A stretch of 46,544 bases of DNA. Source: Alphaproteobacteria bacterium CG_4_10_14_0_8_um_filter_37_21 (GTDB lineage Bacteria; Pseudomonadota; Alphaproteobacteria; Paracaedibacterales; UBA11393). The notes under the pieces are model-generated. The model did no database searches, was not told where the DNA came from, and saw only the letters and a program-made list of their open reading frames with translations. Every line of letters starts with the position of its first letter. Position 1 is the first letter of the stretch. Below, one piece after another: positions 1-46,544 of this stretch. The stretch spans positions 1-46,544 of the forward strand of contig PFNE01000029.1 in assembly GCA_002791835.1 (NCBI GenBank). Reading direction: 5' to 3'. The position numbers and the translations under genes are program-made.

Positions 1-41
1 ATAAAGCTGCACCTAGTGAAAAAATACTAAATGAAGAATAG
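1..41 (+). CDS. Possible 3' end of a gene cut by the window edge
   Basis: From base 3 an open frame runs thirteen codons to a TAG at 39-41 and would end in ...KILNEE. The Lys/Glu-rich composition looks like a soluble protein C-terminus. It would converge on the parvulin gene that ends at 98. Only about a dozen residues are visible, so no family can be named, and the frame could be open by chance. Confidence 0.25.
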   Translation, partial: KAAPSEKILNEE

Positions 42-97
42 CATTTATTTTAACTCATGACGACACTATCTAAGACAAATTAATTCAATAAATGTTA

Positions 98-2056
98 CTA
101 CATACCTGGCATTTCAGGCATTTTACCGCTTTTTAAAACTTCGCTCATTTGCGCATTTATTTTCTTGAACATCACTTCCAGTTCTGATGCTGTCGGTAAC
201 CCTTTTAGATTTTGATAAGAAATTTTCATGCTTGAGCGACTTTGTTCTAAAACTTCTACTGCTTTTTTAGCAACTAGGCCAGATTTAATTTGATCTTTCA
301 TTTGCTCAAAAGATGGTGGCGTCACGGCACGTTTGTCTTCAAGGCGCATAACACTAAATTTACCATCAGCAATCTTAATAACTTTATTGACTAAAGTTCC
401 TTTAACGGCTTTTGTGATGACATCTTGGTAATCTTTTGGTAAATAACGTTTTCTAACGTAACCAAGTTCACCTTTGTTTGCTTTTGTTGCATCATCAATA
501 GAACCTTCTACAAGTTCATCAAAAGATTTACCTGATTTCAACTGCGTCAAGACAGATTTTGCCTCTGCTTCAGTTGCGCTCATAATATGACGTAATCTAT
601 ACTCCATCTCATTTTTATCAGCTAAGTTTTTCTTAATACGCTCATAGTCTGTTTTAAGATCTGTCTCTGTAATTAATGTTTCTGCTCTTGCTTTTAAATA
701 CGCATCTTGCATAACCATGCGTGATTCAGCTGCGATTTTTTCTTGAACTTTAGCATCTTTTGCAAGGCCAGCTTTTTCTGCTGAAAAAGAGAGTACGCGT
801 TCATTCATGACCTTAATTAAGACAAGTTCATACATTTTTTCAAATGGTAAAATACGCAACATTTCAGGAAGGCCATCATAAGCAACGCGCAAATCAGCAA
901 GAGTTATTTCCCCACCTTTAAACTTACCACATACAAACTTAGCGTCCATTTTTGATGCATCAACAGCAGATGGTGTATCTGTTTCTAATGATTTTTTAAG
1001 CTCTTCTTCCGAACGTTCCGGAATAGCAGAACCATCTAATGCAAATAATTTAACATCAGCGTCAGCTTTAATTTTTTTAATAATTTCTTGAGAAAGTTCA
1101 GGCATCATAGCTTTTTTTAGCTCACCTTTGATTTCATCAAATTTTGGAACAGTTAAAGGGCGCTTCGATAACACACGAAGTACGCTACTGCCCATTTTAC
1201 CGAAACTAAGTGGTTCTGCTACAACGTTATCATCTTTTGTTGCGCCAATTTTTTCAAATAGTTCAGGGGCAACTTCCATACGCTTTAAAAAGCCAATTTT
1301 ACCGCCAGTTTTTTTTGTTTTTTCATCTAAAGATTTTTCTAAAGCTTTTTCAAACGTTGTTTTGCCAGATTCAATATCTTTAATGAGTTTTTTAGCCTCT
1401 GCTTCTGTCTTTAATAAAACATGTGCAATTTCAATTTCTTTCTCATCTTGAGGAATCATTTTCTTTACTTCATCATATTTTTTAAGAAGAACGTCATCAG
1501 ATATTTTTTCATCAACTTCTTTTTCTAAGAAAGATGCAACAAGAATAGCGCGTTTGCGGTCTTGAATTGTATTTTGAATGTCAGACTTTTTATCAAAACC
1601 TTCCTTAACTGCATTATGTTCTAGAATCACCATGTCTACAGCTTGACGCAGCAAGATTGGATACATTGTTTGAAAGGGTACTTCACGCATTTGACGTGGC
1701 AGCAAATCAGCTGTTTTTTTAACCTCAGCAATCGTTATGTTCTTATTCAGGTCTTCAATCACAGCAGCAACGCTTTTATCTGTATAGTCTTCAGTTGGAA
1801 CTGTTGCATCTAATTTTGATTCTTCAGCAACCGGTTCTTTTGATTGTGAAACAGGGGCATCTACTACAGGTGCGTCTTGTGCTGCTTCTGGGTTAGTTTC
1901 CGCATCTTTAGCTTCGATTTCTGCTTTTGTTTCTGCAACATTTTTTTCTAAAATTTCAGAACGTTCTGTCGGTTTAACCATTGTTAAATAGTATGCAGAA
2001 CCAAGACCACCGATAACAGCAGCACCTAATAAAAGTTTTTTTAAGTTATTATCCAT
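98..2056 (-). CDS. Membrane-anchored parvulin-type peptidyl-prolyl isomerase with two tandem modules
   Basis: Probable periplasmic SurA/PpiD-like foldase that catalyses prolyl isomerisation and chaperones envelope proteins. Residues 7-25 form one hydrophobic signal-anchor, followed by an Ala/Glu/Pro-rich linker to about residue 95. Two parvulin-like domains are visible at about 206-300 (begins EIEIAHVLL, contains GGKIGFLKR) and 484-580 (begins EYRLRHIM, contains KGELGYVRK). Each is preceded by a similar helical region that starts VPFQTMYPILL (126) or LPFEKMYELVL (404), so the whole helical-plus-parvulin module is repeated. At 652 aa it is longer than the usual 430-residue SurA. The C-terminus is Met/Pro-rich. 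It lies 30 bp downstream of gltX and may be co-transcribed with it. The class is clear; the exact name (surA, ppiD, prsA-like) is not. Confidence 0.85.
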   Translation of the reverse strand: MDNNLKKLLLGAAVIGGLGSAYYLTMVKPTERSEILEKNVAETKAEIEAKDAETNPEAAQDAPVVDAPVSQSKEPVAEESKLDATVPTEDYTDKSVAAVIEDLNKNITIAEVKKTADLLPRQMREVPFQTMYPILLRQAVDMVILEHNAVKEGFDKKSDIQNTIQDRKRAILVASFLEKEVDEKISDDVLLKKYDEVKKMIPQDEKEIEIAHVLLKTEAEAKKLIKDIESGKTTFEKALEKSLDEKTKKTGGKIGFLKRMEVAPELFEKIGATKDDNVVAEPLSFGKMGSSVLRVLSKRPLTVPKFDEIKGELKKAMMPELSQEIIKKIKADADVKLFALDGSAIPERSEEELKKSLETDTPSAVDASKMDAKFVCGKFKGGEITLADLRVAYDGLPEMLRILPFEKMYELVLIKVMNERVLSFSAEKAGLAKDAKVQEKIAAESRMVMQDAYLKARAETLITETDLKTDYERIKKNLADKNEMEYRLRHIMSATEAEAKSVLTQLKSGKSFDELVEGSIDDATKANKGELGYVRKRYLPKDYQDVITKAVKGTLVNKVIKIADGKFSVMRLEDKRAVTPPSFEQMKDQIKSGLVAKKAVEVLEQSRSSMKISYQNLKGLPTASELEVMFKKINAQMSEVLKSGKMPEMPGM

Positions 2057-2086
2057 GTTGTATATCCTAATAGTTATTATGCATTA

Positions 2087-3442
2087 TTATATTGTAAACT
2101 GTGTTTTCAATCTTGTACAGACCTGATGGTACCCCATTAAAACAATTAATTTTTTCATTTCAGGACCATGATCCATCCCTGTTAAAGCCTGACGTAAGGG
2201 CATAAAAAGCTCCTTCCCCTTTTTGCCAGAGAGTTCTTTTATTTTCTTTGTCCATTCTGCCCACGTACTTTCCGTTATAGTACCTTGTGGCAAGACATCA
2301 AAGCACAGTTTTATATATGCTGCATCATTGCTTTTACTGGGTGTTAACGTGCCATACAAAATAGTTTCCCAACGTTTCAAATCATCTAAACTTTCTATAT
2401 TGTCATGAAGCACACCCCATTCAGCCTCTTTTATTTTTAAGCATTCAAGTTTTTCAATATAGGGTTTTACTTGTTCGTAGGGCATCATGTGAAACAATTT
2501 GTGGTTCAACAGTTTTAAATCATCTTCATTAAATTTTGGAGCCGTTCTACTAAAATATTTAAAATCAAATTTTTCAACTAAATCTTGCAACTTTAATTGT
2601 GGTTCAACTGGTAGGGACGTTCCAAGTCGTGCTAAGTGAGCGTTAATCGCCATGGGGTTTATACCATTTGCGCGAAGGCCGCGTAAGCTTAAACTGCCTA
2701 TGCGTTTTGAAAGTGGTTGCCCATCTGCATCCATCAATAAAGTTGTATGGGCAAACTGAATTGAAAATGGTTTATCGTTGTTAATAGCTTCTAACAACTG
2801 TACCTGTGTTGCCGTATTTGTTACATGATCTTCGCCGCGCACAATGTGTGTAATTTTATAATCAAAATCGTCAATCACAGACGTTATTGTATATAAAAAG
2901 GATCCATCTGCCCTTATCAGAACAGGATCGCTAATATCAGCAGTATCAAATGATACAGCCCCTCTAATTAAATCTTCCCACTCTATTTTCCCTGGGTTTA
3001 ATTTAAACCGCCAATGGGGCTTCCTACCAGCGGCTTCATACTCACGTATCTGTTCTTGCGTTAAACGCAACCCAGCACGGTCATAAACGGGTGGTTTTTT
3101 TTGAGAGAGTAACATCTTGCGTTTATAATCTAGTTCTTCTGGTGTTTCATAGCATGGGTATAAACGACCAGATTCTGTTAAAGTGCGCACAACTTCATGA
3201 TAACGATCAAAACGATCAGACTGCTTAAAAAAAACTGCGTGTTCTAAACCAAGCCATTTTAAATCTTCAATAATAGCGTCAGCGTAACGTTGTTCTGAGC
3301 GTTTTAAATCTGTATCATCTTGGCGTAGAATAAATAATCCATTGTTTTTTTTGGCAAACAACCAATTTATAAGGGCAGCCCTTGCGTTGCCAATGTGAAG
3401 ATACCCTGTTGGACTTGGCGCAAAGCGCACACGAACTGACAT
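2087..3442 (-). CDS. gltX: Glutamyl-tRNA synthetase (second-type, alphaproteobacterial)
   Basis: Class I aminoacyl-tRNA synthetase that charges tRNA with glutamate. The N-terminus carries APSPTGYLHIGNARAA with the HIGH-type motif at residues 16-19, and the KMSKS-type motif is LSKR at 244-247 within GQPLSKRIGSLSL. The conserved catalytic segment VRGEDH is at 201-206. Length 451 aa is normal. The LSKRxGSLSLRxLR form resembles the second GltX copy of alphaproteobacteria, which often supplies Glu-tRNAGln for the GatCAB pathway. That specificity is an inference from family knowledge. ATG at 3442 is the only start that includes the ATP-binding N-terminus. Confidence 0.93.
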   Translation of the reverse strand: MSVRVRFAPSPTGYLHIGNARAALINWLFAKKNNGLFILRQDDTDLKRSEQRYADAIIEDLKWLGLEHAVFFKQSDRFDRYHEVVRTLTESGRLYPCYETPEELDYKRKMLLSQKKPPVYDRAGLRLTQEQIREYEAAGRKPHWRFKLNPGKIEWEDLIRGAVSFDTADISDPVLIRADGSFLYTITSVIDDFDYKITHIVRGEDHVTNTATQVQLLEAINNDKPFSIQFAHTTLLMDADGQPLSKRIGSLSLRGLRANGINPMAINAHLARLGTSLPVEPQLKLQDLVEKFDFKYFSRTAPKFNEDDLKLLNHKLFHMMPYEQVKPYIEKLECLKIKEAEWGVLHDNIESLDDLKRWETILYGTLTPSKSNDAAYIKLCFDVLPQGTITESTWAEWTKKIKELSGKKGKELFMPLRQALTGMDHGPEMKKLIVLMGYHQVCTRLKTQFTI

Positions 3443-3524
3443 TATGATTACCTGTTATTATTTATATAGTATATAACTTAGCAGATTTATAAAAAAATCA
3501 CATCAGCTATTGAAAGCTATTTTT

Positions 3525-4616
3525 CTAAGTAAAATTCAACTTGTACCAGCTGATAAGTGGTTTTAGTAATGCACTAATAACAGCAGCAAGTGGCAAGGCA
3601 AACATAATACCTAAAAAGCCAAACCAAGATCCTAGTGCAAGTAAGGCAAAAATTAAAAATGCCGGATGCAAACCAATGCGGTCACCAATTAAACGTGGCG
3701 TTAAAAAATAACCATCAAGCAAAATAAAGGTTCCAAATATAACCATAATGGCGATTAAATGGAACATGCTAATAAAGTTACTTAGGGCAATTGTCATGGC
3801 TAGAACAAAGCCAATAAAAACACCAATGTAAGGTATGAAGGAAAAAAACCCTGTTATAAAGCCTGTAAATAAGGCATGTGGCAAGTCTATAATTAAAAAA
3901 GCGATACTATATAAAAGAATTAAAAGTGCGCTTACAATAAGTTGACCGCGTGCGTAGTGTCCTAATGTTTTGTCAACATTTGCTATATTGCGACGAATAA
4001 TGGGGGCATATAACTTTGGTAGCAAACCATCAAGAGTTGATATAATTTTTGGCCACTCTGACACAGCATAAAACATAATCAAAGGAATAAGCACAACTAA
4101 AGATATAATGTTTGCAATGGCAAGGCCACTGGTTAAGCTTTGTGTCAGCATTGATGCTAAGTTTTCTATAACCCACTGAAAAATATTGCCAAAAGAATTT
4201 GAAAACTGCGTTTTTAAATCAAGAATTTTTTTGTCGCCTGCTATTTTACCAAGTGCATCCATTAAAGGATCTAGAATTGTTAGAAACCGTTCTTGTAAAA
4301 CTGGATATGACTTTAATATTTTCAAAAATTCGTCTTTTAGAAATGGTAAAGCTTCTAATAGAAGCAATCCTAAAAACATTAAAACGCAAATAATGACAAC
4401 ACCGGCAGATAAAGAACGATTAACGCCTATACGCTCTAGCGCATTCACAGGCTTATTAAAGATATAAGCACCAATTAATCCTGCAAAAAACGGAAATGTT
4501 ATAGAGCTAATATGATAAAAAACGTAGCTTAATAAACAAATAATACCAGCAAGAACAAGCCATAACTTGTACGGGTTAGGTCGATTGAGTAAGGGCGGTA
4601 ATAAATCTTTTCCCAT
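3525..4616 (-). CDS. AI-2E/PerM family membrane permease
   Basis: Polytopic inner-membrane protein of 363 aa with about seven hydrophobic segments. The N-terminal pair (residues about 19-50) and the C-terminal cluster (about 220-350) have the AI-2E transporter/PerM arrangement: a long amphipathic middle, then segments such as FFSFIPYIGVFIGF and the loop DGYFLTPRLIGDRIGLHP. This DGY/F..P...G..vgLHP signature is typical of the family. The family includes autoinducer-2 exporters and sodium/proton antiporters, so the substrate is unknown. Its start overlaps the end of the upstream phosphatidyltransferase gene by 41 bp, indicating coupled expression. In other alphaproteobacteria this permease often sits near hdaA; here ctrA and a ccmB-like gene lie between. 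Confidence 0.85.
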   Translation of the reverse strand: MGKDLLPPLLNRPNPYKLWLVLAGIICLLSYVFYHISSITFPFFAGLIGAYIFNKPVNALERIGVNRSLSAGVVIICVLMFLGLLLLEALPFLKDEFLKILKSYPVLQERFLTILDPLMDALGKIAGDKKILDLKTQFSNSFGNIFQWVIENLASMLTQSLTSGLAIANIISLVVLIPLIMFYAVSEWPKIISTLDGLLPKLYAPIIRRNIANVDKTLGHYARGQLIVSALLILLYSIAFLIIDLPHALFTGFITGFFSFIPYIGVFIGFVLAMTIALSNFISMFHLIAIMVIFGTFILLDGYFLTPRLIGDRIGLHPAFLIFALLALGSWFGFLGIMFALPLAAVISALLKPLISWYKLNFT

Positions 4617-5154
4617 ATTGCAGGCCGGATAATATTGTTATCAACAGAGTGCCATATAAAAAGAATCTTGTGAAGATTTCAAGTAAGTTTGATGACAACC
4701 CGATATCTTGAATATATTGAAAACAAACAAGCCAGCCACTTAACACAATTTGAATAACTGTATTTAGCTTACTTAAAAACAAAGGATGTAAAGGAACTTT
4801 CTTTTTTGAAACCAAAACATAAATGGCACCAAGCATAATTAACAGGTCGCGAACAAGAATAATTGCAATAGTCCATAGTGGCAAAACAGACGCTACACTT
4901 AAGGCAACATAAATAGCTGTCATGAAAATCTTATCAGCCAAGGGATCGAATCGTTGACCAAACAAAGATTCATGCTTAAATAACCGTGCAAAAAATCCAT
5001 CTAAAAAATCTGTAAGTCCACCCAAAAAGCACAATATAAATGCACTTTTCCATGCATGCCCAACAATTAGGTAGTACACAAAGGGCGCTGCAATGACACG
5101 CGACAGGGTCATGGCGTTCGCTAAATTGACACATTTTGCAAAAATATTGAACAT
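4576..5154 (-). CDS. CDP-alcohol phosphatidyltransferase (PgsA-like)
   Basis: Integral membrane enzyme transferring a phosphatidyl group from CDP-diacylglycerol to an alcohol, most likely glycerol-3-phosphate in phosphatidylglycerol synthesis. The complete CDP-alcohol phosphotransferase signature is present: DG-2-AR-8-G-3-D-3-D, reading DGFFAR...G...D...D in the segment beginning LTDFLDGFFAR. Several hydrophobic helices follow. I chose ATG at 5154 because TAAGGA lies just upstream and the protein then begins close to the conserved NAMTLSRV. An upstream ATG at 5208 would add 18 residues and has a less well spaced AGGA. The gene overlaps the following permease by 41 bp. Length fits PgsA, but other family members (cardiolipin or phosphatidylserine type) cannot be excluded. 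Confidence 0.85.
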   Translation of the reverse strand: MFNIFAKCVNLANAMTLSRVIAAPFVYYLIVGHAWKSAFILCFLGGLTDFLDGFFARLFKHESLFGQRFDPLADKIFMTAIYVALSVASVLPLWTIAIILVRDLLIMLGAIYVLVSKKKVPLHPLFLSKLNTVIQIVLSGWLVCFQYIQDIGLSSNLLEIFTRFFLYGTLLITILSGLQYGKRFITALTQST

Positions 5155-5234
5155 TAATTCCTTATTAAATTGTTTTTTTGTAAGCAGTTTTTCATAGAAT
5201 AGTCGCATTTTTCCTGATAAGTAAACGTAATATG

Positions 5235-5262
5235 TTGTTATTTAATAAATACATGCTAATAA
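5235..5262 (+). promoter_or_regulatory. Candidate sigma-70-type promoter of ctrA
   Basis: TTGTTA at 5235-5240 and TAATAA at 5257-5262 are separated by 16 bp, about 65 bp upstream of the ctrA start. No canonical CtrA box (TTAA-N7-TTAA) is seen in the 5209-5327 gap. This is a reading by eye in AT-rich DNA, so confidence is low. Confidence 0.3.
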
Positions 5263-5327
5263 GCCTAGAATTTTATGAAAATTTTATGTAATCTTAACAA
5301 TAGGGAGTTACACACAAAGGGCGTTTT

Positions 5328-6080
5328 ATGCGCATTCTTTTGATCGAAGATGATTCGGCAATGGTTAAGAATATTGAAAAATCACTAAAATCTGAAGGTT
5401 TTATATGTGATTCAACAGATCTTGGCGAGGACGGATTAGAAATCGGAAAACTATATGAATATGACCTCATTATACTTGATTTATTACTGCCAGATATTGA
5501 TGGCTTTGACGTATTAAAAAGATTACGTGCATCACAGGTACAAACACCTGTACTTGTTCTTTCCGGCTTAAATGATACTGATGACAAAGTGCGTGGTTTT
5601 GGTTTTGGGGCAGACGACTACCTAACTAAACCGTTTAGCAAAGCGGAATTGTTAGCACGCGTGCATGCTATTGTTAGGCGTTCACGTGGGCATTCTGAAT
5701 CTGTTATTACAACAGGCGATCTTATTGTAAGCCTTAGAAACCATACAGCTGAAGTTCGTGGACAAGCACTACCATTAACAGGTAAAGAATACGCTATTTT
5801 AGAACTTCTTTCTTTGCGCAAAGGCACAACCCTTACAAAAGAAATGTTCTTAAATCATTTGTATGGTGGCATCGATGAACCTGAACTTAAAATTATAGAT
5901 GTTTTTATTTGTAAACTAAGGCGGAAGTTATCTGAAGCTATGGATGGCGATGATTGCATTGAAACAGTATGGGGGCGTGGATATGTTTTACGCGACCCCT
6001 TAACAGAGGAGCAGCGGCAAGCGCAAGGTTATCCGCCTATTACAAAAAATAGATCTGAGCAGGCACTTACACCCGCTTAA
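5328..6080 (+). CDS. ctrA: Cell-cycle response regulator CtrA
   Basis: OmpR-family transcription factor that controls cell-cycle, flagellar and division genes in alphaproteobacteria. The receiver domain is residues 1-120 with acidic pocket D8/D9, phosphoacceptor D51 ([10 protein letters not shown]) and K103 (LTKPF). The winged-helix domain follows, with the highly conserved [20 protein letters not shown] and the ...[19 protein letters not shown] block seen in Caulobacter CtrA. A 20-residue tail ends in ALTPA, unlike the Ala-Ala end that acts as a ClpXP signal in Caulobacter. AAAGGG lies a suitable distance before the ATG. The stop overlaps the convergent ccmB-like gene by 4 bp. Flagellar genes at 22-27 kb are likely targets by analogy only. 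Confidence 0.95.
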
Positions 6081-6694
6081 AATAACCTTTGTTTTGTAAA
6101 GCGACTTAACAAAAGACTTAAAGATACGCTCATAAGCATAACACCAAATGAGAGCATAAGGGGGTAAAAGTACTCCCCCACTTCTATGCCAGATAAAAGC
6201 CACAAAAGTGATGGTACTTGTAAGGGTAAAAGAACAATACCAAGATAGGGTTTAGCTTTAGAAGAAAAACCAATCAAGCATCCAAAACTTATACATGATA
6301 CTGATAAAAAGAAAAGGCCTACCGCAACATAGAAAACTTCTTCCAAGCCATAATCTAACAAAAGGTATCCGCAGGCAATCCCTACAAAGGGAATGGCTAT
6401 GGTAAGCGCGTAACTTGCAATTTTACACCCTATATAGCTTCTGGCATCTGCACCACTACCGAGCCAATTTTCAATTATGCCATCTTTAAAATCATTTTGA
6501 ATACTCGAGACAACATCTTGAACCAAGAGTATTGCTGGCAATACGTATAAAAACGAAACCACAACACTCAGTTCTAGTGCTTTGTGAGCATTTTCAAGGC
6601 AAAAAATAAAAATAACGGCCATTGATAACAAGGGAACTGTCAAAAATGTCGCTTGCATATTATATAAGGATAATATAAAAAAATGATTGTGCAT
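6077..6694 (-). CDS. ccmB: CcmB-like haem exporter membrane subunit
   Basis: Predicted membrane subunit of the CcmAB(C) system used in cytochrome c maturation. The 205-aa protein has about six hydrophobic helices. Two stretches match CcmB at the right spacing: [15 protein letters not shown] (compare DDLQDGSLEQL in E. coli) and the late [16 protein letters not shown] (compare VLPLTIPLLIF). The first segment is short relative to E. coli CcmB (about 220 aa) and no good ribosome-binding site precedes ATG 6694. CcmA and CcmC genes are not adjacent. It is divergent from the small membrane gene at 6762 and convergent with ctrA. An ABC-2-type permease of another kind is the main alternative. Confidence 0.68.
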
Positions 6695-6695
6695 C

Positions 6696-6725
6696 TTGTT
6701 AATTGTTCCGTAACTTTTGTATAAT
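6696..6725 (+). promoter_or_regulatory. Promoter for the micro-membrane protein and hdaA
   Basis: A perfect TATAAT at 6720-6725 is preceded by TTGTTA at 6696-6701 with an 18-bp spacer. It points rightward to the genes at 6762 and 6923. Its -35 region abuts the first codons of the divergent ccmB-like gene. Confidence 0.5.
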
Positions 6726-6761
6726 ATACTGTAACCTGAAAAATAATAATAACCTAAAAAA

Positions 6762-6920
6762 ATGCCTAATTCTTACCATAAAATAAAAGTAAGTACCCGA
6801 AAAGTTGCTAATAAAAATACTGTCCCTGTATCCGTATGGTTAAGGCGATTCTTAAAAATTGGTATTGGCCTTGCTATCTTGTCTGGAATTGTATTTTTTT
6901 TCGCAAGTGATTCATTTTAA
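6762..6920 (+). CDS. 52-aa single-span membrane protein upstream of hdaA
   Basis: ATG at 6762 opens a 52-codon frame ending TAA at 6918-6920. The product starts MPNSYHKIKVSTRK, has a basic N-terminal half (about nine Lys/Arg in the first 32 residues) and one hydrophobic helix (about residues 32-48, IGIGLAILSGIVFFF), giving an N-in, C-out topology by the positive-inside rule. It sits downstream of a good promoter and only 2 bp before the hdaA-like start, so the two are almost certainly co-transcribed. No recognisable Shine-Dalgarno is visible (AACCTAAAAAA precedes the ATG). I do not recognise a family. Position and composition support a real gene. Confidence 0.6.
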   Translation: MPNSYHKIKVSTRKVANKNTVPVSVWLRRFLKIGIGLAILSGIVFFFASDSF

Positions 6921-6922
6921 AC

Positions 6923-7585
6923 ATGGAACTAACAAAAAAACGGTTATTTAAACCTAAACTACCGTCATACCATGAAAGAATTTTTATCCAAGGGCCGTCA
7001 AACCAAATGGCTTACAGCTGGCTTGAAAAATGGCCCCAAGAGCTAGAAAATTTTGCCACCTACTTATCAGGAAAATCAGGATCTGGTAAAAAACATCTAA
7101 GCCATATATGGGCACATAAATATAATGCATCAGTTTTAAAAGCGCATGAAATAAACCCTGAAAATTTTTCAGAATATGACCCGCATGTCCTGATACATAT
7201 TGAAAAACCGGTAACACCTGAATGTGAAGAAAATCTATTTCACGCCTTTAATTTTTACAAAGCCAAAAAGGCTTATATTTTATTTACGTGCGAACAAACG
7301 CCAAATAGTTTACCTTTAACTCTTAAAGACCTAAAATCAAGACTTGCAACGTGTAATTTTATTCACCTAGATGAACCAGAAGAAAATACATTAAAGCAAC
7401 TCTATACCCTATCCTTTAAGAACAAAGGTATTCATGTACATTGCGATGTCGTCAACTATTTACTTTTACGTTTAGATCGTAGTTTTACCACATTACATAA
7501 TACTGTTAACATTTTAGAACAAGCATCATGTAACGATAATAGATCTATAAGCATTCCCTTTGTTAAAAGTGTTTTAGGTCTGTAA
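6923..7585 (+). CDS. hdaA: HdaA-like DnaA regulatory protein with degenerate ATP motifs
   Basis: DnaA/Hda-family AAA+ protein, expected to work with the DNA polymerase clamp to convert DnaA-ATP to DnaA-ADP after initiation. The 220-aa length and layout match Hda: the N-terminal SYHERIFIQGPSNQMAYSWLEKWP, a P-loop region GKSGSGKKH (50-58), LFHAFNFYKAKKAYILFTC, the LKSRLATC box that holds the arginine finger, and a small lid domain ending in a DnaA-like helix (LLLRLDRSFTTLHNTV). The Walker A Ser/Thr is replaced by Lys57, and the Walker B acidic pair is absent (VLIHIEKP). A clamp-binding N-terminal sequence is possible in LTKKRLFKPKLP. It is preceded by a 52-aa membrane-protein gene. Confidence 0.8.
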   Translation: MELTKKRLFKPKLPSYHERIFIQGPSNQMAYSWLEKWPQELENFATYLSGKSGSGKKHLSHIWAHKYNASVLKAHEINPENFSEYDPHVLIHIEKPVTPECEENLFHAFNFYKAKKAYILFTCEQTPNSLPLTLKDLKSRLATCNFIHLDEPEENTLKQLYTLSFKNKGIHVHCDVVNYLLLRLDRSFTTLHNTVNILEQASCNDNRSISIPFVKSVLGL

Positions 7586-7588
7586 ACG

Positions 7589-8875
7589 TTAAGCTATTAG
7601 TAAATTTGCACGCCCACGCTTTAAATGATCATCTAGTTTGTGCACATCTTTATAAAGATCATCTTTTTTAACACCTGAAATCTGGATTAAATATAATTTT
7701 GCAAGCTCTTGTACTGTTAACCAGGCCTCACAACGCTCTTTTAACTCCCCAGCTTTGCTACGTAATATAAACATAATTGCATAAGCAAGCGCACCACCCT
7801 GCGACATTCCAAGATAAGAATGCTGGGATCCTATATGTAGTAAGTCTTTGCCTGTAATTCCAGATACAGAGCTTACTGCAAAAAAACTACACGAAATAGC
7901 AAGTAAAGTACTCGAAATTGTTTCAGAAAAGCAAACGAAATTAAATAATAATTGTCGTGTTTTAATCATAGAATATGAAGGATATATCAAGAAAATATTT
8001 GCACGCTCAAATCTTTCGATAAGCTGTGCATCGCTAAAACGTTCTGTGTCCAGTTCTGCAATGCGCCTTTCATAGGATATCAACCGTTTTTGATCCATTT
8101 TTTTTACATAACTTGAACTAATCCATAAGTATTTAAAAAGTACGGCGCCAATTAACCCTAAACCCACAATTGTTACCATATCGTCTTCTGGTAAAAAGGC
8201 ATCATTAGATAAATAGTCGATTCCACCAATTCCAGATGCAACGCCTGATACAGCATAAAAAATCAATGAAAATAAACTTAATCCATCAGAAAAAGATGTA
8301 TAAACACGTTTAAAACTTTGAATGCAGGCGTAAGGCACTACTTTTACATTTTCAGGAATGTCAGCCAAAGCCCTTTCCCATTCTGAACTTCGGGCGCCAT
8401 CTTTAAAACGCTCTGAAAGCGACAAACTTGTATGCGTATGGGTCTGTGAATCTTCTGTTGTTGCATTTGAACTTGGCGGTAAAGATGGAGTAGAATTCCC
8501 TAAAGGTGTTTCATGCCCACCATCACCTGCGTCAATTGGTTCATGCAGGCTATTATGACTGGCATGCAATGTCATCGAAGGGTCAGCGTGTCTTTCACGT
8601 TCTAAATTTTCAGGCGTACTAAAAAATTCTTCCTCTACATTATGATGACTTTCATATGCAACAGAATCGTGCACAGTGGAAGTAGAGGTAACAGATACAA
8701 TACCATCTGAGTTTTCTTGAACTGGCTGCGCATCTGTAATTGTGATCAAGTAATCAAAAGCTGGTTCAGAAACATCTGCTGTATACGTTTCTTCCCTATG
8801 AACAACGGTATTTTTTTCATCGGATGCATAAAACACCCCGATAAAAACGTATAAACATACAAAAAATTGAACCAT
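7589..8875 (-). CDS. Unrecognised multi-spanning membrane protein with long Ser/Thr/His-rich ectodomain
   Basis: I do not recognise a family. The 428-aa product begins with a signal-like hydrophobic segment (residues 2-17). Residues 20-160 form a low-complexity, acidic, Ser/Thr/His-rich stretch (for example SVTSTSTVHD and THTHTSLSLS). Four hydrophobic segments lie at about 198-218, 233-254, 307-337 and 352-372, with a charged helical region (255-300) between the two pairs. The C-terminal tail (373-428) is charged and amphipathic. The arrangement suggests an exported, disordered N-terminal region tethered to a membrane core. It converges on hdaA with a 3-bp gap, so it is a separate unit. A start at 8875 keeps the signal segment. 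Confidence 0.6.
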   Translation of the reverse strand: MVQFFVCLYVFIGVFYASDEKNTVVHREETYTADVSEPAFDYLITITDAQPVQENSDGIVSVTSTSTVHDSVAYESHHNVEEEFFSTPENLERERHADPSMTLHASHNSLHEPIDAGDGGHETPLGNSTPSLPPSSNATTEDSQTHTHTSLSLSERFKDGARSSEWERALADIPENVKVVPYACIQSFKRVYTSFSDGLSLFSLIFYAVSGVASGIGGIDYLSNDAFLPEDDMVTIVGLGLIGAVLFKYLWISSSYVKKMDQKRLISYERRIAELDTERFSDAQLIERFERANIFLIYPSYSMIKTRQLLFNFVCFSETISSTLLAISCSFFAVSSVSGITGKDLLHIGSQHSYLGMSQGGALAYAIMFILRSKAGELKERCEAWLTVQELAKLYLIQISGVKKDDLYKDVHKLDDHLKRGRANLLIA

Positions 8876-9061
8876 ATTTTTAATTCCTTTAAAAAGTTGG
8901 TATAAATCATGAAAGACTTCTCACAATTTTAGCTTATGTTAAAAGTGTTAAAATTTCGTAAACAAACCCGACTAAAAAAAACATAAATTTATTACCATAG
9001 CTTTGATTTTTACCCTTAAACAGTTATGATATAAATATCTTAATATTTCATCAGATCATTG

Positions 9062-11488
9062 ATGCGCCTCTGTTTTTTCGTTATTTTTTTATTGTTGACG
9101 CAAACGCCCACGTTATGCGATTTCAAACCGTATGTGCTAGATAAAAAAATAAAGCTGGACGATCAACTTATTATAAAATCAGAAAAAAATACGCTTTTCT
9201 TTAATTGGCTGAATCAAACCAAAACAGCATTTATACATTTGAATACACATCACAAGTATGAGGAATGGTGGTTTATTTTTGATGATTTGCCTAAAGTTAT
9301 TGAATTTCCACATGAGCACGATTTACCTGTTGGTGCTTTGTCATTACGTCAAGAAACAAATACTTCTGTTAAAAATACGCATCTTATTATTAAAATAAAA
9401 ATCAGCAAACAATTTACATTTAAAGTTTCAAAGAAAGATACTACATGGTCTGTGCAAGTCGTGCAGAAAACAAACAACGCCCAACATAAGATAGCCCCCC
9501 TAGACACACAATCTTGGCCACATACGACCTATCTTAATATAAAAGACCCCCTTCTTTATACCCTGAACATAAAAGATTTCAATAAAGATAGATATTTAAC
9601 ATGTTTTTTAATGGATAAAGATATCGGTTTTCTCACACATTACGAAACCCCCTTTTATAAAATATTAAACTCAATTCAAGGTGGCGCTGCGGAACTTTTG
9701 AGTGATGATGTAAAGTTGGTTCAACATGAAGGCAACCTCACGTTAAAAGTTATTATGCCCTTAAAACCACAACACAATATGACAGTTTCAAGTAAGAAAA
9801 TTTTACCAGCACAAATTGGTATTTTTAAAAACTATAATCAAGAGACATTATTAAACTATATAAAGACGTATCAAGGCATCCAAACACAACATAAAACACC
9901 ACTTACCAATCTACTACATAGAGCTTGGGTCGAAATGATGATTGGAAATGAACATGCAGCCCTATCATTTATTAGCAACATCGAAAAGGATTATCCTGGA
10001 GTTATACACCATCCTTTTGTGCGTGCTTTGAAAACAACAGCTTATATAATGGATGCACGTTTTGATAAGGCACGCGAAAATAGTTTGTTTTTACCAAAAA
10101 CAGCTGAAAATGTTTTATTAACAGCATTAATAGAAACAGCAAGAGGTGCAACGATTGCACAAAAAACCGATCTACGCGTCATACGCAATATCTACAAAAA
10201 TTATACACACAACATTCGTGACGAAATTATGGGGCCTATTTTTATTGCCCTAATTGACCTTCAAGATTATGAAACACTAGAAATTTTATTAAACAACATT
10301 CCTGAACCAAAAACATTTCAATTTCGTGGGTATTTTAAATACGCAAAGATCATGCTAGAACTATCTAAAGACATCGCAGGAACTAAGTTTCAAAAATTAG
10401 GTGATTTTATTACAGACATTAAATTCGGTCAGTTATCACAACACTTACAAGCGCACGCATTGTTTCAAAAACTATTACTTGATATTCGCGGTGGAATCTT
10501 ATCGACACATGAATCTGTAAAACAATTGATTAGTCTTTCTTATATGTGGCGCGGGGATCAATTTGAAGCACAGGTACTGTTAACATTATCAACCCTGTTG
10601 ATGAAAACCAAACAATACCGTCAAGCACTTCATTACTTTCAGCGCCTTAAAGATGCTTATATACCTATGTACCAAATGCTTCATTTACATAAAAAAATGG
10701 AATATTGTTTTGTAAAATTTTTTAAAGAAAATATAGAAAAAACATCACCACTTCGAATTATTAGCTTCTATGAAACCTACAAAGAATATACGCCAGATTC
10801 TGCTGAAGAAGTAAATATTATTAGAACTGTTGCAAGCACCCTGATGAAGCTAGATTTATTAGAACAGTCAGCAGCATTATTAACATCTGCTACAAAAAAT
10901 AAAAATAGCAAACATGCTTTAATTGATTTTTATCTTGAAGCTGCACAATTGCACATTGACAACAAAGAAGGGACGTTAGCATTATCAACGCTTAATGCCA
11001 TTTCACAACCAGGAAAAGATAAGTATGCAGATAAAATCATTTTACTAGAAGCTAGATCTTATGCATCCATGGGGCAACTCGATAAGGCCCTTCGACTTTT
11101 AGATAAGAAAAGCACTGTTAGTAGCTTAAAACTTGCAGCAGACTTATTAATAAACAAACAAGATTGGTCATCAGCGCGCGAACGTTTATTTCAGCTTGTA
11201 CTAAAAGTAAATGATGAAGAACATAGAGATATTAAAGCGGATGCTTTGCAGTGGCTCGCTATGATCAACATCCTTACTGACCGTATCTACGACAATCAGG
11301 CCCTTATGTTTATTAACAAACAGTTTATTAGTCAGCTTCCAGAAAATATACGCCGCACCTTTGAACTGCTCACCAATGATGAAGAAATGCAGACCATGAC
11401 CAGATATTCAGTTGAAAAACAGCTAAATGACAAAGGAATGAGCGACTTTTATGAAGCATACATACAAAAAAGGCCGTTGACCAATTAA
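9062..11488 (+). CDS. Exported 808-aa alpha-solenoid (TPR-like) protein of unknown function
   Basis: The product starts with a signal peptide (MRLCFFVIFLLLTQTPT, cut near residue 20). Residues about 22-200 look like short beta strands (for example NTLFFNWLNQTKTAFI and WWFIFDDLPKVIEF), reminiscent of the beta-rich N-terminus of large TPR proteins near motility genes in other alphaproteobacteria. From about residue 260 on it is all helical with TPR-like pairs such as YRQALHYFQRLKDAY and YASMGQLDKALRLLDK. A likely role is a periplasmic scaffold or envelope-assembly factor, by inference. ATG at 9062 is preferred to an in-frame TTG at 9059. No strong ribosome-binding site is visible. It converges on the glycosyltransferase gene. 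Confidence 0.7.
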   Translation: MRLCFFVIFLLLTQTPTLCDFKPYVLDKKIKLDDQLIIKSEKNTLFFNWLNQTKTAFIHLNTHHKYEEWWFIFDDLPKVIEFPHEHDLPVGALSLRQETNTSVKNTHLIIKIKISKQFTFKVSKKDTTWSVQVVQKTNNAQHKIAPLDTQSWPHTTYLNIKDPLLYTLNIKDFNKDRYLTCFLMDKDIGFLTHYETPFYKILNSIQGGAAELLSDDVKLVQHEGNLTLKVIMPLKPQHNMTVSSKKILPAQIGIFKNYNQETLLNYIKTYQGIQTQHKTPLTNLLHRAWVEMMIGNEHAALSFISNIEKDYPGVIHHPFVRALKTTAYIMDARFDKARENSLFLPKTAENVLLTALIETARGATIAQKTDLRVIRNIYKNYTHNIRDEIMGPIFIALIDLQDYETLEILLNNIPEPKTFQFRGYFKYAKIMLELSKDIAGTKFQKLGDFITDIKFGQLSQHLQAHALFQKLLLDIRGGILSTHESVKQLISLSYMWRGDQFEAQVLLTLSTLLMKTKQYRQALHYFQRLKDAYIPMYQMLHLHKKMEYCFVKFFKENIEKTSPLRIISFYETYKEYTPDSAEEVNIIRTVASTLMKLDLLEQSAALLTSATKNKNSKHALIDFYLEAAQLHIDNKEGTLALSTLNAISQPGKDKYADKIILLEARSYASMGQLDKALRLLDKKSTVSSLKLAADLLINKQDWSSARERLFQLVLKVNDEEHRDIKADALQWLAMINILTDRIYDNQALMFINKQFISQLPENIRRTFELLTNDEEMQTMTRYSVEKQLNDKGMSDFYEAYIQKRPLTN

Positions 11489-11561
11489 GGAAAATACATT
11501 GAAAGGCTTACTTTGCCAGAAATAAACCGCCAATATAATCTTGCTGTATCATACTGCGTTT

Positions 11562-13301
11562 TCACGTTCCATTATGATAAAAGAGAACAAGCTCTTTATT
11601 CGTCGCCTTTATCTTTAGGGTCCAACTAGGAACCATGCTTTTAAAATTGTCGTAAGACGATCTGCGTGCAATAGCCCAAAAAGCTTTTCCAGAACCTGGA
11701 CCAAATTCTTTCATGAAACGCCCTTTTGTTAACATCCATTCATGTGTTTTTGGTGCTTCCGTATCCATACCATATTCCAGTTCGCTAATAGCATCCACAC
11801 ACGTAATAGGTGCTGTTTTTGTGTAAACAGGTAAATCTTGAAAATACGAATCTAAAGAAACGATCGTATCCCCCTCTTTTTTTTCTGTATTAATAATTTC
11901 TGCCAATGGTTTTACTGAAGTTTTTTGAATAGTTGGCGCTATACAATTTATTAAGATGATCAATGTTATAGAGCAGCTAAATAAAATCCATAATCGCCGA
12001 TGGGGCTTATCAAATAGAAGGCACATAAAACCAAGGATAACACCTGTTAAAAAAAATTGTGATACAACCTTAAGCAGCTGAATATTTTTTTTGTATTCTG
12101 CTAACAAATAGATACCTGATAAAGATAAAAAAATAGTTGAAGCAATCAAAACTGGCTTCGCAATTTCTTCACTTCCCCGTAATAACTCTGGCCAAAATTC
12201 AACCACACCAAACCCAGCAATACCAAGAATAGCAATCAGAAAGACACCACTCGTTAATGACCAATGATTTTGCTTTGTATTTATAATTTCGCTTAACCCT
12301 ATACCTGAAAGTCCTGCCAAAGGAATTAAAGCAGGTAATATATAAGGTATTAATTTTGAATTACCAATAGAATAAAATCCAACAGTCCAAGATGCCCAAA
12401 GCACTAAATATAGGGTTAACGGCTTATATTTTTTAAGGCCTTCTTGAATACCTTTAAGGGCAAGTAATGTCCATGGTAATAGTCCTAACACAACAAAAGG
12501 GATAAAAAACCAAAATGGCTTATATCGACCATGAACAGATGTTGTATAGCGCAAAAAATGCTCTACATAAAAATATTTATTCAAAAAGTCAGGATTCGCT
12601 TTATGTGCAAAATAATGCCACGGCACAACTATTACTAAAAACAACAAAATGACCGTTGGTAAATATAGCGGTAGCAGGTTTTTCCAATTTTTAGTAAGGG
12701 TTAGCCATATAACAAAAACGGGCCCAGTCACAGCAAGCATAACAATACCTTTTGTTAATATACCAAGTCCAAGTGCTGTTGATAGGCCGTAATACCATAA
12801 GCGCTTATGAAGGGGATTTATTGTCATTACCGCCTGATAAAAACATAAATATGCAAAGCTTATAAAAGCAGTTAGCGGCATATCTAAAATAATGAGGCGG
12901 CTTAAAAAATAATATAAGGGGGAAATCGCCAAAATCACACTACTATATAATGCCGTTTTTTGGTCCGCATTTTGACGCATCAGTACATATAGCGCTAACA
13001 CCCCTAAAAAGGCAAACAGGGCTATACTTAAGCGCATGCTTTGTTCGTCCATACCAATGTATTTAATTACAGCTGACTGCACCCAATACATAAGTGGTGG
13101 CTTTTCAAAATATTTCATGGCATTTAGGCGCGGCGTTATATAATTTGCACTATGAACCATTTCACGTGGAATTTCTATATATCTTCCCTCATCCGGGTTA
13201 GCAAAGGGTCTTCCACCATCAAGGTTAATAAAAAATAAAGCAAAAATGCCTGCTAGCACCCAAAAGCCATAGTGTTTTTTATTCAATAACATTTTAATCA
13301 T
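11562..13301 (-). CDS. ArnT-like glycosyltransferase (GT39/PMT_2 family)
   Basis: Polytopic inner-membrane glycosyltransferase that uses a polyprenyl-phosphate sugar donor and acts on the periplasmic face, often on lipid A. The first periplasmic loop carries the acidic motif of the family (GGRPFANPDEGRYIEIPREM, residues about 29-48) and YFEKPPLMYW follows. About eleven to twelve hydrophobic helices are followed by a soluble C-terminal domain of about 110 residues. Length 579 aa is close to E. coli ArnT (about 550). The start ATG overlaps the TGA of the upstream Fe-S carrier gene as ATGA, so translation is coupled despite unrelated function. The acceptor (lipid A or protein) cannot be told from sequence. 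Confidence 0.87.
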   Translation of the reverse strand: MIKMLLNKKHYGFWVLAGIFALFFINLDGGRPFANPDEGRYIEIPREMVHSANYITPRLNAMKYFEKPPLMYWVQSAVIKYIGMDEQSMRLSIALFAFLGVLALYVLMRQNADQKTALYSSVILAISPLYYFLSRLIILDMPLTAFISFAYLCFYQAVMTINPLHKRLWYYGLSTALGLGILTKGIVMLAVTGPVFVIWLTLTKNWKNLLPLYLPTVILLFLVIVVPWHYFAHKANPDFLNKYFYVEHFLRYTTSVHGRYKPFWFFIPFVVLGLLPWTLLALKGIQEGLKKYKPLTLYLVLWASWTVGFYSIGNSKLIPYILPALIPLAGLSGIGLSEIINTKQNHWSLTSGVFLIAILGIAGFGVVEFWPELLRGSEEIAKPVLIASTIFLSLSGIYLLAEYKKNIQLLKVVSQFFLTGVILGFMCLLFDKPHRRLWILFSCSITLIILINCIAPTIQKTSVKPLAEIINTEKKEGDTIVSLDSYFQDLPVYTKTAPITCVDAISELEYGMDTEAPKTHEWMLTKGRFMKEFGPGSGKAFWAIARRSSYDNFKSMVPSWTLKIKATNKELVLFYHNGT

Positions 13302-13627
13302 ATGCTAAAAGAATTTCCGCAACCACATTTAGAGGATGCATTAGGGTTTGTAATGACAAATTGGGAAGCCGCCAAATCTTGAACATAGTCGACTTCAGAA
13401 CCCTCAATAAAACCAAGGGATATTTCATCAGCAACAACGGTTGCGCCTTTATACGAAAAAGATACATCTTTTGCTTGCGGGGTATCATCTAGTTTAATGT
13501 CGTACTGAAAACCTGAACATCCCCCACCATCAACGGTGATGCGTAAAAACAAGGAATCGTTTTTTTCATTTTCTTTTAACGTATTAATCTGCCTTGCTGC
13601 AGCATCTGAAATGGTAAGTCCTGACAT
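13298..13627 (-). CDS. erpA: A-type iron-sulfur cluster carrier (ErpA/IscA-like)
   Basis: Small scaffold that delivers Fe-S clusters to target enzymes such as those of the TCA cycle and isoprenoid synthesis. The three family cysteines are present at C37 (DGGGCSGF), C101 and C103 (SKCGCGNSFSI). Length 109 aa is typical. The extended N-terminus and FIEGSEVDYVQDL fit the ErpA type slightly better than IscA, but the distinction is not secure. It heads a two-gene unit with the glycosyltransferase through an ATGA overlap. No isc or suf genes are adjacent; frataxin lies about 17 kb away. Confidence 0.9.
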   Translation of the reverse strand: MSGLTISDAAARQINTLKENEKNDSLFLRITVDGGGCSGFQYDIKLDDTPQAKDVSFSYKGATVVADEISLGFIEGSEVDYVQDLAASQFVITNPNASSKCGCGNSFSI

Positions 13628-13742
13628 AGAATTTCATATCCTAAATATTTAATATATCTACTATATCATATCGCAAATCATAATGCGTGACAGTTTTTAC
13701 TTTGTTTTATCTAATATTTATCAACAGAGTTGTTACAGTTCT

Positions 13743-14660
13743 TTAAAAACGGCTAGCAGGCATGTAAGAGCTGTCTTGTTGCATAGCATCCACCATAGCT
13801 TTCCCCAATTGAGCTGGAGATAACGTCACAACTAAACCACATTCACGTAAATAATCTATTTTTTCTTGCGCCGAATCACCTTTGCCAGAGGCAATAGCAC
13901 CTGCATGCCCCATGCGTTTTCCTTTAGGGGCAGTAACACCAGCAATAAAGGCTGCTGTAGGCTTATAATTACCAAGCTGTGTTTGATGTTTTATAAAGTC
14001 ACCTGCATCTTGTTCATCATTACCGCCAATTTCGCCAATCATTAAAATGCCTTCTGTCTTAGTATCTTTATAAAATAGTTCCAAGCAATCCACAAAATTT
14101 AAACCGCGAACAGGATCTCCACCAATGCCAACACAAGTGCTTTGTCCTAAACCTAATGCTGTTGTTTGAGCAACTGCTTCATACGTTAAGGTACCTGAAC
14201 GTGAAATAATACCAATCTTACCAACTTGGTGAATGCTGGCTGGCATAATACCAATTTTACACTCCCCAGGTGTTATAATACCTGGGCAATTTGGCCCAAT
14301 TAAAACTGTATCTGGAAAGTTTTTAAGATTTTGTTTAATCTTAATCATATCTTGCACTGGCACACCTTCTGTAATGCAGACGATTATTTTAATACCAGCG
14401 TGTGCTGCTTCCATAATAGCATCTGCGGCAAAAGGTGCAGGTACATATATCATCGTTGCATCAGCCCCCGTTTGACTTACTGCGTCAAAAACAGTATCAA
14501 AAACGGGAAGCCCTAAATGTGTGTTTCCACCCTTTCCAGGGGTAACGCCACCTACCATTTGCGTGCCATAAGCAATACATTGTTCAGAATGAAAAGTGCC
14601 ATGCTTACCTGTAAAGCCTTGGCAAATAAGTTTCGTGTTTTTATTCACAAGAATAGACAT
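13743..14660 (-). CDS. sucD: Succinyl-CoA ligase, alpha subunit
   Basis: Subunit of the TCA enzyme that converts succinyl-CoA to succinate with substrate-level NTP formation. It carries the CoA-binding N-terminus ([17 protein letters not shown]), [10 protein letters not shown], and the phosphohistidine loop [12 protein letters not shown]. At 305 aa it is about a dozen residues longer than most SucD, from a C-terminal extension ([12 protein letters not shown]). It follows sucC after 19 bp and mdh before that, giving the classical alphaproteobacterial mdh-sucC-sucD run. sucA and sucB are not in the window. Confidence 0.96.
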
Positions 14661-14679
14661 AATGTTAAACCTTTATACG

Positions 14680-15849
14680 TTAAACAGCTTGAACTTGTTT
14701 TACTATTTCTTCAGATGCTTCATCCAAACTATCAATAGCCTTAATATTGAGACCAGAATCCCTTAATATTTTTTGCCCCTCAGGTGAATTGGTGCCCTGT
14801 AAGCGCACAACAAGCGGCACATGAACATGTAAAGATTTTGCTGCCGCAATAATACCGTGCGCAATGATGTCACACTTCATAATGCCACCAAAAATATTAA
14901 CTAAAATGCCCTTAACATCTTTATCAGATAAAATAATTTTAAAAGCCGTTTCAACTTTTTCTTGGGACGCTGTTCCACCAACATCTAAAAAGTTTGCAGG
15001 TTCTGCACCACATAATTTAATTAAATCCATGGTGGCCATAGCAAGACCTGCACCATTTACCATGCAACCAATATTGCCGTCTAATTTGATGTAGTTTAGG
15101 TCTTGTTCTCTGGCTAAAGTTTCTAGTGCGTCTTCTTCTTTTTCATCACGAAGTGCTTCTATGTCAGGATGCTTAAACAAGGCATTGCCTTCAAAAGAAA
15201 TTTTAGCATCTAACAAATGCAGGTTGCCTTCTGTAGTTAGGACAAAAGGGTTTATTTCAATAAGATCTGCATCTTTATCTAATAGCACTTGATATAATTT
15301 AGTTAAAATTTCCCCAAGTTTTTTGATTTGATCTTTATCATTTAGGCCGTAGGTTTTCGCAACATGACGCACATGATACCCCATAATGCCAGTTGCAGGG
15401 TAGATCAGGGTTTTTGTAATTTTTTCAGGACTTTTTTTTGCGACTTCTTCAATTTCTGTGCCACCTTCGCGGCTTGAAATAATCGTCATACACCCATGGG
15501 CACGATCTAGAACAAAACTTAAATAGAATTCCTGATCAATATTTGCGCCATCTTCAATGTAAAGTCGTCTAACAATTTGCCCTTGCGGGCCTGTTTGATG
15601 TGTAATAAGGGGCTTATGGAGTATCTTTTCTGCAGCAGCTTTCACCTCCTCAACAGATTTACATAAGACAACGCCGCCTGCCTTACCACGCCCACCTGCG
15701 TGAATTTGGGCTTTTACAACCATTAAAGGCTTATTAAATATTTTAGCTTGTGCTTCAGCGTCAAAGACAGATTCAACCATCACACCTTCAGATACAGGCA
15801 GGCCATATGTTTTTAATAATCGCTTAGCTTGATATTCATGAATATTCAT
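14680..15849 (-). CDS. sucC: Succinyl-CoA ligase (ADP-forming), beta subunit
   Basis: ATP-grasp subunit that binds nucleotide and succinate in succinyl-CoA synthetase. The start MNIHEYQAKRLLKTYGLPV is nearly invariant. VVKAQIHAGGRGKAGGV (ATP-grasp), LIEINPFVLT (metal binding) and the C-terminal GGIMKCDIIAHGI flavodoxin-like segment are all present. Length 389 aa is standard. It lies 24 bp after mdh and 19 bp before sucD on the same strand, so the three should be co-expressed. Confidence 0.97.
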   Translation of the reverse strand: MNIHEYQAKRLLKTYGLPVSEGVMVESVFDAEAQAKIFNKPLMVVKAQIHAGGRGKAGGVVLCKSVEEVKAAAEKILHKPLITHQTGPQGQIVRRLYIEDGANIDQEFYLSFVLDRAHGCMTIISSREGGTEIEEVAKKSPEKITKTLIYPATGIMGYHVRHVAKTYGLNDKDQIKKLGEILTKLYQVLLDKDADLIEINPFVLTTEGNLHLLDAKISFEGNALFKHPDIEALRDEKEEDALETLAREQDLNYIKLDGNIGCMVNGAGLAMATMDLIKLCGAEPANFLDVGGTASQEKVETAFKIILSDKDVKGILVNIFGGIMKCDIIAHGIIAAAKSLHVHVPLVVRLQGTNSPEGQKILRDSGLNIKAIDSLDEASEEIVKQVQAV

Positions 15850-15873
15850 AAATGCGTAACTCCATAGATTAAA

Positions 15874-16824
15874 TTAAAGGCTTAGTTTTCTCGCTGCTTC
15901 CATTAAATCGGTCACACTCTTGATGGAGGCTTCAAATTCAGATTTTTCATCTGCATTTAAATCAAGTTCCATAATTTCTTCTACACCATTTTTACCAATC
16001 ATTGCTGGCACACCAACATATAGACCTTTAACGCCATATTCTCCCTTTAAATAAGCGGCGCAAGGTAAAATAGAGCGTTCATCATTTAAATAAGCTTTTG
16101 CCATTTTAAGGGCAGATGCTGCCGGTGCAAAATAGGCAGAGGTTTTCATTAAGGATATAATCTCCCCCCCACCCTTGCGGGTGCGAACAATAATGGCATC
16201 TAATTCTGCTTCTGAGATTTTTCCCTTATCAATAAAGTGCTGCAAAGGAATGCCCGCAATTGTTGTGTAGCGGGGTAAAGGCACCATAGAATCCCCGTGA
16301 CCACCAAGCACAAATGATTGTATATCAGATACAGCTACATTTAATTTTTCTGCCAAAAATGTTTTAAAGCGGGAACCGTCTAAAATGCCAGCCATACCCA
16401 CAACTTTACTCTGTGCAAAACCAGTGGCATCCTGCATAATGCCAACCATAATATCTAAAGGATTGGTTACCACAATAACAAAGGCATCTGGCGCTCTTTC
16501 TTTAATGTTTTTACCAACTATGCGGACAACTTCAGCATTTTTTTGCAACAAGTCATCACGTGACATTCCCTCTTTACGGGGGAAACCAGCCGTTACAATC
16601 ACAACATCTGCACCGTCAATATTACTATAATCTGTTGTTCCAGACAGTTTGGTATTTATACCATCCGCTGCGTTAGATTGCATAATATCAAGGGCTTTAC
16701 CGGCTGCAACGCCGTCAAAAATATCAACGATCGCAATATCACCAAATTCACGCTGCGCTGAAAGTACCGCTAGTATACCACCGATATTACCACCACCAAT
16801 TAAAGCAATTTTATTTTTGGACAT
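15874..16824 (-). CDS. mdh: Malate dehydrogenase
   Basis: NAD-dependent oxidation of malate to oxaloacetate in the TCA cycle. The Rossmann motif GGGNIGG is at residues 10-16. The substrate loop TAGFPRKEGMSRDDLL carries R83 and R89, which mark malate rather than lactate specificity. The catalytic histidine is H176 in LGGHGDSMVP. The sequence is of the LDH-like MDH type usual in alphaproteobacteria. AGGGAAA precedes ATG 16824. It leads the mdh-sucC-sucD unit. Confidence 0.97.
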   Translation of the reverse strand: MSKNKIALIGGGNIGGILAVLSAQREFGDIAIVDIFDGVAAGKALDIMQSNAADGINTKLSGTTDYSNIDGADVVIVTAGFPRKEGMSRDDLLQKNAEVVRIVGKNIKERAPDAFVIVVTNPLDIMVGIMQDATGFAQSKVVGMAGILDGSRFKTFLAEKLNVAVSDIQSFVLGGHGDSMVPLPRYTTIAGIPLQHFIDKGKISEAELDAIIVRTRKGGGEIISLMKTSAYFAPAASALKMAKAYLNDERSILPCAAYLKGEYGVKGLYVGVPAMIGKNGVEEIMELDLNADEKSEFEASIKSVTDLMEAARKLSL

Positions 16825-16855
16825 AAGTATTTCCCTTCATTTTTGTTTTTTGAAT

Positions 16856-17482
16856 TTATAAAAGTATCGGTTCTAAAAATTCACCAATAGCATCAATAGT
16901 ATAATTATCTATTCCATGCCCAAGACCTGGCCTTGATAATATTTCAACAGAAAAACCATCCCGTTCTAACATCATGTGAGACAAGTCAAGAGTCGCAAAA
17001 GGGACAACCATATCATGGGTACCATGGACTAAGAGTACTGGCGTATCCCCCTCAACTTCAGATTCCCCAGGCTTCACCCATATACCAGACAAACCAACAA
17101 CAGCAGCGAATGGACGGTGATAAAGGGCAGAAAGTGCCATCATACAGCCTTGGCTAAACCCAATTAACACAACATCTTCATGGTCGATACGATGTTTTTC
17201 GACAAGTGTATCTATATAGTCTAACAGCATTGGCAGGGCTTCTTGAACACCGGATTCTAAAGTGATGCGTGTAAGGTCTGGTAGGCCAAACCATTGGTAA
17301 CCAGGGCCACCCATTTCAAATGCATTTGGCGCATTAGGGCTGTATATAGCTGTATTTGGAAGATTATCAGATAGCGTCATACCAATATCAAACAAATCAT
17401 CACCGTTAGCGCCGTAACCATGCAGCAAAATAATAACTTTTTTAACGATACCTTCTGGAATAAAACTTTGTCCTGTTAACAT
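16856..17482 (-). CDS. Phospholipase/carboxylesterase-type alpha/beta hydrolase
   Basis: Soluble serine esterase of the YpfH/acyl-protein-thioesterase type. The oxyanion region is ILLHGYGANGDDL, the nucleophile elbow is GFSQG, and the likely Asp and His are in VLLVHGTHDMVVP and GLGHGID. An in-frame ATG at 17521 would add 13 residues but has no ribosome-binding site. ATG 17482 follows a purine-rich GAGAGAGAAA and overlaps the end of the upstream J-domain gene by 7 bp, so I prefer it. Length about 208 aa fits the family. The substrate is unknown. Confidence 0.87.
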   Translation of the reverse strand: MLTGQSFIPEGIVKKVIILLHGYGANGDDLFDIGMTLSDNLPNTAIYSPNAPNAFEMGGPGYQWFGLPDLTRITLESGVQEALPMLLDYIDTLVEKHRIDHEDVVLIGFSQGCMMALSALYHRPFAAVVGLSGIWVKPGESEVEGDTPVLLVHGTHDMVVPFATLDLSHMMLERDGFSVEILSRPGLGHGIDNYTIDAIGEFLEPILL

Positions 17483-18087
17483 GCGATTTCTCTCTCTAAT
17501 AAATTTTTTAATACCTGGCATGCATTATTAATAGCACGAATATTGTCTTCAGAATCTTTAGTTTTTTTAAGATCTGGATGATTGCGTTTTACAAACGTAC
17601 GATAAGCCGATTGTAGTTGGTCAGATGTGTAGGGATAAGACAGCTTTAATATGTTTAAAGATTCAAGTTCTTCTTGTGTTAACCGAATGGTGTTAGGCCC
17701 CTGATTTTGGGTAAATATACTAAATGGATCTTGATACATAGAAGGATCGGCCATATAAGCAGCTGTTACCGATGCATTCGTGCCCATTGGCCAAGTTTCC
17801 CTGTTCCAATGTTGATCAGCGTAAGCAGACTGCTGCGCTTGACCTTGTGTCATACCATTATAAAAACGCCAAGATGCATTGTATTCACGAACATGATCTA
17901 AGCAAAACATGTACCACTGACTGGTATCATGGTGGTTGGCTACTTGCTGTGCCGTTTTTGGCGCCTTATGTATGCCTTCTTTATTACAGCCTTGATAATC
18001 ACAGTATTTATACTGTGGTATATCCGCCTGATGGGCATAATTTTGATCGTGGTTACTATTAAACCATGTGGAAATTTTTCTAAGCAT
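17476..18087 (-). CDS. J-domain protein with N-terminal Cys/His cluster
   Basis: DnaJ-like co-chaperone, probably partnering DnaK. The J-domain is at the C-terminus (about residues 140-200) with the HPD tripeptide in FVKRNHPDLKKTKD. The N-terminal part has CDYQGCNKEG and WYMFCLDHVREYN, a possible zinc site, followed by WRFYNGMT. This layout (C-x4-C, FCLDHVREYN, C-terminal J) is a recognised alphaproteobacterial J-protein type, from memory of the family. The gene overlaps the next gene by 7 bp. Its specific client is unknown. Confidence 0.87.
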   Translation of the reverse strand: MLRKISTWFNSNHDQNYAHQADIPQYKYCDYQGCNKEGIHKAPKTAQQVANHHDTSQWYMFCLDHVREYNASWRFYNGMTQGQAQQSAYADQHWNRETWPMGTNASVTAAYMADPSMYQDPFSIFTQNQGPNTIRLTQEELESLNILKLSYPYTSDQLQSAYRTFVKRNHPDLKKTKDSEDNIRAINNACQVLKNLLEREIAC

Positions 18088-18287
18088 ATTATTACTATAG
18101 CGCTTGAAAAAGCTACAGTCACTAGGGGTTATAAAAATAATTATAATAAATATTTTTGACTAATTCATTGAACGTTATTATATTATACTTAAGACCAAAA
18201 AACATATTCCCAAGAATCAACTAAAAAGATTCTGAAGATGAACAGTATTATACAATAAACTGTGCATTTTTGGTATCTATCGCCCCC

Positions 18288-18314
18288 TATAATAATATTT
18301 TTTATATTATTATA
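18288..18314 (+). promoter_or_regulatory. AT-only perfect hairpin in the leader of the LRR gene
   Basis: TATAATAATAT (18288-18298) and ATATTATTATA (18304-18314) are perfect inverted repeats of 11 bp around a five-T loop. The structure contains no G or C and ends 35 bp before the ATG at 18350. It could be a weak RNA hairpin, a protein-binding palindrome or part of a promoter. The strand is given as that of the downstream gene. Confidence 0.45.
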
Positions 18315-18349
18315 TTAAACTTACAATTGAATACATAAGGTATATTATC

Positions 18350-19648
18350 ATGTTCATCAACATCACAAAACATATCCTGTTCTTTTTTTTAGTTGGCTCA
18401 CCCCTGGTGGCGTTGGCTAGTGATAATGTGCAATTGAATACACTTATGAAAAGTCATATCGCAACATTTGTACCGAAAAAATATTTAATGTTTATTGTTG
18501 CATCAGGAACAGAAAGTGTAAATATTTATGATGAATCTAATAGGTATCGATTGATGCATTTGGGGATTACCCCCTATCACTGTAAAACATCAAGCGATGA
18601 TGTTCATTGGCAGGAAATTCTCATCACAAAAGAACAGTTGGAAACAATCAATAACTCAAATGTTGATTTATTGATTTCAAGTTTAATCATAAGTGATGAC
18701 CCCACAATAAACATCTCATGGTTAGATAATATTGAAAATATTGTTCTGAGTGATTTTTACCCCAAAGATACAGATGCTTACAAAGGGCTAGGTTTGCTAT
18801 TTTATCATAACGCACACCTTCCCCTTGTTGTAAAATTTGCGCCAAATATTACGTCGACTCCCTTTAATAGTTGTGTTCCAATTAATGTGAATCATTTACA
18901 TTTGATAGGGGAAGTGGGGAAAATTGAGAATAAATTTCTTCAAGGTTGTACAGGTTTAAAGTCGCTTGATTTATCAGGGCTCTCAAACGTGAAATTCATT
19001 GGAGAGAACTTCCTTTATGGTTGTACAGGTTTGACGTCGCTTGATTTTTCACCGTTTTCAAAGGTGACGCACTTTGATGAGGATTTCCTTCGTAATTGTA
19101 CAAGTTTAACGACGCTTAATTTTTCACCGTTCATAAATGTAACACATATTGGTGGTTATTTCCTTTCTGGTTGTACAAGTTTAACGGACCTTGATTTATC
19201 ACCGCTCTCACAAGTGGCAGACATTGAGGATGGTTTCCTGTCGGATTGTGCAAGTTTAACGACGCTTGATTTTTCACCCCTCTCAAACGTTAAAATCATT
19301 AGGTATTATTTCCTTTCTGGTTGTACAAATTTAACGGAACTTGATTTTTCACCGCTCTCAAATTTGCAAACCATTGAGGATTTTTTCCTTTTTGGTTGCA
19401 CAAATTTAACGGAACTTGATTTCTCACCGCTCTCAAACGTGAAAATCATTGGGAATTCTTTCCTGTCTGGTTGTGCAGCTTTAACGTCGCTTAATTTATC
19501 ACCATTTTCAAAAATCACAAGATTCAGAAGACAAGTTTTTGATGGCTGTACTGGTTTAACAAGCATTATAGTGCCCAGCGGGGAATTGTGGTTAAAAAAA
19601 AGAGCGCGGAAAATGAAAAAAGCAAACAGCCTTTCGCCTTTTGTGTAG
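18350..19648 (+). CDS. Secreted BspA-like leucine-rich-repeat protein
   Basis: Exported repeat protein with a signal peptide (residues 1-24, cut after ALA). Residues 25-195 are a unique N-terminal domain. Residues 196-395 hold eight 25-aa repeats with consensus FLsGCTsLTtLDFSPLSNVkiI, and a partial ninth follows (VFDGCTGLTSI). The shared Cys at position 5 of each repeat and the FxGCxxLxxLxxxxxxxxI spacing are those of LRR_5/BspA-like repeats, which often bind host or protist surfaces. The tail is basic (LKKRARKMKK). AAGG sits 9 bp before the ATG. It stands alone with a long structured leader upstream and a 326-bp gap after. A host-interaction role is inference. Confidence 0.82.
   Translation: MFINITKHILFFFLVGSPLVALASDNVQLNTLMKSHIATFVPKKYLMFIVASGTESVNIYDESNRYRLMHLGITPYHCKTSSDDVHWQEILITKEQLETINNSNVDLLISSLIISDDPTINISWLDNIENIVLSDFYPKDTDAYKGLGLLFYHNAHLPLVVKFAPNITSTPFNSCVPINVNHLHLIGEVGKIENKFLQGCTGLKSLDLSGLSNVKFIGENFLYGCTGLTSLDFSPFSKVTHFDEDFLRNCTSLTTLNFSPFINVTHIGGYFLSGCTSLTDLDLSPLSQVADIEDGFLSDCASLTTLDFSPLSNVKIIRYYFLSGCTNLTELDFSPLSNLQTIEDFFLFGCTNLTELDFSPLSNVKIIGNSFLSGCAALTSLNLSPFSKITRFRRQVFDGCTGLTSIIVPSGELWLKKRARKMKKANSLSPFV
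18935..19588 (+). repeat. Tandem 75-bp coding repeats of the LRR protein
   Basis: Eight 75-bp units plus a partial ninth encode the 25-aa leucine-rich repeats. Neighbouring units stay recognisably similar at DNA level, for example the recurring GGTTGTACAAATTTAACGGA. This suggests expansion by recent unequal exchange or gene conversion. Units 6 and 7 (about 19310-19460) look most alike. Confidence 0.8.
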
Positions 19649-19974
19649 ATCATAGAGGAATAAACTTCGCTGATTCATATTTGCTGGCGTCATTTAAGAT
19701 GATGTTCTAAAACTGTCTAAACTAAACGACGGCTTCTTATTCTAGTTTCAAAATTATCGCTGAATTAAACTGGTTTTCTGTTAAGTGAGCGAGAAGTCGA
19801 AGTGTGTATAATATCATGTGTTTTACTAACCCCCACCCTTGCATGATAGAAAAAATGCGAATGGCACTCTTCTTTTAACACCTTAAGTGTTCCTAACAGC
19901 GCGTTTGTAAACCAGATGACTTATTTGTTTAGGGGTGCCATACTAAATGATAAGAAAAAGAACTTATCACGTGC
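19649..19974. other. 326-bp gap between the LRR gene and comEC
   Basis: No convincing gene, tRNA or terminator is visible. Two small inverted repeats are present: AACAC-CTTAA-GTGTT near 19880, and a stronger one just before comEC, described separately. No insertion-sequence ends or direct repeats were noticed. Confidence 0.5.
19948..19969 (+). promoter_or_regulatory. Hairpin holding the purine-rich initiation region of comEC
   Basis: TGATAAG (19948-19954) and CTTATCA (19963-19969) form a perfect 7-bp stem with the loop AAAAAGAA, the only purine-rich tract upstream of ATG 19975. The hairpin ends 5 bp before the start. It might modulate ribosome access. This is sequence observation only. Confidence 0.4.
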
Positions 19975-21960
19975 ATGGCAGATAGTATATACCTTGAAAG
20001 ATCACGCTTAATTCTATGGATTCCTGTGTGCATGATGATAGGAATCATCGGCTACTTTCAATTGATGGAAGAACCGACCATCTTGATGGTTTTGCTGCCA
20101 GTAATTATGTTTTCTTTATTGTTAATATATACCTTTGAAATCATGTCATTGCGGATAATGACAACAGCTTTTTTGTTTATAAGCCTTGGCTTTGCCATTA
20201 TTTATACAAAAACGCACTATGTGAACACAACGTTACTTACAAAAAAGCTTAAAAAAATAAAGATCGCAGGCACTGTGACAGAGTCAGACTACCTGCCACA
20301 CAAAAAACTACATAAAATAACGCTAAAGCTTGATAGCAATACACAAGACAACCTTAAAAAAGTTAAAATAAATTACAGTGATAAAAATACGTTAATCCCG
20401 CAAGTTGGGGATTCAATAAAAGGTATAGCCTCACTTTTTCCTTACGGAGATCCAGTATCTGCTTATGGATATGACTTTAGAAAAAATGCTTACTTCAAAG
20501 GTATACAAGCTTCTGGCCGCCTGTACGAAATTACAGACTTACAAAAATCAGAAACAGGCGGCCTACAGCGTATACGAACAAACTTATCAACTTATTTTAG
20601 AAAAAAATTAAGTGGGGAAGTGGCCGAAATTGCAACCGCCCTTACAACAGGGCAACGACAAGGTATTACCACAGAAACACGCAATGCTTTTGCAGATTCT
20701 GGTCTTGCACACATTTTAGCGATTTCTGGCCTTCATATAAGCTTAGTGGCAGGTTTGTTCTTTCTTATTTTAAGGCGCGCTTTATCTTTAATCCCCGCTA
20801 TCACGCGCCAATATAATGTGAAAAAATTTACTTGTTTTGCAACCATTCCGGCCACGTTATTTTATGTTGCTCTATCGGGATTTGGGTACCCTGCGATACG
20901 TGCGTTTTATATGACGATGTTTGCCTGCCTTGCTATTGCGATGGATAAACACCCCTTTAATATGCGTTCATTATCTCTTACCGCCGTTCTTATTTTGCTG
21001 GTGTTTCCAGAAAGCGCAACCTCTGTTAGTTTTCAACTTTCATTTTCTGCTGTTTTAGGATTGATTGCATTTTACGAAAAGCCCTGGATGAACTTAAAAA
21101 ATAAAAGCATGCATAAAAATATAACTGGCAAAATAGCCCTTTATATTTTTGGTATTTGCATGACAACTATTATTGCAACACTTGCAACAACCCCTATCAG
21201 CCTTTATTACTTTAAAAAGCTTACATTAAATTCTATATTTTCAAACCTACTTGCCATCCCTTTAACGGGTTTTATTATCATGCCTGCTAGTATGCTGTGT
21301 GTTTTAAGCTATTTCACAATTGATGTTGAATGGCCCTACTTTGTATTGGAACAAGGCATTAAACTTCTTATTCTATGTGCACAAACGGTCAGCAGCTGGA
21401 GGGGGTCGAACATATCATGTCATCAGCCAGCCGAATTATACTTATGCTTATTTGGATTTGGTTTTTTATGGTTATGTCTGTTTCAAACACGCCTGCGGTT
21501 TTTGGGATTTGTCTTTATGGCAGGTTCACTGTGCACACTGACACAAAAAAAGCACCTTCCCGATATATATATGGCAGATCAAGGCACTGTTATTGCTGTT
21601 AGCGAAAATAATACATTCTACATTTCAGGTAAACAAGGCAGCTTTTTTTACGATCAGTGGAAGGAAGAAGCTGGCGCTAAGAATATTGAACCTTTAAAAA
21701 ATAAAGAAATACACCTATCACCTGATATCACGCTGATTACAAACCCTTGGTTCATGGGTAGGCAGTTTTTCAAAAATTTTAGGTGTCCCAAAATATTATT
21801 AAGCAACGGAAAAATATATAAGTGCCAGCGTTACAGTGAACAAGTTATCGATAGAGATACATTAAAGAAAAAGGGGACACACCTTGTCTGGTTACATCCC
21901 TTTAAAGTGCAAAGTGTCAGATCTACCTTAGGCAACAGACCTTGGGTGAATTCAAATTAG
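19975..21960 (+). CDS. comEC: ComEC/Rec2-type DNA-uptake channel
   Basis: Inner-membrane channel for single-stranded DNA import in natural transformation. The N-terminus has two to three hydrophobic segments and a DUF4131-like beta region (about residues 85-190). The competence core follows with the hallmark ALTTGQRQGI...FADSGLAHILAISGLHISLVAG (about 215-260) and GYPAIRAFYM. After the last helices the C-terminal 100 residues contain MADQGTVIAVSENNTFYIS but no HxHxDH metallo-beta-lactamase motif, so the nuclease-like domain is absent or reduced, as in many alphaproteobacterial versions. Length 661 aa. Its stop overlaps the convergent fliW stop by 4 bp. No other competence genes are nearby. Confidence 0.9.
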   Translation: MADSIYLERSRLILWIPVCMMIGIIGYFQLMEEPTILMVLLPVIMFSLLLIYTFEIMSLRIMTTAFLFISLGFAIIYTKTHYVNTTLLTKKLKKIKIAGTVTESDYLPHKKLHKITLKLDSNTQDNLKKVKINYSDKNTLIPQVGDSIKGIASLFPYGDPVSAYGYDFRKNAYFKGIQASGRLYEITDLQKSETGGLQRIRTNLSTYFRKKLSGEVAEIATALTTGQRQGITTETRNAFADSGLAHILAISGLHISLVAGLFFLILRRALSLIPAITRQYNVKKFTCFATIPATLFYVALSGFGYPAIRAFYMTMFACLAIAMDKHPFNMRSLSLTAVLILLVFPESATSVSFQLSFSAVLGLIAFYEKPWMNLKNKSMHKNITGKIALYIFGICMTTIIATLATTPISLYYFKKLTLNSIFSNLLAIPLTGFIIMPASMLCVLSYFTIDVEWPYFVLEQGIKLLILCAQTVSSWRGSNISCHQPAELYLCLFGFGFLWLCLFQTRLRFLGFVFMAGSLCTLTQKKHLPDIYMADQGTVIAVSENNTFYISGKQGSFFYDQWKEEAGAKNIEPLKNKEIHLSPDITLITNPWFMGRQFFKNFRCPKILLSNGKIYKCQRYSEQVIDRDTLKKKGTHLVWLHPFKVQSVRSTLGNRPWVNSN

Positions 21961-22463
21961 CACAAGGGCTCACACACGTTGTAAATAGGATTATTTAAAA
22001 CAATTTGCCAAGCTGTTTTACTTTCTACATTAAAGAATATAGGTGCCATCGTATTGATACTCATATTATTTTTCATAGAATTATTTGTTGATATAACAAA
22101 TGCATATTTTAAATCTTGCGTATCCATAGATAAGATGGCGGCAACATGGTCAATATCACTTTTTAAAAGCAGTGATTTTATTTGCCCGACACTATCAACG
22201 TTTTCCATATTATTGTTGAATAATATAAAGCATAGATCATCTTCATTAAAAGATTGTAAAATCATAAATGGAGAATTTTTTGGCACTCCAGGCATCATAC
22301 CTAAACCAAATTTTTTACTTTTCTCAAAACCTAAAAGACCAGATTCAAAATGAAAAATATTTTCATGCGTTACATCAATTGGCCCTAGACGCGTATGTAG
22401 CGTAATAGGCCGTTTTATATTATTAAAATTTTCTAAATTAAGGTCTGTTTGATTATTAAACAT
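21957..22463 (-). CDS. fliW: Flagellar assembly factor FliW
   Basis: Small cytoplasmic protein that, in known systems, binds flagellin and antagonises the translational repressor CsrA. The FliW fold is recognisable: HTRLGPIDVTHENIFHFESGLLGFEKSKKFGL near the N-terminus and the later LLLKSDIDHVAAILSMDTQ region. I chose ATG 22463, which follows GGAG with six bases between; an upstream ATG at 22475 lacks a ribosome-binding site. The gene closes the flagellar unit flgI-flgJ-flgN-like-flgK-flgL-fliW, 20 bp after the flgL-like gene. No csrA is in the window. FliW is unusual for alphaproteobacteria, which mainly use FlbT/FlaF. Confidence 0.82.
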   Translation of the reverse strand: MFNNQTDLNLENFNNIKRPITLHTRLGPIDVTHENIFHFESGLLGFEKSKKFGLGMMPGVPKNSPFMILQSFNEDDLCFILFNNNMENVDSVGQIKSLLLKSDIDHVAAILSMDTQDLKYAFVISTNNSMKNNMSINTMAPIFFNVESKTAWQIVLNNPIYNVCEPLC

Positions 22464-22483
22464 CAGTAACTCCATTTTATAAA

Positions 22484-23425
22484 TTATCCTAGTATTCGTT
22501 GTGTTGCACGATTTAGTTCTTGCAGCTGAAGGTGTTCTTGAACTCTGAAATTTGTTATTAAATCTAATTGTGCTTCCAACGTTTGTAATTCAGCTTGACT
22601 ATTGGGAAGCGCTATTAAAAATGTCTGTTCATAGCGTTCTTGTTCTGTTTCTTTAGCTTTCTCCATTTCTTTTAAAGAATTTTCAATTAGCTTTGTTTGT
22701 TGTGCTATTGATTCCTTCACTTTTATGGATTTAATTTCTGCACTATTGATAAGATCCAATGCATCTGAAAAATTTTGATCGGCTGGATCGCTAGGATTAC
22801 CCGCAATAGCCAGGCGCATAGCGCGTACAGTTTCTTCAATCATTGGATCTTTAGCCGTCAGTGCTGAAATATCTGTTGTGGAACAAAAAACATCAATACA
22901 TAAATAAGAGCCCGTTTCACCCCCTAAAGCATAAGACGTGTCTACGGTTGCAGGTGATGCTGGTGTTGAAAACAATGAAAAATCGGCAACTTTATTATTA
23001 TAAAGTTCACCAGTACCTGCTAATGACGCCGTTTTATTTAAATCATTTTCTAAGGTTTTTAACATACTCTGAATTGTTACTGTAAAATTGCCATTTGGTA
23101 ATTGCTGGTGCGTTCTGGCATCTGCAATAAGGCTTTTAAATTCTGAAAGTTGCGCTGTAAAGCGATTAACAAAATCACTTTTGTCTTTAATTTTTACAGC
23201 CAAATCTTCTTTAACAGTCCGTGAACTATCAAGAAGGGCTGTTTGAATAATTTCTGAACGTAAAATTTGCAATGGATTTTCTCGTTTAGAAAGCATGCCA
23301 CCCCGACCCATTTTTTCAACTTCATCAGAAATGCTATCTTTACGTGCAGCCAATTGCGATTGAGTAAATTGAGATAATCTTGTTGCACTGGGTGATACAC
23401 CGAGGTCACTAATCGTATTTGTCAT
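22484..23425 (-). CDS. flgL: Flagellar hook-filament junction protein FlgL-like
   Basis: Second junction protein between hook and filament (HAP3), secreted by the flagellar type III system. The product is 313 aa, with helical ends and a variable middle. The C-terminal helix (LQTLEAQLDLITNFRVQEHLQ) and the N-terminal helix (SATRLSQFTQSQLAARKDSISDEVEKM) are of flagellin/FlgL type, with no signal peptide. It lies 12 bp after flgK. AAAGGG precedes ATG 23425. Sequence similarity by eye is modest, and the call rests partly on position. A small flagellin is the main alternative. Confidence 0.75.
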   Translation of the reverse strand: MTNTISDLGVSPSATRLSQFTQSQLAARKDSISDEVEKMGRGGMLSKRENPLQILRSEIIQTALLDSSRTVKEDLAVKIKDKSDFVNRFTAQLSEFKSLIADARTHQQLPNGNFTVTIQSMLKTLENDLNKTASLAGTGELYNNKVADFSLFSTPASPATVDTSYALGGETGSYLCIDVFCSTTDISALTAKDPMIEETVRAMRLAIAGNPSDPADQNFSDALDLINSAEIKSIKVKESIAQQTKLIENSLKEMEKAKETEQERYEQTFLIALPNSQAELQTLEAQLDLITNFRVQEHLQLQELNRATQRILG

Positions 23426-23437
23426 ACTCAGCCCTTT

Positions 23438-25285
23438 TTAAGTTACATCAAACAATGCATCACGCATTGCAAGGCTTGAAGCGAGAACTTTTAACATCAT
23501 CTGTTGAAAAAGCGCCAGATCCATCATATTATCTTGCGCTTCCTTGTGTGTTGTTTTGCTTAAAGTTTCTATAAGTTTTGTTGATTCTATATGGGACGAT
23601 ATAGCAAGTGTTTTTTCACGCTCAAAATTTCTGGTCATCACACTTAAATTACCCACAATAGAAGTAAAGTATTCTTGCAAAGAGCTTGTTTTTGAATCCA
23701 TTGTATCAGTGATTGCAAAAGACATTTTATTTTCAGTTAAGCCTGCTGCTAATTCCTTTGCAATATGTGTGCCAAACAAGGCAGAATCATGCGTTGTGGG
23801 TGGCATTTTCATGTTAAGTAAACCAACAGCTATGCCATTACCGGTATTTTTAACAATATCAGGGCGAATTTTTATCTGCTGTGTAAAACCCGCACTATTG
23901 GGTTGTAAGGCATTTGTCAGTAAATTATTTAAACCAAAAAAGTTAGAAAATGATGTTTTTTCACCGCTAGTTAGTTCTAAATTACTCGTGACCCCTGGTG
24001 AACCAAAGGGATCCTGTTCACCAATTGCAATACCCAAACTTGTATCTGATGTCGTCAACTGGAATTGCCCATTTGTAATAGATGCCGTGATATTGATATT
24101 ACTTAGTGGCCCACCTGCTGTCAGTTCTGTATTTAAAAAGGTGACAAATGCGTTTATATCACCCCCGCCAAATGTTGATAAATCAACATCTTTATAACTA
24201 ACATTACCGGAACCACTATTTAACTTATGCTCACGATCAATTAAGGCAAAACGTACGATGCCACTGGTATTACCAAAAGCCAACGTTTCTGTGCCTGTGA
24301 TAGCTGAAAATCCTGGAATGCCATCGCCAGTTATTGTTGATCTTAAGTCCGTAGATACGCCAAAATTATGGATACGATTAAACTCTGTTACCATTTGTGT
24401 TGTGGCTTGGTCTATCTGCTGTTGAAGTGCTGGCGTAAACACATCGCGGACATAAAGATTTGCTGCTATTTCTCCCCGTCCTGCTTTTAAGGTATTTGTG
24501 ACATCAACTGTTTCACCATTAACAGTTAAATGAATAGGATTAAATGCCATCGTTGGGCTCACAACAAGGGTATCATCATAACTGAAAGAAGCGGCTTCAT
24601 CACCATATACAAGGCGCTTAGAACCACTTTGGTCAGTGTATAGTGTATAGTTTCCATTACTTTCTAAGCGTGCAAAAACATCAATATGCTTTGATAAATC
24701 ATTTAAGGCAGCACGTTGCTGTTCTACTGCCGAAAAATCCCCTTCTGAAACTTCTAAAGTGCGTGCATTGGCACTCGCTAATAATTTTAAAGATTCATTA
24801 ACAAGAGAAATTGTACCTGTTATGCTTTCGCTTGCGTTCGCCCGCTCCCGTTGTATGGCGTCAGCAAAATCTTTGTTTTTTTCTATAAACGACGAAAGTT
24901 CGGAATATACTGTATTTTTTACATTAGCTAAACTAACCCTGTCTGTATTTGATAGGGTATAAAATTGTGCCGCTAATTTTGCACACTGATGAGCCACACT
25001 TCGATTTTCACCAACATTACCCACTTGTACTTCAACTTGAGATGCAAAAGCATGTTTTACACTTAACTCATTGGCTTTAAGCAATGTCTGCCTTGAGTTT
25101 GTTAAGAGTGATTCATTTACAGATTCTCTGACCGTTGCGATCAGCCCGCCGCCTTGGGCAGTATAATCAATGACTTTCTTAATAGAATTGGGGTCCTGCA
25201 TATCAGCAGCATTGCGCGAAAAAACGCCTTCTGCAGTGCGTGCAGTCATTAAAGATTGTCTGGCAACAGTCAATGCATCTTGCAT
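23438..25285 (-). CDS. flgK: Flagellar hook-associated protein FlgK
   Basis: First hook-filament junction protein (HAP1). The 615-aa product has the FlgK layout: an N-terminal helical region (ALTVARQSLMTARTAEGVFSRN), a second helical block around TEGD-like SEGDFSAVEQQRAALNDLSKHID, a beta-rich middle (about 230-480) with VTNTLKAGRGEIAANLYVRD, and C-terminal helices. The usual terminal motif is altered, ending in MDLALFQQMMLKVLASSLAMRDALF. The canonical N-terminal NVAN-TPGY signature is also degenerate (RNAADMQDPNSIKK). CGGAG precedes ATG 25285. It lies 1 bp after the FlgN-like gene. Confidence 0.87.
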   Translation of the reverse strand: MQDALTVARQSLMTARTAEGVFSRNAADMQDPNSIKKVIDYTAQGGGLIATVRESVNESLLTNSRQTLLKANELSVKHAFASQVEVQVGNVGENRSVAHQCAKLAAQFYTLSNTDRVSLANVKNTVYSELSSFIEKNKDFADAIQRERANASESITGTISLVNESLKLLASANARTLEVSEGDFSAVEQQRAALNDLSKHIDVFARLESNGNYTLYTDQSGSKRLVYGDEAASFSYDDTLVVSPTMAFNPIHLTVNGETVDVTNTLKAGRGEIAANLYVRDVFTPALQQQIDQATTQMVTEFNRIHNFGVSTDLRSTITGDGIPGFSAITGTETLAFGNTSGIVRFALIDREHKLNSGSGNVSYKDVDLSTFGGGDINAFVTFLNTELTAGGPLSNINITASITNGQFQLTTSDTSLGIAIGEQDPFGSPGVTSNLELTSGEKTSFSNFFGLNNLLTNALQPNSAGFTQQIKIRPDIVKNTGNGIAVGLLNMKMPPTTHDSALFGTHIAKELAAGLTENKMSFAITDTMDSKTSSLQEYFTSIVGNLSVMTRNFEREKTLAISSHIESTKLIETLSKTTHKEAQDNMMDLALFQQMMLKVLASSLAMRDALFDVT

Positions 25286-25286
25286 A

Positions 25287-25757
25287 TTATAGCTCCGTTA
25301 CCTGAAAAGGGCTGTAATCTACATTATGTTTATTGTGGACGCCATACGTTACACGTTTTGATACAGATTTTTTTGTTAAGTCCCTAAATGTATTGGCAAT
25401 CACATCTTTTTTAACATTGAGTTTAAAGACTTCATGTGCGACGCGTTGTTGCACATACTCAATTGTATTTTTAATAATATTTTGTGAATTTTGTGATAAA
25501 TTCTTAGAACGTGCATTTTGAATCTCACTTTGATAAACCTCAAATAATTTGGCGCGCTGTTCTTCGTGTTTTTCAACAGTTGATAAACCATAATCATCAA
25601 CACATATATCCATCATGTTCATAGACTGTCGTAAATTTTGAAAGGCCAAATAATATTGAGTAATATCGTTAGGAACTTCTTTTTCTTTTAAAGAAATCAC
25701 AGATTGAAAATCTTGTAATTTCAGATCAAAATCATCAGTACAACTATGCATATTCAT
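25287..25757 (-). CDS. FlgN-like flagellar chaperone candidate
   Basis: A 156-aa, charged, mostly helical protein with no signal or membrane segment, encoded between flgJ and flgK. Size, helical character and position match the FlgN-type chaperones that escort FlgK and FlgL to the export gate, but I see no diagnostic motif. I chose ATG 25757, which follows a strong GGAGGAA with eight bases between GGAGG and the start. The longer ATG at 25784 lies inside flgJ and lacks such a site. The gene overlaps flgJ by 14 bp and ends 1 bp before flgK. Confidence 0.6.
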   Translation of the reverse strand: MNMHSCTDDFDLKLQDFQSVISLKEKEVPNDITQYYLAFQNLRQSMNMMDICVDDYGLSTVEKHEEQRAKLFEVYQSEIQNARSKNLSQNSQNIIKNTIEYVQQRVAHEVFKLNVKKDVIANTFRDLTKKSVSKRVTYGVHNKHNVDYSPFQVTEL

Positions 25758-26097
25758 GAACTGTTCCTCCAAGTTGGCTATCATTTGATATACCCGTATT
25801 CAGATTACTATGATAAGGGTTAATTTTTAGTTGAAACGAATCTCTAATTACAGGCTCTATTCCAGATTTTCCAGAACATGCCTTAGATAGAGTACCAACC
25901 CACATAGATTTCCATATTTCACCAGAATGACTATCACCAAATAATTCACTTGGTTCGTCACAATTAAACATTTCCTTAAAAACCATTTCTAAAAAGGTGT
26001 TGGTAAATGCTTTTGTACCCTTTGCAATATCACGCTCTTGTTGGGGTGTATTGGGAATATGTTTAGCTTGTTGTGTGTTTAAATTAACTAGATCCAT
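25744..26097 (-). CDS. flgJ: FlgJ-type rod-binding protein (no muramidase domain)
   Basis: Rod-binding (rod-cap) domain of FlgJ, needed for flagellar rod assembly through the peptidoglycan. Residues about 25-90 match the domain: KAFTNTFLEMVFKEMF, an SELFGDSHSGEIWKSMW stretch, then the short helix with KSGIEPVI. Length 117 aa means only this domain is present, without the C-terminal muramidase of enterobacterial FlgJ; this is usual in alphaproteobacteria. AAGGAG lies eight or nine bases before ATG 26097. It starts 3 bp after the flgI stop. Confidence 0.83.
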   Translation of the reverse strand: MDLVNLNTQQAKHIPNTPQQERDIAKGTKAFTNTFLEMVFKEMFNCDEPSELFGDSHSGEIWKSMWVGTLSKACSGKSGIEPVIRDSFQLKINPYHSNLNTGISNDSQLGGTVHEYA

Positions 26098-26100
26098 GAT

Positions 26101-27594
26101 TTAAGTCTCCTTAATGTCGGCTTGCAGGGCTCCTGCTGCCTTAATAGCGCGCAATATAGAACCCATTTCCTTTGGTGTAACACCGAGAGAATTTAAAGCA
26201 TTCACCATTTCTTCTAGCGTGATACCACCATCAACAATCGTAAATTTACCTACTTCTTCAACAAACCCTGCTGTCGTTTTTTTCTCCTCAACTGTGCGAA
26301 TACCCGGATTATTTGCTTGATTTTGTTGTGCACCTTGAATTTTTTGTTGCTGTAATTGTGACATTTGCGCCATATGTTTATCCTGAAGTACTTCTAACTG
26401 TTCGTTCATATTTTGCTCTAGCTTTAAAATTTCTGCCCTTTTTTGTACCGCATTAAGTGCAGAATTTGCATTAACCGTTCGTTTTTTTTGTTCAAAGTTT
26501 GATTGTATAACACCACTTTCAGCTAGCTGTAACTGAACCAAACTTGCTGAAAAATTCTCCCCACCCCCAACATTTACGGGGTTATTGAAAATTGCACCTT
26601 GAATATTTGGCTGAGACACAACTGGTTCTTCTGAAATTGTGACAGTAATACTTCCTTGCGTAATGGCAACAGGGTTAATGCGAACATCTTTACCAACAAC
26701 GATCACACCATTTGTATCATCAATAACGACTTTTGCAGTCTGATCTGGACGAATTCGAAGCTGTTCAATTTCAGTCATAAAGCGTACAATTTGTTTTTTA
26801 AACATTGTTGGAATCTCAATTTTTACTGTACTTGGATCAGTTGGACGTGAAATTTCTTCATTAAAGTAATTGTTAATTTTAAATGCCATGCGTTCTGCTG
26901 TTGTAAAATCTGGATTTCTAAGGGATAGGTTAACCGTTTTCATTTTTTCAAAATCAAAACCAATTTCTTTTTCAATAATGGCACCGTTTGTGATAAGCCC
27001 AGCTGTTGGCACACCCTTTGTGACACTTGCATTTTCACCCGCTGCCGTAATACCAGAAACTGAAACATTACCCTGTGATACGGCATAAACTTCACCATCT
27101 GCACCATAAAGGGGCGTTACAAGCAAGATGCCACCACGTAAATCTTTAGCGTCACCAAGGGAAGATACAGAAACATCAATTTTTGTACCGTGTCGTGCAA
27201 AAGGCGGCAAATTTGCCGTAATCATGACGGCTGCAACATTTTTACCAGAAGGAACTTTACCATCACGAACATTCACACCCAAACGTTCTAACATACTAAC
27301 CAAGCTTTCTTTTGTGTAGGGAGAGCTTGCAAGCGTATCGCCAGAACCATTTAAACCCACAACAAGACCGTAGCCAATTAATTGGTTATCACGAATACCT
27401 TCAAATGTCGCTAAATCTTTAATACGGATTTTACTAAAATAACTATTTTGATCAGTTTCAGTTGTTCTCACAAGTTTTTGCAGTGTCTGAAGTCTGTTAA
27501 AGCTCATATCCAGTTCTTCTTCAGCACAAATAAAGGTGCTGAGGGAGATGGCAAAATTGCATAAAAATGTAAACTTGTTCAACAGGTAGGTCAT
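26101..27594 (-). CDS. flgI: Flagellar P-ring protein FlgI with a Gln-rich insert
   Basis: Periplasmic P-ring subunit of the flagellar basal body. A signal peptide occupies residues 1-23 (cut near FICA). The core has all the FlgI landmarks: RIKDLATFEGIRDNQLIGYGLVVGLNGSGD (57-86), NVAAVMITANLPPFA (119-133), DLRGGILLVTPLYGADGEVYAVSQG (151-175) and the C-terminal MVNALNSLGVTPKEM...AIKAAGALQADI. At 497 aa it is about 130 longer than usual. Most of the extra lies between SEEPVVSQPN (about 330) and FTIVDGGITL (about 451). It includes a Gln-rich predicted coiled coil at about 378-425. ATG 27594 is needed to keep the signal peptide although no Shine-Dalgarno is seen. Confidence 0.92.
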   Translation of the reverse strand: MTYLLNKFTFLCNFAISLSTFICAEEELDMSFNRLQTLQKLVRTTETDQNSYFSKIRIKDLATFEGIRDNQLIGYGLVVGLNGSGDTLASSPYTKESLVSMLERLGVNVRDGKVPSGKNVAAVMITANLPPFARHGTKIDVSVSSLGDAKDLRGGILLVTPLYGADGEVYAVSQGNVSVSGITAAGENASVTKGVPTAGLITNGAIIEKEIGFDFEKMKTVNLSLRNPDFTTAERMAFKINNYFNEEISRPTDPSTVKIEIPTMFKKQIVRFMTEIEQLRIRPDQTAKVVIDDTNGVIVVGKDVRINPVAITQGSITVTISEEPVVSQPNIQGAIFNNPVNVGGGENFSASLVQLQLAESGVIQSNFEQKKRTVNANSALNAVQKRAEILKLEQNMNEQLEVLQDKHMAQMSQLQQQKIQGAQQNQANNPGIRTVEEKKTTAGFVEEVGKFTIVDGGITLEEMVNALNSLGVTPKEMGSILRAIKAAGALQADIKET

Positions 27595-27727
27595 TAAAGA
27601 ATTAAATTAAAATAATATATCTATCCACCCATATGCAATTAACATGCCAACTTTTTCTTAATACAGCTAGACTCTGAATCAGTCAGGCTTTATATTTAGG
27701 TATATGCAAATATATTTTTAATATAAA

Positions 27728-28663
27728 ATGATTCAAAGCGATAAAGTGATCGGAATTAATAAAGCAGTCCAAATTTTATCTGATGAGGGTATTTGCGCTA
27801 TTCCCACAGAAACAGTCTATGGCCTTGCTGCTGATGCAACCAATTCTAATGCCGTTGCCAAAATTTATGCCCTTAAAAATAGGCCAACTTTTAATCCTTT
27901 AATTGTTCATGTGTCATCTATAAAGCAAGCGACAGCGTTTGCAGAAATTTCATCAGAAAATCATAAAGTATGCTCATATTTTTGGGATCAGAATCTGTCT
28001 TTAACAGTCGTCTTGCCCTTGAAAGCAACCCATTTAATTTCTCCACTTGTTACAGCAGGCCTTAATACCATTGCAGTACGTAGGCCCAATCACCCAATAG
28101 CGCTTGATATTATTAATCGCGTTGGCCCAATAGCAGCACCTAGTGCGAATCAATCCATGCATATTAGCCCAACATCTGCAGACCATGTGTGTAAAAGTTT
28201 TGGTAAAAATTCGCCCTATATTGTTGATGGCGGCCTGTGCACTGTTGGCTTAGAATCAACAATATTAGACCTAAGCAATAAAATTCCATGCATTTTACGC
28301 GCTGGAGGCGTTACAAAAGAAGACCTTGAAACTTACTTTAAAATGTCTTTAAACAGTGCATCAAAAACAATTAAAGCGCCTGGCATGATGAAAAAACATT
28401 ATGCACCCGCATGCCCTGTTATTTTAAATGCACAGACCATGCAGCCAGGCGATGTATTACTAGGGTTTGGACCAAAAACCCCTAAGGGTTCCACACTAAA
28501 TTTAAGTCCAACCGGGAACTTAACGGAAGCTGCTACAAATTTATTTGACGCCCTCTATAAGCTAGAGGCCATGAAACCAAAACGTATTCTGATTTCACCT
28601 ATACCCATGATAGGTCTTGGTATAGCGATTAACGATCGCATTTCACGGGCAGCAGCAGCATGA
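27728..28663 (+). CDS. tsaC: Threonylcarbamoyl-AMP synthase (Sua5 type)
   Basis: Makes threonylcarbamoyl-AMP from threonine, bicarbonate and ATP for t6A37 modification of ANN-decoding tRNAs. The YrdC domain is residues 1-205 with GICAIPTETVYGLAADA, the KNRPTFNPLIVHV motif and VGPIAAPSANQSMHISPT. The Sua5 C-terminal domain follows (about 225-311) after the linker GMMKKHYAPACP. Length 311 aa identifies the two-domain Sua5 form rather than single-domain TsaC. It is divergent from flgI, and its TGA overlaps the ATG of the next gene (ATGA). Confidence 0.95.
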   Translation: MIQSDKVIGINKAVQILSDEGICAIPTETVYGLAADATNSNAVAKIYALKNRPTFNPLIVHVSSIKQATAFAEISSENHKVCSYFWDQNLSLTVVLPLKATHLISPLVTAGLNTIAVRRPNHPIALDIINRVGPIAAPSANQSMHISPTSADHVCKSFGKNSPYIVDGGLCTVGLESTILDLSNKIPCILRAGGVTKEDLETYFKMSLNSASKTIKAPGMMKKHYAPACPVILNAQTMQPGDVLLGFGPKTPKGSTLNLSPTGNLTEAATNLFDALYKLEAMKPKRILISPIPMIGLGIAINDRISRAAAA

Positions 28664-29550
28664 TTAAAAAAAATCCATTAAAAGCAGCACTTTTTATGTT
28701 AGGTTGGTCAAGTTTTTACGTGTGTTCCATGACCTTAAATAAATTTGTTAGCAAAGAAACACCCACGGCCATTATCGTATTTTACCGTATTTTAATCGCC
28801 TTAATATGGTTGTCACCAATCATCATAAAAAATGGCGGGCTGCATTTATTAAAGTCGAAAATATCACACCTTCATATAATACGCGGTATATTAACGGCCC
28901 TTACAACGGGATGTACTTACTATGCGTATCGCTACTTACCCCTTGGCACTGCAACAGCTATCGGCTTAGCTGGTCCTTTATTTATTAGTTTAATGGCTGT
29001 TGTATTTTTACACGAAAAGTTAACCATAAAAAAATTATTGTACATAGTATCTGGATATGTTGGTGTCCTGATTATTGTCAAACCAGGTGCTGTTAATTTA
29101 TCATCAGATTTGACCCTAGCTTTACTTGCTGCCGTTGCTGGAAATTTATTAATTGCAGGCCATGTCATCTTACTAAAAATCGTATCAAAAACAGATCGGT
29201 CTCTTACCATTTTATTTTATAATACGCTGGTACCACTTCTATGTTGGGGCCTCTATATTCTAACAGATACAACCTTATGCCATTTCTGCTATACAGTTCC
29301 CTTGCAAGATTTGCAATTTTTAATAGGTATTGGCTTTGCAGGTCTATCCCTTCAATTTTGCTATACAAAAGCCATTACATTTGAAGATGCATCTTTTGTA
29401 TCTCCGCTAGAATATATTCGTATCGTTATGGCTATTCCACTGGGATTTTTCATATTTAATGAAAGCTTAAATTTTTACGTGATCATTGGCGCAGCAGTCA
29501 TTATAACATCAACCTATAGCCTACTTAGAATAGAGAAAGCATTAAAATAA
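28660..29550 (+). CDS. DMT/EamA-family permease
   Basis: Inner-membrane transporter of the drug/metabolite superfamily: 296 aa with ten predicted helices as two EamA repeats (about 10-140 and 150-290). The repeat signatures are visible in AYRYLPLGTATAIGLAGPLFISLMAV, with KPG at the end of the first half, and in the second-half KAITFEDASFVSPLEYIRIVMAIPLGFFIFNE. The substrate cannot be deduced; members export amino acids, nucleotides or metabolites, and related proteins in intracellular bacteria can take up S-adenosylmethionine. It is translationally coupled to the Sua5 gene through ATGA. Confidence 0.87.
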   Translation: MIKKNPLKAALFMLGWSSFYVCSMTLNKFVSKETPTAIIVFYRILIALIWLSPIIIKNGGLHLLKSKISHLHIIRGILTALTTGCTYYAYRYLPLGTATAIGLAGPLFISLMAVVFLHEKLTIKKLLYIVSGYVGVLIIVKPGAVNLSSDLTLALLAAVAGNLLIAGHVILLKIVSKTDRSLTILFYNTLVPLLCWGLYILTDTTLCHFCYTVPLQDLQFLIGIGFAGLSLQFCYTKAITFEDASFVSPLEYIRIVMAIPLGFFIFNESLNFYVIIGAAVIITSTYSLLRIEKALK

Positions 29551-29697
29551 AACTGTAAAGTTTTCTTCCATACACCCCCTACAATTTTTTAAAATAGATA
29601 GAGAAAAACTTTAGTCAATTATATAAGAATCACAACAAAACCAAGTTTACATTGTTCAATACCCTATACATATTCTGTTTAAAGGCATATAGTTGTA

Positions 29698-29714
29698 ATA
29701 AGTTCATAACTTAT
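29698..29714. promoter_or_regulatory. Inverted repeat upstream of the LysR gene
   Basis: ATAAGTT-CAT-AACTTAT is a perfect 7-bp inverted repeat about 30 bp before the LysR-type start. It could be an autoregulatory operator, since LysR regulators often bind short AT-rich dyads near their own promoter. It does not match the classical T-N11-A spacing exactly. Confidence 0.4.
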
Positions 29715-29744
29715 ATGTGCATTAAGCAATAGTGGAGTCATAAT

Positions 29745-30644
29745 ATGGATTGGGATAAACTACGCGTCTTTCATGCCGTTGCAGAAGTAAACAGTTTAAC
29801 AAATGCAGGTGTTTCACTTGGGTTAAGTCAATCAGCTGTCAGTAGACAAATTTCATCACTAGAAAAAAGTTTGAATATAAAACTTTTTAATCGTCATGCA
29901 CGCGGTCTGATTTTAACCAGCGAAGGCGAAATTTTATACAAAACAACACGAAATATTTTTTCCCTTTTGCACACAGTACAAACAAAAATTTCAGATACAA
30001 AGCATGCAGTAAAAGGAACATTAAAAATTGCAACCACTACGGCCGTTGGCACCGTTTGGCTTCCGCCCAGGTTGAACACCTTTTTTAGTGCGCATCCAGA
30101 CATTAACGCACAATTTATACTAACAGATGGCGAAGTTGACTTTACCATGCGCGAAGCAGACCTTGCCCTTCGCTTTGGAAAAAGTAAAAATCCGCCTCCT
30201 GGAATGATTCACCAACATTTATTTAACGTTAACTTAAAGGCTTATGGTGCAAAATCTTACTTTAAAAAATATGGCACACCAAAAACAGTAGATGAACTCT
30301 CAAACCATAAATTACTAATTTATGGCGGCGGTGCAGCCGCCCCAACAGATCATGTAAACATGCTATTGCACTTAGGTGCTAAACTTCACGAAATCCGTGA
30401 ACCTTTTATTCAGCTTCCAAGTGCTTTTGGCTTATTAGAATGCGCACGATCAGGCATGGGAATAGCCTTATTGGCAGATTATATTGCACGCGATTATGAT
30501 GATTTAATCCCCCTATTCCCCGATATATCGCATCCTGTCAGTGAAATGATTATGGTGTATCCAAAAGAATTGGTTGGCACAAAGCGTATAGAAGCATTTT
30601 TAGATTTTATCAGAAAAGAAGCAGCTAAGTTAAAAGTAGACTAA
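29745..30644 (+). CDS. LysR-family transcriptional regulator
   Basis: DNA-binding regulator with an N-terminal winged helix (residues 1-60: LRVFHAVAEVNSLTNAGVSLGLSQSAVSRQISSLEKSLNIKLFNR) and a C-terminal periplasmic-binding-protein-like effector domain (about 90-290). The domain includes GEVDFTMREADLALRFG and ARSGMGIALLADYIA, typical of the family. Length 299 aa is standard. Targets and effector are unknown: the neighbour on the left is the DMT permease in the same direction, and there is no divergent partner gene, so the usual guilt-by-neighbour rule does not help. It is preceded by a perfect inverted repeat. Confidence 0.93.
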   Translation: MDWDKLRVFHAVAEVNSLTNAGVSLGLSQSAVSRQISSLEKSLNIKLFNRHARGLILTSEGEILYKTTRNIFSLLHTVQTKISDTKHAVKGTLKIATTTAVGTVWLPPRLNTFFSAHPDINAQFILTDGEVDFTMREADLALRFGKSKNPPPGMIHQHLFNVNLKAYGAKSYFKKYGTPKTVDELSNHKLLIYGGGAAAPTDHVNMLLHLGAKLHEIREPFIQLPSAFGLLECARSGMGIALLADYIARDYDDLIPLFPDISHPVSEMIMVYPKELVGTKRIEAFLDFIRKEAAKLKVD

Positions 30645-30679
30645 AAAGTATGACATCGTTTTCATGCCTTATTTGCCTA

Positions 30680-30961
30680 CTACTGGATAAATAGTTCTTC
30701 AGTCAAAATATCCCAAAGTTTTTTTGTATCGCAGCGTGTCGATACCCACACATCACCCTTAAGATGAAAGTGGTGTGCACCCGTGACAGGGCTAGATACC
30801 CAAATTTGCTGTGTAACGCCGTGGTAATTAACTTGATATATACCGCTTTCACAACGTAAGACAAGTTCTTGAGAGTTTATATCCACATCATCCAAATCGT
30901 TTTCTTCACACCAATCAAAAATTTTATTAATTTCAATCTCAGCGCGTTTAGAAATGTGCAT
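30680..30961 (-). CDS. cyaY: Frataxin homologue CyaY
   Basis: Iron-binding protein that modulates Fe-S cluster assembly. The 93-aa product matches CyaY/frataxin: an acidic first helix (EENDLDDVDINSQ), then the strand-rich core ELVLRCESGIYQVNYHGVTQQIWVSSPVTGAHHF, ending in an amphipathic helix (LWDILTEELF). The QIWVSSP motif is diagnostic. Frataxin in bacteria is found mainly in gamma- and alphaproteobacteria and is the presumed ancestor of mitochondrial frataxin. It sits just downstream of tRNA-Ala on the same strand and ends close to the convergent LysR gene. Confidence 0.88.
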   Translation of the reverse strand: MHISKRAEIEINKIFDWCEENDLDDVDINSQELVLRCESGIYQVNYHGVTQQIWVSSPVTGAHHFHLKGDVWVSTRCDTKKLWDILTEELFIQ

Positions 30962-30979
30962 ATATTACCTAAAAATTCG

Positions 30980-31055
30980 TGGTGGAGCCAAGGGGAATCG
31001 AACCCCTGACCTCTACAATGCCATCGTAGCGCTCTACCAACTGAGCTATGACCCC
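30980..31055 (-). tRNA. tRNA-Ala (anticodon GGC)
   Basis: The minus strand gives a 76-nt cloverleaf with encoded CCA. The acceptor is GGGGTCA paired with TGGCTCC, including the G3:U70 pair that is the alanine identity element. The D arm is GCTCAGTTGGTAGAGC, the anticodon loop ATGGCAT (GGC), and the T arm contains GGTTCGAATCC. All stems pair. Confidence 0.97.
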
Positions 31056-31255
31056 TAATAATCTAATTCTATCAAAAGTTCCTGTGTCTGGGCAATGCTT
31101 TTTAATAGGTAGGGTGTATCTACTTTATACGGTTCTGTGGGCGTGTTAAAAAAACGTTCCTTCGGTGGTATCAAATAATGCCGCTAGCCTAGCTTAACTA
31201 CATTTACTGGTTTGATGGCTGCATCGTTTTAGGGTAACGTATTAAGTTTAAATTT

Positions 31256-33052
31256 TTAATATATACGCTCTTTGGGCTCAATATAGTCAACCTCATCTGT
31301 TAAGGTTTTTGCCATCACAGGTCGATAGGAAAGCGTTACAGATCCATCCTCATTTAAAGCACATAATGTGTGCGTCATCCATTTTTTATCGTCGCGGTCT
31401 TTATAGTCATCCCGTGAATGCGCCCCTCTGCTTTCTTGTCGGTTTAAAGCCGAATGCAGCGTTACAACAGATTGCTGAATAAGATTTTCAAGTTCTAAAG
31501 CTTCTATTAAATCTGTATTCCAAATTAACGACTGGTCATAAATTTTAATATCTTTATAGGCATTGGTTACATCTTTTAATTTTTCCACACCCTGTAACAT
31601 AACATTCTCGGTTCTAAAAACTGAGCAATGGGCATGCATTGTATTTTGCAACTGCAAACGTACTTCACTGGTTTTAAGAGATCCTTTATTATCTTTTATT
31701 TTAAATAAGCGCTTAAAGCCCTTCATCGACTGTTCATAAGGCCTGTCAACGGCATGCTCTGTATTAGGTTCTATTAACGCACAGGTACGTATGGCTGCCG
31801 CTCTGCCAAATACCACAATATCTAATAAAGAGTTTGTGCCCAACCTATTGGCTCCATGCACAGATACACAAGCAGCCTCTCCAATTGCCATCAATCCTTT
31901 AACGATTGTTTTCTTTTTATCTTTCAAAACCTCCCCATGATAATTGGTCGCAATACCCCCCATATTATAATGGACCGTTGGAATAACAGGTATGGGGGCT
32001 TTCGTTGTATCAACACCAGAAAAAATTCTGGCCGTTTCAGATATGCCAGGCAAACGCTCTGCTATTATTTTTGGGTCTAAATGTTCAAGATGAAGAAGCG
32101 CATGATCTTTCTTTTCGCCAACACCCCGACCTTCCATCACTTCAATCGTTATCGCACGTGATACAACATCACGAGAGGCTAGATCTTTTGCATGAGGCGC
32201 ATATTTTTCCATAAATCTTTCACCCTTACTGTTTGTAAGGTAACCACCTTCACCGCGGGCGGCTTCAGACATCAAACATCCTGAACCGTAAATTCCTGTT
32301 GGGTGAAACTGAATAAATTCCATATCAGACAAAGGCAAGCCTGCGCGCAAAACCATAGCGTTTCCATCCCCTGTACACGTATGAGCAGACGTACATGATA
32401 AAAATGCACGACCATATCCACCTGTGGCCAAAATAGTTTGGTGCCCCCAAAAGCGGTGTAAGCTTCCATCTTCCATACATAGGGCTGTCACACCATGACA
32501 AGCGCCCTTATCATCCATAATTAAATCAAGCACAAAATACTCTACATAAAATTCTGCTTTATGCTTTAAGCATTGCTGATAAAGTGTATGAAGAATAGCG
32601 TGACCGGTTCTATCAGCTGCAGCACACGCACGTTTTGCTATTGATTCCCCCTGGTTAAGGGTATGGCCACCAAAGGCACGCTGATAAATTTCCCCTTTCT
32701 CATTACGCGAAAAAGGAACACCGTAATGTTCTAATTCTATAACCGCATCTTTTGCATGTTTGCACATATATTCGATGGCGTCCTGGTCACCAAGCCAGTC
32801 CCCACCTTTAACGGTATCGTAAAAATGATAGCGCCAATCATCGCCGTCAGTCATATTACCAAGTGCTGCACTAATACCACCTTGTGCTGCAACAGTATGA
32901 CTACGTGTTGGAAAAACCTTTGAAATGCATGCCGTCTTTAAATTTTTAGCACACATACCAAGTGTTGCACGAAGCCCTGCTCCGCCAGCACCGATAACCA
33001 AAACATCATAGTCATGATCAATAATTTCTTTACCGTTATAAGAATCAGTCAT
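31256..33052 (-). CDS. sdhA: Succinate dehydrogenase flavoprotein subunit
   Basis: FAD-binding catalytic subunit of respiratory complex II. The Rossmann N-terminus ([13 protein letters not shown]), the FAD-attachment region with its histidine ([12 protein letters not shown]), [11 protein letters not shown], and the C-terminal [23 protein letters not shown] are all present. I chose ATG 33052, whose ATGA overlaps the sdhD stop; a TTG two codons upstream (33058) is less likely. About 598 aa. The unit sdhC-sdhD-sdhA has coupled junctions, but sdhB does not follow: downstream are a 200-bp gap, tRNA-Ala and cyaY. Confidence 0.97.
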
Positions 33053-33390
33053 GAACAACGCCCCCCACTTGCAATAATATTTATAATGCAGACAATACTG
33101 AACACAACGGCTATTAAACCAAATGCATAAATTGTTTGAATGATAATTTGTCGTACTTTTAAATGTGGCACATAATCTTCCACAACCATGGTAACGCCTA
33201 AAACAAAATGATAGATACTGGACAAAACCATGAGAATAAGCCCTGTTGCAGGTATTGGTTTTGAAAAATGTGTTAAAATATCAAAATGGTAATTTGGCAT
33301 ACAAATTAATGTAGAAAAAAACCAAGGCAACAAAAAAAGAAGCATAAAAGCTGTGATTCTTTGATGACGCCAATGCGTTGCAGATTTCAT
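33049..33390 (-). CDS. sdhD: Succinate dehydrogenase membrane anchor subunit
   Basis: Second haem/quinone-binding membrane anchor of complex II. Starting at ATG 33390 the product is 113 aa with three hydrophobic helices, beginning [15 protein letters not shown]. The HW.HQR start resembles the conserved quinone-site region, and the middle helix contains the haem-ligand-type segment [18 protein letters not shown]. This start overlaps the sdhC stop as ATGA and is preferred to the longer frame from 33447, which lies within sdhC. The TGA overlaps sdhA in the same way. Confidence 0.9.
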
Positions 33391-33758
33391 AATAATGTAA
33401 CCCATAATAAAAGTGATGCAATAGCTGTTACAAGAACAACCCCCCACCCTGAGTAATAAACAATTTTAATATCAAGACCAAAGCCTAAATCCCAACTTAT
33501 ATGCCGTATACCATTGATAAGATGAAATGTTACAGACACAATTAAGGCCAACTTCAAAATATAGCCTAAAAAGGAGGACATAAAGACCATCAAATATATA
33601 TACGCCTCGCCACCTTGAGAAAGTCCATACAACCACCATAGTAATAAGAATAATCCAGCTATCAAACTTACACCCGAAATACGATGCATTATAGATAAAA
33701 CAGATGTTAATTGTGGTTTATAAATTTGAAGATGTGGGGATAGGGGTTTTTCTTGCAT
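33387..33758 (-). CDS. sdhC: Succinate dehydrogenase cytochrome b556 subunit
   Basis: First membrane subunit of complex II. The 123-aa protein starts with the typical RPLSPHLQIYKPQ-type sequence (here KPLSPHLQIYKPQLTSVLSIMHRISG) and has three helices. The second has the haem-ligand histidine region TFHLINGIRHISWDLG. AAGGAG lies eight bases before ATG 33758, just after a hairpin that may terminate the upstream DsbA-like gene. Confidence 0.96.
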   Translation of the reverse strand: MQEKPLSPHLQIYKPQLTSVLSIMHRISGVSLIAGLFLLLWWLYGLSQGGEAYIYLMVFMSSFLGYILKLALIVSVTFHLINGIRHISWDLGFGLDIKIVYYSGWGVVLVTAIASLLLWVTLL

Positions 33759-33783
33759 AAAAAGTAACTCCTTGAAAAGATTG

Positions 33784-33809
33784 CACCCTCTTTAATACCA
33801 AAGAGGGTG
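33784..33809 (-). terminator. Hairpin between the dsbA-like gene and sdhC
   Basis: CACCCTCTTT and AAAGAGGGTG form a perfect 10-bp stem with a six-base loop. On the minus strand it is followed by a short T-rich stretch (CAATCTTTTC) and then the sdhC ribosome-binding site. It lies 8 bp after the dsbA-like stop, so it is probably a partial terminator or an attenuator, with sdhC read through or started nearby. Confidence 0.65.
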
Positions 33810-33817
33810 TAGTCGGA

Positions 33818-34735
33818 TTACTGACCTAAACTTTTCTGAATTTGATTGCGTTCTTCTAAAGACGTATTTTTCATTACTTCAACTGTGCTTACTAAAGAAT
33901 CAGCACCCATAATATTGATGGGCACAACAATCGTACCAATTGTTTTATCTTTAATTAATGCAAAACTTACTGGAACTTGCGTTAGGCCAATTTTTTCCAT
34001 AATACTTGCATGTTTATCATAAGAACTTAAATCACTATAATCTAACTCTTGAAGGTCAATTTTAAATTCATTAACTTTTGCAAGTAACGCATCTTTTGAT
34101 GGTTTAACATCTGAATAGATGCCTAGTAAACTTAAGAATTTTGTCGCATCTTTCTGGTAAGCCGCATTTAAAATAACACCATATTCGCGTGTTAAATCAC
34201 CTTGAAATAAGGGAACCGAATAAACGATGAATTTAACATTTGCATTTTTTTTTCTAATGTCACGGATCATTTTTAAATGTGTTTGGCAATGTGGGCAAAG
34301 AAAGTCAACAAACATAAGCACGGAAACATCAAAATCGTGCGCACCACCAAAATGAATACCACGTTCTTGTATAGCTGGAAGATTATTTTTTACGTTTTTA
34401 GCCCAATCAATGCGTTGTTCAGCTTGCTTATTTTGAACACCTTCTTGTAGTATTTGTGCAACAATTTCTGGATATTTAGCAATTGTTGCTAAAATTTCTT
34501 GTTCTTTTTTAGAAGGGGCGTCAGACTCTACTTTTCTTCTTTTTTTAGGTGATGAATCATTTTGCGCGTCAGGCCCTGGCGCTTTTCCACCCATCTTGTA
34601 AATTTTGGGCATTTTTACCTGATTTTTTTTTTGCTTAGATTGTTTTACGGCAATAACCTGATCTAAAGGAGATGATTGTGCAGAAATGCTGGTCATCAGG
34701 GCTGCCATACTGACAGCTATTAAATTGTTTCTCAT
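33818..34735 (-). CDS. DsbA/Com1-like thiol oxidoreductase
   Basis: Exported thioredoxin-fold protein, probably forming or isomerising disulfides in the periplasm. A signal peptide occupies residues 1-20 (MAALMTSISAQ). Residues 20-75 are a basic, disordered-looking linker. The catalytic motif CPHC is at 147-150 (VDFLCPHCQTH) at the start of the thioredoxin fold, and the cis-Pro loop is in LTQVPVSFAL. Length 305 aa is typical of the Com1/DsbA-like alphaproteobacterial group. The linker contains PKKRRKV at 63-69. It precedes sdhCDA with a hairpin between, and is divergent from csp. Confidence 0.87.
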   Translation of the reverse strand: MRNNLIAVSMAALMTSISAQSSPLDQVIAVKQSKQKKNQVKMPKIYKMGGKAPGPDAQNDSSPKKRRKVESDAPSKKEQEILATIAKYPEIVAQILQEGVQNKQAEQRIDWAKNVKNNLPAIQERGIHFGGAHDFDVSVLMFVDFLCPHCQTHLKMIRDIRKKNANVKFIVYSVPLFQGDLTREYGVILNAAYQKDATKFLSLLGIYSDVKPSKDALLAKVNEFKIDLQELDYSDLSSYDKHASIMEKIGLTQVPVSFALIKDKTIGTIVVPINIMGADSLVSTVEVMKNTSLEERNQIQKSLGQ

Positions 34736-34874
34736 TATATAATGTAACTCTATGAGTAGTGGACTATATTAAAACTAACAAATTCCATCCCAACTGAAAA
34801 GAGATGTTAAAATAAAATTTGATCTTTCTAAAGTTTAGGTGTACAATTAAATTATCCTGAATAAAATATTTCAC

Positions 34875-34973
34875 TATACTAAAAATATGTGATATCTTCC
34901 AAGCGGGATACTCCCATAATTTTCAAGTTAATTTGGAAGTTATTTACATAAACACTTAAGAAAGAGATTTTTA
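34875..34973 (+). promoter_or_regulatory. Promoter and structured leader of the cold-shock gene
   Basis: TATACT at 34875-34880 is a good -10 with a weak -35 (TTATCC, 34852-34857, 17-bp spacer). The predicted leader of about 87 nt contains an inverted repeat CTTCCAA (34896-34902) / TTGGAAG (34933-34939). Within it lies a second small hairpin, GGGA-TAC-TCCC. Long structured leaders are known for cspA-type mRNAs, where they respond to temperature. Confidence 0.5.
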
Positions 34974-35180
34974 ATGACTCAAGGCACCGTAAAATGGTTT
35001 AATTCAACAAAAGGCTACGGCTTTATAACTCCTGAAAATGGTAGTGCAGATGTATTTGTTCACATCAGTGCAGTTGAAAAAGCAGGTCTAATGAACTTGC
35101 AAGATGGCCAAAAATTATCTTACGAACTTGCATCAAACAAGGGCAAAGAATCAGCAGTAAATTTACAAATAGCTGACTAA
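34974..35180 (+). CDS. Cold-shock-domain protein (CspA family)
   Basis: RNA chaperone of one cold-shock domain, 68 aa. Both nucleic-acid-binding motifs are present: KGYGFITPE (RNP1) and VFVHISAVE (RNP2), after the usual TQGTVKWFNSTKGYGF start. It binds single-stranded RNA or DNA and melts secondary structure. The gene has its own structured leader and ends at a strong terminator. It is followed by an RNA helicase, a common functional pairing in cold adaptation. Family members number several per genome, so no specific symbol is given. Confidence 0.95.
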   Translation: MTQGTVKWFNSTKGYGFITPENGSADVFVHISAVEKAGLMNLQDGQKLSYELASNKGKESAVNLQIAD

Positions 35181-35217
35181 TTTAATAAGCAAGTACGAAT
35201 AGTATTTGCATTTTCGG

Positions 35218-35251
35218 ACTTCCCATCTTATATAAAAGATGGGAAGTTTTT
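35218..35251 (+). terminator. Rho-independent terminator of the cold-shock gene
   Basis: ACTTCCCATCTT and AAGATGGGAAGT form a perfect 12-bp stem (35218-35247) with a short AT loop, followed by TTTTT within 35247-35251. It separates csp from the helicase gene, which would then need its own promoter or read-through. Confidence 0.93.
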
Positions 35252-35275
35252 ATTTGCTCTTCGAAAGGATTCATG

Positions 35276-36523
35276 ATGCAAAATTTTAATGACGCTGATT
35301 TGCCGCAAGCACTAGTGGAAAGACTATCAGCAATTGGCTTTACGACACCAACGCCAATACAACAAAAAGCCATTCCAGAGGCTTTAAAGGGTGCTGATAT
35401 TTTAGGTTCTGCGCAAACTGGTACTGGGAAAACAGGTGCATTTGGCATCCCCCTAACGTCATTTCTTATGCAAAATGATTCTAGTAACGCCTTAATTTTA
35501 CTACCAACACGTGAACTGGCTATGCAAGTTGAAAAAGCAATTCAAATGTTCATGGGTCGTAATAAATTATCAACAGCACTTTTAATTGGTGGTGATAGCA
35601 TGCCGAAGCAGTTAACACAGCTTCGTAAGTCTCCACGCCTTATTATCGGCACACCTGGTCGTATTAATGACCACCTAGAACGCAAAACTTTAACATTCAA
35701 AAACACACATTTTCTTGTGTTAGATGAAATGGATCGTATGCTAGATATGGGCTTTGATGTTCAGTTGGAAGCAATTGCTAAATTCCTACCTGAAAAACGT
35801 CAAACACTCATGTTTACAGCAACCATGCCTAAAAAAATGGAAAAGCTCGCCGCACGTTACTTAAACAATCCTATACGTATTTCTGTTGGTGGAAATCAAA
35901 CACCAGCGCTAAATATTAAACAGGAAAGTGTTCGTCTGCGCGATGATGAAAAATATGCGCGCTTTGTTAAAGAAATTGAAGAACGTACAGGGTCCATCAT
36001 TACTTTCGTAAAGACAAAACATGGTGCAGATCGCATGGCTGTTAAACTAAGAACAGCTGGTCACACAGTTGAAGCGCTTCACGGAGACCTTAGACAGTCA
36101 AAGCGTACACGTGTTATTGATCAATTTAGACGTGAAAAATGCCGTATCTTAATTGCAACAGACGTTGCTGCACGTGGATTAGACATTCCGCACATTGAAC
36201 ATGTTATTAACTATGACCTTCCCCAATGTCCTGAAGATTATATCCACCGCATTGGTAGAACTGCCCGCGCGGGTGCAACAGGTTGTGCGTTAAGCTTTTT
36301 AAGCCCAGCAGATTCTGGTAAATGGCACGCAATTCAAAAATTAATAGACCCAGAATATAAAGGTGGTCCGTCATCAAATAAAGGTGATAGTAAGCGCTCA
36401 TCTGGTCGCCCAGGCAAAAGGCCAACAAATAAAAGTGGGAACTTTAAAGGCAAAAGCCCTACTGCTAAAACAGCTAACACGAAATCAAGAAAGCCATTCG
36501 CAAAAAAAATAGCGTCTAGATAG
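35276..36523 (+). CDS. DEAD-box-family ATP-dependent RNA helicase (DEMD variant)
   Basis: RNA helicase of the RhlE type that unwinds structured RNA and helps ribosome assembly or RNA decay. The core motifs are in order: Q motif PTPIQ, motif I SAQTGTGKTG, Ia PTRELA, Ib TPGR, II DEMD (about 150-153), III TAT, IV-VI with ATDVAARGLDI and HRIGRTARAG. A basic tail (about 360-415, Lys/Ser/Arg/Gly-rich) is typical of RNA binding. Motif II reads DEMD where DEAD is usual. I chose ATG 35276 for AGGA spacing; ATG 35273 is directly upstream. The gene follows csp and ends at a terminator. Confidence 0.94.
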   Translation: MQNFNDADLPQALVERLSAIGFTTPTPIQQKAIPEALKGADILGSAQTGTGKTGAFGIPLTSFLMQNDSSNALILLPTRELAMQVEKAIQMFMGRNKLSTALLIGGDSMPKQLTQLRKSPRLIIGTPGRINDHLERKTLTFKNTHFLVLDEMDRMLDMGFDVQLEAIAKFLPEKRQTLMFTATMPKKMEKLAARYLNNPIRISVGGNQTPALNIKQESVRLRDDEKYARFVKEIEERTGSIITFVKTKHGADRMAVKLRTAGHTVEALHGDLRQSKRTRVIDQFRREKCRILIATDVAARGLDIPHIEHVINYDLPQCPEDYIHRIGRTARAGATGCALSFLSPADSGKWHAIQKLIDPEYKGGPSSNKGDSKRSSGRPGKRPTNKSGNFKGKSPTAKTANTKSRKPFAKKIASR

Positions 36524-36540
36524 TTTGATTCACGAACAAC

Positions 36541-36574
36541 AAAAAAGATGGCACCTCTGGTGTCATCTTTTTTT
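36541..36574. terminator. Bidirectional terminator between the helicase and the FliJ-like gene
   Basis: AAAAAAGATGGCACC and GGTGTCATCTTTTTT pair around a TCT loop with one G-T pair. The run of T on the plus strand (36568-36574) and the run of A on its left arm make it work in both directions. It overlaps the last bases of the convergent gene. Confidence 0.88.
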
Positions 36575-37019
36575 ATTTGTGCATATTTTTTTGAATATGT
36601 CGTATTTGTATCAAATCATCTAGCAAAATTTGGTCATTTTTTTCTAATTTTTCCTGTTGTTCTTTTTTTGTTTTGTTATGCATAGATTCGTATGCTTTCT
36701 GGTTACGCACAAAATCCATAAGCATATCATGTACTTGTCCCCATTTTTCTTCTAAAATATTTTTTTCTTTCATTATTTTCTTTTTTTTAGCATTCATATT
36801 CCCTATGAAAAGTGCTAAATCATTATGAAGAAATTCACCTGATGCAATAAAGTTATATTCTTTTTTAATCTGATCATCTATATCAAGTACCTGGGCGTTT
36901 AACGCATTAAGTTTTCCGGTAATTTCTGCAATTTCTTGCTGCACCCCTTGCACTTTAGAATCTTCAACTTTAATTAAAGTATCTAGTGATTTTAAAAATC
37001 GTATTTTATCTTGTGCCAT
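36573..37019 (-). CDS. FliJ-like coiled-coil protein candidate
   Basis: A 148-aa protein that is almost entirely charged heptad-like helix (Lys, Glu and Gln-rich) with no signal or membrane segment. The start KIRFLKSLDTLIKVEDSKVQGVQQEIAEI resembles FliJ, the flagellar export protein that links the ATPase FliI to the export gate and has two long helices. FliJ is about 147 aa, so size fits. No flagellar gene is adjacent, and coiled coils are easily over-interpreted. Other coiled-coil proteins are possible. No strong ribosome-binding site is seen. Confidence 0.45.
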   Translation of the reverse strand: MAQDKIRFLKSLDTLIKVEDSKVQGVQQEIAEITGKLNALNAQVLDIDDQIKKEYNFIASGEFLHNDLALFIGNMNAKKKKIMKEKNILEEKWGQVHDMLMDFVRNQKAYESMHNKTKKEQQEKLEKNDQILLDDLIQIRHIQKNMHK

Positions 37020-37156
37020 GAGGTCACTTTAAAACAGACTCTAATAACAGTATAATAATATCAGGCGCGTTTACACAACAATGGTATTTAGGAACGCTAT
37101 AGGGCATATAAAAAATTTGTGATAATCTTGAAATAAATACTATTTATTGAAGCTTT

Positions 37157-37684
37157 ATGAAAAACACAACAGAAAAAAAAGATATCATAAAATTGGTTGG
37201 GCTTTCAGCGCGGACCAATAACATTAAGGAAATAAATCCTTTAACAGGGAAAATTGGTCCTTTGGTGCAACGTTTTTTTTTAAATGCACTTGGCAATAAA
37301 ATTGCAAATCTTAAAAACCCTGGCACAACCTATTCTGTTTATACAGAATATGAAAGCGATCATACTGGCGAATATACATATTTTATTGGCGCAGAAGTAA
37401 CAAAATTTTCTGACAATCTTCAAATTCAAGATGCATCAGAAAAAATAGATTTTAAAACGATTGAGATCCCCAAACAAACCTATACAAAGTTTACAACAAA
37501 CCCTGGCCCCCTACCGCAAAGTGTCATTGCTGCTTGGCAAAAAATTTGGTTTATGAATGATCATCAAATTGGCGGTAAAAGAAACTATATAGCTGACTAT
37601 GAAATTTTTGATGAGCGTGCAAAAAATCCCATGAACGCAGTGCTTGATATTTATATCGGAATTGAAGATAAAGTAAAAAATTAG
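37157..37684 (+). CDS. GyrI-like effector-binding domain protein
   Basis: Stand-alone small-molecule-binding domain of the GyrI/SbmC or AraC effector-binding type, 175 aa with no DNA-binding part. The strand pattern and the landmarks DIIKLVGLSARTNN at the start, YSVYTEYESDHTGEYTYFIGAEV in the middle and DYEIFDERAKNPMNAVLDIYIGI at the end fit the family. Such proteins can bind drugs or act as regulators or gyrase inhibitors. It is convergent with an MFS transporter of the drug-efflux type (gap 6 bp), a plausible but unproven functional link. Confidence 0.83.
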   Translation: MKNTTEKKDIIKLVGLSARTNNIKEINPLTGKIGPLVQRFFLNALGNKIANLKNPGTTYSVYTEYESDHTGEYTYFIGAEVTKFSDNLQIQDASEKIDFKTIEIPKQTYTKFTTNPGPLPQSVIAAWQKIWFMNDHQIGGKRNYIADYEIFDERAKNPMNAVLDIYIGIEDKVKN

Positions 37685-37690
37685 CCGATT

Positions 37691-38875
37691 TTATTTTGCC
37701 TTCTGCAAAAACGGATAAATAACAAGCAACACAGTAATAAGGGCAATACTGGTTATCATCATAGCCATATACATAGGGTCTGGCGTTGCATTGTAGAAAA
37801 AACTTGCACCTAAAACAATAGCGCCACCAATGCCGTTACGCATTGTGGATGTGACAGCCACTGCAAGACCACGATCTTGCTTTTGAGAATCGATTGCTTT
37901 TGTCATACACGATGAAATAGAAAAGGACATGTAGAACATAAAAGCACCCATAATAATAAGAAACGGGACAAATGTTTCATTTGGCATGATAATCAAATAC
38001 ACTAATCCACATACAAAGACGATAACGGAATAACCAGCGACCTTTATTGTATAGTTTATACTATGTTTTTCTAATATATATTGGTAATAAAATGCACCAA
38101 AAAAATTTAGTAAAATTGGCAAACACTGAACAACTGAATATGTTGTGGGGTTCAGACCATAGAAAATTTGAAATATAAACGATGAATTTGATGTAAACAA
38201 CATAGATACAGCAATTGGCAAAGCATGACCAATACATAGCGTCATGAATAGTTTATTTGTTAGCAACCTCTTCAGACTGGGCAAAGCACTACCCGCTTTA
38301 GCATTAGATGTTTTAGGCTGCCTACTTTTTTCAAACCAAAAATAGTATCCAGCATAAAACAAAATAGATACCAATAATATAAAAATAAAACACATGCGCC
38401 AGTGTAAGTACACAAGAATTTGCGCCCCTAAAATAGGAGACAGCGCAAATACAATAGGAAACATTGCACCATATAAAGCTATATAGCGTGCATGTTCTTT
38501 TTCTTCTTTAAAAACGTCATACAATAAGACGATCGAAATATTACTAAGCCCACTACCCCCAATAGATTGAACAACACGACCGAAAAGAAATGTCCATTTA
38601 TTAAACGAACTAGCGCAAATCAACACACCAAAAGCAAACATGAAAAGACTTAATAACATCAGGTTTTTATGGCATTTAAGATCAGCCTGACGCCCCCAAA
38701 AAAAACTAACAATAGCAGAGACTAAGGGCGACACCATAATTGTTAATTGCATAAACTCTGGCGATGTATTGAAATAATCAACTAACATAGGAAGGGCAGC
38801 AAGGTATATATCTATACCACCAATCATTAGGCCCACTGTTCCAATTAATAAAAGTCCTTGCTTATTCATAACCAT
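37691..38875 (-). CDS. MFS transporter of the Bcr/CflA type
   Basis: Twelve-helix major facilitator protein of 394 aa. The start GGIDIYLAALPMLVDYFNTSPEFMQLTIMV resembles Bcr/CflA drug exporters (Dmy/iYLPalp...). Motif A appears in WGRQADLKCHKNL after the second helix, and RVVQSIGGSGLSNISIVLLYDVF after the third. It is probably a proton-driven efflux pump with unknown substrate. The start (MVMNK) has two close ATG codons. It is 6 bp downstream of hemB, suggesting co-transcription. Confidence 0.87.
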   Translation of the reverse strand: MVMNKQGLLLIGTVGLMIGGIDIYLAALPMLVDYFNTSPEFMQLTIMVSPLVSAIVSFFWGRQADLKCHKNLMLLSLFMFAFGVLICASSFNKWTFLFGRVVQSIGGSGLSNISIVLLYDVFKEEKEHARYIALYGAMFPIVFALSPILGAQILVYLHWRMCFIFILLVSILFYAGYYFWFEKSRQPKTSNAKAGSALPSLKRLLTNKLFMTLCIGHALPIAVSMLFTSNSSFIFQIFYGLNPTTYSVVQCLPILLNFFGAFYYQYILEKHSINYTIKVAGYSVIVFVCGLVYLIIMPNETFVPFLIIMGAFMFYMSFSISSCMTKAIDSQKQDRGLAVAVTSTMRNGIGGAIVLGASFFYNATPDPMYMAMMITSIALITVLLVIYPFLQKAK

Positions 38876-38881
38876 TATTGA

Positions 38882-39904
38882 CTATATCCCCCCATTCTTA
38901 AGGCGTTCTGCAACGTCAATTGCACCATATGTTAACATGGCTCTTGCCCCTGCCCGCTTCATGCTTAATAAAGACTCAATAAGCATGTTTTCCCCCTGTT
39001 CATAATCGGGATAAGACTTAAACAAAGCGTATTCGCCAGTAACTTGAAAACCAAATACTGGCACAGCCGGATACTCTTGTGTGTACCGTTGAATAATATC
39101 TAAGTAAGGAAGCGCAGGCTTTACCATTAAGATATCGGCACCCTCAATAATATCTTGCGCCCCTTCCCTTAAAGCTTCTTCAGAATTTGATGTGCTTAAT
39201 TGATAGGTTTTTTTATCCGTCAATTCTTTTGGATTATTAGATTTTAAACGCGTCCCTGTACCAACAGCTTCACGATAGGGACCGTAAAAATTTGAATCAT
39301 ACTTTGCGGCATAACTTAATATTAAACGATCATGAAAACTATGCGTGTCTAAAATACGGCGGATAGCACCAATACGACCATCCATCATATCTGAAGGTGC
39401 AATAACGGTAGCTCCAGCCTCCGCTACATTTAATGATTGTCTGCATAGAAGCGCTACAGTTTCATCATTATCAATTGAACCGTTTAAAACCAAGCCATCA
39501 TGGGCATGCGTTGTATATAAATCTAAAGCGATATCTGCAATAATGCCCATATGTGGCACATGGTACTTTACTTGGCGTATAGCACGGCATAATAAATTTT
39601 CTGGATTTAAGGCCTCTTGTGCATCATCGCTGCGTAAATTTTCAGGCGTATAAGGAAATAAAGCAACAGCTTGAATGCCAAGCTTTGCTGCATGTTCTAA
39701 TACAGCAGGAAGTTCATTAATTGTATAGCGAAAGACGCCTGGAAAATTTCTAATTTCGTGAGGTGTATCAGGATCACGAACAAAAATTGGTAAAATTAAA
39801 TCATCAACCGTTAAAGATGATTCTGCTGTAAGTCTTCTAATCCAAGGCGCTGATCGTGTTCTTCTTAATCGCGTTGCTGGAAAATTCCCCAAAAAATAGG
39901 ACAT
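38882..39904 (-). CDS. hemB: Porphobilinogen synthase (delta-aminolevulinate dehydratase)
   Basis: Condenses two 5-aminolevulinate molecules to porphobilinogen in haem synthesis. The start FPATRLRRTRSAPWIRRLTAE, the ALFPYTPENL region, and the active-site lysines in SYAAKYDSNFYGPYREA and ADILMVKPALPYLDII are clear. Length 340 aa is typical. The region corresponding to the zinc-binding cysteines lacks the Cys triad of zinc-type enzymes (DIALDLYTTHAHDG), so it is the Mg/Asp-rich type as in other alphaproteobacteria. It is 6 bp before an MFS gene. Confidence 0.96.
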   Translation of the reverse strand: MSYFLGNFPATRLRRTRSAPWIRRLTAESSLTVDDLILPIFVRDPDTPHEIRNFPGVFRYTINELPAVLEHAAKLGIQAVALFPYTPENLRSDDAQEALNPENLLCRAIRQVKYHVPHMGIIADIALDLYTTHAHDGLVLNGSIDNDETVALLCRQSLNVAEAGATVIAPSDMMDGRIGAIRRILDTHSFHDRLILSYAAKYDSNFYGPYREAVGTGTRLKSNNPKELTDKKTYQLSTSNSEEALREGAQDIIEGADILMVKPALPYLDIIQRYTQEYPAVPVFGFQVTGEYALFKSYPDYEQGENMLIESLLSMKRAGARAMLTYGAIDVAERLKNGGI

Positions 39905-39988
39905 TTTTGTTTCTAAAATATAAAGAGTATTCTGTTATGACTATGCAATATTTATATCACATAAACAAGGATTTATCACACGTTATCC

Positions 39989-40771
39989 TTAGATATCTTG
40001 ATGATCATGCTCACACGAAAGGTCATGACAGTGGTCATGACTGTGATGGTATGGCACAATATCAAATGGGTGCTGGGCGTGACCAAACATTTTTTTATAC
40101 TCTTGATGGTTTTTCACATCATGGGGCAGACCTGCACAACATATATGTCCGTTCAAACACAAAACCTGGTCTGTAGCCGATAATACATAATGCAAATCGT
40201 GTGATATTAAGAAAATTGAACACTTTAAGGTTTTTTTTAAAGACAGCATCAGTTTAAAAAAGTCTTGTTGTCCTGTAAAATCAACGCCTTGTGTCGGTTC
40301 GTCCAACACTAATAAATCTGGCTTATTGATAAGGGCCCTTGCAAACAAAACGCGCTGCCACTCGCCACCTGATAAATCATGAACAGAAGATTTTAAAAGT
40401 TGATCCACCTTTAAGAGCGTTAAAAATTCTTTTTCCACCATCCCATATAAAGCTAAAAACGATTCAACATCTAGGGGTAAATAGGGATTGATATTAATTT
40501 TTTGGGGCATATAACCAATTTTAATGCCATTTCTTTGTGTAACGCTACCACTAGATGGCTTTAAAAGCCCAAGCATAACCTTAATAAGGGTTGATTTACC
40601 TGCACCATTTGGACCAATAAGTGTTTGTATTTCATTTGATCGAACAGAAAAGGAAATATCTTTTAAAATTATTTTCTTTTGTTGCATGTGCCTTTGCCCA
40701 TGAACTGGAACATGAAAATTAACGTTATTAAACGTAACCAGGCAAGCATCTGTATTGGTATTGTTGGACAT
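39989..40771 (-). CDS. znuC: Zinc-type ABC transporter ATP-binding protein (ZnuC-like)
   Basis: ATPase of a metal importer: Walker A GPNGAGKSTLIKV, signature LSGGEWQRVLFARA, Walker B LLVLDEPTQGVD and the switch histidine in ISHDLHYVLS are all present in 260 aa. The ZnuC-like feature is the long His/Asp-rich tail (PYHHSHDHCHDLSCEHDHQD), a probable zinc sensor or buffer. The N-terminus (HVPVHGQRHMQQ) is also His-rich. No znuA, znuB or zur gene is adjacent, so the partners must be elsewhere. It lies upstream of hemB on the same strand, an enzyme of metal-dependent haem synthesis. Confidence 0.87.
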   Translation of the reverse strand: MSNNTNTDACLVTFNNVNFHVPVHGQRHMQQKKIILKDISFSVRSNEIQTLIGPNGAGKSTLIKVMLGLLKPSSGSVTQRNGIKIGYMPQKININPYLPLDVESFLALYGMVEKEFLTLLKVDQLLKSSVHDLSGGEWQRVLFARALINKPDLLVLDEPTQGVDFTGQQDFFKLMLSLKKTLKCSIFLISHDLHYVLSATDQVLCLNGHICCAGLPHDVKNHQEYKKMFGHAQHPFDIVPYHHSHDHCHDLSCEHDHQDI

Positions 40772-40832
40772 ATGTTTGTATCAAAAGACATTTAATCACC
40801 AGTATAGATGATAATGCATCACAACGCTTCTA

Positions 40833-41069
40833 TTAATTAAAGGCAAAGATATGATGATTTTTCAGCCAGTCTAAAGCGTAACTCTCATAGACTTTGCAAA
40901 ACATGATAAAGAAAGCCATCATATTTGCCAGGATAAAAACAGTATAGATGAATCTAGAAAATATTTTCCTGCACTTTTTGCATTGGTACTTGCCTCGACT
41001 GGAAATACTATAAATATTTTCTGACTTGCATCTTGGGCATTTTATTCTATAAAGTTCTAATGCGAACAT
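40833..41069 (-). CDS. Small zinc-ribbon, single-span membrane protein
   Basis: A 78-aa protein with two CxxC pairs at residues 11-14 (CPRC) and 30-33 (CKKC), giving a zinc ribbon (KYQCKKCRKIF) that resembles the DNA-binding ribbon of IS1595-type transposases and InsA. It is followed directly by a hydrophobic helix (about 41-58, YTVFILANMMAFFIMF). A transposase would not carry such a helix, so this is more likely a small membrane-tethered zinc protein. GGGAAAGG lies about ten bases before ATG 41069. It lies between znuC and sdhB on the same strand. I do not recognise a family. Confidence 0.5.
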   Translation of the reverse strand: MFALELYRIKCPRCKSENIYSISSRGKYQCKKCRKIFSRFIYTVFILANMMAFFIMFCKVYESYALDWLKNHHIFAFN

Positions 41070-41171
41070 ATTTTAAATACCTTTCCCTGCCTTACGCACT
41101 ATTGTGCGAATATGGCAATACAATAAAGATCTTACAGAAAAATATAATCATTAAAGTTTATCTATGCAAGT

Positions 41172-41200
41172 AAAACAACAAAAAATTGCAACATTTGTTG
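41172..41200 (-). terminator. Weak terminator candidate downstream of sdhB
   Basis: On the minus strand CAACAAA and TTTGTTG form a 7-bp stem followed by TTTTAC, about 41 bp after the sdhB stop. The stem is AT-rich and weak. Another small hairpin (CGCAC-TATT-GTGCG, about 41095) lies further on. Confidence 0.35.
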
Positions 41201-41240
41201 AATTGTCTTTATTCTAAATCACAACTATGAAATTGGGGAT

Positions 41241-42026
41241 TTATAGTACAGCTAAATCTTGCTTGATGTTTATAATAGCTTTTGCAGGGTTCAATCCCTT
41301 AGGGCAAGTATTGGTACAGTTCATAATGGTATGGCAGCGATATACTTTAAAGGAATCATCTAAATCTTCCAAACGTTGATCTTTAACGTCTTTATCTCTT
41401 GAATCATAAATCCAACGTGATGCCTGCAATAAAACAGCTGGACCTAGATATTTATCACCATTCCACCAATAGCTTGGGCAGCTTGTCGTACAACAAAAAC
41501 ATAAAACACACTCCCACGATCCATCTAACTTTTCACGTTCTGCAATTGACTGTAAGCGCTCTTTCTTTGGATCTGCTATAGGTGTTATATTCCACGGCTG
41601 TATAGATGCGTATTGCTTATAAGCATGTGATAAATCTGCAACAAGGTCCTTTGTGACCGGCATATGGGGAAGCGGGGTAATACACACATCACCCTTAACA
41701 TCGTGAATAGATTTAATACATGCAAGCGTATTCGTACCATCAATATTCATAGCACAGCTGCCGCATACACCTTCACGACAAGAACGGCGAAACGTTAAGG
41801 TTGGGTCAATGTCATCCTTAATTTGAAGAAGGGCATCCAAAACCATGGACCCACATTTATTAAGATCTAAAGTATACGTGTCATACCTGGGATTTTTTCC
41901 CATATCCGGGTCATAACGGTAAATTTTAAATTTTTTCAGGCTGGCCAAATTCGGGTTATTGACGGTTACAGTATACGCTGCTCCCTGTTCAATTTTAGAA
42001 TTCTTAGGAAGCGAAAATTGCACCAT
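41241..42026 (-). CDS. sdhB: Succinate dehydrogenase iron-sulfur subunit
   Basis: Electron-transfer subunit of complex II with three Fe-S clusters. The 2Fe-2S ligands are in [22 protein letters not shown]; the 4Fe-4S and 3Fe-4S ligands are in [16 protein letters not shown] and [17 protein letters not shown]. Length 261 aa is usual. It is encoded about 8 kb from sdhCDA, with about seven unrelated genes between, on the same strand and pointing the same way. Normally it follows sdhA. ATG 42026 starts [14 protein letters not shown]. It probably has its own promoter in the 42027-42161 gap. Confidence 0.97.
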
Positions 42027-42161
42027 TAATGTAACACCATAATATCAGATATATATAGTTTATCATTTTTCAATAGTGTTTCAAAACCTCTTGAAAAACT
42101 GACTTTTTTTTACATCATGCATTGGCATTTATTTTAAAAATTTGTTATATTTAAACAGTGT

Positions 42162-42235
42162 TGGAGGATAGTTTAACGGTAGAACTCCCGGTTCTGGTCC
42201 GGGCAATCCTGGTTCGAATCCAGGTCTTCCAGCCA
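42162..42235 (+). tRNA. tRNA-Gln (anticodon CUG)
   Basis: A 74-nt cloverleaf with encoded CCA. Acceptor TGGAGGA pairs with TCTTCCA, and U1:A72 with G73 is characteristic of bacterial tRNA-Gln. The anticodon stem CCCGG/CCGGG encloses TTCTGGT (CTG), and the T loop is GGTTCGAATCC. It is on the plus strand between sdhB and the SLC1-type symporter. Confidence 0.97.
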
Positions 42236-42357
42236 CTTTTTCATAAATGTTTATTTATCCCGATCATGATATTTTTTTTGCCAGTATTTCAGTGCTTTAA
42301 AAAAAATCAATTTAAACGCTTAAAAAACAACTGATCGGAAGCGTCAATAATACTATA

Positions 42358-42398
42358 AAAATAGGCTGGTAAGCTACTCTTTCCAGCCTATTTTTTTT
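42358..42398. terminator. Bidirectional terminator for tRNA-Gln and the symporter gene
   Basis: AAAATAGGCTGG (42358-42369) and CCAGCCTATTTT (42383-42394) form a perfect 12-bp stem with a 13-base loop. On the plus strand a long T run follows (42391-42398), and on the minus strand the left arm gives a T run too. The hairpin includes the last codons of the symporter gene. Confidence 0.88.
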
Positions 42399-43552
42399 AA
42401 TATTTTATGGGTAATCATAGCAAAGGCACCATTTGCCATAACATTTGATGAGGTCAGTAAGCTATCTTGTAAAATATAAATGGTTGCAAGCAAGCTCGTA
42501 AGATCCGCATTTAAACCTAAATATTTCTCAGCAACTGGCAAAATAACGATAACCCCACCACCAGGTACACCCGCAGATGAGAATTTTGCCAAACAATAAT
42601 ACATAACAAATACTAAGTAAACGTCAAAACTTGGCAGCCCACAACCAGACATAACAAGCAAAGCAAGTGCCGTAAAGGCAATATTTAACCCATCACCAAT
42701 CATATGAATATTTGCAGTAGTTGGCACGACAAATTGTGCATAAGTAGAATCTTTTATATTTTTCTCAGTTGCAGCTAAGGTCATCGGCATAGCGATCGCG
42801 CTAGACATCGTTGAAAACCCCGTAAGCAATGCAGGGAACATATTTTTAATAGAAGCCAATGTTTTTTGAACTGACATTCCCGTTCCAATTAAATACATCA
42901 ACATGGTGTAGCAAAATATTAAAGTACTGCTTAAAATAAACACTTTACTGTAGCTATGTAACAAAGTTGAAAGTGATCCATTATGAATCAATTTCATGCC
43001 AAATCCCAATACATATAGCGGTAATATGGGGATAAAACCCTTTTTCAGAACTGTTGTGGCCTTTGTTTTGCCACTTTGAATAAACTCAACAATTGATTCA
43101 CGTTTATTTACAGGGATAATAGAACAACTCACACCAACTAAAATACCTGTAATTAAAGCCCATTCATTTTTAATAAGTTGGGGTAGCGGAAACTTAAACA
43201 AAATAGGTATCTGCACAGAATTGCTAGATAACGCTATAACAGTGTCTCCACAAATGCGCTGTAATGTCAAAATGCCAACTCCATAGGCTGTTAGAACCGT
43301 TAAAGCGTTTGATAAAACAACCAAAACCAGTAAGCTTAACACCATAAGAGGTGCTGCTTTTTTAAAACTGGTTAATGCTGCTGCTACATAAAAGAATATT
43401 AAAAGTGGTAAAATAAGCATTAAAGCATCTTTTAGTGCCAATGATAGGCTATAGAAAAATGCTACTGCGTTCACACTTAAAAATGGTTGCAGAACGTACG
43501 CAAGAACTAAGGCAATTAATAATTGTATATTCGTATTTTTTAAATATTTCAT
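42374..43552 (-). CDS. SLC1/DAACS-type symporter with divergent substrate motifs
   Basis: Dicarboxylate/amino acid:cation symporter family membrane protein, 392 aa with about eight helices and two re-entrant hairpins. Recognisable parts are FSTMSSAIAMPMTLAATEKN (HP1-like), FVVPTTANIHMIGDGLNIAFTALAL (TM7 region) and GVPGGGVIVILPVAEKYLG (HP2). In glutamate and dicarboxylate transporters TM7 has NMDGT and TM8 has an Asp and an Arg that bind substrate; here these read HMIGDGL and ILQDSLLTSSNVMANGA. The substrate is therefore likely different. It is 17 bp after fabZ on the same strand. Confidence 0.8.
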   Translation of the reverse strand: MKYLKNTNIQLLIALVLAYVLQPFLSVNAVAFFYSLSLALKDALMLILPLLIFFYVAAALTSFKKAAPLMVLSLLVLVVLSNALTVLTAYGVGILTLQRICGDTVIALSSNSVQIPILFKFPLPQLIKNEWALITGILVGVSCSIIPVNKRESIVEFIQSGKTKATTVLKKGFIPILPLYVLGFGMKLIHNGSLSTLLHSYSKVFILSSTLIFCYTMLMYLIGTGMSVQKTLASIKNMFPALLTGFSTMSSAIAMPMTLAATEKNIKDSTYAQFVVPTTANIHMIGDGLNIAFTALALLVMSGCGLPSFDVYLVFVMYYCLAKFSSAGVPGGGVIVILPVAEKYLGLNADLTSLLATIYILQDSLLTSSNVMANGAFAMITHKILKKIGWKE

Positions 43553-43569
43553 GTAATATCCTTAATATG

Positions 43570-44046
43570 TTAATGAGCTACCATTGCTGTAAAGGTCGCC
43601 TCATTTGTTAAAGCGCCATCAACAAAAGCTTTGCCTACAAAACGCCACACGTTACCGCGTACGCGTTCTTTTTTTATTTCAATTTCCAAAGCATCGCCAG
43701 GTACTATAGGTTTTCTAAATTTTACTTTTTCCATGGACATAAAGTAAACCATACTTTGCTGATCGACTTGATTTTCTTTTTCTAATTGCTGAGAATGTAA
43801 GATCAAAACGCCTGCCGTTTGGGCCATTGCCTCAATAATTAATACACCAGGCATAATAGGATGATTTGGAAAATGGCCTTCAAAATACCACTCATTGGCA
43901 GTTACCATCTTAATACCAGTAGCACTTTCAAAGGGAACAATATTTTTTACTTTATCGACCAACAAAAAGGGGTAACGATGCGGTAGCAACTTTTTAATGG
44001 CGTTAATGTCTAAAATAATATCCAATGCATTTGTTTTATCCGTCAT
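43570..44046 (-). CDS. fabZ: 3-hydroxyacyl-ACP dehydratase
   Basis: Dehydrates beta-hydroxyacyl-ACP in fatty acid elongation. The catalytic pair is H58 (FEGHFPNHPIMPGVL) and E72 (IIEAMAQ). The hotdog start LLPHRYPFLLVDKV is typical. Length 158 aa is normal. It lies 9 bp after lpxD, the usual order, which couples the fatty acid and lipid A pathways. In most relatives lpxA follows; here the next gene is a symporter. Confidence 0.96.
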   Translation of the reverse strand: MTDKTNALDIILDINAIKKLLPHRYPFLLVDKVKNIVPFESATGIKMVTANEWYFEGHFPNHPIMPGVLIIEAMAQTAGVLILHSQQLEKENQVDQQSMVYFMSMEKVKFRKPIVPGDALEIEIKKERVRGNVWRFVGKAFVDGALTNEATFTAMVAH

Positions 44047-44055
44047 ATTAACATC

Positions 44056-45093
44056 CTATGATTTATTTCTTTTTTCAATAAGTTTTTTTATAGCAATTGT
44101 TTGTCTGTGCCAATCTTTTGCATTAACAGCCGGTATACCGGCAACAGTTGCGCCATCTTCAACGTTACGCATAATACCACTGCCACCTGCAACTTTTACA
44201 AAATTCCCAATATTTAAGTGGCCTGCTATACCGGCTTGCCCTGCAACAATTACAAATTTACCAAGCTTTGTACTACCGGCAATACCCACTTGTGCAACAA
44301 TGACAGATGCATCACCAATTTCAACGTTGTGTGCTATTTGTACCTGATTATCAATGCGCACACTATTACCAATAATCGTATCTGACTGACTGCCTCGATC
44401 AATTGTTGTATTTGATCCAACTTGCACATCATCGCCTATACGCACGCATCCTAATTGCTGGATATCAAAGTGTCCTTTTGCATCCATATGAAAACCAAAT
44501 CCAGCCTGCCCTATGCGTGCACCTGCTTTAATATTTGCCATACTACCAATTATACAATGTGATAATGTGACATTTTCCTCTACATAACATGTATGACCAA
44601 TTTCCACATTTTCACCAACAATGGTACATGATTTAATTATCGTATTATCACCAATTTTTGCGCCCGCTTTAATGGATGCAAAAGCATCTATTTGTACATT
44701 ATTTCCTATGATTGCTGTGGCGTGTACATCGGATTTATGGCTTACAATACCAGTACTTTGTGGTTTTGGATAAAACATATTCATAACTTTGCCAAAATCA
44801 CGATACGGCATCTGAGATTCAAAAATAATAGAATTTTTTGGTGCTTTGTCTTTAAAATCAGGGTGCACAATAACAACACCAGCCTTGGTATTTTCCAAAT
44901 CCTTTACATATTTTGCGTTATGTAAAAACGACACATGCTCTGGCAACGCTGTGCTTAAAGGTGCGATCCCGGTCAGTATAATAGAAGTCTTTAAATTGGC
45001 GTGATTTTGAACATTTAAAATGCTAAAAATTTCCTTTAGAGAAACGTCTTTATTTTTTTTAATAAACTGATTATGCATTGAGAGTATTTTCAT
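44056..45093 (-). CDS. lpxD: UDP-3-O-acylglucosamine N-acyltransferase
   Basis: Third step of lipid A synthesis: adds a hydroxyacyl chain to the 2-amino group. The N-terminal substrate-binding domain (about 1-100) is followed by a left-handed beta helix of hexapeptide repeats (about 105-310). Repeats such as IGDNTIIKSCTIVGENVEIG and VRIDNQVQIAHNVEIGDASVI are visible, the latter with the catalytic-type His. The C-terminal helix (DWHRQTIAIKKLIEKR) closes the trimer. Length 345 aa is typical. The start at ATG 45093 is preferred. Divergent from gap. Confidence 0.96.
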   Translation of the reverse strand: MKILSMHNQFIKKNKDVSLKEIFSILNVQNHANLKTSIILTGIAPLSTALPEHVSFLHNAKYVKDLENTKAGVVIVHPDFKDKAPKNSIIFESQMPYRDFGKVMNMFYPKPQSTGIVSHKSDVHATAIIGNNVQIDAFASIKAGAKIGDNTIIKSCTIVGENVEIGHTCYVEENVTLSHCIIGSMANIKAGARIGQAGFGFHMDAKGHFDIQQLGCVRIGDDVQVGSNTTIDRGSQSDTIIGNSVRIDNQVQIAHNVEIGDASVIVAQVGIAGSTKLGKFVIVAGQAGIAGHLNIGNFVKVAGGSGIMRNVEDGATVAGIPAVNAKDWHRQTIAIKKLIEKRNKS

Positions 45094-45216
45094 GAGATCA
45101 ACTAAGTATAACTATTTTATACAATCATATAAAGAAAAATGTTACTTGCTAGGCGATTGATTGCCCGCACCTATTATATTACAATAATTATAACTTACTT
45201 TATATACAGAAAATAT

Positions 45217-46224
45217 ATGACACTTAAAATTGCAATTAACGGTTTTGGCCGCATCGGGCGCCTTGTATTACGTGGCATTTTAGAGACTAAGCAAACCGAT
45301 ATTGAAGTTGTTGCTATAAATGATCTTGGAACAAATGAAGATAATGCCCATTTATTTAAGTATGACAGTGTTCATGGACGCTATCAAGGTAACGTATCTT
45401 CCACTGGACAAACCTTAACGGTGGACCATATGCATATTTCTATGTTTCAAGAACCTGCACCTGAAAAATTGCCATGGGGCGATTTGAATATTGATATCGT
45501 CTTTGAATGTTCAGGACGTTTTACCAAACGTGACCTTGCAGCACAACATTTAAAAGCTGGAGCTAAACATGTGTTAATTTCAGCTCCTAGCCCTGACGCT
45601 GACCTCACGGTTGTTTATGGCGTGAACCACGACAAATTAACAACTGATCATAAAGTTGTATCAAATGCTTCATGTACAACGAATTGCTTGGCGCCAATTG
45701 CTGACGTTATCCATAAAACTGTTGGCATAGACATTGGATACATGACAACAATTCATGCATATACTGGTGACCAGCGCCTTGTGGATACGCAACATGGTGA
45801 TCTTCGCCGGGCACGTGCAGCAGCAGAATCTATTATTCCATCATCAACGGGCGCCGCCAAAGCCGTTGGTCTAGTTTTGCCGGAACTGAAAGGTAAGCTT
45901 GATGGGACAGCCCTTCGCGTTCCAACTGCAAATGTATCTGCGGTTGATTTTAAATTTTTAGGTGTCAAAAAAGACTTTGACGTAAACATTATTCATAGCG
46001 CGATAAAAGAAGCATCACAAGGCCGGATGAAAGGTGTGCTAGATATTTGTGACATGCCCCTTGTATCAAAAGACTTTAATCATTATCCTGCAAGCTCTGT
46101 TTTTGATTTAACACAAACACAAATTTTAGATAATCGTTTTTGTCGAGTCTTATCTTGGTACGATAATGAATGGGCCTTTTCCCTTAGAATGGTTGATGTT
46201 GCTAAGTCTTGGTTTATGAAATAG
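45217..46224 (+). CDS. gap: Glyceraldehyde-3-phosphate dehydrogenase
   Basis: Glycolytic or gluconeogenic enzyme converting glyceraldehyde-3-phosphate to 1,3-bisphosphoglycerate. The start MTLKIAINGFGRIGRL, the active-site Cys153 (SNASCTTNCLAP), and CRVLSWYDNEWAFSLRM at the end are all canonical. I chose ATG 45217 rather than ATG 45139: the 26 extra residues of the longer frame are not seen in the family, and only a weak purine-rich site (CAGAAAAT) precedes the chosen start. Length about 335 aa fits. pgk may follow, but the window ends. Confidence 0.95.
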   Translation: MTLKIAINGFGRIGRLVLRGILETKQTDIEVVAINDLGTNEDNAHLFKYDSVHGRYQGNVSSTGQTLTVDHMHISMFQEPAPEKLPWGDLNIDIVFECSGRFTKRDLAAQHLKAGAKHVLISAPSPDADLTVVYGVNHDKLTTDHKVVSNASCTTNCLAPIADVIHKTVGIDIGYMTTIHAYTGDQRLVDTQHGDLRRARAAAESIIPSSTGAAKAVGLVLPELKGKLDGTALRVPTANVSAVDFKFLGVKKDFDVNIIHSAIKEASQGRMKGVLDICDMPLVSKDFNHYPASSVFDLTQTQILDNRFCRVLSWYDNEWAFSLRMVDVAKSWFMK

Positions 46225-46397
46225 CTTTTGAATCCTTTTCTACAGCTGTGCATACTATCACCTAAAATTTTATTTTGTTTTTATTAAGATTGTTAATGCG
46301 TGAGCCATTAGACTTTAAGTTTTTATGGTAGTGCGCAAAACTTTCACAAGAAAAAAGATAGCGATAGGAAAATGACAACAAGAAGGATCACCTAATA

Positions 46398-46514
46398 ATG
46401 CAGCCAGCCCAGCAACACAAGGGTAATGAGGGAAACCTTTATCACCCTGCTTCAGATAAAGTGATGAGAGGTGGTCCTAAGAAATCAGACAGGGTGTTAA
46501 GGTATAGTATCTGA
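46398..46514 (+). CDS. Possible 38-aa protein, unrecognised
   Basis: ATG 46398 opens a 38-codon frame ending at the TGA at 46512-46514. The product starts MQPAQQHKGNEGN and ends SDRVLRYSI; it is charged, without a hydrophobic segment. AAGGA lies ten bases before the ATG. The overlap with inverted repeats at 46420-46502 suggests that it could equally be non-coding leader sequence. Confidence 0.3.
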   Translation: MQPAQQHKGNEGNLYHPASDKVMRGGPKKSDRVLRYSI

Positions 46515-46533
46515 TTTAAAAAGGATCACACAT

Positions 46534-46544
46534 AATGAGTAGAA
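46534..46544 (+). CDS. Possible start of a gene cut by the right edge
   Basis: ATG 46534 begins MSR and is preceded by AAAAAGGATCACACATA, a good ribosome-binding site nine bases away. Only three codons and part of a fourth are visible, so the product cannot be named. pgk is a common neighbour of gap, but no sequence here supports it. Confidence 0.35.

What the first reader, a model, noticed from the sequence alone, without database searches (positions are those of the whole stretch)
18350..19648. Secreted LRR protein with 25-aa Cys-bearing repeats: candidate host-interaction factor
Eight 25-residue repeats, each with FL.GC..L..L, follow a signal peptide and a unique N-terminal domain. The repeats are still similar at DNA level, indicating recent expansion. 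BspA-like LRR proteins commonly bind host or microbial surfaces. The gene stands alone between the J-domain and comEC genes, with unusual structured leader DNA, and may be horizontally acquired or diversifying.
Basis: partly seen in the sequence, partly recalled or inferred. Interest (0 to 1): 0.55.

Follow-up and report, generated by a model that had tools for sequence, protein, structure and literature searches.

The report
Probably exported leucine-rich repeat protein
A bacterium that probably lives inside host cells encodes a probably exported protein built from similar 25-residue leucine-rich repeats, most likely a host-binding protein of a known general kind, whose repeat unit also turns up behind F-box-like domains in two relatives and in two phages.

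Summary
ORF 18350-19648 (432 aa) has a signal-peptide-like start, an N-terminal part without known family and eight complete 25-residue repeats in a 75-bp array. It is a BspA-type leucine-rich repeat protein (Pfam LRR_5, 1.1e-35); the predicted solenoid fits solved ones (Z 20.3 to 4fs7). Ten of eleven cysteines stand 25 residues apart. The genome has two related genes (one incomplete) and a remnant; the one same-genus genome searched has none. An ATP/ADP translocase makes an intracellular life very probable. Synonymous sites differ less within the gene than against its paralogues (0.23 against 0.34-0.35), though mean DNA identity is alike. Columns chosen on phage arrays show dN/dS above 1 in six of seven bacterial arrays. 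Two order relatives join such arrays to an F-box near the cut-off; two tailed phages carry four tandem genes of the unit each. Best reading: an exported, diversifying host-binding protein; export, target and delivery are inferred. PARCEL membership fails on dyad symmetry.

The parts
18350..19648 (+). LRR protein gene, 432 aa and stop
   Evidence: ORF; Pfam LRR_5 1.1e-35 (122.7 bits, cut-off 27.7)
18350..18418 (+). signal-peptide-like start, residues 1-23 (A-L-A|S)
   Evidence: hydropathy; cleavage site judged by eye
18419..18790 (+). N-terminal region, residues 24-147; no family found
   Evidence: 0 Pfam families listed at E<=10 for residues 1-197; pLDDT mostly under 50
18791..18880 (+). possible N-terminal cap before the repeats, about residues 148-177, weakly shared with relatives
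   Evidence: alignment (by eye); 33% identity, E 2.7e-4, with the C20 remnant over residues 119-170
18881..18955 (+). degenerate first 25-residue unit, residues 178-202
   Evidence: C175 and C200 are 25 apart
18956..19555 (+). eight complete 25-residue LRR units, residues 203-402
   Evidence: block means of pLDDT 91-96 over residues 231-380
19556..19645 (+). C-terminal cap and basic tail, residues 403-432
   Evidence: helix 413-422 in the model, pLDDT 36-84
18288..18314 (.). 11-bp perfect A/T hairpin in the leader; significance weak

Best explanation
It is a Sec-exported, BspA-type leucine-rich repeat binding protein of an obligately intracellular alphaproteobacterium, one of a small set of related genes whose repeat arrays expand or are homogenised within the gene while a set of columns is driven to differ. 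Each 25-residue unit adds one turn of a solenoid; the Cys of each unit stacks into a cysteine ladder in the core (no disulfide needed), and the variable columns supply the binding face. The protein leaves the cytoplasm by its signal peptide and most likely binds a host protein; in two relatives such an array follows an F-box-like stretch, that is, it would choose targets for a host ubiquitin ligase. Shown here: ORF, repeats, fold class by prediction, paralogues, patchy distribution, synonymous-site clustering, column-specific divergence, F-box matches in relatives, translocase marker. Inferred: export, delivery past the outer membrane, host target, stacking of the cysteines, exposure of the variable columns.
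For: LRR_5 1.1e-35. AF2 model with block means 91-96 over residues 231-380; Z 20.3, 3.0 A, 250 residues to 4fs7; 18.3 to TpLRR 6mlx; 17.0 to InlJ 3bz5, titled as having a cysteine ladder, which is also Foldseek rank 1. 10 of 11 Cys at residues 175, 200..., 400. C7, C5 and remnant C20 in the own genome. ATP/ADP translocase 3.8e-161 in the own genome, 0 of 14 control genomes ring. Fourfold mismatch 0.23 within the gene, 0.34-0.35 against C5 and C7; 0 of 1000 label shuffles reach the gap for either. Nearest unit in the same gene: window 6 of 8, C7 9 of 10, C5 8 of 8, G002 8 of 8, G027 5 of 6, G021 14 of 14, G017 9 of 9. dN/dS at columns 4, 10, 17, 18, 21, 22, 24, 25, chosen on six phage arrays: window 2.92 (bootstrap 1.64-7.97), C7 1.92, C5 1.96, G002 4.88, G027 2.04, G017 5.83; with all codons as reference: window 1.34 (1.14-1.75), the same five 1.83-3.42. 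F-box in the same frame as the array in G017 (21.8 bits) and G021 (21.5 bits; cut-off 20.5).
Against: No F-box or other known domain in the window protein's N-terminus and no F-box match in the own genome. G021's array gives dN/dS 0.70 and 0.69. For the window array 281 of 5000 random sets of 8 columns reach the same pN. Mean DNA identity of window units is no higher within the gene (69%) than to C5 (70%) and C7 (67%) units. In the phages units mix between the tandem genes: nearest unit in the same gene for 2 of 6, 2 of 7 and 2 of 6 units in three of the four genes tested. The F-box stretches score 15.4-17.8 bits, below the cut-off, when the proteins are scanned whole, and a profile of the three N-termini finds nothing in the PDB at E<=1. 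No export or binding was tested; no secretion system was looked for. The N-terminal part has no reliable model. The same-genus genome shows no such gene.
Confidence: 0.57

Rival explanations
1. A cell-surface or periplasmic adhesin of the BspA / InlJ / PcpA kind: it stays on the bacterium and binds host, vacuole or bacterial surfaces; it is not an effector released into the host.
For: Among the closest solved structures are proteins titled as cell-surface proteins or known as adhesins: 4fd0, 4fdw, InlJ, PcpA, 4gt6. Signal-peptide-like start. Of the 15 plasmid records listed, 6 annotate the matching gene as a BspA family surface protein.
Against: No anchor or second membrane segment was seen: the only 19-residue stretches above 1.6 in hydropathy begin at residues 5 and 9, and the first Cys is residue 78, so no lipobox. 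Two relatives with a signal-peptide-like start (by eye) carry F-box matches, which are hard to place on a bacterial surface.
Confidence: 0.28
2. A phage-borne accessory gene that settled in the chromosome and acts for phage or bacterium, for example in superinfection exclusion, rather than on the eukaryotic host.
For: Two tailed-phage contigs (terminase and connector genes) carry four tandem genes of the same unit each. The window gene has the most deviant codon use of 33 ORFs.
Against: Phage copies lack a signal peptide and have other N- and C-termini (by eye). No phage-like gene is seen by eye beside the window gene among ORFs of 120 aa or more. None of 42 order genomes matches the phages' connector protein (no positive control). 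Phage and bacterial units do not mix.
Confidence: 0.08
3. A PARCEL, that is, a palindromic repeat-coding element spreading by its DNA, with little selected protein function.
For: TIGR02167 61.1 bits against a cut-off of 30; 25-residue unit; patchy distribution.
Against: The best dyad of the window's consensus is reached by 73 of 500 synonymous versions; DUF285 is not among the Pfam hits at E<=1; TIGR02167 also rings, 34.7 bits, for L026, which by eye is an ordinary 23-residue BspA protein. Framework columns of the window array have dN/dS 0.51.
Confidence: 0.04

Closest known systems
BspA-type leucine-rich repeat proteins (Pfam PF13306 LRR_5; solved: 4fs7, 4fd0, 6mlx TpLRR, 4gt6, 4h09)
   Same: Family match, predicted solenoid fold, Cys-Leu pattern, signal-peptide-like start
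   Different: Unit of 25 residues (about LTxLDxSPxSNVxxIxxxFLxGCxx) instead of the usual 23 (recalled; L026 in this order shows the 23-residue kind by eye); arrays in one genome with distinct synonymous signatures
InlJ of Listeria monocytogenes (3bz5, internalin with a cysteine ladder)
   Same: One Cys per repeat in register; Foldseek rank 1, Z 17.0
   Different: 20% identity over the aligned part; no cell-wall anchor seen here; other repeat length (recalled)
F-box/BTB-LRR families NEX1 and PEX1 of Parachlamydiaceae (Domman et al. 2014, PMC4209131; passages read)
   Same: LRR arrays of variable number in intracellular bacteria; F-box matches before the array in two relatives in this order
   Different: The window protein has no F-box; a Sec-type start instead of the type III signals shown there; that paper reports purifying and no support for positive selection on whole families, here the variable columns exceed 1
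PARCEL / DUF285 / TIGR02167 (Roske et al. 2010, PMC2996958; abstract and passages read)
   Same: 25-residue tandem units, patchy distribution, TIGR02167 match
   Different: No DUF285 match, no dyad symmetry beyond chance in the window array
Phages with host-directed repeat proteins, such as WO and ankyphages (recalled, not searched)
   Same: Repeat proteins of eukaryote-like type on phages of host-associated bacteria
   Different: LRR units instead of ankyrin; the host of these two phages is unknown

Membership tests
BspA-type LRR (PF13306) | Match above the curated cut-off | tested here: met
   122.7 bits against 27.7
BspA-type LRR (PF13306) | Solenoid fold like solved members | tested here: met
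   Z 20.3 to 4fs7, 18.3 to 6mlx, on an AF2 model; a prediction
BspA-type LRR (PF13306) | Repeat unit of 23 residues (recalled; usual, not strict) | tested here: not met
   Units are 25 residues, nine anchors all 25 apart; hence called a variant
BspA-type LRR (PF13306) | Surface exposure and adhesion | not testable with these tools
   needs localisation and binding assays
PARCEL | 25-residue tandem unit matched by TIGR02167 | tested here: met
   61.1 bits; not specific, see L026
PARCEL | Match to DUF285 (PF03382) | tested here: not met
   not among families listed at E<=1
PARCEL | Dyad symmetry in the coding repeats beyond chance | tested here: not met
   window 73 of 500 synonymous versions reach it; of seven arrays only C7 (L009) stands out, 1 of 500; the others 38 to 435 of 500
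F-box-LRR effector | F-box N-terminal to the LRR | tested here: not met
   window N-terminus 0 families; own genome 0 matches; relatives in G017 and G021 have matches near the cut-off
Internalin-like cysteine ladder | One Cys per unit in register | tested here: met
   10 of 11 Cys at residues 175-400, 25 apart
Internalin-like cysteine ladder | Cys side chains stacked in the core | not tested
   no coordinates were examined

The most novel reading that the evidence does not exclude
The 25-residue unit is a shared, self-diversifying recognition cassette: tailed phages and intracellular alphaproteobacteria pass it between them, each bacterial gene re-expands its own array, and the array is plugged behind different exported N-terminal domains (F-box in some, unknown in the window) to aim them at changing host proteins.
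Probability: 0.18. Interest if true: 0.72.

Novelty: new variant of a known kind. Interest (0 to 1): 0.42.

Why it matters
If right, it gives a compact case in which the binding face of bacterial LRR proteins evolves by repeat turnover plus selection at named columns, in a lineage that carries a marker of obligate intracellular life, and links it to phages as possible carriers. Repeat columns, paralogues and phage genes give concrete targets for binding and structure work. As a single gene it is an ordinary member of a large kind.

Tried and rejected
PARCEL: the first palindrome test looked positive for the window (1 of 200) and for several others, but its null broke the likeness between units; with a consensus null the window's signal went. 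Folding energy of the repeat region is no stronger than 60 synonymous shuffles (z 0.44).

Structured leader as a regulator: no Rfam match in the leader, promoter-like sites at chance level over 18088-19974 (7 found, 7.5 expected), no terminator-like site, weak fold.

BTB-like domain in L043's N-terminus, seen by eye: Pfam listed none and a single-sequence model had pLDDT 38.9; dropped.

F-box profile of three N-termini against PDB sequences: no match at E<=1.

Prophage link: the connector ('portal') protein of the two phages is absent from 42 order genomes; an empty answer without a positive control. Two further viral-contig scans brought back the same two records, and one third contig, L073, which by eye reads like the DUF285 kind.

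Plasmid and phage collections gave only matches under 60% identity: 18 and 4 records.

First pN/pS count used columns chosen on the same data and is circular; replaced. A first clustering count included the C-terminal cap as a unit; on check it was redone without it, which showed that mean DNA identity does not separate the window array from its paralogues and that phage units mix between tandem genes; the statements were changed accordingly and two odds lowered slightly.

Organism name: not established; the named contigs nearest to it are only called Alphaproteobacteria or Proteobacteria MAGs. That the order is Holosporales-like is my guess.

Literature: LRR with 'Holosporales' and 'effector' gave 0 papers. 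The listings (titles and starts of abstracts) showed no description of these proteins; of the listed papers only passages of PMC4209131 were opened.

Full report
What is there. The ORF at 18350-19648 is real and encodes 432 residues. A 75-bp tandem array at 18944-19503 scores 502 (564 at period 150); the next array in the window scores 54. Nine C..L..L/I anchors lie exactly 25 residues apart, giving eight complete units (residues 203-402); C175 adds a degenerate unit before them. DNA identity between the eight units is 51-83%. Ten of eleven cysteines are in register. The start has a hydrophobic core and an A-L-A|S site (and by eye). For residues 1-197 no Pfam family is listed at E<=10.

Kind. 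Pfam LRR_5, BspA type, 1.1e-35. phmmer finds 4fs7 at 9.9e-18 and TpLRR at 7.5e-8. The AF2 model, from a 10-row alignment, has block means of pLDDT 91-96 over residues 231-380, 73-89 at the ends of the array, and mostly under 50 over the first 184 residues. VIA-align gives Z 20.3 to 4fs7 (3.0 A, 250 residues), 19.1 to 4fd0, 18.3 to 6mlx and 17.0 to InlJ; Foldseek puts InlJ, with its cysteine ladder, first. Query TM-scores are low (0.14-0.34 in the 50 rows shown), which I put down to solenoids of different curvature and to the unmodelled N-terminus.

Where it lives. The genome has 1.27 Mb and 98.7% completeness and encodes an ATP/ADP translocase at 3.8e-161; none of 14 control genomes does. I infer an obligately intracellular life from this marker and the genome size. 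Related genes in it: C7 (420 aa, signal-peptide-like start by eye, 10 units counted), C5 (array broken by a stretch of N and a contig end) and a short remnant on C20. The same-genus genome G001 (95% complete, 210 contigs) shows none. There the J-domain gene, found on two contigs, is neighboured on its upstream side by a different small gene and a plsC-like gene (names by eye), and its comEC lies on another contig that ends 96 bp upstream. The window gene thus sits where gene order differs. Its codon use is the most deviant of 33 ORFs; its repeats exceed all 300 sampled segments, which shared ancestry of the units inflates, and its N-terminal 180 codons are matched by 7 of 300. G+C is ordinary.

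Spread. With the protein, 12 of 58 relatives match at E<=1e-5, own genome included. With the profile A1, 11 of 42 order genomes match at E<=1e-8 and 12 of 385 class genomes at E<=1e-15, all 12 of 0.8-1.9 Mb. The sizes of most genomes without a match were not listed, so no enrichment is computed, and the profile also matches 23-residue BspA proteins (L026 of G014), so these counts are not counts of the 25-residue unit. In genome contigs 3 loci were confirmed and in viral contigs 2.

Phages. The two viral records, 51.8 and 51.5 kb, have a large terminase and a connector protein (PHROGs: head-tail adaptor; I read it as the portal) in both, and GroEL and endolysin scanned in one; the second GroEL is by eye. 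Each carries four tandem genes of the 25-residue unit, 3-8 units per gene, without a signal peptide by eye. Their host is unknown.

F-box relatives. In G017 and G021 a 25-residue array of the same type follows an F-box-like stretch just after a signal-peptide-like start. Whole-protein scans give 15.4-17.8 bits, below the cut-off of 20.5; the genome search gives 21.8 and 21.5 bits, above it, in the same frames as the arrays, and 19.7 for a third. At E<=0.1 G021 has 47 F-box matches and G017 18; 24 of 42 order genomes have one, 14 over the cut-off; 4 of 14 control genomes ring, none over the cut-off. The window's genome has none.

Evolution of the array. Without the C-terminal cap, fourfold sites differ 0.23 within the window gene, 0.35 against C7 and 0.34 against C5 (0 of 1000 label shuffles reach either gap), and 0.53-0.87 against other genomes and phages. 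Mean DNA identity within the window array (69%) is no higher than to the paralogues' units (67%, 70%). The nearest unit lies in the same gene for 6 of 8 window units, 9 of 10, 8 of 8, 8 of 8, 5 of 6, 14 of 14 and 9 of 9 in the other bacterial arrays; in phages (four of the eight genes tested) for 8 of 8, 2 of 6, 2 of 7 and 2 of 6, since units mix between the tandem genes of one phage. By phage record all 18 and all 21 units stay within the record (seven of the eight genes). So bacterial arrays expanded or were homogenised gene by gene, phage arrays phage by phage.

Variable columns were chosen on six phage arrays (4, 10, 17, 18, 21, 22, 24, 25) and tested on bacterial arrays: dN/dS 2.92 for the window, above 1 in six of seven, 0.70 in G021. 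With all codons as synonymous reference the values are 1.34 for the window, 1.83-3.42 for five others, 0.69 for G021. In the window array random column sets reach the same pN in 281 of 5000 draws, so the signal there is modest. Counting methods on paralogous repeats with possible gene conversion give a pointer, not proof. Phage arrays, tested on columns chosen on bacterial arrays, give 0.65-2.05.

Mechanism. Most likely the array is a binding face on an exported protein. Which face the variable columns lie on was not tested, as no coordinates were examined. Export, passage over the outer membrane and host target are inferred.

Known or new. PARCELs were considered because TIGR02167 rings. The model also rings for an ordinary BspA protein, DUF285 does not ring, and dyad symmetry is within chance for the window. 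F-box-LRR and BTB-LRR families are known from Parachlamydiaceae, where no positive selection was found (passages). I therefore call this a new variant of BspA-type LRR proteins.

Noticed in passing
L045:2814-5852, L046:3318-5891; records G059, G060: Two tailed phages of about 52 kb, each with four tandem LRR genes of the 25-residue unit and a GroEL gene (second one by eye); host unknown, connector protein absent from 42 order genomes.
   Followed up: partly
L010:2-5971 and L009:2526-5033 (G000 contigs C5 and C7): A very long protein with a signal-peptide-like start (by eye), a NUDIX match and sub-cut-off HAD-type matches, possibly lying between two LRR genes: the contig ends overlap by 28 nt, though internal repeats could cause this.
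   Followed up: partly
L011:5796-6164 (G000 contig C20): Short LRR remnant with about two units and no signal peptide by eye; reads like a decayed copy.
   Followed up: partly
G021, G029, G017, G013 whole genomes: Order relatives with many F-box matches at E<=0.1 (47, 19, 18, 11), while the window's genome has none.
   Followed up: partly
window 18350-19648; L064:1358-1702; L065:4067-4408; L070:537-3590: In G000, G001 and G002 the upstream neighbour of the J-domain gene is a different gene each, and all start like signal peptides by eye.
   Followed up: no
L043:4348-4959: A transposase-like fragment (by eye, IS630 type) lies next to the LRR gene of G027.
   Followed up: no
window 33784-33809 and 35218-35247: Two other perfect intergenic hairpins; with the leader hairpin the only ones with arms of 10 or more and loops of 3-10 in the window.
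   Followed up: no
G000 contig C33:30054-31409: A second, divergent ATP/ADP translocase family match besides the strong one on C53.
   Followed up: no
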